37,738 nucleotides of DNA from Sulfurospirillum sp. Lineage in GTDB: Bacteria > Campylobacterota > Campylobacteria > Campylobacterales > Sulfurospirillaceae. This document shows positions 1 through 37,738 of the stretch, one piece after another. The translations under genes were made by a program, and so were the position numbers. Position 1 is the stretch's first letter. Every line of letters starts with the position of its first letter. The stretch spans positions 1-37,738 of the forward strand of contig JADGDR010000016.1 of NCBI GenBank assembly GCA_016744795.1, read 5' to 3'. The notes below the pieces were generated by a model. It was not told the DNA's origin. It was given only the letters and a program-made list of their open reading frames with translations, and made no database searches.

Positions 1-72
1 GAAGCTAAGCTCTTCATCGCCGATGATACTTTCCCTTACTGGGGTGGAAACGTAGGTCGCTGCCGGTTCGCG
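1..72 (+). rRNA. rrf: 5S ribosomal RNA, 3' part
   Basis: The first ~70 bases match the 3' half of a bacterial 5S rRNA: a GAAGCTAAGCTC block (loop B/helix III region), CGCCGATGATACT, a GGGGTGGAAACGTAGGTCGCTGCCGG block (helices IV-V and return strand). The 5' half lies left of the window, so this is the end of an rRNA operon read on the plus strand. The exact 3' end is uncertain by several bases because the pairing 5' strand is not visible. Confidence 0.88.
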
Positions 73-302
73 TTATTTATTTTCCTCTTCAAACACAAAC
101 TCATCCAATTTATTAAATAATTCTTTTAATTGCTTAGCTTAATAGTATTTTTTTTCACTTATTTAATGTTGTAAAAATTTAAATTTTACCTTACTCTACA
201 TATTTACTATAAAAGTAAAGAAAAATTAACTAAATACCTTAAATTTAAATTATATTTTATATTTATTTAGATACCATTTATTAAATAGATAAAGGAGTGT
301 TT
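73..302. other. AT-rich intergenic stretch after the rRNA operon
   Basis: No RNA gene and no convincing terminator is seen here. On the minus strand a short open stretch (stop codon at 73-75, open up to a stop near 139-141) reads like a protein C-terminus (LKELFNKLDEFVFEEENK) and may be a remnant of a lost gene, but 21 codons cannot prove it. The right part is very AT-rich and must hold the promoter of the next gene; I cannot assign its boxes with confidence. Confidence 0.4.
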
Positions 303-644
303 ATGAAAAAGATATTAAGTATCTTAATAGCTAGTTTTTTATTAGTAGGTGTGATAAGTAGTTCTGCTTTGGCTGATGCAGCAAAAGGACAGAAATATTA
401 TTTAAAATTCTTGAAAAAGAAGACAGGACTTAATGGTGCAAAGTTTGCAACACAACATACACAAGATGAGTGGAAAGATTTTTTTGCTAATGATAGTGAA
501 AAGTTTATAGCTGAGTATACGAAGAAGTACCCAAAGCTAGAGAAGTTTTTTAAGGGTAAAAAATTTAAATCAAAATATAGTAAGCATATTGCTGATTTTT
601 GTATAGAGTATGCTAACGATAGTGGTAACGTTCCATCTTGTTAA
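303..644 (+). CDS. small exported protein of unknown function
   Basis: 113 residues if translation begins at the ATG at 303, which has AAGGAG five bases upstream; the in-frame GTG at 297 lies inside that ribosome site and is rejected. An N-terminal signal peptide (MKKILSILIASFLLVGVIS..ALA) predicts export to the periplasm, leaving a mature protein of about 90 residues. It is lysine-rich (FLKKKTGLNGAKFATQHTQ, KFFKGKKFKSKY) and has two cysteines (FCIEY and the terminal PSC) but no CxxCH, so it is not a conventional c-type cytochrome, although the G-x-x-Y-Y-x-K start of the mature part recalls cytochrome-associated small proteins of this phylum. It lies 41 bp upstream of the porin gene and is probably cotranscribed with it. 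I do not recognise a named family. Confidence 0.75.
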   Translation: MKKILSILIASFLLVGVISSSALADAAKGQKYYLKFLKKKTGLNGAKFATQHTQDEWKDFFANDSEKFIAEYTKKYPKLEKFFKGKKFKSKYSKHIADFCIEYANDSGNVPSC

Positions 645-685
645 TAGATACGACTTTAAAAAACTTTTAAAGATAAGGAAATAAT

Positions 686-2158
686 ATGAAAAAATTTATC
701 GCTCCAATATTGATTGGCGCAGTATTCGCAACAGCTTCAATTGCTGCAGATGATTCACTTAGGGCTGAAATTGAAGCTTTAAAAGCACAAATGGCTGAAC
801 TTAAAGAAGCCCAATCAAAAGTAAATATGATTGCACTTAAAAAGCAGTTTTCAGAAGTAAAAGCTCATAGTTCTGGTGATAATGTAAAATTCAGTATTGA
901 TTTTAGGTCGGCTTATGATTATATTGAGCATAAAACAACAGCAGGTATGGGTATGACAGTGGGATCAACAGGATCAATTACTATGGCTCCTAAAGGAGCT
1001 ACTAAAAGCACAAATAGTATTTGGACAAATAAGTTAAATTTAAAGATGGCGGCACAGCCTGTTGAAAATTTAATTTTTAAAGGTACTTTATCTGCATATA
1101 AAACCTATGGACAAAATAATATATCTACTAATAGTATGTTTCAAACTTTTGATTGGTATTCAAGTAATAAACCAAGTGATTCTACAATAAGGTTAAGTGA
1201 AGCTTATTTTATATATTTTGGACAAATTGAAGATGTCCCTTATACTGTTAGTTTTGGACGTCGTCCATCAATTAATGGTTTTATGGTTAATTTAAGAGAA
1301 GACAACGATCATCCTGCTTCACCAGTAGGTCATAATATAAATATGGAATTTGATGGAGCTAGCTTTAAATTTGATTTTGATAAGTTATCAGGTGTATCAG
1401 GTTTGTATTTTAAACTTTGTATAGGAAGAGGATTTTCTGATGCAACAGGAACTTATACAAATAGTTTTGGTGCACCATATGGAAAAGATGATGGAAATCC
1501 TAATATGGATTTAATAGGTCTTTTAGCTCAGCTTTATGATAATGGACAATATAAAGTAATGGCTAATTATTTTCATGGTTATAATATGATGGGTATGAAA
1601 ACTGATGCAATGATGACCCAATTTCAAGGTTTCAAAGATGTTGGAGATTTAAGTGGTGGTTCTTTATCTGTTCAAATTAATGGTATTGGTGATGAAATTA
1701 ATGACTTTTTAGATGATACTATTTTCTTTGCATCTTTTGCTTTTAGTAAAACTGATCCTAATAGCAACGGAATGTTAGGTTCAATGGATAAGGAAACTGG
1801 TACATCTTATTATGCTGGAGTACAAATACCAGCTTTTATGGAAGCTGATAGAATAGGTTTTGAATATAATCATGGTAGTAAATATTGGAGAAGTTTTACT
1901 TATGGTGAAGATACTTTAGCTGGTTCAAAACTTGCCTCTCGTGGTGATGCTTATGAAATTTACTATAATTTACCATTAATAAATAAAAATTTAACTGCTC
2001 AGCTAAGATATACTTATATTGATTATGATTATGCTGGTAGTGATTCATTTTTTGGTATGTCTGGTAATCCTGATGGCATATTTTCTCCCATGGGAGCATC
2101 AACATCTTATATTGAATCTGCACAAAATATCCGTGCTTATTTAAGGTATAGATACTGA
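686..2158 (+). CDS. DUF3373-family outer-membrane porin
   Basis: 490 residues. A signal peptide (MKKFIAPILIGAVFATASIAA) is followed by a short coiled-coil segment (DSLRAEIEALKAQMAELKEAQSK, ~22-45), as in trimeric or peptidoglycan-anchored porins, and then a long beta-barrel-like body with alternating aromatic and polar residues ending in an aromatic YRYRY-type strand (..RAYLRYRY), the usual C-terminal signature for outer-membrane insertion. Length and N-terminal layout fit the DUF3373 family, found mainly in Campylobacterota. Role inferred: diffusion or scaffold protein of the outer membrane. An AAGGAA ribosome site precedes the ATG. A strong hairpin terminator follows at 2170-2203, so this and the small exported gene form one unit. 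The substrate cannot be read from sequence. Confidence 0.82.
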   Translation: MKKFIAPILIGAVFATASIAADDSLRAEIEALKAQMAELKEAQSKVNMIALKKQFSEVKAHSSGDNVKFSIDFRSAYDYIEHKTTAGMGMTVGSTGSITMAPKGATKSTNSIWTNKLNLKMAAQPVENLIFKGTLSAYKTYGQNNISTNSMFQTFDWYSSNKPSDSTIRLSEAYFIYFGQIEDVPYTVSFGRRPSINGFMVNLREDNDHPASPVGHNINMEFDGASFKFDFDKLSGVSGLYFKLCIGRGFSDATGTYTNSFGAPYGKDDGNPNMDLIGLLAQLYDNGQYKVMANYFHGYNMMGMKTDAMMTQFQGFKDVGDLSGGSLSVQINGIGDEINDFLDDTIFFASFAFSKTDPNSNGMLGSMDKETGTSYYAGVQIPAFMEADRIGFEYNHGSKYWRSFTYGEDTLAGSKLASRGDAYEIYYNLPLINKNLTAQLRYTYIDYDYAGSDSFFGMSGNPDGIFSPMGASTSYIESAQNIRAYLRYRY

Positions 2159-2169
2159 TTTATTCTTAA

Positions 2170-2203
2170 AATTAGAAGAGGTTTGTAATCTCTTCTAATT
2201 TTT
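2170..2203 (+). terminator. intrinsic terminator after the porin gene
   Basis: Perfect 11-bp stem AATTAGAAGAG (2170-2180) and CTCTTCTAATT (2190-2200), nine-base loop, then a T run. It lies 11 bp after the porin stop. Confidence 0.85.
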
Positions 2204-2258
2204 CTTCTTTCACTATGATATTTTTGTATTTGTTTTTTTAATGTTAACTAAATCATAA

Positions 2259-2264
2259 TATAAT
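2259..2264 (+). promoter_or_regulatory. probable -10 box for the cytochrome gene
   Basis: TATAAT at 2259-2264, about 105 bp upstream of the cytochrome start and just after the porin terminator. No good -35 hexamer is visible at the usual distance, only a T-rich stretch, which is common for the main sigma factor in Campylobacterota. Confidence 0.5.
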
Positions 2265-2368
2265 GGGGCATAATTAGAAATTTTCATATAAAAGAAAGAA
2301 AAAAAAGTATTTTATAAAAAGTTTACAAATACTATGAAGATTTTTAATCCTTAAAAAGGAAGACATTA

Positions 2369-3556
2369 ATGAATAAATTAATTCAAATAGTCCTATTGTT
2401 AGGAATATTTGGTAGCTTTTTGGCTGCTGATAGTAGTATAAAAGCTATGAAAGTACTTGGTAATGTATCTGATATAGGTCCAACTTCAAAAGCTTGGTTG
2501 AGTTCTGGTTATCAAGATGTTACTCTTTATCCTCAAACTACAATAAAAATAAATGATAAAGATACTAATGAACTCAACGTAAAAGCAAAAAAAGTGAGAG
2601 TTAAAGCTATAACCGATGGTAAGAATATATCTTTTCTTATAAAATGGAAAGATGAAACTAAAAGCATACAAGATAATTATAATACTCATGGGGATGGTTT
2701 TGTGATGCAGTTTCCTGTAGATGCTACCGATGTTACTAAATTACCTTATGTTGGTATGGGTAATAAGGGAAGAGCAGTTATAGTCCATTTTAAAAAAGCC
2801 ATAGGCCTCATATATGAGATAGATGGAGAAGTTTATACGCAAGTAGGTGAAAATAATCAAAATATTTTTGCAGATGACTTACAAAAATATATAGATGAGG
2901 CAGTTAAAAAGGGAGAAGGTGATTATCAAAAAGTCTTTATTTCTGAGGGTTTTCATTTTATGACTCAGATAAAAGATGGTAGTACAGTTGGTAAAATGCA
3001 CATGGTTTACAAAAATGGTTACTGGAAAGGGACGCTTTCTTGTCCACTTAAATCTGATTATCTAGACTTGACTCACGGAGCTTTTCCTGTATCGTTTGCT
3101 CTTTGGGATGGTGTTAAAAAAAATAGAGATGGTTTAAAACTACTTAGTTCTTGGATCGGTGTTAAAGTAGTAGGGAAAAGTGGTGGGGGAAAACTTATAA
3201 ATTCATTAGAGGTAAAACCTAAAGGTGATGAAGTTAATGGTGAAAAAATAGCATTTGAAAACTGTGCTGCTTGTCATAAGTATGGTGAGGTTAATATTGC
3301 TCCAGATTTCATGGCTCCAAATCTTTCAAATATAGGTGGATACTCTACTAAAGAGTACTTGATGGAATCTATAGTCAATCCAAATGCCGTTGTTGTCCCT
3401 GATTACAATACAAATGCACATAAAAACTTTTTTTGGTATGACATTGATGATAAAGGTGTAAGAACTTCTACTATGCCCTCATATAATTGGTTAGACAAAA
3501 AGAGTAGAGATGATTTGGTTGCTTTTCTTAAGAGTTTAAAAGTGCAGACAGAGTGA
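2369..3556 (+). CDS. periplasmic c-type cytochrome with ethylbenzene-dehydrogenase-gamma-like heme domain
   Basis: 395 residues with a signal peptide (MNKLIQIVLLLGIFGSFLAA). Residues ~30-270 resemble the heme-b-binding gamma-subunit fold of the DMSO-reductase-type dehydrogenases (ethylbenzene, selenate, chlorate): an early VRVKAITDGKNISFLIKWKD strand pair, then a FVMQFP segment and MGNKGRAV. The C-terminal ~110 residues are a monoheme cytochrome c domain: CAACHKYG (CxxCH, ~residue 300) and a STMPSYNWL segment that supplies the likely axial Met. No catalytic molybdenum subunit is encoded nearby, so it probably serves as an electron carrier or redox sensor at the periplasmic face rather than as a subunit of a linked dehydrogenase. 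It has its own -10 box and ends before an unlinked small gene. Confidence 0.8.
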   Translation: MNKLIQIVLLLGIFGSFLAADSSIKAMKVLGNVSDIGPTSKAWLSSGYQDVTLYPQTTIKINDKDTNELNVKAKKVRVKAITDGKNISFLIKWKDETKSIQDNYNTHGDGFVMQFPVDATDVTKLPYVGMGNKGRAVIVHFKKAIGLIYEIDGEVYTQVGENNQNIFADDLQKYIDEAVKKGEGDYQKVFISEGFHFMTQIKDGSTVGKMHMVYKNGYWKGTLSCPLKSDYLDLTHGAFPVSFALWDGVKKNRDGLKLLSSWIGVKVVGKSGGGKLINSLEVKPKGDEVNGEKIAFENCAACHKYGEVNIAPDFMAPNLSNIGGYSTKEYLMESIVNPNAVVVPDYNTNAHKNFFWYDIDDKGVRTSTMPSYNWLDKKSRDDLVAFLKSLKVQTE

Positions 3557-3614
3557 TTAAAGGTTAATTTTTATTTTTACCCTACATCAGTGCTTAGTTA
3601 TAGTAGTGATATTG

Positions 3615-3620
3615 TATAAT
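3615..3620 (+). promoter_or_regulatory. probable -10 box for the Pmp3-like gene
   Basis: TATAAT at 3615-3620, 28 bp upstream of the ATG at 3649. The -35 region (around 3591-3597, TGCTTAG) is only a weak match. Confidence 0.5.
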
Positions 3621-3648
3621 AAAATTACTTTAAATGTAAGGATGTAAG

Positions 3649-3816
3649 ATGAGTAGATTAGTCTTGATTATACTTTGTATATTTTTGCCACCAGTAGCTG
3701 TTTTTTTGAAAAAAGGGATTATGCCAACTTTTTGGATAAATTTGATTTTAACTTTAATATTTTTTATCCCTGGCGTTGTTCACGCTTTATGGGTAGTTAC
3801 TAAAGACAAAAGCTAG
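3649..3816 (+). CDS. Pmp3/YqaE-family small membrane protein
   Basis: A 55-residue protein (start ATG 3649, GTAAGGATGTAAG ribosome region upstream; stop 3814-3816). Two hydrophobic helices, LVLIILCIFLPPVAVFL and FWINLILTLIFFIPGVVHALW, flank a short KKGIMP turn. The I-x-x-x-F-L-P-P-V-A-V-F-L-x-x-G first helix and the second helix with L-x-x-x-P-G-x-x-H-A are the signature of the Pmp3/YqaE (UPF0057) family, inner-membrane proteolipids tied to membrane potential and salt or stress tolerance. It stands alone between the cytochrome gene and the sensor kinase. Too short for usual ORF cut-offs, so easily missed. Confidence 0.88.
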   Translation: MSRLVLIILCIFLPPVAVFLKKGIMPTFWINLILTLIFFIPGVVHALWVVTKDKS

Positions 3817-3829
3817 TAGTTTATTTTTT

Positions 3830-5418
3830 TTGTTTACTGAAAAGAATATAGCTCGTTTGATTATTGCAACACCGATTATCTCGGTTTTTCTTTTTGCTTT
3901 GCTTATAATCTATTTTTTTGTAAATGCTCAGTATAGTAACTTTCAGAAAGAGAGTCTTGTCCTTGAAAAAGAGTATTTTTTAAGACAAAAAAATATTTTA
4001 AAAATGAGAACCAAAGGGTTTTAGAGTATATAAAATATCACAGAAAAGTAGAAAAAAAACGATTACATAATGAGTTCCGTCAACTTGTCCGTAGCGGTGA
4101 AAGTGTAACTGAAAAGTTTTTTGAAGAGTATAAAAAAAGGGCTATAAATAATCTAAAAATGCAGATTATCGATTGGATGCAGAGTATTCGTTATGAGGTA
4201 AATGGATATATCTGGGTTCATGATACTTCACATCATCTTATTGCTCATCCTTTTAGATCTATTAGCATAGGTAAGGATGATACAAATAACACAGATGCAA
4301 CAGGCACAAAAATTTTTCAACAATTTATTAATATTGCTAAAGAGAATGAAAAGGGTGGTTTTATCGAGTATTATTGGGCAAAACCAGAGTTTGGCGCTCC
4401 TAGAAAAAAGATAGGTTTTTTGGCTCTAGATAAAGAGTGGGGTTGGGTTATAGGAACTGGATTATATGCTGATGATATAGAGGCTTCACTTTTTAAGAAA
4501 AAATTGGCTTTAGAGAAAAAGATAGATAAATATGTGCAAATTATCTTGCTTACAGCTTTGTCATTAATGATAGTTATTGGTATAGTAAGTCTTTTGATTT
4601 CAAAAAATATTGTAAGAGTCTTTACCAGTTATCGTGAAAAAGTATCTAAAAAAGAACAAACTCTAAAAGAGTTTAATAAAATGCTTACAACAAAGGTTAA
4701 AGAAGCACTTAATGAGGCAAAGAAAAAAGATAAAGCACTTCTTCAGCAATCTCGTTTGGCTCAAATGGGTGAAATGATAAGTATGATAGCTCATCAATGG
4801 AGGCAACCGCTGTGTGAGATATCTGGGATTTTTATGGAGATGGAAACTGCAGCTAAGTTTGATAAAGCAGATAAAAAGTTTATCCTAGCCGAGTCAAAAG
4901 ATGGAACTAGACTTATATCTTATATGTCTAAAACAATAGATGATTTTAGAGATTTTTTTAAACCTGCTAAAGTAAAAGAGCTATTTAGTTTGACTCGTGC
5001 TTGTGAGGAAGCTATAACTTTGTCAAGTGCTAGTTTAAAAAACAGAGATATTCATCTTGATTTACATGTAAAGAAAGATTTACATGTAAGTGGTTATGCT
5101 TGTGAGTTTGCACAAGTGATTTTAAATCTGATTTTAAATGCAAAAGATGCGTTAATAGAAAGAGACATACAAAATCCAAGAATAGTTATAATCATAGAAA
5201 ATGTTAATAATAACTCATTTGTTAAAGTTAGTGATAATGGTGGTGGTATTGGTAAAGATATACTAGACAGAGTATTTGAGCCATATTTTAGTACAAAAAA
5301 AACTACAGGTACTGGATTGGGTCTTTATATGTCAAAAATGATAATAGAAGAGAATATGGGTGGAAAAATAACTGTGGAGAATACAGATGAAGGAGCAAGG
5401 TTTTGTATCGAGATTTAA
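3830..5418 (+). pseudogene. Cache-domain sensor histidine kinase, frameshifted
   Basis: Two open pieces form one kinase. The first (3830-4024, TTG start) gives the cytoplasmic tip, the first membrane helix (~residues 9-31) and the start of the sensor; it then ends at a stop at 4022-4024. From about 4003 the coding sense continues one frame over (ENQRVLEYIKYHRK..), before the nominal restart ATG at 4159. A one-base loss in the A7 (3987-3993) or A5 (4000-4004) run explains it. The rest encodes a Cache-type periplasmic sensor (HDTSHHLIAHP; GGFIEYYW; GWVIGTGLY), a second membrane helix, the phospho-acceptor His (codon 4792-4794, in MIAHQWRQPL), and a full ATPase domain (NAKDAL N-box, DNGGGIG, FEPYFSTK, GTGLGLY). 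The 3' end overlaps the regulator gene by 16 bp. Either real decay, phase variation or a sequencing error; otherwise the kinase is intact. Confidence 0.85.
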
Positions 5419-6059
5419 GAATACTTTGTGTAGAAGATGAGCAGGGTGTAAGAAAACATATAGTTAATACTTTGGCTTATTATTTTAAAAATGTATATGA
5501 AGCTAGTAATGGGAAAGAGGGTTTAAGTATCTATTATGAAAACAAACCAGACATTATTCTTTGTGATATTCAGATGCCTGTAATGGATGGTATTGAGATG
5601 ATTAAGCTTATTCGAAAAGAGGACATAACCACTCCCATAGTGCTTCTAACTGCTCATAATAGTGAAGAGTATTTGATTGAGCTTATAAATCTTCATATAC
5701 AACATTTTATACTAAAGCCAATAAATACTCAAAAATTAGAAGAGGCGTTATCTAATGCCTTACAAGGGAAATATACAGGTTCTATAAAACTAGGATTAGA
5801 TGTTTTTCTTAATATAGATGATTTGATTTTGAAGGTTGAAAATAGAGATATTTCACTGAGTTTTCGTGAGGTAAAGTTTTTAACTTTATTGGCAAATGAT
5901 AATGTTATTCATTACAATACAATAGAAGAAAATTTATGGGCAGATAAGCCCATGAGCATTGGAGCATTGAGAAGTTTTGTCAGAGATTTAAGGAAAAAGA
6001 TTCCTTATGAGATAATAGAAAATGTAGCACAAGTTGGTTACAAATTGTTACACCATTAG
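5403..6059 (+). CDS. OmpR/PhoB-type response regulator next to the TRAP operon
   Basis: 218 residues from a TTG start inside the kinase 3' end, giving translational coupling. Receiver domain ~4-120: acidic pocket E11-D12, phospho-acceptor Asp55 in LCDIQMPVMDG, the T/S position in LLTAHN and the switch Lys in FILKPIN. The C-terminal ~85 residues form a winged helix-turn-helix (SLSFREVKFLTLL..; RSFVRDLRKKI; VAQVGYKLL). It would be phosphorylated by the upstream Cache kinase and, from gene order and the tandem 10-bp repeats at 6091-6110, is the likely activator of the dctPQM operon that starts 95 bp downstream. The binding assignment is an inference. Confidence 0.88.
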   Translation: MYRDLRILCVEDEQGVRKHIVNTLAYYFKNVYEASNGKEGLSIYYENKPDIILCDIQMPVMDGIEMIKLIRKEDITTPIVLLTAHNSEEYLIELINLHIQHFILKPINTQKLEEALSNALQGKYTGSIKLGLDVFLNIDDLILKVENRDISLSFREVKFLTLLANDNVIHYNTIEENLWADKPMSIGALRSFVRDLRKKIPYEIIENVAQVGYKLLHH

Positions 6060-6090
6060 ATAAAAACATCTTTACATGTAACAATTTGAT

Positions 6091-6133
6091 TCTTTCCCCC
6101 TCTTTCCCCCTTTTTATTCCATTAGTATATAAG
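6091..6133 (+). promoter_or_regulatory. dctP promoter with tandem 10-bp repeats (predicted regulator site)
   Basis: TCTTTCCCCC occurs twice head-to-tail (6091-6100 and 6101-6110). A -10-like TATAAG lies at 6128-6133, so the repeats cover the place where a -35 box should be and none is present. Direct repeats one helical turn apart over the -35 are the usual site of OmpR-family activators, and such a regulator is encoded immediately upstream. A near copy of the TTTACATGTAAA palindrome lies at 6071-6082. Confidence 0.55.
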
Positions 6134-6153
6134 TAAATCTAAAAGGAGTAAAT

Positions 6154-7107
6154 ATGTTTAAAAAAGTAGTTTTATTTGTTGGAGTTAGTGCACTGTTAGT
6201 AGCTGGTAATGTTAAGTTGGACTTAAATGCAAAATATGGAGCAAATAACTTTCACACAAAAGGGGCTGAAAAATTTGCAACTTTAGTAGATAAATATACC
6301 AATGGTAGTGTGAAAATTACTGTTCATGCAGGTAGTTCTTTGGTTAAGGGGAATGCTCTTAAAGCGGTAAAAGATGGAACCGTTCCTATGACCGATATGT
6401 TTATTCCTTTTACAAGTGGCGGAGGTAAAGTTTTTGGAATTTCTGCTCTTCCTTTTATTGTTTCAAGTTATGATGATGCATATAAGTTATATCAAATTTC
6501 AAAACCAGCTTACGATAAGGTAGCTAAAAAGTGGAATCAAAAAATGCTTTATGCTGTAACTTGGCCACCAAGTGGAATCTATACAATGAAAGCAGTTAAC
6601 TCATCTGCAGATTTTAAAGGTGTAAAAGCAAGAACTTATGATAAAAACTCAGCTAACTTTGTAAAAATGGCTGGCGGTAGTGCTGTAGCTCTTCCATGGG
6701 GAGAAGTATACTCTGCTCTTCAAACAGGTATGGTTAATCCAGTTGTAACATCATCTGCGAGTGGAAAAGATGGGAAGTTTTGGGAAGTTTTGAAAAACTT
6801 TACAAAGATTGGTTATGCATATCCACTTCAAGCTGTAACAATTAATCTTGATTACTGGAACTCTTTGGATAAAGTTCAACAAGCAGCAGTTTTAAAAGCA
6901 GCTAAAGAGATTGAAGCACTACAATGGGAGGCTAGTAAACATGAAGATGCTGCAGCTCTTAAAATGATAAGCAAAAATGGCATGAAAGTAAGTGAGCCAA
7001 GTGTAGCACTAAAAAAAGAGTTAGATGCTATTGGTAAAAAATTATTAGATGCTTATCTAAAAGGTGCAAATTCATCAATTAAAAAGATATTTAACGAGTA
7101 TAAATAG
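6154..7107 (+). CDS. dctP: TRAP transporter substrate-binding protein (DctP family)
   Basis: 317 residues with a signal peptide (MFKKVVLFVGVSALLVAGN). Binds the substrate in the periplasm and hands it to the DctQM membrane pair, using ion gradients. DctP hallmarks are visible: GAEKFATLVDKYTNGSVKI after the first strand, the FVKM..AVALPWGEVYSALQTGMVN segment, and GVKARTYD with the conserved Arg (~residue 152) that grips a substrate carboxylate. That Arg predicts an organic acid, in this operon perhaps D-glutamate, 5-oxoproline or a related C5 acid; the exact ligand cannot be read. An AAAGGAG ribosome site precedes the ATG. The stop codon directly abuts the next gene's ATG. Confidence 0.9.
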   Translation: MFKKVVLFVGVSALLVAGNVKLDLNAKYGANNFHTKGAEKFATLVDKYTNGSVKITVHAGSSLVKGNALKAVKDGTVPMTDMFIPFTSGGGKVFGISALPFIVSSYDDAYKLYQISKPAYDKVAKKWNQKMLYAVTWPPSGIYTMKAVNSSADFKGVKARTYDKNSANFVKMAGGSAVALPWGEVYSALQTGMVNPVVTSSASGKDGKFWEVLKNFTKIGYAYPLQAVTINLDYWNSLDKVQQAAVLKAAKEIEALQWEASKHEDAAALKMISKNGMKVSEPSVALKKELDAIGKKLLDAYLKGANSSIKKIFNEYK

Positions 7108-7596
7108 ATGTTAGCTAGCTTAAAAGCTTTAAGTAAAAGGCTCTCTCGATTGGGAGCCTACATCTCTTCAATTCTTTTCGTTTTACTAGTTATTTTGATA
7201 ATGACAGAGATTATAGGACGTTCATTTTTTGATTATTCAACAATGCTTGCCGATGAATACAGTGGATATTTTTACCTTGCGGCAGTATTTTTTGGTTTAG
7301 CTTATACCTTTGAAGAGGGTGGTCATATTAGAATTAACTTGATAACTTCAAGATTTAGTGAAAGAGGTCAGGAGTGGATAGATATTTTTGCAGGAGTGAT
7401 GTCAGCAGGAGTTATGCTTTTTGTATTGTACTATTGTTGGTTATTTATGATAGATTCTTTTGAAATGGAGATGCTCTCAGAAAATGTTTCTGAAACACCT
7501 CTATATCTTACACAAATAGCCATGCCTATTGGCATAGCTCTTTTTGTTCTTTCCTTTTTGGTATTTACGTTAAAAAGGATTTTTAATGATTACTGA
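7108..7596 (+). CDS. dctQ: TRAP transporter small permease (DctQ family)
   Basis: 162 residues with four predicted membrane helices (~17-37, ~50-68, ~93-113, ~133-155), the standard size and topology of DctQ. The ADEYSGYFYLAAVFFGLAY stretch between helices 1 and 2 and the GGHIRINLI motif after helix 2 are typical. The start codon follows the DctP stop with no gap, and the 3' end overlaps dctM by 11 bp, so the three genes are translated as one unit. Confidence 0.9.
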   Translation: MLASLKALSKRLSRLGAYISSILFVLLVILIMTEIIGRSFFDYSTMLADEYSGYFYLAAVFFGLAYTFEEGGHIRINLITSRFSERGQEWIDIFAGVMSAGVMLFVLYYCWLFMIDSFEMEMLSENVSETPLYLTQIAMPIGIALFVLSFLVFTLKRIFNDY

Positions 7597-8923
7597 TCCT
7601 CTATTTTTATCTGTTGTATTAATTGCCATTATGTTTTTCTTTTTACTTAGTTCTATTTGGATAGGCTCGGCACTTATGCTAACAGGAGTTGCAGGAATGT
7701 TTTTGTTTGAACATAACCTTCCTCCCACAATTAGTATTTTTCAAAAAACTGGTGACTTATTAGCCGGTTCACTTTATGATTCTTTGAATTCTTGGTCACT
7801 TGCAGCCTTGCCTATGTTTATTTTGATGGGAGAGATTTTATATCATTCATCTATATCAACTAAACTTTTAAATGGACTTATGCCATGGCTTTCAAAAGTA
7901 CCTGGTCGTCTTTTACATGTAAACGTTGCAGCATGTTCACTTTTTGCAGCAGTTTCAGGCTCATCAGCGGCTACAACTGTAACAGTTGGTAAGATAACAT
8001 TAGGAGAGCTGAAAAGTAGAGGATATAGCAAAAAACTAGCTATTGGTTCACTCGCAGGAAGTGGAACTTTAGGGTTTTTGATTCCTCCAAGTTTGATTAT
8101 GATTATTTATGGAGTTCTCTCCGATGTTTCAATTGGTAAACTTTTTATAGCTGGAATTATACCAGGACTTCTACTTGCAACTTCATATTCAATTTATATT
8201 ATGATTGTTTCATATTTTGATAAATCTACAGTTCCTGCAGAGGAAGAGCATTTTACAAATATGGATAGATTGATGTCTTTAAAAGACTTGGCTCCTATAT
8301 TTTCTTTAATTATTTTGGTTATGGGAAGTATATATGGTGGTTTTGCAACTCCAACAGAAGCTGCCGCTTTAGGTGTTATGGGTGCAATTGCTCTTGCTGT
8401 ATTTTTCAAAAGTTTTAGTTGGAATATATTTAAAGATTCCCTTTTAAATGCCGTAAAAACTACAGTTATGATTAGTTTTATAATTGCAGGTGCTGGTTTT
8501 TTATCTCAAGTTGTTGGATTTTTAGGAATTGCAAGAGCTATTAGTGAGTTTATTGGAGGACTTGGGCTTTCTCCTTATATGCTGATTCTTGTTATTGGGC
8601 TTATGTATATTGTTTTAGGTATGATTTTAGATGGAATTTCTATTGTTGTTATGACTTTGCCTATTGTTTTACCTATTATAGTTATGGCTGGGTTTGATCC
8701 TCTTTGGTTTGGTATATTTCTTGTTTTTATGGTAGAAGTTTCTCAGATAACACCGCCTGTAGGCTTTTCTCTCTTTGTTATACAAAGCATCAGTGGGGAA
8801 AATATAGGTTATATTTTAAAGGCAACTTTTCCATTTTTTATCATTATGATTTTAATTGTTATGCTTATTACCTTTTTTCCAGAAATTGTATCGTATCTGC
8901 CTAAAAAAATGATGGGAATGTAA
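7586..8923 (+). CDS. dctM: TRAP transporter large permease (DctM family)
   Basis: 445 residues, hydrophobic throughout, with the length and ~12-helix pattern of DctM, the translocating subunit. Family marks: SGSSAATTVTVGKITLGELKSRGYSKKLAIGSLAGSG (split here by the family's loop), LIPPSLIMIIYGVLSDVSIGKLFIAG, FATPTEAAALGV and the C-terminal VEVSQITPPVGFSLFVIQ. AAAGGA lies upstream of the ATG. A small imperfect hairpin (CTAATTT..AAATTAG, 8955-8973) follows the gene and might weaken read-through to the DUF1445 gene. Confidence 0.92.
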   Translation: MITDPLFLSVVLIAIMFFFLLSSIWIGSALMLTGVAGMFLFEHNLPPTISIFQKTGDLLAGSLYDSLNSWSLAALPMFILMGEILYHSSISTKLLNGLMPWLSKVPGRLLHVNVAACSLFAAVSGSSAATTVTVGKITLGELKSRGYSKKLAIGSLAGSGTLGFLIPPSLIMIIYGVLSDVSIGKLFIAGIIPGLLLATSYSIYIMIVSYFDKSTVPAEEEHFTNMDRLMSLKDLAPIFSLIILVMGSIYGGFATPTEAAALGVMGAIALAVFFKSFSWNIFKDSLLNAVKTTVMISFIIAGAGFLSQVVGFLGIARAISEFIGGLGLSPYMLILVIGLMYIVLGMILDGISIVVMTLPIVLPIIVMAGFDPLWFGIFLVFMVEVSQITPPVGFSLFVIQSISGENIGYILKATFPFFIIMILIVMLITFFPEIVSYLPKKMMGM

Positions 8924-9004
8924 AAGAGTGTTGTTTTTTGTGAAGTTTTTGCTAATTTTCTATAAATTAGTCTATTTTTAGTAGAATATGTTTAAAGGAC
9001 TAAA

Positions 9005-9772
9005 ATGACAGCAAAAGAATTTAGAAAATCAATAGCAAAAGGTGAGTTTAATAAACCTACAGCAGGTTATTGTAGTGGGCATGTTCAAGCAAATATGCTT
9101 GTATTGCCAAAAGAATATGCTGACTCTTTTGAAGAGTTTGCAAAGAAGAATTCAAAAGCAATTCCTGTTTTAGAAATTGTAAAAGGTTCACACTACTCTG
9201 AAACTTTAGCAAAAGGAGCGAACCTTTTAAACGAGCTTCCTTCTTATGACATTATCGAAAATGGTAAAGTTATAAAAAGTGTGAAAAGCATTGAAGAGTA
9301 CTATAGTGATGATTTTGTGTTTTTCTTAATTGGGTGTAGTTTTACTTTTGAAACATCTTTGTTAAAAAGTGGAATTAGCTTACGTCATGTAGATTTAAAA
9401 TCAAACGTTACTATGTTTGATACAAATATAGAGTTAATTCCTGTTGATATGTTTAAAGGCAAAATGGTAGTTTCAATGAGACCTATTAAAAAACAAAGAG
9501 TAGCAGATGCTTGTGTAGTGACAAGCCATTATCCCGATATGCATGGAACTCCTATTCAAGTGGGATACCCTGAGATGATAGGAATAAAAGATTTGCAGAT
9601 TCCAGATTATGGAGATAAAGTTGAAATTAAAGATGATGAGATACCTCTTTTTTGGCCTTGTGGTGTAACTCCTCAAAATGTTTTAAAAGAAGTGAAACTT
9701 CCATTTGCCATAACTCATAGTCCCGGATATATGTTTGTATCAGATAAAAAAGATTCAGATTATTTTGTTTAA
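9005..9772 (+). CDS. DUF1445 protein (YcsI type), N-terminal half of D-glutamate cyclase
   Basis: 255 residues, full length for DUF1445. Diagnostic blocks: GYCSGHVQANMLVLPKEYA (~21-39), FFLIGCSFTFETSLL (~100-114), the MRPI block (~158), a TSHYPDMHGTP block with the conserved histidine, FWPCGVTPQ and ITHSPGYMFVSD near the C-terminus. B. subtilis YcsI belongs here and sits in the ycsF-kipI-kipA operon; in mammals the same domain is the N-terminal half of mitochondrial D-glutamate cyclase, which turns D-glutamate into 5-oxo-D-proline. Neighbours fit: the DUF4392 half follows, then the three 5-oxoprolinase genes. An AAAGGAC ribosome site precedes the ATG. The hydro-lyase label often given to this family is weaker than the cyclase link. 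Confidence 0.85.
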   Translation: MTAKEFRKSIAKGEFNKPTAGYCSGHVQANMLVLPKEYADSFEEFAKKNSKAIPVLEIVKGSHYSETLAKGANLLNELPSYDIIENGKVIKSVKSIEEYYSDDFVFFLIGCSFTFETSLLKSGISLRHVDLKSNVTMFDTNIELIPVDMFKGKMVVSMRPIKKQRVADACVVTSHYPDMHGTPIQVGYPEMIGIKDLQIPDYGDKVEIKDDEIPLFWPCGVTPQNVLKEVKLPFAITHSPGYMFVSDKKDSDYFV

Positions 9773-9784
9773 GCTAAGCACTTA

Positions 9785-9813
9785 TTGACCACTTTATATT
9801 GATAAAATATAAT
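9785..9813 (+). promoter_or_regulatory. strong sigma-70-type promoter ahead of the DUF4392 gene
   Basis: TTGACC (9785-9790), 17-bp spacer, TATAAT (9808-9813). This is the best -35/-10 pair seen in the window. It would start transcription near 9820, leaving a leader of about 75 nt before the ATG at 9897, and gives the cyclase C-half and pxpABC a promoter separate from that of the transporter. Confidence 0.7.
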
Positions 9814-9856
9814 CTATTGTAGTATACTATTTTAAATTAATAGAGGATGTATTGAG

Positions 9857-9904
9857 ATGAAATTGTTTTTTAATATTAATAGTTATTTAGTTTATTATGT
9901 GTAA
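9857..9904 (+). CDS. possible 15-codon leader ORF overlapping the DUF4392 start
   Basis: A GAGG-type ribosome site precedes ATG at 9857; the peptide reads MKLFFNINSYLVYYV and its stop (9902-9904) overlaps the first codons of the next gene (ATG 9897), which lacks a good ribosome site of its own. This suggests translational coupling or a leader peptide. It could equally be chance in AT-rich DNA. Confidence 0.3.
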   Translation: MKLFFNINSYLVYYV

Positions 9905-10700
9905 ATCTATTGATGAGATTATACTCCAACACTCTACTAGAGGAATGGATATTTTGCAAACAAAATATCCAAAAGAGCACTGTAAAGAAGCAGTAAAAGC
10001 TTTTAAAAAACTAAAAAAGGGAGTAATCTTCCTTTATACTGGTTTTTATGTTGGTGGTTTTGCAGAGACTGATGGACCTATAGGAACCTATTTTCTCGCA
10101 TGTACCCTAAACTCTTTGGGATATAAATCAATCATTATAACTGATAAGTTTTGTAAAAATTATTTTAAAGAGATAGAGACTCTTTATATTCCACTTAATG
10201 GATATAATAAAGATTATTATGAGACAATATTAGATGAATATAATCCAATTTGTCACTTTTCAATAGAGAGGTGTGGAAAAAATGCTGAGGGATTATATGC
10301 AAATATGAGAGGGGTAGACATAACTGAGTTTACATCCCCTGTAGATGAGCTTTTTATGCTTGGAGCGAAAACTAAACCAACTTTTGCTATTGGTGATGGT
10401 GGAAATGAGCTTGGTCTTGGTAACTTTGCAGATTCTGTAAAAAAAGATCTCTGTCTCACTCCTTGTGTAATAAAATCTGATTTCCCCATAATTGCTAGTG
10501 TATCAAATTGGGGTGCTTATGGTTTTATAGCCTATCTTGAAAAAGAGTTATTACCAAACTTTGATGAAGTAGATGAGTATTTGGAATTTATAGTTAGTCT
10601 AGGCTCAATTGATGGCGTGAGTAGAAAAAATGAGAAAACAGTAGATGGTAAAGATTGGGATATAGAAAAAAATATACTTGAAGATTTAAAAAGGTCATAA
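9897..10700 (+). CDS. DUF4392 protein, C-terminal half of D-glutamate cyclase
   Basis: 267 residues. Family blocks seen: FLYTGFYVGGFAETDGPIGTYFLA (split by the family's glycine loop, ~47-68), FSIERCGKNAEGLYANMRG (~121-139), FAIGDGGNELGLGNF (~165-179), SNWGAYGF, and a C-terminal SIDGVSRKNEKTVDG. These match the DUF4392 domain that forms the C-terminal half of mammalian D-glutamate cyclase, where it is fused to DUF1445; here the two halves are neighbouring genes 124 bp apart. Predicted role: cyclisation of D-glutamate to 5-oxo-D-proline, or binding of the acid, together with the DUF1445 partner. The start ATG lacks a clear ribosome site but overlaps a short leader ORF. Stop is 1 bp before pxpA. 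Confidence 0.85.
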   Translation: MCKSIDEIILQHSTRGMDILQTKYPKEHCKEAVKAFKKLKKGVIFLYTGFYVGGFAETDGPIGTYFLACTLNSLGYKSIIITDKFCKNYFKEIETLYIPLNGYNKDYYETILDEYNPICHFSIERCGKNAEGLYANMRGVDITEFTSPVDELFMLGAKTKPTFAIGDGGNELGLGNFADSVKKDLCLTPCVIKSDFPIIASVSNWGAYGFIAYLEKELLPNFDEVDEYLEFIVSLGSIDGVSRKNEKTVDGKDWDIEKNILEDLKRS

Positions 10701-10701
10701 A

Positions 10702-11430
10702 ATGAAGTTAAATTGTGATTTAGGTGAGAGTTTTGGTCCTTGGAAGATGGGAATTGATGAGGCTATAATGCCATTAATAGATAGTGCGAACATAGCCTGT
10801 GGTTTTCATGCATCAGACCCAGTTATTATGCAACATACTGTTAAGCTTGCTTTAAAACATGGTGTTAGCATTGGAGCACATCCAGGTTATCCTGATTTGG
10901 TTGGATTTGGACGAAGAAGTATAGCTTGTACTCCAAAAGAGATAGAAGCATTTTTGATATATCAATGTGGAGCATTAGATGCTATATGTAAAGCTCAGGG
11001 TACAAAAATTGAGTATGTAAAACCTCATGGAGCTTTGTATAATGATATGATGAAAAATGATACAGTTTTTATGGCACTTGTGCAGGGTTTATCAAAGTAT
11101 AGAAAAGATTTAAAGCTTATGATACTTTCAACCAATAGAAATATTCATTTTAAAGAATTAGCCAAACCTTATGGAATAAAACTTATATATGAAGTATTTG
11201 CCGATAGGGCTTACACAAAAGAGGGTTTATTGGTTCCTCGCACAGAAAATGGCAGTGTTATAGAGTCTACAGATGAAATTTTAGAGCGTATAGAGATGCT
11301 TCAAAAACAGAAAAAATTAAAAACAATATGTGGTAAAAAGATAGAGCTTCAAGCAGATTCAATGTGTGTACATGGTGACAATCAAAAGGCAGTTGAGTTG
11401 GTAAGAGCTTTAAGAGAATATATTGGGTAG
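10702..11430 (+). CDS. pxpA: 5-oxoprolinase subunit A (LamB/YcsF family)
   Basis: 242 residues. Part of the ATP-dependent PxpABC enzyme that opens 5-oxoproline (pyroglutamate) to glutamate in the cytoplasm. Motifs: NCDLGESFG (~4-12), ANIACGFHASDP (~29-40), GAHPGYPD (~58-65), YVKPHGALYND (~105-115), FADRAY and SMCVHGDN near the C-terminus. These are the metal/ligand-lining blocks of the LamB/YcsF barrel. It is encoded directly after the D-glutamate cyclase half and before pxpB, so the enzyme is set to consume the cyclase product. Confidence 0.92.
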   Translation: MKLNCDLGESFGPWKMGIDEAIMPLIDSANIACGFHASDPVIMQHTVKLALKHGVSIGAHPGYPDLVGFGRRSIACTPKEIEAFLIYQCGALDAICKAQGTKIEYVKPHGALYNDMMKNDTVFMALVQGLSKYRKDLKLMILSTNRNIHFKELAKPYGIKLIYEVFADRAYTKEGLLVPRTENGSVIESTDEILERIEMLQKQKKLKTICGKKIELQADSMCVHGDNQKAVELVRALREYIG

Positions 11431-11444
11431 TAAAAGGGGTATGA

Positions 11445-12128
11445 ATGCGTTGTTTTAGTGTGGCTTCGGTTGACTCAGTCATTATCTACTTTGGTCAAGA
11501 TATATCACAAAGTATAGCAAAAGAGGTACGTAAAACTTTTTATACCTTAAAAGATGCAAAACTTGAACACATAACGGAGATAGTTCCATCGTATACTTCT
11601 ATTATGGTTAGTTATGATTTTTTAAAAGTTAGCTACAAACAAATATGCAAAGAGATAGATGAGGTGCTAGAATATAATGACGAATCATACAATGAAGTTA
11701 CAACACGTTTAGTTAATGTTCCTGTTTATTATGGTTTAGAGGTTGGTTTAGATTTGGAAAGCTTAGCGAAGATGAAAAACAGAACTATACAGGAGATTAT
11801 ATCTTTACATGTAAACAAAGAGTACTTTGTATATGCCATAGGATTTAGCCCGGGATTTCCATATATGGGAGAGGTTGATGCTGCTCTAGCAAGCCCACGA
11901 CTTGCAAACCCAAGAGCAAAAGTTCCTAAGGGTAGCGTCGGTATTGCCGATAATCAAACAGCTATTTATCCTCAATTAAGTCCTGGTGGTTGGCAAATTT
12001 TAGGAAGAACTCCAACAGAAATGTTTGATACCTCTTATGATGGTTTTTCTTATTTAAAAGTTGGAGATAAAGTAAAGTTTGAGCCTATTAGCAAAGAAAA
12101 TTTTTTAGAGCTTGGAGGTGAAATATGA
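11445..12128 (+). CDS. pxpB: 5-oxoprolinase subunit B (KipI family)
   Basis: 227 residues. KipI/allophanate hydrolase subunit 1 fold: N-terminal VDSVIIYFG, a middle YYGLEVGLDLESLA, and the cyclophilin-like block FSPGFPYMGEVD, RAKVPKGSVGIADNQTAIYP and SPGGWQILGRTP (~125-195). Pairs with PxpC in the oxoprolinase complex; KipI was first named as a sporulation kinase inhibitor in Bacillus, which does not apply here. The 3' end overlaps pxpC by 4 bp (ATGA). Contains a TTTACATGTAAA copy at 11804-11815. Confidence 0.92.
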   Translation: MRCFSVASVDSVIIYFGQDISQSIAKEVRKTFYTLKDAKLEHITEIVPSYTSIMVSYDFLKVSYKQICKEIDEVLEYNDESYNEVTTRLVNVPVYYGLEVGLDLESLAKMKNRTIQEIISLHVNKEYFVYAIGFSPGFPYMGEVDAALASPRLANPRAKVPKGSVGIADNQTAIYPQLSPGGWQILGRTPTEMFDTSYDGFSYLKVGDKVKFEPISKENFLELGGEI

Positions 12129-13033
12129 GAAGTGGTTTTGAAGTAATCACAGCTGGTATTCAAGCAACTATCCAAGATTTGGGGCGTATTGGTTTAGCTC
12201 AAATTGGAGTAAGTTTGGCAGGTGCTATGGATGAGTTTGCGTTTAGCCATGCCAATAAACTTTTAGATAATAAATATGGTACAAATATGCTTGAAGTCGT
12301 ATTTGGTGGTGTAAAACTAAAATCAATAGGTTCAACTACAATAGTCCTAACAGGGGCAAAGGTAGATGCCAAAATCAATAATAAAGTGATAGAGATATGG
12401 AAAACATATAAAATAAACGATGGAGATGTCCTTAGTCTAGGATTTGCTACAAGTGGAGCAAGAGTATACATAGCTGTTAAAGGTGGTTTTGATGTTAAGC
12501 AAGAGTATGGTAGTTGTTCTGTTAGTATCAAAGAAAAATTAGGTGGAAAACCTTTACATGTAAAGCAGTTTTTACCGTTTACATGTAAAGAATTAAAAAA
12601 TATTAGAAAATTGTCAAAAAGATACCAGCCTGATTATGATAAAGTACTTACCTTAAGAATCGTAGCCGGGTATCAGTGGGATATGTTTGAAAAAAATCAA
12701 AGAGATAAATTTTTCAAAACTACATATAGAGTATCTGGGCAAAATGATAGAATGGGTTATCGTTTGAGTGGTGAGAAGATAAGCTCAACTTGTAAGGGAA
12801 TAGTCTCTGAACCCATTGCCTATGGTTCAGTACAAATTCCAGCTCATGGTGAGCCAATAGTGCTTTTAAAAGAGAGACAGACCATAGGAGGTTATCCCAA
12901 AATCGGTTGCGTTATACCAGTAGACTGTTTTAGATTGGCTCAAGCAAAACAAGATTCTGAAGTTAATTTTGAACTTATAGACCTTGATAAAGCTAGAGAG
13001 ATAAATAGAAAGTTTTATAAATTTTTTAAATAA
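12125..13033 (+). CDS. pxpC: 5-oxoprolinase subunit C (KipA family)
   Basis: 302 residues, usual length for KipA/allophanate hydrolase subunit 2 proteins. Marks: TIQDLGRIGLAQIGVSLAGAMDEFAFSHAN (split; ~16-45), MLEVVFGG, RMGYRLSG (~213-220), SEPIAYGSVQIPAHGEPIVLL (~229-249, split) and QTIGGYPKIG. With PxpA and PxpB it forms the pyroglutamate-opening enzyme. Two exact TTTACATGTAAA palindromes lie 13 bp apart inside the gene (12553 and 12578), read in two different frames. Confidence 0.92.
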   Translation: MRSGFEVITAGIQATIQDLGRIGLAQIGVSLAGAMDEFAFSHANKLLDNKYGTNMLEVVFGGVKLKSIGSTTIVLTGAKVDAKINNKVIEIWKTYKINDGDVLSLGFATSGARVYIAVKGGFDVKQEYGSCSVSIKEKLGGKPLHVKQFLPFTCKELKNIRKLSKRYQPDYDKVLTLRIVAGYQWDMFEKNQRDKFFKTTYRVSGQNDRMGYRLSGEKISSTCKGIVSEPIAYGSVQIPAHGEPIVLLKERQTIGGYPKIGCVIPVDCFRLAQAKQDSEVNFELIDLDKAREINRKFYKFFK

Positions 13034-13043
13034 GGAGTTTTTA

Positions 13044-13895
13044 ATGTTACCTAAAAAAATGTTTTTCCCAATAGGTGGTGGTGAAGAGTTAAAAGAGAGG
13101 ATACATGGAGCGTTGCTTGTATCTAAGCATTTTAATACTCATTTAGAAGTGTTGATTTCTCATGCTAGTATAAGAAATTCAATTCCTGAGGGAATTGCTT
13201 TACCTGAAGAGGTGTTAAAACGGCTGAGCAATATTGAAGAAAACAATCTTCAAAGAGAGTTGAGTATTCATGAAGGCATATTCAACAAATGTTGTATGGA
13301 GTTAGGAGTAGGCATAAGCTCATCAGCTTTATCAGATAAATGTACAGCACATTTAAATGTAGGTGCAGGAACAAGAAGTACACTCGTAGCACAGCAGTCA
13401 AAATTTTGTGATATGGTTATAGCCGCTGCTCCACCAAAAGGTGTTGCTACTGCAACTTTTCAAGCCACTGTTTTACAAAGTGGAAAGCCTGTAATGGTTA
13501 TTCCTAGGATTATGAAAGAGTTTAAAGTTGATAATATAATGATAGGTTGGAATAACTCTCCACAAGCTTCTAGAGCTATATCTGAGGCTATTCCTCTTTT
13601 AAAACAAGCTAAAAGAGTTCACATTGTATCGTCAAAAGCATATACAACCGAGAATCTATCAAGAATAAAAGATTTAAGAAATTATTTGGCTCTGCATGAT
13701 ATAGACGCTACGTTTGAGCTTGTAAAAACTACATTTGTTCCAGGTGAAGCATTATTGAAAAGTGCACAAAAAGATGATTTTGATTTGATAGTTGCTGGAG
13801 CTTATGGACAAAAAGGATTTAAAGAGATGATGTTTGGAGGATCTGCACGATACTTATTGCAACACACAACTATTCCTACATTAGTAGCTCACTAA
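13044..13895 (+). CDS. tandem universal stress protein (UspA family)
   Basis: 283 residues made of two Usp domains (~1-155 and ~160-283). The second carries the nucleotide-binding pattern G-x2-G-x9-G-S/T as GAYGQKGFKEMMFGGS (~252-267), after DLIVAGAYG; the first has a degenerate version (DMVIAAAP). It has an AAGGAG ribosome site, follows pxpC by 10 bp, and is the last gene before the terminator at 13901, so it belongs to the operon. Its role there is unknown; tandem Usps often accompany transporter or metabolic operons. Confidence 0.85.
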   Translation: MLPKKMFFPIGGGEELKERIHGALLVSKHFNTHLEVLISHASIRNSIPEGIALPEEVLKRLSNIEENNLQRELSIHEGIFNKCCMELGVGISSSALSDKCTAHLNVGAGTRSTLVAQQSKFCDMVIAAAPPKGVATATFQATVLQSGKPVMVIPRIMKEFKVDNIMIGWNNSPQASRAISEAIPLLKQAKRVHIVSSKAYTTENLSRIKDLRNYLALHDIDATFELVKTTFVPGEALLKSAQKDDFDLIVAGAYGQKGFKEMMFGGSARYLLQHTTIPTLVAH

Positions 13896-13900
13896 TAGTA

Positions 13901-13926
13901 AGAGTGTGCCTTTTGGCACACTCTTT
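13901..13926 (+). terminator. strong terminator of the pxp operon
   Basis: Perfect 10-bp stem AGAGTGTGCC (13901-13910) and GGCACACTCT (13915-13924), TTTT loop. The right arm runs directly into a TTTACATGTAAA palindrome (13924-13935). It sits between convergent genes; A/T tracts on both sides are short, so it may work for both strands. Confidence 0.85.
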
Positions 13927-13937
13927 ACATGTAAAGG

Positions 13938-15134
13938 TTATTTTTCCTTATTGATGGCATCTTTAGCGCTTTTTATAGCGTTATCTATAACATTTTTGGC
14001 AACTTCCCAAGCATGATTTCCTAGGCGTTTTGCCTCTTTTGTTGCATTTTTTGTTCTCTCACCTTGTTTTATAGATTCTAGTTTTTCTGAAGCAATTTTT
14101 TCTAATTCTTCTATCTTTTTTTCTGCTTTTTTAATAAACTCATTGTCTGATATGTTTAATTCTTCTATCTTTTCACTTAGAGTTTCTCTCGCTTCAATTG
14201 CTACTCTTCTGACTTTTGCTAAAGAGTTGTCAATATCATTTGTAAGAATATCTTCTATGATTTGTATTGAGATACCTTTTGAACTCTCTTTTGCATTTTT
14301 TATTACTTCTACAAATTCATTGTCTATGCCTATAAGTTCTTTTTTTATAGTATTTAAATCTTGGTCTTCTGCTTCTTCTGGAGCAAATTTAAGTTCATTT
14401 TTGAAGTTGTCTATTGCTTTTGCCATACCTTCTTTAGTCCCGTGGATTGTTCCACTTAAAAGACTTCTTGCATTTCCTTGGTCTTCATCTGCTATCTCAA
14501 TAGCAACTTCAAGTATGCTATTTGTTATGTCTAAAAATCTGTTTTTTGAGAAGTCACCCTCATTTATGGTTTGGAAAGTTATGTTTTTTGTGATTTCAAA
14601 AACAGTATCTTCTATGTCTTTTGAATATTCAAGTGTGGTTAAAAGAGCTTCACTTGTAGTCTCTTTTAAGATACCTAACATTTCAACGCCTCTTAATTTT
14701 GTATTGTGCAGGGCTTTGAGTGATTCTTTAGCTACTGTTTCATCCATATTTTCTATATGAGCTTCAAGTATGTTAAAAGTACCGAGTATCGTTTTTCTTA
14801 TATTGTCTTTTTGTTTTGCTATTGATTTTTCTAATTGCTCTTTTTCGTAAATACTTTTGTATAAAAACTCTTCTTTATCATAACTTGCTGCTTTTATAAG
14901 TCCATCTATGACAGCGTCTATATTTTTTGTATTATTTAGATTTTCACTTTGTAAGATTCTATTGAACATCTCAAAAAGCTCACCCAAGCGTACTTGGATA
15001 TGTGCATCGTCTTTTAGTCTTTGAATTTTCTTTTTAGATAATTCAAAAGTAAGCTCACTGATAGTTGAAAAAAGTTTAGGGTTTTCACTATTTTCTTTTA
15101 ATGTTGCACTGAATATATTTTGTATTGTTTTCAT
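13938..15134 (-). CDS. long helical (coiled-coil) cytoplasmic protein, unknown function
   Basis: 398 residues, almost wholly charged alpha helix, no signal peptide or membrane segment, no Cys. Glu/Lys-rich heptad-like stretches are clear at ~95-115 and ~325-365 (KIEELNISDNEFIKKAEKKI, EKIASEKLESI), ending in a basic amphipathic tail (AWEVAKNVIDNAIKSAKDAI). The design recalls phasin-like or apolipoprotein-like surface-binding proteins, but I recognise no family. It starts 11 bp after the DUF493 gene and is probably the last gene of the minus-strand operon with moaC. Confidence 0.7.
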   Translation of the reverse strand: MKTIQNIFSATLKENSENPKLFSTISELTFELSKKKIQRLKDDAHIQVRLGELFEMFNRILQSENLNNTKNIDAVIDGLIKAASYDKEEFLYKSIYEKEQLEKSIAKQKDNIRKTILGTFNILEAHIENMDETVAKESLKALHNTKLRGVEMLGILKETTSEALLTTLEYSKDIEDTVFEITKNITFQTINEGDFSKNRFLDITNSILEVAIEIADEDQGNARSLLSGTIHGTKEGMAKAIDNFKNELKFAPEEAEDQDLNTIKKELIGIDNEFVEVIKNAKESSKGISIQIIEDILTNDIDNSLAKVRRVAIEARETLSEKIEELNISDNEFIKKAEKKIEELEKIASEKLESIKQGERTKNATKEAKRLGNHAWEVAKNVIDNAIKSAKDAINKEK

Positions 15135-15145
15135 CTTAGACCTTT

Positions 15146-15415
15146 TTATAGCACAAATTTTATAGATTCGTGTTTTTTCAGTTCTTCAAAAACTGCTTTT
15201 CTGTCTTCGTCACTATGTACTAGTGTTGAAACAGTATGACTTTGGTATTTTCCTGTTTTACTATTGTTTGATTTTCTTATAGAGTGTTCTCTTTTTTCGA
15301 GGATACTTGCAACAATTTTGCTTATATCATGATGAGACTCTAATATGGTTTTGTACTCCCATTTACATGGGTAGTCTAGTTTAAGATCTTTTGAATTCAC
15401 CACTTTTTCCACCAC
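15146..15415 (-). CDS. DUF493 / HP0495-YbeD family protein
   Basis: 89 residues. The [12 protein letters not shown] block followed by a ferredoxin-like alpha/beta fold ([47 protein letters not shown]) matches the small DUF493 family typified by H. pylori HP0495 and E. coli YbeD, thought to be a regulatory ACT-like fold of unknown ligand. The ATG at 15415 makes a 35-bp overlap with moaC; a GTG five codons in would shorten the overlap and is a plausible alternative start. Confidence 0.8.
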
Positions 15416-15854
15416 ATTTTGATTCTAATTGGATATCAGAGATAACCATTGATTTGTCGATAGCTTTTGCCATATCATAAATAGTAAGAAGACCGATGCT
15501 TACACCAGTAAGTGCTTCCATTTCGACACCTGTTTGACCTTTTAGTTTTGCTGTCACACTAAGCTTAAATCCAGGAAGTTCAGGAACTTCATCGACGTTT
15601 ACATTAACACCAGTAAGCATTAAAGGATGACACATAGGTATTAAATCACTTGTTTTTTTAGTTCCTAGAATTGCGGCTATTACAGCTGTCTGTATAACAG
15701 GACCTTTTTTTGCCTTTTCACCTACTATCATGTCGTATGCTACTTGGCTCATAGTTATTTTACCACTCGCTACTGCAATTCTGGTTGTATCTTCTTTATT
15801 AGATACATCGACCATTTTGGGTCTGTCTTTTTCATCTAGGTGAGTCAAATTCAT
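15381..15854 (-). CDS. moaC: cyclic pyranopterin monophosphate synthase (molybdenum cofactor)
   Basis: 157 residues, usual MoaC length. Converts the MoaA product to cyclic pyranopterin monophosphate in molybdopterin synthesis. Motifs: [20 protein letters not shown] (~14-33), [14 protein letters not shown] (~77-90, His-Pro in the active site), [23 protein letters not shown] (~114-136, split) and the C-terminal [12 protein letters not shown] with the catalytic Lys-Gly-Gly region. Overlaps the upstream exporter gene by 4 bp. No other moa gene is in the window. Confidence 0.95.
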
Positions 15855-16765
15855 CTATATTTCTTCTTTCTATTTTTAAGTAGGGTTATTATATCAAATT
15901 TGATATTGTTTAGCATTGAAACTGCGATGATGGTTAAAATTGTTCCCATGACTACATGTAGACTTATGGATTCACTCAAAAATATAGTACTCAATCCTAT
16001 AGCAAAAAATGGAACTAAAAAGATAAATGAGCTAACTTCATTTGTTCCAAGTTTTTCTATGCCTACAAAATATATTGTAGTTGAAAAGGTGGTTCCTACA
16101 ATTGCAATGCATATGATATTAAATAGAAATTCAGGTTTATAATTAAGAGTTTGTATAAACGAAAAATCTACAAAAAATAGGGCAACTAAAAGAGTTGTAA
16201 CACTGTACATGTAAAAGATAAAAACAATAGGAGCAACCTTGGTGGCACGAGAACTAATGATGGTTAAAATAGGCCATAAAACAGATGCTATAATAAAGTA
16301 AAGATTGTATTGAGTGAGTACTTGTGAGCTTTTAAGTGTCCAAACACCAAGTATCATCATGACCCCAAATGCTCCTAGTATTAGAGCTAAAATTTCTTTA
16401 GTTCCAATTTTACGACCAAAAAATAGAGCCATGATTATGAAGGTGTTAATAGGCACAAGAGTAGTTACAAATGCTCCACCAAGTCCAGCTGTTCCAAATT
16501 TTGTACCAAGAAAAAAGTATTTCATGTAAGCTACATTTGAAATAGCTGCAAGCAGAACTAAAAGAGCCGTTTTTTTGTCTATTTTGAAGGATTTTTTTAA
16601 AAATATGAGTATAGGAATAAAACTTAAAGCTGCTATTCCAAATCTTAGAAATATCATTTCATATTCATTTATATATAAGCTTAAAACTTTAACATTGACC
16701 CAAGATCCTCCCCACCCAAGCATGGCAATAGTGAGTAGAATAAAAAATGTATTTTTGTTTTTCAT
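15851..16765 (-). CDS. EamA-family drug/metabolite exporter
   Basis: 304 residues from the ATG at 16765, preceded by AAAGGAC; the frame stays open further upstream but that part has no coding character. Ten hydrophobic segments in two EamA repeats, with [14 protein letters not shown] in helix 1 and [17 protein letters not shown] in helix 4. Likely an inner-membrane metabolite exporter; substrate not readable. First gene of the moaC operon (4-bp overlap with moaC). Confidence 0.85.
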
Positions 16766-16941
16766 TGTTGTCCTTTTGTAAAATCGATTATAGTATAATT
16801 GGCAAATCAAATATAGAATAAAATTGTTATAGGCTTTGGTTACCTTACAATGATGAGTTAAGTCTTTATGAGTAAAAGAAATTGAAGAGGTAAAAATAGA
16901 TATAATCACTATTTATTAAACAACATATTTTAGGATTAAAT

Positions 16942-17370
16942 TTGAGCGAAGAACAGAAAAAAATACTTGAAAAAAAACTTTGAGTCAAAAGAGGGTTCAA
17001 ATTTTATATTAGATGATTTAGAGAATATTTAAAAAATCATAGAAAGCTCTACTATGGGAACATGTTCTCAAGATGATTATAAAATCTTTTTGAAGATTTA
17101 GATTTGAGTTCATCTAAACTTATAGCAAAGGTTTTAGCTCACTTAGATGAGATAGACTTTAAACTACACGACTCTAAAGTAGATGTTTTAGGTGATGCTT
17201 ATGAGTATTTAATAGGAAAGTTTGCTAGTGGAGCAGGAAAAACAGCGAGTGAGTTTTACACTCCCCAAATGGTTTCTACTCTTTTAGCTAAACTTGTAAC
17301 TAGTAAAAGAAGAAAAATCTCAACTGTATATGACCCAACTTGTGGTTCAGGCTCACTTTTGTTAAGAGTA
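16942..17370 (+). pseudogene. hsdM: type I restriction-modification methylase remnant
   Basis: Fragment of the N-terminal part of HsdM. It opens with LSEEQKKILEKKL (TTG 16942), then meets a stop; the sense continues in other frames as ESKEGSNFILDDLENI, then IIESSTMGT, then (from ~17087) FEDLDLSSSKL, SDAYEYL-like VLGDAYEYLIGKFASGAGK, SEFYTPQMV and the AdoMet motif DPTCGSGSLLLRV. Several frameshifts and an internal loss are needed. Similarity stops sharply at ~17370; the catalytic NPPF motif is gone, so no active methylase can be made. An open stretch 17104-17412 remains. Confidence 0.85.
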
Positions 17371-17392
17371 GATGTTTATGTGAGGAGATATA

Positions 17393-18784
17393 ATGTCAAA
17401 GCAATTTTATAGATTTAGGAGTTTAAAAAGTTTATTTGAATTTGAAGAACTTGAAAAACAAGAAATATACTTTGCTTCTCCAACAGAGTTAAATGACCCA
17501 ATGGAGGGTTTTAGAGATTTGGTTTTTAATGGAGATAAAATAGTATGGAAAAACTTTTTTAGACATTACCTCTTATGTTTAGAACACGTAAGTTCACTTT
17601 TTATAATTTCGGGTGAAGAGCATCATTCAATAACAGAAAACGATATTCCTATTTTTAGGGGGTTTGATGAATTTCCAACACCTATGTATAAAGAACTTTT
17701 TGAAAAAATATCTAAAGAGTTTTTTATACTTTGTGGAGATTTTATAGATAAAATATCTATAAGGACAACAGCAATAAGAAGGGATGAGTTAAGTTTATAT
17801 TTAAATGTAATTCATATGATAGCCGTTGAATTAATTGAGAAAAATTATGTTGAAAAAAAGTTTATAGAACAACGAAAAACACCTTATCGTTTGGATAATA
17901 AAATGTTTAATGAATTATCAAAAATGATAGATGTTGTTGAACAAATGATAAATGAAAAAGACCATCATGATAAAATTGATGTATTGTTTTTTATCCAAAG
18001 AGCAATACAAAATGATATTTTATTAAATAGAAACGTTAATGATAATATAATCTTAAAAACACCGAATAGAAAATTTCTTCTTATTGATTTTGTAGATAAA
18101 TATTTAAATAATATAGAAAAACTTATGTATCCAGAGTGGTACACTGCTTGTTTTATGACTGAATGTATAAATTCATCTGTTTGGGGACACTATGGTGATA
18201 ATCACAAGGGAATATGTTTGATTTTTGAAGCTGATAAAAAAAATCGAATAAGTTTTGATGAAAATACTAGTGGATTAGAATTTAAGGCAATGGAATATAA
18301 AGAAATATTTGAAGAAATAGATTTTTTTAAATCTATTGGTAGTTTATCAATAGATAAATTAATATCAACATGGTATATGAATGAAAATAAAGTTGTAAGT
18401 GATATATATAACGGTTTTTCAGATAATCAAGATAAATGGAGAAATAATTATTGGGATAAGTTTTATAAAAGTATTTTAACAAAAACAAAAGATTGGAAGT
18501 ATGAAAAAGAGTATCGTTTAATTTTAAGTAGTGGTCTAAATCAAGAAATGAAAAAAGAAAGTAGATTATTGAAATATAGTTTTACTAGTTTAAAAGGAAT
18601 AGTTTTTGGTATTAGAACTTCTATGGAAGATAAACTGAAAATTATAAAGATAATCGAACAAAGATGCAAAGAAAATAATAGAAAAGACTTTGAATTTTAT
18701 CAAGCTCATTATTGTCATTTAAACAAAAATATACAACATCGAAAAATGAGCTTTATAAAGTTTGATAATGATGTTGGAAAGTAA
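17393..18784 (+). CDS. DUF2971-family protein inside the broken restriction locus
   Basis: 463 residues, intact, with a strong GAGGAG ribosome site 6 bp before the ATG. N-terminal FYRFRSLKSLFEFEE..EIYFASPTELNDPMEGF (~4-42) and the later CFMTECINSSVWGHYGDNHKG..LIFEA block (~247-275) are the two signatures of DUF2971; the C-terminal part (KTKDWKYEKEYRLIL) also fits. Function unknown; members are scattered in bacteria, often near restriction or phage-defence genes. It occupies exactly the place between the hsdM and hsdS remnants: its coding sequence begins ~22 bp after the last recognisable hsdM codon and its stop is immediately followed by the last 17 hsdS codons. Confidence 0.8.
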   Translation: MSKQFYRFRSLKSLFEFEELEKQEIYFASPTELNDPMEGFRDLVFNGDKIVWKNFFRHYLLCLEHVSSLFIISGEEHHSITENDIPIFRGFDEFPTPMYKELFEKISKEFFILCGDFIDKISIRTTAIRRDELSLYLNVIHMIAVELIEKNYVEKKFIEQRKTPYRLDNKMFNELSKMIDVVEQMINEKDHHDKIDVLFFIQRAIQNDILLNRNVNDNIILKTPNRKFLLIDFVDKYLNNIEKLMYPEWYTACFMTECINSSVWGHYGDNHKGICLIFEADKKNRISFDENTSGLEFKAMEYKEIFEEIDFFKSIGSLSIDKLISTWYMNENKVVSDIYNGFSDNQDKWRNNYWDKFYKSILTKTKDWKYEKEYRLILSSGLNQEMKKESRLLKYSFTSLKGIVFGIRTSMEDKLKIIKIIEQRCKENNRKDFEFYQAHYCHLNKNIQHRKMSFIKFDNDVGK

Positions 18785-18838
18785 AATGAAAAAACTAAAG
18801 AGTTCAAAAAAGCCTTACTTCAACAGATGTTTGTGTGA
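18785..18838 (+). pseudogene. hsdS: HsdS C-terminal remnant
   Basis: Seventeen codons, NEKTKEFKKALLQQMFV then stop, match the very conserved last helix of type I specificity subunits (..EFKKGLLQQMFV). All of the recognition domains are missing; the frame starts directly after the DUF2971 stop codon. Confidence 0.75.
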
Positions 18839-18892
18839 GTTTAGGTAAAATAATAAAAAACTAAATATTTAAAGTACTTAAAGGAAAAAATA

Positions 18893-19687
18893 TTGACCAA
18901 GACAAAATATCTACTATATGCTTTTAAACAGTTTGAAGTGGGTAGATATGTCTATTGGTACGAGACAGATAAAAAGTACTTTAAAGGTACAAAACCACCT
19001 AAACATATACTTCATAAAAACAGTACTGAAGTAGATAGTTTAGATGTTGAAAAAATAATAGAAAACCCTTGGCAAAAATGGAAGTCAAACAATATTCAAG
19101 AAATCATCTCAAAAGATGGAGTTTGTATAAACTATTTAAAATCTACTGACCATGATTATATAACCAAACAAGAAGATTTAAAACTCTTGGAGGTTTATAG
19201 TTATCTTGTAGAATATTTTGACATATCAGTGGGATTTGATTTTGAAACTATTAAAAGATGGCATGATTTGATATTTGGGTGTATTTACCCTTTTGCAGGA
19301 CAACTTAGAAGTGTCAACATGAGTAAAGGCAATGGAGTAGATGCTTGGGAGTGGAGAGTTGATTTTTTAAGAGGTTTACCTGATTTGAATATATTAATAA
19401 AACAGATAAGCCAAAAAGAGTATGAGGACATAGATGATATTACTAAAGATTTAGCAAAGTTTATTTGTGATTTTTTATTTATACATCCATTTCGTGAAGG
19501 CAATGGAAGAGTTAGCAGACTAGTCTGCGATATCTTACTTGCTAAAAATGGTTTACCTATGATAGGGCTGAAACTTAAAGGAAATGATGAGTATATAAAA
19601 AAAGTTCATCTAGGTTATGAGTGTGACTATGAACCTATGAAAGAGTTGTTAAAATCAAAGATACAAGAGGAGATTACGAATGGATAA
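18893..19687 (+). CDS. Fic-domain AMP-transferase (toxin-like)
   Basis: 264 residues from a TTG start with AAAGG 8 bp upstream. The Fic catalytic loop is intact: HPFREGNGRVSR (His198-Arg209; consensus HxFx(D/E)GNGRxxR), preceded by the flap region GCIYPFAGQLRSVNMSKG (~130-147). Fic proteins transfer AMP or another nucleotide part to target proteins. No (S/T)xxxE(G/N) inhibitory motif is visible in the protein itself, so it looks like a class I Fic that needs a separate antitoxin; a candidate lies on the opposite strand at its 3' end. Fic genes are frequent passengers between hsdS and hsdR. Coding sequence appears undamaged while its hsd neighbours are ruined. Confidence 0.88.
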   Translation: MTKTKYLLYAFKQFEVGRYVYWYETDKKYFKGTKPPKHILHKNSTEVDSLDVEKIIENPWQKWKSNNIQEIISKDGVCINYLKSTDHDYITKQEDLKLLEVYSYLVEYFDISVGFDFETIKRWHDLIFGCIYPFAGQLRSVNMSKGNGVDAWEWRVDFLRGLPDLNILIKQISQKEYEDIDDITKDLAKFICDFLFIHPFREGNGRVSRLVCDILLAKNGLPMIGLKLKGNDEYIKKVHLGYECDYEPMKELLKSKIQEEITNG

Positions 19688-19829
19688 GTTTGTAGTGCTC
19701 GTTGAGTTCTTTTTTTGTGATTTTAGAGCCTTCAACTTTAGCAGAACTATGAACAGAGTTAACTATCATTGTCTTTTTTTTAGAAGCAGTAGAAAAGTAT
19801 TTGTTACTGTTTGCTATAGTTTTTTTCAT
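19674..19829 (-). CDS. candidate Fic antitoxin, 51 residues, antisense to the Fic 3' end
   Basis: Small ORF with ATG at 19829 and stop at 19674-19676, product 51 residues, basic N-terminus (MKKTIANSNKYFSTASKKKT). Residues 28-37 read SSAKVEGSKI: Ser29-x3-Glu33-Gly34 is the (S/T)xxxE(G/N) motif of Fic inhibitory helices (as in VbhA-type antitoxins and in the N-termini of self-inhibited Fic proteins). A good promoter (19866-19894) and an AAGG ribosome site drive it. Its last 14 bp overlap the 3' end of the Fic gene in convergent orientation. The competing plus-strand frame here (19680-19934) lacks coding character. The motif is seen; the antitoxin role is inferred. Confidence 0.7.
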   Translation of the reverse strand: MKKTIANSNKYFSTASKKKTMIVNSVHSSAKVEGSKITKKELNEHYKLIHS

Positions 19830-19865
19830 AATTTACTTACCTTATTATCACTTTATAATTACCGT

Positions 19866-19894
19866 ATTATACCAAGAAAATTTGATTCAATCAA
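19866..19894 (-). promoter_or_regulatory. promoter of the candidate Fic antitoxin
   Basis: Reading on the minus strand: TTGATT (19894-19889), 17-bp spacer, TATAAT (19871-19866) preceded by TGG, an extended -10. Predicted start near 19859, ~30 nt before the ATG at 19829. Confidence 0.65.
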
Positions 19895-19930
19895 GGTAAA
19901 ATCCTTGGTTAAAATAGCAAAAGAGGAACT

Positions 19931-20562
19931 ATGAGCAAAGAGTTAGAAAATGCATTAGAGAAAGACTTTATAAAACAACTTGAGAGTTTAGAGTATGAGT
20001 ATGTGAGTATTAAAAATGAAGATGACTTGCTCGTAAACCTCAAAAAACAGCTGGAAATTCACAACAACATAACTTTAACAAAAGATGAATTTAGAAAAGT
20101 TTTAAACCATTTAAATCAAGGTGGTGTAGTTAGCAGAGCTAAGGTCTTACGAGACAGATTTAATCTAAAAAGAGATGATGGCACAAGTGAGCTAATAGAA
20201 TTTTTCAATATGGAAAAGTGGTGTCAAAATGAGTATCAAGTAACCGTGTAAATACAAAGTACTTTGCTGTTGAAAACATAGTAAAACAAATTGAAACTTC
20301 TGTAGAGGGCGGATATATTTGGCATACTACGGGAAGTGGTAAAACACTTACATCTTTTAAAGCTTCTCAAATTTTAAAAGAAAATCCAGATATAAAAAAA
20401 GTACTTTTTGTAGTAGATAGAAAAGATTTGGATTATCAGACAGCTTTAGAATTTAATAGTTTTGAAAAAAAGCCAAGCTATAAAGAGCGAAAATACATAG
20501 TCAATAGACTTAAAGATAAAATCCATAATTTTATAGAAATTTTTATTGATGGAGTTAATTAA
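19931..20562 (+). pseudogene. hsdR: type I restriction endonuclease remnant
   Basis: Starts well (AGAGGA ribosome site, MSKELENALEKDFIKQLESLEY) with the N-terminal HsdR segment to EYQVTV, then a stop at 20249-20251. The sense goes on one frame over as [37 protein letters not shown] (Walker A) and [11 protein letters not shown]. The nuclease region that should lie between the two parts is deleted, and a second deletion joins EFNSFEKK to a C-terminal tail [18 protein letters not shown]. The DEAD-type helicase box and most of the motor are absent. Not functional. Confidence 0.85.
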
Positions 20563-20592
20563 TAGGCTTTACATGTAAAGCCTATTGTTTTT
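20561..20592. terminator. 26-bp perfect palindrome, two-way terminator built on TTTACATGTAAA
   Basis: Positions 20561-20586 are a perfect palindrome (half-site AATAGGCTTTACA) followed on the plus strand by TTGTTTTTATTTG. It lies between the end of the hsdR remnant and the lhgO stop codon at 20591, so it can end transcription from both sides. Confidence 0.75.
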
Positions 20593-21784
20593 ATTTGTTG
20601 AGTATGTAATTCTCGACAACCCAGTTTGTAAAAGGGATTGATGAGGTAAATGCGGGGCTTACGGCATTTAGGACGTGGACGCTATTTTCATCACCTTCAA
20701 CAACAAAATCTTGGACGAGTTCAAGGGTTTTAGTGTCGAGTAATTGGGCTCTGATTCCTGGAGTACTCCAAGCAGTGTAGCCTTTGTGATTCATGTCTTT
20801 TGTTAAGATACTCGCTAGGTTTATAAGATGTGATTTAATATATTTTCTTACTTCAGTAAAAGCTAAATCTCTAAACCCAAAAGCATTTGTTAAAAAGAGT
20901 TTTGCTTCATAAAAAAGTATTTGAGCCATTTCTTCTAGTTTGAAATTATCTAAACCTTTGTAATTCTCTCTCCAAAAAGCTGGAATTGCAGTTGGTCCTA
21001 TTTTTGCGGCACCATCAACAGCAAGGGTATAATGGACGCCCAAAAATGGGTTAGCTAAGTTTGGAACAGGGTATACGTTTGTTTCCAATTGAGATAAGTT
21101 ATTTTTGTCTTTTAAATAAATCCCTTTAAATGGGATAATGACATAATTTTGAGCAAAACCGTACTCTTGTGCGATTTTATCGGCATAAAGACCAGCACAG
21201 TTTATAATTTTTTTAAATTTTATACTTCCTTGAGAAGTTAGAATTTCTGTTTTATTTATTTTTTTAATATATGCGGTGTTAGTGAGAACTGTTACACCCA
21301 TCTCTTTTATAACTTTTCCAAATTCTAAAGTAAGCTCTTTGGGGTTTACTGTAGAAGTTGTTGGAGAGAAGAGGGCTTTTTTAAATGTTTTTATATTTGG
21401 GTATTTTACACTTAATTCATTTTCATCCATCCATGAGAGTTCAACACCGTTTTTGTCTCCACGTTTTTTTAACTCTTCTAAACCTTTTAACTCTTCTTCA
21501 TTAGTTGCAATTACAACTTTAGCACATTTGTTTACATGTAAACCTCTTTTTTCACAAAATTCACGCAGGGCTTTATTCCCATCTTTTGTGAACTTTGCTT
21601 TTAAAGAATCTGCACTGTAGTAAAAGCCTGCATGAAGTACACCCGAATTTCTTCCGCTACTATGCATCGCAAGTTCAGGCTCTTTATCTATAAGAGTAAT
21701 CTCGCATTTAGGATCTCTTTGTTTTAAATTCTTTGCTATATTTAAACCTATAATTCCTCCGCCAATAATTAAATAATCTTGCAT
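20591..21784 (-). CDS. lhgO: L-2-hydroxyglutarate oxidase
   Basis: 397 residues, FAD-dependent DAO-fold enzyme that oxidises L-2-hydroxyglutarate to 2-oxoglutarate. Dinucleotide fold at the N-terminus (YLIIGGGIIGLNIAKNL, ~4-20), then the diagnostic HSSGRNSGVLHAGFYY (~41-56, FAD attachment/active-site strand as in E. coli YgaF/LhgO), NCAGLYADKIA (~193-203) and FLGVHYT with GPTAIPAFWRE (~250-275). Membrane-associated in relatives, feeding electrons to quinone. Downstream of the TAXI-TRAP genes on the same strand, which suggests that transporter brings in 2-hydroxyglutarate or a related acid. A palindrome-based terminator follows. The 21531 TTTACATGTAAA copy is in this gene. Confidence 0.88.
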   Translation of the reverse strand: MQDYLIIGGGIIGLNIAKNLKQRDPKCEITLIDKEPELAMHSSGRNSGVLHAGFYYSADSLKAKFTKDGNKALREFCEKRGLHVNKCAKVVIATNEEELKGLEELKKRGDKNGVELSWMDENELSVKYPNIKTFKKALFSPTTSTVNPKELTLEFGKVIKEMGVTVLTNTAYIKKINKTEILTSQGSIKFKKIINCAGLYADKIAQEYGFAQNYVIIPFKGIYLKDKNNLSQLETNVYPVPNLANPFLGVHYTLAVDGAAKIGPTAIPAFWRENYKGLDNFKLEEMAQILFYEAKLFLTNAFGFRDLAFTEVRKYIKSHLINLASILTKDMNHKGYTAWSTPGIRAQLLDTKTLELVQDFVVEGDENSVHVLNAVSPAFTSSIPFTNWVVENYILNK

Positions 21785-21845
21785 ATTAATATCCTAAGTT
21801 TTCATTTATTAAAATAATTGTATTTCTACTTTTTCATCACCCTTG

Positions 21846-21883
21846 ATATAGGTAAAATTGTTTCCAATATTACCTATATTATA
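21846..21883 (-). promoter_or_regulatory. inverted repeat over a putative lhgO promoter
   Basis: Arms ATATAGGTAAAATTG (21846-21860) and CAATATTACCTATAT (21865-21879) pair in 14 of 15 positions around a 4-bp centre. On the minus strand a TATAAT (21883-21878) overlaps the upstream arm, so the predicted start lies within the repeat. This looks like a repressor operator; no run of T follows in the reading direction, so a terminator is less likely. An RNA hairpin between permease and lhgO is the alternative. Confidence 0.5.
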
Positions 21884-21896
21884 TCTTGGTTCTTTA

Positions 21897-23855
21897 CTAT
21901 TTATTGCTCACTGTAGCAAGGTTTGATGTTCGTTTATATCTTGACTTATGTAAGATTAAAACAAAAACAAGCATTCCCAACCCAACAATATGCGTATCTT
22001 GAATAACATTAAAATAACTAGTCAAATCAAAAATTTGATCTTGAAAGAAAAGTAAAATAGCTGATGAGGCAATTAATATTTTTTCAAGAATATTTAGTTT
22101 AGTATCCCAATACCCTTCAGATAAAGTTGCAATTGCTAAAAATCCAGGTATTGCAAATAAAAATACTTCAAATCTCTCAGGCCATGTCCCAGTAATAAGT
22201 GGACTAAAAGCAAAAAGAACAGGCATTATATAAAAGGCTTTTCCTAAAGATAAAGCACTAAATCCAGTTTTCATAGGAGGTGTTTCTGCAATCGCAGCTC
22301 CTGCAAAAGCAGCTAAACATACAGGTGGTGTTAAGTTTGATACTTGTGCTAGCCAAAAGACTATTAAATGAGCTGATAGTAGATACAAGGTAGCTTGAGG
22401 AACATTTACTCCAGCACTAACAAGTGCTGCTGTTGTAGGGTCTAACATTAAACCTACCAAAGCAGGAGCTGAAAGAACTACTAGAACAACATAAGCTGCT
22501 GTTGTTGGAAGTCCCATTCCTAAAACTATTGCTGCAATTGAAACAAGGAAAAGTCCCATAAAAAGATTGTTATTTGACCATTCCATAATAAGCTGAGAAA
22601 AGGTTACACCAATACCAGAAATATTGATTACTCCTACGATTACACCAATACTAACAAGTAAGGTTCCTGTGATAACCATGTTTTGAGTTCCCTGTGCTAA
22701 GGCTTCTAATATCAGTTTAAAAGACATTCTTTTTGTTTTAGTTAGATAAGACGCTGCTATTATTGTTGCTATAGATATACCCGCTGCATAAGTTGGAGTA
22801 AATCCATAAATTAATAATCCAATCAATACTGTAAGAGGGATTAGAAAATGAAATCCTTCTCTAACGATAGGCCAAGCTTTTTTATCTGAGCCACGTGCAA
22901 TAATATTGTGTTTTTTAGCATGAATATGTATGTAAAATGATATTGAAATAAAATACAATAAAGCAGGTAAAATTGAGAGTACAATAATGGTTGAAAATGC
23001 TATTTGAGTCATTTGTGCCATAATAAAAGCACCAGCTCCCATGATAGGAGGCATTATTTGACCACCTGTACTAGCTGTTGTTTCCACGGAGGCTGCAAAC
23101 AGAGGTTTGAATCCAGCTTTTTTCATCATTGGAATTGTTATTGAACCTGTAGAAACTACATTTGCTACAGCACTTCCAGAAATTGTTCCCATTAATGCAG
23201 AACTAAAAAGAGCAACATGCCCAGTTCCACCATTAAATCTTGAAGTTGCAACAGAAGCAAGATCTACAATAAAATCTCCAGCACCACTTTTAATTAAAAA
23301 TGCGGCAAAAAGAATAAACATAAACACATATGTAGTAGAAATTGTGGCAATTGGTCCAAAAAGACCTTCGCCTGTATAGTACATTCTATATAAAAATCTC
23401 TCTACACTCATGCCGCCAAAAGCAAATACACCAGTTAGAAATTTACCAAAATATAGTACATAACCAATTGCTATTACAATCATAGTTGGGATAATATATC
23501 CAGTAGTTCTTCTTAGTACTTCAATAGCTAGCAATATAGTTATTGCAGAATAAAAAAGGTCAAAAAATCGCATATTGGTATTTGCTACAGAGTATAAACT
23601 CTCCTCGAAAAGCATCATATATACTACGACACTCATAGCTGCAATTGCTAATAAAATGTCAAATATTGGAATAATATCTTTAGATGAATGCTCAGAAACT
23701 CTGTATGTCAAAAAACCAAGTGATGCTAAAAGAGAAAAATGAGCAGCATTGAACCATAAATCACTAATTCCTCCCCAAATATTGACATAAAAATGGAAAA
23801 GTGCTATTAAAATTGCATAAATAAATATAAATTTATTTAAATATTCTTTTTTCAT
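21897..23855 (-). CDS. TAXI-type TRAP transporter fused permease (DctQM)
   Basis: 652 residues with about 16-18 hydrophobic segments. The N-terminal ~150 residues correspond to the small DctQ part and the remainder to DctM, the fusion usual for TAXI TRAP systems. Marks of the large part: LMGTISGSAVANVVSTGSITIPMMKKAGFKP (split; ~218-250), ETTASTGGQIMPPIMGAGAFIMAQ, VLGMGLPTTAAYVVL and the C-terminal VSNLTPPVCLAAFAGAAIA. AAGG ribosome site upstream of the ATG. Lies 54 bp downstream of the binding-protein gene, separated by a hairpin. Confidence 0.92.
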   Translation of the reverse strand: MKKEYLNKFIFIYAILIALFHFYVNIWGGISDLWFNAAHFSLLASLGFLTYRVSEHSSKDIIPIFDILLAIAAMSVVVYMMLFEESLYSVANTNMRFFDLFYSAITILLAIEVLRRTTGYIIPTMIVIAIGYVLYFGKFLTGVFAFGGMSVERFLYRMYYTGEGLFGPIATISTTYVFMFILFAAFLIKSGAGDFIVDLASVATSRFNGGTGHVALFSSALMGTISGSAVANVVSTGSITIPMMKKAGFKPLFAASVETTASTGGQIMPPIMGAGAFIMAQMTQIAFSTIIVLSILPALLYFISISFYIHIHAKKHNIIARGSDKKAWPIVREGFHFLIPLTVLIGLLIYGFTPTYAAGISIATIIAASYLTKTKRMSFKLILEALAQGTQNMVITGTLLVSIGVIVGVINISGIGVTFSQLIMEWSNNNLFMGLFLVSIAAIVLGMGLPTTAAYVVLVVLSAPALVGLMLDPTTAALVSAGVNVPQATLYLLSAHLIVFWLAQVSNLTPPVCLAAFAGAAIAETPPMKTGFSALSLGKAFYIMPVLFAFSPLITGTWPERFEVFLFAIPGFLAIATLSEGYWDTKLNILEKILIASSAILLFFQDQIFDLTSYFNVIQDTHIVGLGMLVFVLILHKSRYKRTSNLATVSNK

Positions 23856-23880
23856 ATTGTTACCTTAGTTTGAAAATTGG

Positions 23881-23902
23881 ATATGGCGGGAATCCGCCAT
23901 AT
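23881..23902 (-). other. intercistronic hairpin between binding protein and permease genes
   Basis: Perfect 9-bp stem ATATGGCGG / CCGCCATAT with a GAAT loop, GC-rich against an AT-rich setting and without a following T run on the minus strand. Such hairpins often protect the upstream message and cut downstream expression, giving more binding protein than permease. Confidence 0.55.
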
Positions 23903-23909
23903 TGTTTGT

Positions 23910-24929
23910 CTAATTTAGTATTAGTCTATCAGGAATTTTTATACCCATTTCTTTGTAATACTTTGCAGCACCCTTATGAAGAGGCATAGGAAGACCATTT
24001 ATTGCTGTTTGTAGACTCATAACTGATGTTGCTTTATGAACTGATTTTAGAAAAGGTAAATTTTCATAAATAGTTTTTGTTAAAAGATAAACTGTTTCTT
24101 CAGGTGTATCTTTTGTAACAACTAAAAGATTTGGCTGAGCTATTGTATGTATATCTTTTTCTTGACCTGGATATGTACCAGCTTTAATAATAAAAGGTGT
24201 CCATACAGGGTAGTTTTTTGAGATAGTTTGTAAATTTTTATCATTAAATTCTAAAACTTTTACTTTATCAGCACCAATAGTAGCATATGCATTTGTAACA
24301 GCGCTCGTTGGTGTTCCTCCTGGTGTGTTCATTCCTACAATTTTATTATCTTGAAGTGCAGTTGCACTTGGAGAATAACTTAGATATTGTATATCCATTT
24401 TGCCATAATCAATGCCAAGTGAGTTCATAATAGTTTCAGCAGAAACTCGACTTCCAGAATTTCTTCCACTTATTGAAAATTTTTCACCATAAATATTTTT
24501 AAGATCCATAATGTTACCTGTTTTCGCATATTTACTATATATTGTAAATTGTTCAACATTTTGCCATAACATGGTAATTGATCTTAGATTTTTTTTAGGA
24601 TTTCCTGTATAAGAACCTGTTCCCTGCCATGCCATAGACCCATACAGAGCTTGCAAAATTGCAAAATCAACTTCACCTTTGTCAATCATATCTATGTTTT
24701 CATTACTTCCTGCACTTGTCATTGCAGAGAATGTTATTTTATTATTCTTTGCTAGTTTAATACTAGCAATAGTCGCAATACCAACGCCTACTGGGTAAAA
24801 GGTGCCACCTGTGCTAGCTGTTGCTATGATGTACTTTTTCTCCTTAGATGCTGCATTTACACCGCTAATGAGTGCGCAGGAAAGGATTGACGAAACTAAA
24901 ACTTTTTTTACCAAACTTGTTGTATTCAT
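23910..24929 (-). CDS. TAXI-family TRAP substrate-binding protein
   Basis: 339 residues with a signal peptide (MNTTSLVKKVLVSSILSCALISGVNA). TAXI family marks: YIIATASTGGTFYPVGVGIA (~29-48), SAMTSAGSNENIDMIDKGEVDFAI (split; ~68-91), the KNIYGEKFSISGRNSGSR block (~145-160) and NTPGGTPTSAV (~199-209). TAXI proteins bind C4-C5 acids such as 2-oxoglutarate or glutamate in characterised relatives, which agrees with lhgO downstream; the ligand here is inferred. AAGGAG ribosome site. First gene of the operon, with a promoter carrying three 11-bp repeats. Confidence 0.9.
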   Translation of the reverse strand: MNTTSLVKKVLVSSILSCALISGVNAASKEKKYIIATASTGGTFYPVGVGIATIASIKLAKNNKITFSAMTSAGSNENIDMIDKGEVDFAILQALYGSMAWQGTGSYTGNPKKNLRSITMLWQNVEQFTIYSKYAKTGNIMDLKNIYGEKFSISGRNSGSRVSAETIMNSLGIDYGKMDIQYLSYSPSATALQDNKIVGMNTPGGTPTSAVTNAYATIGADKVKVLEFNDKNLQTISKNYPVWTPFIIKAGTYPGQEKDIHTIAQPNLLVVTKDTPEETVYLLTKTIYENLPFLKSVHKATSVMSLQTAINGLPMPLHKGAAKYYKEMGIKIPDRLILN

Positions 24930-24958
24930 TTTTAACTCCTTTTGATTTAACTAAGAAT

Positions 24959-25003
24959 ATTATAACTCAAAGTTTCAAAAAAGTTTCAAAAAAGTTTTCA
25001 AAA
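24959..25003 (-). promoter_or_regulatory. TAXI operon promoter with three 11-bp direct repeats
   Basis: On the minus strand a TATAAT (24964-24959) lies ~30 bp upstream of the binding-protein ATG. Upstream of it are three head-to-tail copies of TTTGAAACTT-type sequence (plus-strand AAGTTTCAAA at 24970-24979, 24981-24990, and AAGTTTTCAAA at 24992-25002), spaced exactly 11 bp at the conserved G. The middle copy occupies the -35 position. This is the arrangement expected for an OmpR-family activator, and such a gene (25033-25728) is directly upstream. Confidence 0.65.
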
Positions 25004-25032
25004 TGGTATTTTTTTTATCAGGTGTTACTTTT

Positions 25033-25728
25033 TTACTCTATTAAATATCCTTGACCCTTTCTTGAGATAATAAAGTCTTTTGTTTTGAGTTTGTCTTTAA
25101 GTCGTTTCATTACAGTTCTAAAAGTGGCATCAAGAGTATCTTCATTTTGCCAAAGTTCTTTTTTGAAGCTTTCTATATTAACTATATTTTTTCTATTAAG
25201 AATCAATATATCTAGTGCTTGAGTCTCTTTTTTTGATAATTTTACAAGTAAGTTCTTTTCGTATAGTAGTTTAGAGTGTATATTGTAGGTATAAATATTA
25301 TTTATTTCGACAATACCTTGGTCTCTTTTTTTATCTTCTAATACTTCATTTTTCGCTTTAATCAACATTTCCATAACATTATCAATATTTAAAGGTTTTA
25401 TAAAATATCCTAGAACTTTTAACTCAATTGATTTTAATAACATGGTTTCATCTTTATATGCTGATACTATTATGAATTTTTGGTTTTTATTGAGTTTGTG
25501 TATATTTTCTAACATTTCTATGCCATTCATATTTGGCATTTTTATGTCTGTTAGAACTAAATCTATTTTTTTATTTTTCTTGATAGCTTTTTTATAAACT
25601 TCTAAACCCTCCATCCCATCTTCAGCTATGATGACTTCGTCAAATATAGTGTTAAGATAAAATTCAAGAATTTCGCGAGCTACTGACTCATCTTCTGCTA
25701 AAAGGACTCTTGTAGAAAATTGTAACAT
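25033..25728 (-). CDS. OmpR-type response regulator of the TAXI-TRAP locus
   Basis: 231 residues. Receiver ~5-125: acidic pair E12-D13, phospho-acceptor Asp61 (LTDIKMPNMNG), VSAYKD, and FIKPLN with the switch Lys. The C-terminal winged helix (LVKLSKKETQALDILILN; FRTVMKRLKDKL; ISRKGQGYLIE) is of the OmpR class. AGAGGG ribosome site. Likely controls the operon that begins 104 bp downstream. No kinase gene touches it; the nearest is the Cache kinase at 27836-29500 on the same strand, separated by the plus-strand chemotaxis pair. Confidence 0.88.
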   Translation of the reverse strand: MLQFSTRVLLAEDESVAREILEFYLNTIFDEVIIAEDGMEGLEVYKKAIKKNKKIDLVLTDIKMPNMNGIEMLENIHKLNKNQKFIIVSAYKDETMLLKSIELKVLGYFIKPLNIDNVMEMLIKAKNEVLEDKKRDQGIVEINNIYTYNIHSKLLYEKNLLVKLSKKETQALDILILNRKNIVNIESFKKELWQNEDTLDATFRTVMKRLKDKLKTKDFIISRKGQGYLIE

Positions 25729-25893
25729 ACTATACCCTCTTAATTTGATTACTTATTATAGGCAAATGATTTTAAGAAAGCCCTAAAAGTGACATTAAAA
25801 TGACATAGTTGTGCCAAAGTGTAACTTTATGTTAAAAAGTTGTTTTTCTATTTTTATTGTAGTAGAATATCGAGTTGTAAAATGGAGGAAAGC

Positions 25894-26400
25894 ATGGGTA
25901 TAACAGTAAAGGGTAATGAAATTACTTTTAGCGAAGATATGTTTATAGTCTCAAAAACAGATACTAAAGGTAACATAACATATGGCAATGAAACATTTAT
26001 TGAGATTTCTGGATATAGTGAAGATGAACTAATAGGAGCTCCACATAATATACTGCGGCATAAAGATATGCCAAGAGTAGTTTTTAAACTTCTTTGGGAT
26101 AAGGTTCAATCTGGGGAAGAGATATTTGCATATGTTAAAAATAGGACAAAATCAGGAAAATATTATTGGGTACATACGTATGTTACACCTACGTTTAGTA
26201 TAGATAATAGTAAAATCATAGGGTATCACTCTGTGCGACGTTCGCCAAATTCTGAAGCAATAAAACTAATAGCTCCAATATATGCAAAAATGCTTCAGGC
26301 TGAGAAGTTTGGTAGTATGGAAGCTTCTGCAAAAATTTTAAATGATACATTACAATCTTTAGGAGTTAGCTATGAAAAGTTTATCCTCTCTTATGAATAG
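25894..26400 (+). CDS. PAS-domain energy-taxis protein (CetB/Aer-like)
   Basis: 168 residues from the ATG at 25894, chosen because GGAGG ends 5 bp before it; the earlier frame opening has no coding sense. A single Aer-type PAS domain fills most of it: [58 protein letters not shown] and [12 protein letters not shown].. TPTF, the pattern of FAD-binding redox sensors. No membrane or signalling domain. The 3' end overlaps the chemoreceptor gene by 29 bp. Together they form a two-protein receptor like Campylobacter CetB/CetA, in which the PAS protein senses redox state and the MCP partner signals. Confidence 0.85.
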
Positions 26401-27829
26401 AGTTTCGTCTCTAGCAAAACTTCAGCATGCGAATATAATTTCACTTAGTGTTTTTGCAATAGCGTTTTCTTTGGAAGTATGGACTAATGGTTTTCATTGG
26501 ATTCAGGTATTAAACTTTGTTAATTTTGGACTTGGCTGGTTTATGTTTTTAAATATACGTAAAGTTCAATCAACGGTGTATAGGTTAGCAGATATTATAA
26601 AAGATAGTGAACATGGAAAACTTAGTGGTCGTATAGTGGGTTTAAAAGATGGTGGAGAGCTAAAAATACTTTGTTCAAATATGAATTCACTTCTCGATAA
26701 CTTTGAACTTGTTACTAAAGAGATGAAATCAACTATCGTTGCAGCTTCAAATGAAAACTTTGATAGAAAGATACTTACAAAAGGTATGCACGGAGAGTTT
26801 AAATCACAAATAGAGATAGCAAACAGTGCAGTTGAAGCGATGAGTCAAACTCATGGATTTATAGCAAGAAATACTTTAAATTCACGCCTTGCAGAAATAA
26901 GTGGAACAAGTGATGACTTTTCAATGGTTCAAACTGACCTTTCAACAATAGTTAATAAACTCAAAATAATAGCTAATGAGAGTGAATCTTCAACAAAAGA
27001 AGCTGAGGATAGTTATGGTGATTTAAAAGAGACTATAGAAAAAATGAATTCACTTATTGAGATAGTAAATCAAAATGAAGAGCGTATGGGGACGTTGAGT
27101 CAACGAAGTGATGAGATAACAAATGTGGTTGCTATTATCAATGATATAGCGGATAAAACGAATTTGTTAGCCCTAAATGCCGCAATTGAAGCAGCGCGTG
27201 CAGGTGAGCATGGTCGTGGTTTTGCTGTTGTTGCCGAAGAGGTTAGAAAACTAGCTGAGACTACTCAAAAAGCAACTGCTGAGATAAGTACTTCTATAAA
27301 ATTACTTCAAGATGAAACTGCTGAGATATCTAACAATGCACAAAACATGAAAGATGATGCTGATGCTTCTAGTCAAACAATGGGAGTTTTAGGTTCTACG
27401 TTTGATACGCTTGTCAATCAATCAGCAAAATCTTCTAAAAATATAAATGAGATTCAATCAACAGTTTTTATAACTTTAGCAAAGATAGACCATGCTATTT
27501 ACAAGGCTAATGCTTATAGTGCAGTTTATGCAAATGAGATAAATAAAAAGTTTGCAAATCATAAGATGTGTAGAATTGGTAAATGGTATATGGCAGAGGG
27601 TAAAGAAGCATTTGGAAGAACTAAAGGTTATGCTGAGTTTGATACACCGCATAAAAAATTACATGATAGTGTAATCTCCTCTATAGGGTATCTTAATAGT
27701 ACAACAACTAATTTATTGGATGAAAAAGAGATATTAATTTCTAATTTTATTAATATGGAAAATGAGAGTAAAGCAGTATTTAATTCTTTGAGTAATATGC
27801 TTGAAGAGAGTTTAATAAATAAGGTTTAA
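26372..27829 (+). CDS. methyl-accepting chemotaxis protein with CZB domain (CetA-like partner)
   Basis: 485 residues. Short N-terminus, two closely spaced membrane helices (~20-58) with almost no periplasmic loop, a HAMP-like linker, then the signalling domain with the conserved hairpin tip ([39 protein letters not shown], split; ~262-300). The C-terminal ~90 residues form a zinc-binding CZB domain: [18 protein letters not shown] and TPHKKLHD supply His, Cys and His ligands. No sensory domain of its own, so signal input is expected from the PAS protein encoded just upstream. Cytoplasm-facing membrane receptor that controls CheA. Confidence 0.9.
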
Positions 27830-27835
27830 AATATT

Positions 27836-29500
27836 TTAAAGCAAGATGGTAAAAGTTATGCCATCTTGTTCATTGGCAGCATATATCTCTCCACCCATAC
27901 TATTTTCAATGATAGTTTTTGTCATATAAAGACCAATCCCTGTACCTTTTTTACCTGTTTTTGTTGTAAAATAAGGCTCAAATATTTTTTCTAATACCTC
28001 GTTACTAACATTGGCTCCACTGTTGTGTACTGTTATTTTTTTTGAATCGACTACGATGTCTATCTCACCATTATCTTTACCTATTGCATCTTTTGCATTA
28101 GATAGTATATTTAAAATTGCTTGTTGGAACTCATTTTTATAACCATCTATGTATAGGTGAGTACCTTTTAAGTTTATAGTTATATTTTCGCCTACATGTA
28201 AAATGGATATGGCTGATTTTATAGCATCTTTTATATCAAATGGCTCACTATTTTTAGAAGGTTTATGAAAGTCTCTAAAGTCATCTATGGTTTGGGACAT
28301 ATAGCTTATTTGCTCTTTTGCACGGTGTATAAAACTATCAAAAGTATCTTCTTTTATATTGTCTTTTATAAAGTGGATTATTAAAGAGATGTTGTTTAGA
28401 GGTTGCCTCCATTGATGAGCAATAGCACCTATCATTTCACCCATAGCAGCTAATCTGTTTTGTTGCATAAGGAGTTTTTGTTTCTGCTCATTTTTTGCAA
28501 TTTCTTCTTCTACTATGGCTTCGAGTTGATTATTATAAGTATTAAATCTTTTTTTAATAAAATTTGAAAAGAGTGTAGTTGCTACTAGTAGTAAAGATGA
28601 TATAAGAAGTATAACAAAAAAATTAATTTTCTTTTTTATGCTAAATTCTTTTTTTATTTTATTGATTTTATTTTTTAGTGTTTTAGGATTAGAAGTGATT
28701 CCTATACGAAGTTGGTATTTTGTAATATTTTTATATGAATCTTTTGAATGAACTGTTACAGTTGTATCCCAATTTTGTTGATTATTTATATTAAAAGAGT
28801 TTCTTTTTTCATAGTCATATAACCAAAAATAGTATTCTTTTGAAGAATTTGAGGGAGTCTTGTTAATAGAGCGGACATATTCATCTAAGGTTAAATTTTT
28901 TAAACTATCAACTAATGAAAATGCTCCAATAAAAAGTTTTCCATCAGAAGTTTTATCAAAATAACTAAGTTGGATTGTTTTATCTATGTCGTTTTTCCAT
29001 GACAATGATGAATTTTCCCCTTGAGAAGATATATATAAGAGTGTTAAATAGAGAGATTTTTTATTTGTGGTTTCGTTAAAAATAAGTTTTTGTATGTTTT
29101 TTACTGTTTTTATACCATGAAAAATTTTTAAATTTTTATCAAATATAACAAAAAGTATATTATTTTTCTCTTCAATTTTTTTAAGATGAGCAGTTAAACC
29201 TTTATATTTAGTTGTTAGATAAATTCCCTTGAGTTGATGAACACTTTTTTGTAGTTCTTGTTGAGCGTGATTAAGATTTATCTTAATTTTTTGCCTAGTA
29301 TCTTCCATGTAAAAATCTAGTTCTTTTTGATTCAAAAATTTCTGTTCTTGAGTTATTAGAGCAATTTTACTATTTTGTTTATATCCTATAACGAAATAAG
29401 TTACAAATATTGTAATTATAGTTAAAAAAATAAAAAAAATGGGAGGCGTATAGGTTAGAATTTTTTCTATGTCACTTAACTTATATATTTTTTTGGACAT
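27836..29500 (-). CDS. sensor histidine kinase with a large periplasmic domain
   Basis: 554 residues. Membrane helix ~15-37, a periplasmic Cache-like domain (~40-280; NILFVIFDKNLKIFHG, LFIGAFSLVD, EYYFWLYDYEKR), second helix ~288-312, a short coiled coil, the phospho-acceptor His362 in MGEMIGAIAHQWRQPL, and the ATPase domain (NILSNAKDAI, KIFEPYFTTKTGKKGTGIGLYM, ENSMGG). All catalytic motifs are intact. AAGGAG ribosome site. Closely related in layout to the frameshifted kinase at 3830-5418. Probable partner: the orphan regulator at 25033-25728, on gene proximity only. Its 3' end holds a CAAGATGG..CCATCTTG hairpin (27842-27868) that might also stop the convergent chemoreceptor transcript. Confidence 0.88.
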   Translation of the reverse strand: MSKKIYKLSDIEKILTYTPPIFFIFLTIITIFVTYFVIGYKQNSKIALITQEQKFLNQKELDFYMEDTRQKIKINLNHAQQELQKSVHQLKGIYLTTKYKGLTAHLKKIEEKNNILFVIFDKNLKIFHGIKTVKNIQKLIFNETTNKKSLYLTLLYISSQGENSSLSWKNDIDKTIQLSYFDKTSDGKLFIGAFSLVDSLKNLTLDEYVRSINKTPSNSSKEYYFWLYDYEKRNSFNINNQQNWDTTVTVHSKDSYKNITKYQLRIGITSNPKTLKNKINKIKKEFSIKKKINFFVILLISSLLLVATTLFSNFIKKRFNTYNNQLEAIVEEEIAKNEQKQKLLMQQNRLAAMGEMIGAIAHQWRQPLNNISLIIHFIKDNIKEDTFDSFIHRAKEQISYMSQTIDDFRDFHKPSKNSEPFDIKDAIKSAISILHVGENITINLKGTHLYIDGYKNEFQQAILNILSNAKDAIGKDNGEIDIVVDSKKITVHNSGANVSNEVLEKIFEPYFTTKTGKKGTGIGLYMTKTIIENSMGGEIYAANEQDGITFTILL

Positions 29501-29553
29501 CTATACCTACTCCTTTTTGCTATAATTGTATCTAAAAAATAGTAGGAAGTTTA

Positions 29554-30666
29554 ATGCGTTGTGAAAAAATGAGTTCTTTTATAGTAATGGATATTGTACG
29601 AGAAGCAAAGAAGTATGATGATGCCATACACTTTGAAATAGGGCAACCTGATTTGGCTCCATCCGATAAAGTAAAATCAGCTTTACATTTAGCTATTGAT
29701 GAAAATAGATTTTCATATACTGAAAGTCATGGTCTTTTAGAACTTAGAGAGTTAATTGCTGCGGATTATTTGGCTAGATATGGTGTACATGTAAAGAGTG
29801 AACAGATTTTTTTAACCCCTGGAACTAGTGGTGCATTTTTGATAGCATATGGTTTGAGTTTGAAGGCATCTTCTAAACTTGGACTTAGTGATCCTTCTTA
29901 CCCTTGTTATAAAAACTTTGCACATCTTTTAGATATAGAACCTGTTTTTATGCCTATAGGTAAAGAGGATAATTATGAGTTACATGTAGAAGATTTAAAA
30001 AGGCATAAATTAGATGCTTTACAAATAAGTTCACCAGCAAATCCAACAGGGAATATTTATAGTAGTGAGAATTTAGAAAAGCTTGTAGAGTATTGTGAAA
30101 AACACAATATAGCATTTATTTCTGATGAACTTTACCATGGTTTGACTTATGAAAAAGAAGCAAATAGTGCTTTAGAGTACAGTGAGAAAGTTTTTGTTAT
30201 AAATGGTTTTTCCAAGTTTTATTGTATGCCTGGGAATCGTCTAGGGTGGATAATAGTACCAAAAGACAAGATAGAAGATGCGAAGATAATAGCTCAAAAC
30301 CTTTTTATATCTGCACCAACTTTAAGTCAATATGGGGCACTTGAAGCCTTTGATAGTAGACATTTAGCTCAAGTAAAAGAGGAGTTCAAAAAAAGACGTG
30401 ATTATCTTTATACGCAACTAAGCAAGATTTTTGAAATAGATGCTAAACCACAAGGTGCTTTTTATATCTGGGCAAATGTTTCGAAGTATACTGATGATAG
30501 TTTCGAGTTTGCTAGGGAGCTTTTAAGCGAGTTGCATATTGCTACAACTCCTGGAATTGATTTTGGTACAAATAAGACTGAGCAGTATCTTAGATTTGCA
30601 TATACTAGAGAGATAGATCATATGCGTGAGGGTATAGACAGACTTAAAGACTACCTTAAGGCATAA
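29554..30666 (+). CDS. class I/II aminotransferase (PLP-dependent)
   Basis: 370 residues. Fold type I aminotransferase of the AspC/AlaT-like group. Marks: EIGQPDLAPSDKV (~28-40), TPGTSGAFLIAYGLSL (cofactor-binding turn), SSPANPTGNIYS (~159-170; Asn for PLP), SDELYHGL (~193-200; Asp for the ring nitrogen) and GFSKFYCMPGNRLGW with the Schiff-base Lys (~residue 221). C-terminal FAYTREIDHMREGIDRL carries the carboxylate-binding Arg. The amino donor cannot be told. The 3' end overlaps the convergent AEC permease by 11 bp. Confidence 0.88.
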   Translation: MRCEKMSSFIVMDIVREAKKYDDAIHFEIGQPDLAPSDKVKSALHLAIDENRFSYTESHGLLELRELIAADYLARYGVHVKSEQIFLTPGTSGAFLIAYGLSLKASSKLGLSDPSYPCYKNFAHLLDIEPVFMPIGKEDNYELHVEDLKRHKLDALQISSPANPTGNIYSSENLEKLVEYCEKHNIAFISDELYHGLTYEKEANSALEYSEKVFVINGFSKFYCMPGNRLGWIIVPKDKIEDAKIIAQNLFISAPTLSQYGALEAFDSRHLAQVKEEFKKRRDYLYTQLSKIFEIDAKPQGAFYIWANVSKYTDDSFEFARELLSELHIATTPGIDFGTNKTEQYLRFAYTREIDHMREGIDRLKDYLKA

Positions 30667-31579
30667 ACATAACGACCATAATTGGGATTGTAAAAATAGA
30701 TATAAATGTACTTAATACAACAGCTAGTGAGGCTTTTTCTGGATGAACATTTAGTAAAGAAGCAATAGCAACTGTATTTCCTGCCATTGGTACGATAGCA
30801 AAGATAAACATTACTTTATATAAACCTGATGTAAAAAACATAAAATATGTAGAATCAATCCATATGATAAAAAGCACTATAAAAGGATAGATGATAAACT
30901 TTATACTAAAGGCTAAACCCATAAAAGCCTTGTCTATTCCAAAGTTAGCTAAACCTTTAAGTCCCATACCTATCATCATCATACCTAAGATTGCGTAGGC
31001 TCCTTTAAAATAATCGAGATAATTAAGTAAGTCAGTACTAAATTCAACTTTTGAAATATTGCAGATAAGACCTAGTCCAAGGGCATATATAGAGGGTAAT
31101 TTTACAATTTTAATTAAACTTTGTTTTATATTATAGTGACCTTTGGCTACAACAAAAAATCCGACCGTACTTTCATATAGTAAGGATGCAAGAACGGTAA
31201 ATATATATATATTTGCTAAATCTTCATTTAAAAGCATGATAGCAAGTGGAATGCCAAAGTAGCCAGTATTTCCTGTACCTGCTGAAAAGGCTAAGATATT
31301 TTTTGTATTATCTTGAAATATATTTTTAGTAAAACGCAAAGAAATAAGTGCTAAAAAACTACTTAATGCAAATAGTAATATAGGTAAAGTGGCAATTGCT
31401 AAGTTAAGCTGAACTTTGTAAGAAGCTATAAAGACAACAACAGGACCTATGATATATATAAGTAAAGAAGCCATACTTTCTCTTTTTGCTTGAAAAAAAT
31501 TAACCATGATATATCCTAATACTATAGTGATATATAGCGGCAATATTTTTAGTCCTAGAGTTGTTGTTAGTTCAAACAT
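30656..31579 (-). CDS. AEC-family permease (auxin efflux carrier type)
   Basis: 307 residues with about ten membrane helices in two halves of five. The AFSAGTGNTGYFGIPLAIMLL stretch in helix 4 and VPMAGNTVAIASLL in helix 9 are the paired Asn-containing crossover regions of the AEC family. In bacteria these carry organic acids such as malate or malonate across the inner membrane. AAAGGAA ribosome site. Stands alone, convergent with the aminotransferase. Confidence 0.85.
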   Translation of the reverse strand: MFELTTTLGLKILPLYITIVLGYIMVNFFQAKRESMASLLIYIIGPVVVFIASYKVQLNLAIATLPILLFALSSFLALISLRFTKNIFQDNTKNILAFSAGTGNTGYFGIPLAIMLLNEDLANIYIFTVLASLLYESTVGFFVVAKGHYNIKQSLIKIVKLPSIYALGLGLICNISKVEFSTDLLNYLDYFKGAYAILGMMMIGMGLKGLANFGIDKAFMGLAFSIKFIIYPFIVLFIIWIDSTYFMFFTSGLYKVMFIFAIVPMAGNTVAIASLLNVHPEKASLAVVLSTFISIFTIPIMVVMFMP

Positions 31580-31683
31580 GTAATTCCTTTAAAGCCATTA
31601 TAGTGTATTTTGGTAATAAAATCATGCAAAAAATGATATATTTAAATAAAATAAAAAAAAAGTTTTAATTTGGAAAAGTTTTA

Positions 31684-31692
31684 TGCTATAAT
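31684..31692 (+). promoter_or_regulatory. extended -10 promoter with long leader, RRM gene
   Basis: TGCTATAAT (31684-31692): a TGn extended -10 with no good -35. The transcript would start near 31699 and have a leader of ~78 nt, typical of cold-inducible RNA-binding protein genes. Confidence 0.6.
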
Positions 31693-31776
31693 CTTTACTT
31701 AGAAATTCCTTTGTGTCGTTAAAGCATATCTTGTGTTGAAATTATCATTGGTTTTGAAAATTTAAGGAGAAAGTAA

Positions 31777-32049
31777 ATGAATATTTACGTAGGTAATGTT
31801 TCTTACCAAACAGACGATAGCAGATTAGTAGAGCTATTTTCAGAATTCGGCGAAGTTGCTAGTGCAAGAGTTATAAACGACAGAGAAACTGGAAGATCAA
31901 AAGGTTTTGGTTTCGTAGAAATGGCAGACGATACAGCAGCAGCAGCAGCAATCGAAGCACTTAACGAAAAAGAGATAGACGGAAGAACTCTAAGAGTTAA
32001 TGAAGCTAGACCTAGAGAAGAACGTCCAAGACGTGCTCCAAGATACTAA
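31777..32049 (+). CDS. RRM-family RNA-binding protein
   Basis: 90 residues: one RNA recognition motif with RNP2 (IYVGNV, 3-8) and RNP1 (KGFGFVEM, ~43-50), then a short Arg-rich tail (RPREERPRRAPRY). Resembles the cyanobacterial and proteobacterial cold-inducible RNA-binding proteins. AAGGAG ribosome site 8 bp upstream. Higher-GC codons than its neighbours suggest strong expression. Monocistronic between its own promoter and terminator. Confidence 0.93.
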   Translation: MNIYVGNVSYQTDDSRLVELFSEFGEVASARVINDRETGRSKGFGFVEMADDTAAAAAIEALNEKEIDGRTLRVNEARPREERPRRAPRY

Positions 32050-32071
32050 TATATTAAGTAACTGATAACAT

Positions 32072-32112
32072 AAAAGGAGGAAGTGAGTTTTTAATCTCTT
32101 CCCTCTTTTTTA
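32072..32112. terminator. terminator between RRM gene and pldA
   Basis: Arms AAAAGGAGG-AAG and CTT-CCCTCTTTTT pair with one bulge; U-rich in the plus direction, and the mirror A/T tract suits the convergent pldA transcript (stop 32116). Confidence 0.7.
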
Positions 32113-32115
32113 TTT

Positions 32116-33102
32116 TTAACGGGTTATCGCAAAGCCTAATCCAATTTTTTCAACTTTTTCATTATAATCAACCAAACTTTCACCATAACCACTAAAAAGC
32201 TGTAAGTAACCATATACATCTTTATGCCCAAAAATAGGGAAAGTCCAATTAAGTTGTACTGATTTTTTTCTAAGTATTGTTGAAAATAGATGTTGTTTAT
32301 ATGGGTAAGTTATTGTTATGTCTCCATATCCAAGGTAGTGAAGAATATCTGGATTATCATCACCATTCACATCAGATATATTTGCTTTTTTATCTTCTTT
32401 GAATCTATACCAAACTCTAGGTTGAAAAAATATACCACTGTATTGGAAAATACTACTTAGGTACGCTCTGTTCCAAGATCTTGATTTTTCAAGTCTACCG
32501 TTTGATTGGTGTATAAGCCCAATTCTGTAGGACTTTAGGAAACTTTGGCTATCTTCATAAGGTATGTCTAAAAATATTTCTGGTTCATAATTAGTCTCTC
32601 TAAAGGGACCTGAAGGGGCGGTTGTCTGCCATAAAGAGACTTGTGTATAGGCAAGATATAAGGTGTCATGTATGCCAAAGATATTTTCTAGAAGTCTCTT
32701 TTTAAAACTTATTTGGAATTTTGTTTCAACCTTCTCCCTAAAATCATTTCCATCATGTGCTGTATGATTTTTGCTGTCATAAGTTACGGGAAGAATGTAG
32801 TTCATCCTATATGATTCTATATTAAAAGCTGAGTATATTATCTGTTTTATTGTTTGATCAGTTTCATTACTATCATAACTTTTTATGGAGTTTTTACCAA
32901 AAGTAACTATGTTAGAATCTTTAATGTATTCCTCTTTTGGTTGTGTTAACATCAAAGCAGCTTCTTTATATAGCTTCATTGCTTTGTTAATATCGCCCTT
33001 TTTTTCATACATTTTTGCCAGATTTATAGTATCAGTTGCATCACTAGCAAAGATAATTGTCGTAAATAATGATACAATTAAAATTAATAATTTTTTATTC
33101 AT
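32116..33102 (-). CDS. pldA: outer-membrane phospholipase A1 (OMPLA)
   Basis: 328 residues: signal peptide (MNKKLLILIVSLFTTIIFA), a TPR-like segment (NLAKMYEKKGDINKAMKLYKEAA, split; ~27-50), then the 12-strand barrel of OMPLA. Catalytic block GLIHQSNGR (His-Ser pair) with SRSWNR after it; other marks are LAYTQVSLWQ, PFRETNYEPEIF and SGYGESLVDYN near the end. Hydrolyses phospholipid acyl esters in the outer membrane when lipid asymmetry is lost. AGGAG ribosome site. Divergent from the YddG-like exporter gene. Confidence 0.93.
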   Translation of the reverse strand: MNKKLLILIVSLFTTIIFASDATDTINLAKMYEKKGDINKAMKLYKEAALMLTQPKEEYIKDSNIVTFGKNSIKSYDSNETDQTIKQIIYSAFNIESYRMNYILPVTYDSKNHTAHDGNDFREKVETKFQISFKKRLLENIFGIHDTLYLAYTQVSLWQTTAPSGPFRETNYEPEIFLDIPYEDSQSFLKSYRIGLIHQSNGRLEKSRSWNRAYLSSIFQYSGIFFQPRVWYRFKEDKKANISDVNGDDNPDILHYLGYGDITITYPYKQHLFSTILRKKSVQLNWTFPIFGHKDVYGYLQLFSGYGESLVDYNEKVEKIGLGFAITR

Positions 33103-33148
33103 TGTGTACTCCTAATGTTTTAGGAATTTTATCAAATTTGAGGTTTAT

Positions 33149-34036
33149 ATGCAACGTGGTAACTTATTTGGTGTTTTAGCTATTTTACTTTGGTCTACAT
33201 TAGCAAGTCTTGGTGTTTTAGCTAGTGCTATTCCTCCATTTCAACTCACTTCTATGACATTTTTTGTAGCTTTTATTATTGGCATTATTTTATGGAAAAA
33301 AGATGGAAAAGGTATATTAGCTCATCTGAGATGGCCACTTAAAGTTTGGGTGGTAGGTGTTTGTGGACTTTTTGGTTATCACTTTTTTTACTTTTTAGCG
33401 ATTCAAAATGCACCTGCTATTGAAGCAAATCTTATCAATTATCTTTGGCCACTTTTTATAGTTCTTTTTAGCTCTTTTTTACCAAAAGAGAAATTAAGAT
33501 GGTTTCATATAGTTGGCATAATTAGTGGACTTGTAGGGGTCTTTTTTTTAGTAAGTAAAGGTGGCAGTTTAAACTTTGAGAGACAATATATGCATGGATA
33601 CATATATGCTTTTATATCGGCTGTGATTTGGGCTACTTATTCCGTGCTTTCAAGATTTTTTGGGAATATTCCAACTAGTGCAGTTGGAGGATTTTGTGGG
33701 CTAACTGCTGTTTTGTCTTTGTTTTGCCATCTTCTTTTTGAAATTACAGTAGTTCCTGATATGACAGAATTGTTAGTTATTCTAGCCTTAGGATTAGGAC
33801 CAGTTGGTGGAGCATTTTTTGTTTGGGATTATGGAGTGAAAAATGGAGATATCCAAATTTTAGGATCTCTCTCATATGCCACACCTATGCTTTCAACTTT
33901 ATTGCTCGTTTTTCTAGGACTCTCAGAGCCAAATCCTACTATTTGGATTGCCTGTGGTTTTATCATCTTAGGTTCACTTATATCGTCCTTGGGGCATTTT
34001 AAAAAGATGTATCAAACTAGAAAAATAGTCTATTAG
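33149..34036 (+). CDS. YddG-like EamA exporter (probable amino acid export)
   Basis: 295 residues, ten membrane helices. LLWSTLASLGVLAS in helix 1, the FYFLAIQNAPAIEANLINYLWPLFIVLFS stretch (split) in helices 3-4 and GPVGGAFFVWDYGVKNGDIQILGSLSYATP (split) in helices 8-9 are the hallmarks of the YddG subgroup of drug/metabolite transporters, exporters of aromatic and other amino acids. GAGG precedes the ATG. Confidence 0.82.
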   Translation: MQRGNLFGVLAILLWSTLASLGVLASAIPPFQLTSMTFFVAFIIGIILWKKDGKGILAHLRWPLKVWVVGVCGLFGYHFFYFLAIQNAPAIEANLINYLWPLFIVLFSSFLPKEKLRWFHIVGIISGLVGVFFLVSKGGSLNFERQYMHGYIYAFISAVIWATYSVLSRFFGNIPTSAVGGFCGLTAVLSLFCHLLFEITVVPDMTELLVILALGLGPVGGAFFVWDYGVKNGDIQILGSLSYATPMLSTLLLVFLGLSEPNPTIWIACGFIILGSLISSLGHFKKMYQTRKIVY

Positions 34037-34064
34037 TGGTTGAATTCAGGATGAAAGTTATTGC

Positions 34065-34352
34065 CTAGTACTCATAATCTACTACTTTAGTGATAGTGTT
34101 TTTTGATTTTAAGTAGTTTATGACCTCTACATGTAAAGGGTTTACTGCGTATGATTGTAGGTCTTCTACGGATTCAAAATCACTTATAAGAGCTAAGTCA
34201 TAGGCTCTCTCACTTTTTGTAAAATTTATCCCAACTTCTATCTGTTTTATAATGTCTATTTTGTTTTTTAGTGATAAGATTTTATTCTGAATAATTTTCT
34301 TATGTTCATCTGAGTTGTCTTCAAGTTTAAAAAATACTATATGTTTTATCAT
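34065..34352 (-). CDS. Dabb-domain (stress-responsive A/B barrel) protein
   Basis: 95 residues: IKHIVFFKL at the N-terminus, ALISDFESVEDLQSYAVNPLHVEV, and a terminal VVDYE define a dimeric alpha-beta barrel (Dabb) protein. Function unknown. Begins 14 bp after the activase stop with an AAAGGAC ribosome site, so it is probably the third gene of the glycyl-radical operon. Carries a near copy of the dispersed palindrome at 34126. Confidence 0.85.
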   Translation of the reverse strand: MIKHIVFFKLEDNSDEHKKIIQNKILSLKNKIDIIKQIEVGINFTKSERAYDLALISDFESVEDLQSYAVNPLHVEVINYLKSKNTITKVVDYEY

Positions 34353-34366
34353 TTTTGTCCTTTAGT

Positions 34367-35269
34367 TTATCCTCCAATTATAGCTTTTATTCCATAAGAT
34401 TCAAATAGTTTAATGATTTGTTCTTGTTTTTTTAATTGAGGTTCTTCCATTTTTACAAACTTTTCTAATCTTCCAAGTTTTTCATATTTTTTTTGTGCGA
34501 TATTGTGATAGGGCAAAATATTTACCATAATAGGTGGTTTTTCAAGTTTGTTGATAAACTCTGCTGTTTGTTTTATGTTTTCTAAATCGTCATTAACTCC
34601 TTTAATTAAGGGAATTCTTATGTTAATGTCTACATTTGATTTTGCTAAAAGTTCAAGATTTTTTAGTATTTGAACATTGCTTACACCTGTATGAAGTTTA
34701 TGTTTTGTATCGTCCATGACTTTTAAATCATACAAAAAATGTTCGCATTTTGAAGCTACTTCTAAAAGTTTTTTTTCACTTGTATAACCTGTTGTATCAA
34801 TGCAACGATGAATTTCCTCTTCTCCACACGCATCTAAGAGATTTACAAGAAGCTCATGATGACTAAGAGGTTCTCCTCCAGAAAAAGTAACTCCTCCATC
34901 TGATTGATCCATCATTAAAGTCTCTTTTTTTATAATTTCCATGATTTCATCTACTTGATACTTCTTACCTGACATCTCAGTTGCCCCACTAGGACAAACT
35001 TCGGCACACTTTCCACACAAAAGACAAGCTTCATAATCAGTTACAATCCCCTCACTTGTAAGCATGCAAGCATTTGGCACACATGCATCAACACATGCAC
35101 TACATCCCATACATTTTGAACTTGTAAAAAGTTTTTCTACTGTTTTTTCTATGCTTTCAGGATTATGACACCATGTGCAAGACAAAGGACAGCCTTTAAG
35201 AAAGATGGTGACCCTGATTCCAGGGCCATCATTGATAGCATAGCGTTTAACATCAAATACTAAACTCAT
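34367..35269 (-). CDS. glycyl-radical enzyme activating enzyme (radical SAM)
   Basis: 300 residues. Radical-SAM cluster motif C27-x3-C31-x2-C34 in GCPLSCTWCHNP, followed by two ferredoxin-type 4Fe-4S inserts (CMGCSACVDAC, CLLCGKCAEVCP; ~53-95), then GGVTFSGGEPL. This is the longer activase class used by non-Pfl glycyl-radical enzymes. It would generate the glycyl radical on the enzyme encoded directly upstream. Its ATG shares one base with that gene's stop codon, so the two are translationally linked. Oxygen-sensitive, implying anaerobic expression. Confidence 0.92.
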   Translation of the reverse strand: MSLVFDVKRYAINDGPGIRVTIFLKGCPLSCTWCHNPESIEKTVEKLFTSSKCMGCSACVDACVPNACMLTSEGIVTDYEACLLCGKCAEVCPSGATEMSGKKYQVDEIMEIIKKETLMMDQSDGGVTFSGGEPLSHHELLVNLLDACGEEEIHRCIDTTGYTSEKKLLEVASKCEHFLYDLKVMDDTKHKLHTGVSNVQILKNLELLAKSNVDINIRIPLIKGVNDDLENIKQTAEFINKLEKPPIMVNILPYHNIAQKKYEKLGRLEKFVKMEEPQLKKQEQIIKLFESYGIKAIIGG

Positions 35270-37629
35270 TAGAATGCATCATTCTCAGTACGGTCAATGA
35301 CTTCTTGTTGCAAATCATCGTTCATATCATTAAAATAGTCACTATACCCAGCCATGCGTACAAGCAAATCTTTGTACTCTTCAGGAGTCTTTTGAGCTGC
35401 TTTAAGTGTTGCGGTATCAACAATATTGAACTGTATATGATGACCTCCTAAAGTAAAATAACTTCTTATGAGTTGTCCTAGTTTTTTGATATCTTCATCT
35501 CTTTTTAACAGACTTGGTAAAAATCTTTGATTTAAAAGAGTTCCACCACTTCTAGTGTGATCTAGTTTTGTAAGTGAGCGTATAACTGCACTTGGTCCTT
35601 TTGTATCACAACCATGAGATGGGCTAGTTCCATCACTAATAGACTTATGTGCAAGTCTTCCATTTGGTGTTGCGCCCATTACTTTTCCAAAGTAGATATG
35701 ACAAGTTGTTGAGAGCATATTTAAATGAAACGCTTCACCTTTTATGTTTGGTTTACCATCAATTGATTTGACTAAATCATCATACACTTGAAGTGCAACA
35801 TCATCAGCATAATCATCATCATTCCCAAAAAATGGAGTTTTATTGATGATAGTTTGACGCATTTTTTCTTCACCATCAAAGTTATTTGCAACAGCAGCTA
35901 AAATTTTGTCCATACTAAATGTTTTGTCTTCGTAAACATGTTTTTTAAGGGTTGTTAGACTATCTGTTACAGTTCCAAGACCCGTGCATTGAATATAGTT
36001 TGTATTGTATCTTGGACCTCCATCGTAGTAATCTTTTCCTTTAGAGATACAATCTTCAATAACAACAGAAAGAAAAGGAGCAGGAGCATATTTGGCAAAC
36101 ATTCTATCAATGTAATTACTTACTCTTATTTTTTGGTCAACTACGAAATGAAGTTGTTTTAAGAATGCGTCATAAAGTTCTTCATAACTTTTAAAATTTC
36201 TTGGATCACCTGTTTTGATTCCTGCAAGTTTTCCAGTAACTGGATTTATGCCATCATTTAACATAACTTCTATAATCTTTGGAACATTTAGATAACCAGT
36301 TAAAAGAAAGGCTTCTTTTCCAAAAGCTCCAACTTCAATACAACCACTACAACCTCCCTCTCTTGCATCAGTTATGCTTTTCCCCATTCCAACCATCTCC
36401 ATAATGTAAGTATCTGGATTAAATACAGATGGATATCCATGTCCTTGACGAATAACTTTACAAGCAGCATTCAAAAATTTGTTTGGTGTTTTTGGAGCAA
36501 TGTGAACTGATGTTCCAGGTTGAAGTAAGTGTAACTCTTCTACCACGTTTAACATGATGTAAGAAACCTCACTTACTCCGTTACTTCCGTCACTTTTTAC
36601 TCCACCAATGTTTATGTTTGTAAAGTCGTTGTATGTTCCACTCTCTTTTGCTGTGATTCCAACTTTTGGTGGTGCTGTTTGGTTATTTACTTTTATCCAT
36701 ATGCATGAGATTAACTCTTTTGCTTCGTCACGTGTAAGTGTTCCTTCTTTAATCTCTTTTTCATAAAAAGGTGTTAAGTGTTGGTCAAAATGCCCTGGGT
36801 TCATAGCGTCCCAGCCATTTAGTTCGGTTATGGTTCCAAGATGAACAAACCAATACATCTGTATAGCTTCGTGTAAGTTACGAGGAGCATGAGCAGGAAC
36901 TCTGCGACAAACTTCTGCTACTTTTAGTAACTCTTTTTTTCTTGCTGTATCTTTTTCTGATTTTGATTTTTCTTCAGCCAAATCAGCATGACGATTTGCA
37001 AAAACAATAACCGCATCGCATGAGATTGCCATTGCTTTTAATTGCTCTGACTTATCTGTAGCTTCTGCATCATTCATATAATCAAGTGAATCAAGATGAG
37101 CTTGTATCTCTTTTTTAAAATCAAGCATACCTTTTTTGTAAATCTTGCCATCTAAAACTGTATGACCAGGTGCGCGTTGTTCCATAAACTCAGTAAAAAG
37201 TCCAGCTTCATAAGCTCTTCTCCACTCATCAGGAACATGATTAAAAATACGCTCTCTTTGAGTTCTCCCTTTCCAATAAGGTATAACTTCTCGCTCATAC
37301 GTATCTATATCATATTGTCCTATGCTATAAGGTTGCTGGTCTCTATCATTTAGTACATGAAGATCTTCAACACTATGACAAGTAAGCTCTGGAAAAGTGG
37401 GAATTGCCTTTGGCTTTGGTCCTCTCTCACCTACTATAAGCTCACCTTCACCCATGTAAAGAGTTTTTTTCTTACAATGGTCTAAAAATGTTAATGCTCT
37501 TAAAATAGGTATTGAGTATTTACCTAAGTTATCTTTATAAAATGTAGTTTGGTGAAGTGCTCGCTCTATTGCTATGCTTGGAGTTGCATCAAAACTTATT
37601 TTTCTTAGTTTTTGAATTCTATTATTCAT
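35269..37629 (-). CDS. hypD: HypD-like glycyl-radical dehydratase (probable trans-4-hydroxyproline dehydratase)
   Basis: 786 residues from the ATG at 37629. Thiyl Cys430 and general base Glu432 in GGCSGCIEVGAFGKEA, and glycyl radical Gly761 in RMAGYSDYFN. Other HypD-type pocket segments are present: RAPGHTV with the conserved His, GWDAMNPG, an ESGTYNDFTNIN block, FLLTGYLN, and LSTTCHIYFG. These match residues known to hold hydroxyproline in Clostridioides HypD, so I favour removal of water from trans-4-hydroxy-L-proline to give pyrroline-5-carboxylate, over choline, diol or isethionate lyases. No pyrroline reductase or transporter for it is in the window. The frame continues open for 36 more codons to the window edge (37630-37738), in protein-like sequence (ITGKVETNLIPERAACEQG), with only a weak ribosome site at this ATG, so an N-terminal extension from a start outside the window is possible. 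Confidence 0.82.
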   Translation of the reverse strand: MNNRIQKLRKISFDATPSIAIERALHQTTFYKDNLGKYSIPILRALTFLDHCKKKTLYMGEGELIVGERGPKPKAIPTFPELTCHSVEDLHVLNDRDQQPYSIGQYDIDTYEREVIPYWKGRTQRERIFNHVPDEWRRAYEAGLFTEFMEQRAPGHTVLDGKIYKKGMLDFKKEIQAHLDSLDYMNDAEATDKSEQLKAMAISCDAVIVFANRHADLAEEKSKSEKDTARKKELLKVAEVCRRVPAHAPRNLHEAIQMYWFVHLGTITELNGWDAMNPGHFDQHLTPFYEKEIKEGTLTRDEAKELISCIWIKVNNQTAPPKVGITAKESGTYNDFTNINIGGVKSDGSNGVSEVSYIMLNVVEELHLLQPGTSVHIAPKTPNKFLNAACKVIRQGHGYPSVFNPDTYIMEMVGMGKSITDAREGGCSGCIEVGAFGKEAFLLTGYLNVPKIIEVMLNDGINPVTGKLAGIKTGDPRNFKSYEELYDAFLKQLHFVVDQKIRVSNYIDRMFAKYAPAPFLSVVIEDCISKGKDYYDGGPRYNTNYIQCTGLGTVTDSLTTLKKHVYEDKTFSMDKILAAVANNFDGEEKMRQTIINKTPFFGNDDDYADDVALQVYDDLVKSIDGKPNIKGEAFHLNMLSTTCHIYFGKVMGATPNGRLAHKSISDGTSPSHGCDTKGPSAVIRSLTKLDHTRSGGTLLNQRFLPSLLKRDEDIKKLGQLIRSYFTLGGHHIQFNIVDTATLKAAQKTPEEYKDLLVRMAGYSDYFNDMNDDLQQEVIDRTENDAF

Positions 37630-37738
37630 TCCTGGACCTATAGCATTTTTTGCAATTGATTCATAAAAATTACCTTGCTCGCATGCTGCTCTTTCTGGTA
37701 TTAAGTTTGTTTCTACTTTTCCAGTTATCTCTTTTATG

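Follow-up and report, generated by a model that had tools for sequence, protein, structure and literature searches.

The window analysed here is the whole stretch of 37,738 nucleotides from Sulfurospirillum sp. The sequence-only reading had described in it a block of genes for a TRAP transporter, two domains of unknown function, a 5-oxoprolinase and a universal stress protein (Usp). All of these are present on the + strand at the coordinates first given, with high-scoring family matches. The transporter comprises the solute-binding protein DctP (6154-7107; Pfam DctP, E 1e-41), the small membrane subunit DctQ (7108-7596; Pfam DctQ, 8e-25) and the large membrane subunit DctM (7586-8923; Pfam DctM, 5e-85; TIGR00786 over cut-off). 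DUF1445 (9005-9772; PF07286, named D-Glu_cyclase in Pfam; 4e-61) and DUF4392 (9897-10700; PF14336, GLUCM-like_C; 2e-65) come next. They are followed, side by side, by the 5-oxoprolinase subunits A, B and C: PxpA (10702-11430; LamB_YcsF 5e-97; NF003816 over cut-off), PxpB (11445-12128; CT_C_D 4e-66; TIGR00370 over cut-off) and PxpC (12125-13033), the last being identified by CT_A_B (3e-79) and TIGR00724 (over cut-off) only, as the PxpC equivalog NF045499 is below its cut-off. The end gene encodes Usp (13044-13895), first described as a tandem Usp but with a Pfam Usp score confined to its C-terminal half; it is joined to the block in the genus Sulfurospirillum only.

The tiny gaps first reported between these genes hold for most junctions (-11 to +14 nt), but not for the 81 nt 5' of DUF1445 or the 124 nt 5' of DUF4392. 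A -35/-10-like site in the latter gap (9785-9813) carries no weight as a promoter, the scan having returned 34 sites versus 31.9 expected. Moreover, the gene set begins upstream of position 6154, with a sensor histidine kinase (3830-5418, +) and a response regulator made of a receiver and a winged-helix DNA-binding domain (5403-6059, +; Pfam Response_reg 1e-28, Trans_reg_C 2e-6), which are conserved together with the block. The kinase is read in two frames, with a break near 4003 (frameshift or sequence error); its intact relative at L058 has a dCache_2 sensor domain and HATPase_c. The kinase/regulator pair is also conserved beside TRAP/pxpABC genes in further genomes. The entire block is kept in related genomes within the genus (L028, L037, L040) and is therefore more than a chance assembly; at L034 it runs up to the contig end, and at L045 it is rearranged.

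Among solved TRAP receptors, DctP is closest to Bordetella pertussis DctP6 and DctP7 and to 6wgm. The best PDB sequence matches are 2pfz (163 bits), 6wgm (150 bits) and 2pfy (127 bits), all three with titles that name pyroglutamate binding, and the fourth match drops to 88 bits. As a control, a different TRAP DctP (L041) puts other PDB chains at the top. Residues W137, P138, G141, R160, Y162, E184, S200, G204 and D206, taken as sequence positions rather than coordinate-derived contacts, are the same in all three pyroglutamate-binding chains. The AlphaFold model of DctP is poor (pLDDT 59.6) and served for nearest-chain titles only, with no claim on binding-site geometry; its nearest PDB chains match those of the sequence search. 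Identity to DctP6 and DctP7 is nevertheless only about 28-31%. In addition, the gene considered alongside the B. pertussis receptors is a 5-oxoprolinase gene of the eukaryotic type rather than pxpABC, and pyroglutamate use there is only putative (PMC13274462).

The TRAP genes lie immediately 5' of pxpABC in Sulfurospirillaceae and in three other families, with DctP and DctM 69-79% identical, and TRAP-pxpABC also occurs in five genomes outside the DUF1445 and DUF4392 sets (G015, G028, G058, G165, G226). Because the nearest DctP structures are pyroglutamate binders and the TRAP system accompanies pxpABC in cyclase-free genomes, the system is most likely a pyroglutamate importer, as predicted from sequence, rather than the D-glutamate importer first proposed. 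The suggestion that it stands in for the NRAMP-type gene of Bacillus did not hold up either, since YcsG has been shown to import Mn2+ (PMC10448178). NRAMP-type genes are found beside pxp genes in Campylobacterota too, at L193 by family match and, together with DUF1445, at L191, the latter judged by a look at the sequence only.

DUF4392 retains all six acids of the metal site described for Thermococcus onnurineus TON_0340 (E57, D59, E124, D167, E171 and D250; PMC5132392). Hence, it is predicted to be a metal-dependent D-glutamate cyclase that carries the whole metal site by itself (PMC5132392, PMC5339696). TON_0340, a DUF4392 protein with the identical six acids, was on the other hand published as a probable Mn2+-dependent phosphatase of low activity, and the assays described in the part considered are phosphatase assays (PMC5132392).

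The distribution of the two domains was followed across genomes; the resulting co-occurrence counts are not phylogenetically independent. In Campylobacterales (249 genomes), DUF4392 (21) is nested in DUF1445 (26), itself nested in PxpA (45), with zero exceptions. In the order of the Lachnospiraceae genome G279 (392 genomes), PxpA is present in 14/14 DUF1445 genomes and in 25 overall. Fifty genomes with DUF4392 were compared. Among the 34 that also have DUF1445, PxpA is found in 25 and Hydantoinase_B (oxoprolinase-type, although this family is not specific to oxoprolinases) in the remaining 9/9; among the 16 lacking DUF1445, PxpA is found in 1 and Hydantoinase_B in 0/15 others (PxpA versus DUF1445, Fisher 8e-6). 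At L103, a fused HyuA-HyuB gene is followed by DUF1445 and DUF4392. DUF1445 thus probably tracks 5-oxoprolinase, of either type, rather than DUF4392. Clustering of DUF1445/DUF4392 with pxpABC was recovered in Bacillota, Chloroflexota, Gammaproteobacteria and Eggerthellaceae. Next to many such clusters lies a gene for a class IV aminotransferase whose best-fitting models are those of D-amino-acid transaminase.

From gene content, conservation, nearest structural relatives and co-occurrence, we infer a two-component-regulated operon for salvage of pyroglutamate and D-glutamate that ends at L-glutamate, a reading we consider fairly likely as a whole. The TRAP system would bring in pyroglutamate (5-oxoproline), which PxpABC would open to L-glutamate with ATP. 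This TRAP and PxpABC core would be the wider unit, to which DUF1445 and DUF4392 are joined in the genus Sulfurospirillum. DUF4392 would convert intracellular D-glutamate to 5-oxo-D-proline in a metal-dependent reaction, and DUF1445 would turn 5-oxo-D-proline into 5-oxo-L-proline or couple cyclase and 5-oxoprolinase in another way. The sensor kinase/response regulator pair may control the operon. The earlier proposal that D-glutamate and pyroglutamate are converted to glutamate is supported by the clustering of DUF1445/DUF4392 with pxpABC in several phyla. The stereochemical puzzle it raised, a D-form product facing an L-specific PxpABC, is a genuine one, and the distribution across genomes points to DUF1445 for a possible answer. 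Most likely, DUF1445 allows the L-specific oxoprolinase to use the D-form or otherwise couples the two enzymes.

Known systems contain parts of this arrangement. Corynebacterium glutamicum pxpTABC also combines an importer with PxpABC and supports growth on 5-oxo-L-proline (PMC13274462); unlike the present operon, its importer PxpT is not a TRAP system and the D-glutamate branch is absent. Since a control search found no DUF1445 in C. glutamicum, DUF1445 is not needed for the L-form. The Bacillus subtilis operon pxpA-ycsG-ycsI-pxpBC (ycsF/kipIA) combines an ATP-dependent 5-oxoprolinase, PxpABC, with a DUF1445 gene as here. It has no TRAP system, a control search found no DUF4392 in the genome, and its regulators are KipR, TnrA, AhrC, MntR and CcpA instead of a kinase pair. 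Mouse 9030617O03Rik and human C14orf159 (DGLUCY) share both the DUF1445 and DUF4392 domains and the conversion of D-glutamate to 5-oxo-D-proline (PMC5339696), but as a single fused mitochondrial protein whose reported product is the D-form.

DUF1445 holds a dense set of invariant residues, and Cys111 and Cys219 are invariant in 73/73 loci as well as in the solved relatives 2pif and 3db9. These two cysteines are compatible with a racemase. No racemase-type fold (Asp/Glu racemase, DapF/proline racemase) is among the best matches in the fold search, an absence that does not amount to exclusion. A profile comparison of the two halves, at the sequence level, was no better than shuffles and gave no sign of an internal duplication with one Cys per half. 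The mouse enzyme with both domains was reported to form 5-oxo-D-proline and no L-glutamate (PMC5339696); a racemase domain there should yield 5-oxo-L-proline too, which argues against this activity. Our literature search turned up neither a description of a bacterial 5-oxoproline racemase nor a study of what DUF1445 does. That DUF1445 is a separate 5-oxoproline racemase and not a cyclase half, completing a route from D-glutamate through 5-oxo-D-proline and 5-oxo-L-proline to L-glutamate, is a tentative and rather doubtful proposal.

Outside its own family, DUF1445 comes closest in fold to 3nek, an NrpR-like domain (Z 10.0, 167 residues aligned). NrpR senses 2-oxoglutarate. This match, together with the strict presence of DUF1445 alongside some 5-oxoprolinase, might suggest a sensor or stabilising partner of that enzyme rather than a route enzyme. 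However, the two cysteines and the density of invariant residues suggest catalysis, DUF1445 accompanies two unrelated kinds of oxoprolinase, PxpABC and the hydantoinase type, and PxpABC functions without it (PMC13274462; control search), so that we regard such a role as unlikely.

It also seems improbable that the operon serves pyroglutamate only, with DUF1445 and DUF4392 repairing damaged or D-form pyroglutamate in the cell rather than handling imported or cell-wall D-glutamate. TRAP plus pxpABC is indeed complete without cyclase genes in several families, and glutamine and glutamate give rise to 5-oxoproline spontaneously (PMC13274462, PMC10448178). Yet the D-amino-acid-transaminase-like genes adjoining DUF4392 clusters point to D-glutamate input in those lineages, and repair leaves DUF4392 unexplained as a separate, optional module.

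The split cyclase first proposed, with DUF1445 and DUF4392 as two halves of one enzyme and the TRAP system importing D-glutamate, agrees with the fusion of both domains in the mouse cyclase (PMC5339696), with their co-location in 53/80 loci and with the lack of any DUF4392 without DUF1445 within Campylobacterales. Two such halves were expected always to occur together, but each is found in genomes without the other: DUF1445 is missing from 16/50 DUF4392 genomes, and DUF4392 without DUF1445 is reported in invertebrates (PMC5339696), while DUF1445 occurs without DUF4392 in B. subtilis, G070, G156 and G187 and has no DUF4392 close by at several loci in the order of G279. Both situations are common and follow different rules. 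As DUF4392 alone also holds the full metal site and DctP sorts with pyroglutamate binders, we give this explanation little credence.

In the salvage operon that we favour, one putatively regulated unit would hold a pyroglutamate TRAP importer, 5-oxoprolinase and D-glutamate cyclase genes, so that each of these little-studied parts gains a role open to testing. With DUF1445 tied to 5-oxoprolinase of whichever type, three proteins would be enough to test directly how a D-product enters an L-specific enzyme. Should DUF1445 prove to be an enzyme in its own right, the Pfam name "D-Glu_cyclase" and the NCBIfam name "putative hydro-lyase" would be due for revision, as would the interpretation of DUF4392 as a phosphatase in the literature, and the human protein would be affected too; were DUF1445 a racemase, the reading of vertebrate DGLUCY would change as well. 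In G070, DUF1445 lies 3' of a second TRAP system, a carbon-nitrogen hydrolase and an RraA-like gene, neighbours that suggest DUF1445 may have another role.

The contig carrying the block, G000:C30, is covered in its entirety here (37,738 bases, from a genome totalling 2.68 Mb). Pfam and NCBIfam profile searches confirmed every gene identity named in the sequence-only reading for the block at 6154-13895 (+ strand): dctPQM for a TRAP transporter, DUF1445, DUF4392, pxpABC and Usp. The tiny gaps it described hold for intergenic distances of -11 to +14 nt, but not before DUF1445 and DUF4392, which are preceded by 81 nt and 124 nt, respectively. Histidine kinase and response regulator genes lie immediately upstream of dctPQM. 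The order kinase, regulator, dctPQM, DUF1445, DUF4392, pxpABC, Usp is identical in a sister species (L028) and at two further loci (L037, L040); it matches in L034 as far as the contig extends, and is altered at a contig end in L045. Such conservation within the genus is far above chance and shows the unit to be real. The sensor kinase gene of the window (3830-5418) occupies two frames, with a break in an A-rich run near 4003. It is a single open frame in L028. An intact relative (L058) carries a dCache_2 sensor domain. The split in this assembly is either a true frameshift or a sequencing error.

The unit is a combination of two modules. In two related genera (g2, g3), kinase-regulator-dctPQM is located directly 5' of pxpABC in many genomes (DctP ~74%, DctM ~76% identical), and the DUF1445/DUF4392 pair is found at another genome site, divergently transcribed. 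In other families, dctPQM (DctP, DctM 69-79%) directly precedes pxpABC at L195 and L197 (f9), L203 (f16), L204 and L207 (f10), whose genomes (G165, G226, G015, G028 and G058) are absent from the list of genomes bearing DUF1445 or DUF4392. The transporter thus belongs with the 5-oxoprolinase and not with the cyclase pair. A different TRAP system adjoins the pair in two g3 genomes (L041:11103-13819 and L033).

Among all PDB sequences, the window DctP best matched 2pfz (163 bits, 31% identity), 6wgm (150 bits, 33%) and 2pfy (127 bits, 28%), the next match scoring 88 bits. By their PDB titles, two of the three are Bordetella pertussis DctP6 and DctP7 'binding pyroglutamic acid'; the other, of marine origin, is a TRAP protein 'specific for pyroglutamate'. 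As a control, DctP of the other TRAP system of L041 ranked 4xeq first, not the pyroglutamate receptors. PMC13274462 and PMC12344293 both treat the import of pyroglutamate by TRAP systems of Bordetella. From these matches, pyroglutamate is the likely substrate predicted for the window transporter.

A mouse protein containing DUF1445 and DUF4392 converts D-Glu to 5-oxo-D-proline; its authors place DUF4392 in vertebrates and invertebrates, and DUF1445 in vertebrates only (PMC5339696). TON_0340, the one characterised DUF4392 structure family, has six metal-binding acids (PMC5132392). All six align with acids of the window DUF4392 (E57, D59, E124, D167, E171 and D250), at least 95% conserved across 100 loci. 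In several Clostridia (L105, L107, L111), DUF4392 occurs without DUF1445 or pxp genes, 3' of a gene whose first residues resemble a single-strand binding protein.

DUF1445 follows the oxoprolinases. In Campylobacterales (249 genomes), genomes with DUF4392 (21) are a subset of those with DUF1445 (26), themselves a subset of those with PxpA (45), with no exception. In the order containing Lachnospiraceae (392 genomes), PxpA is present in 25 genomes, including 14/14 of those with DUF1445. Among 50 genomes of several phyla that bear DUF4392, 34 also have DUF1445; of these, 25 have PxpA and the remaining 9/9 Hydantoinase_B. Of the 16 without DUF1445, one has PxpA and 0/15 of the others Hydantoinase_B. 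Fisher's test for PxpA versus DUF1445 gives 8e-6, a guide only since the genomes are related. MAGs in this count are incomplete: locus L115 has pxpB, yet its genome scored no PxpA. As far as the literature was searched, no earlier description of this co-occurrence rule for DUF1445 was found. In a Latescibacterota MAG (L103:5386-10828), a fused HyuA-HyuB (OPLAH-like) gene is directly followed by DUF1445, then DUF4392; the fused protein is an oxoprolinase-type enzyme unrelated to PxpABC that occupies its place. Overlapping DUF1445 and DUF4392 form a two-gene operon in a Campylobacteraceae MAG (L101:9214-10822), with no pxp or TRAP genes nearby. In genome G070 (L192:9625-14715), DUF1445 is the last gene of a run that lacks DUF4392 and includes a second TRAP system together with genes for a carbon-nitrogen hydrolase and an RraA-like protein, possibly a second context for DUF1445.

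In the Lachnospiraceae-containing order, each of the examined loci with DUF4392 (L179, L180, L181, L187, L188) has a gene for a class IV aminotransferase as well, for which D-amino-acid transaminase models score best, yet below their cut-offs. It was not found in pxp- and DUF1445-containing loci without DUF4392 (L178, L184, L185, L186, L189, L190; some stretches short). From this distribution, the gene pattern reads as a putative input module (transaminase, D-Glu, DUF4392) plus an output module (DUF1445, 5-oxoprolinase).

Known PxpABC enzymes act on the L-form of 5-oxoproline. Corynebacterium glutamicum grows on 5-oxo-L-proline with pxpTABC (PMC13274462), and a control search found DUF1445 neither there nor in E. 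coli; DUF1445 is therefore dispensable for use of the L-form. We rather favor DUF1445 as a separate step or a partner linking cyclase and oxoprolinase. That it is a racemase is doubtful. The 73/73 loci and both solved relatives (2pif, 3db9) share two invariant cysteines, C111 (GCSFTFE) and C219 (WPCGVTPQ). In the confident DUF1445 model (pLDDT 94.5), each follows a strand and precedes a helix. These features are consistent with a two-thiol racemase. Against it stand the fold, whose nearest neighbor outside the family is NrpR-like 3nek (Z 10.0), the failure of sequence searches to find an internal repeat in DUF1445, and the D-product of the mouse fusion enzyme (PMC5339696).

The component families are all known already; their arrangement in the window is a new variation on a known theme. 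The closest operon, Bacillus ycsF-ycsG-ycsI-kipIA, differs from the window block: it has neither DUF4392 nor a TRAP system, and the NRAMP gene in it encodes a Mn2+ importer (PMC10448178). Two Campylobacterota genomes (L191:5458-9893 and L193:2526-10766) resemble Bacillus in combining an NRAMP-type gene with pxp genes and DUF1445, pxpB and pxpC being joined as one gene in L191.
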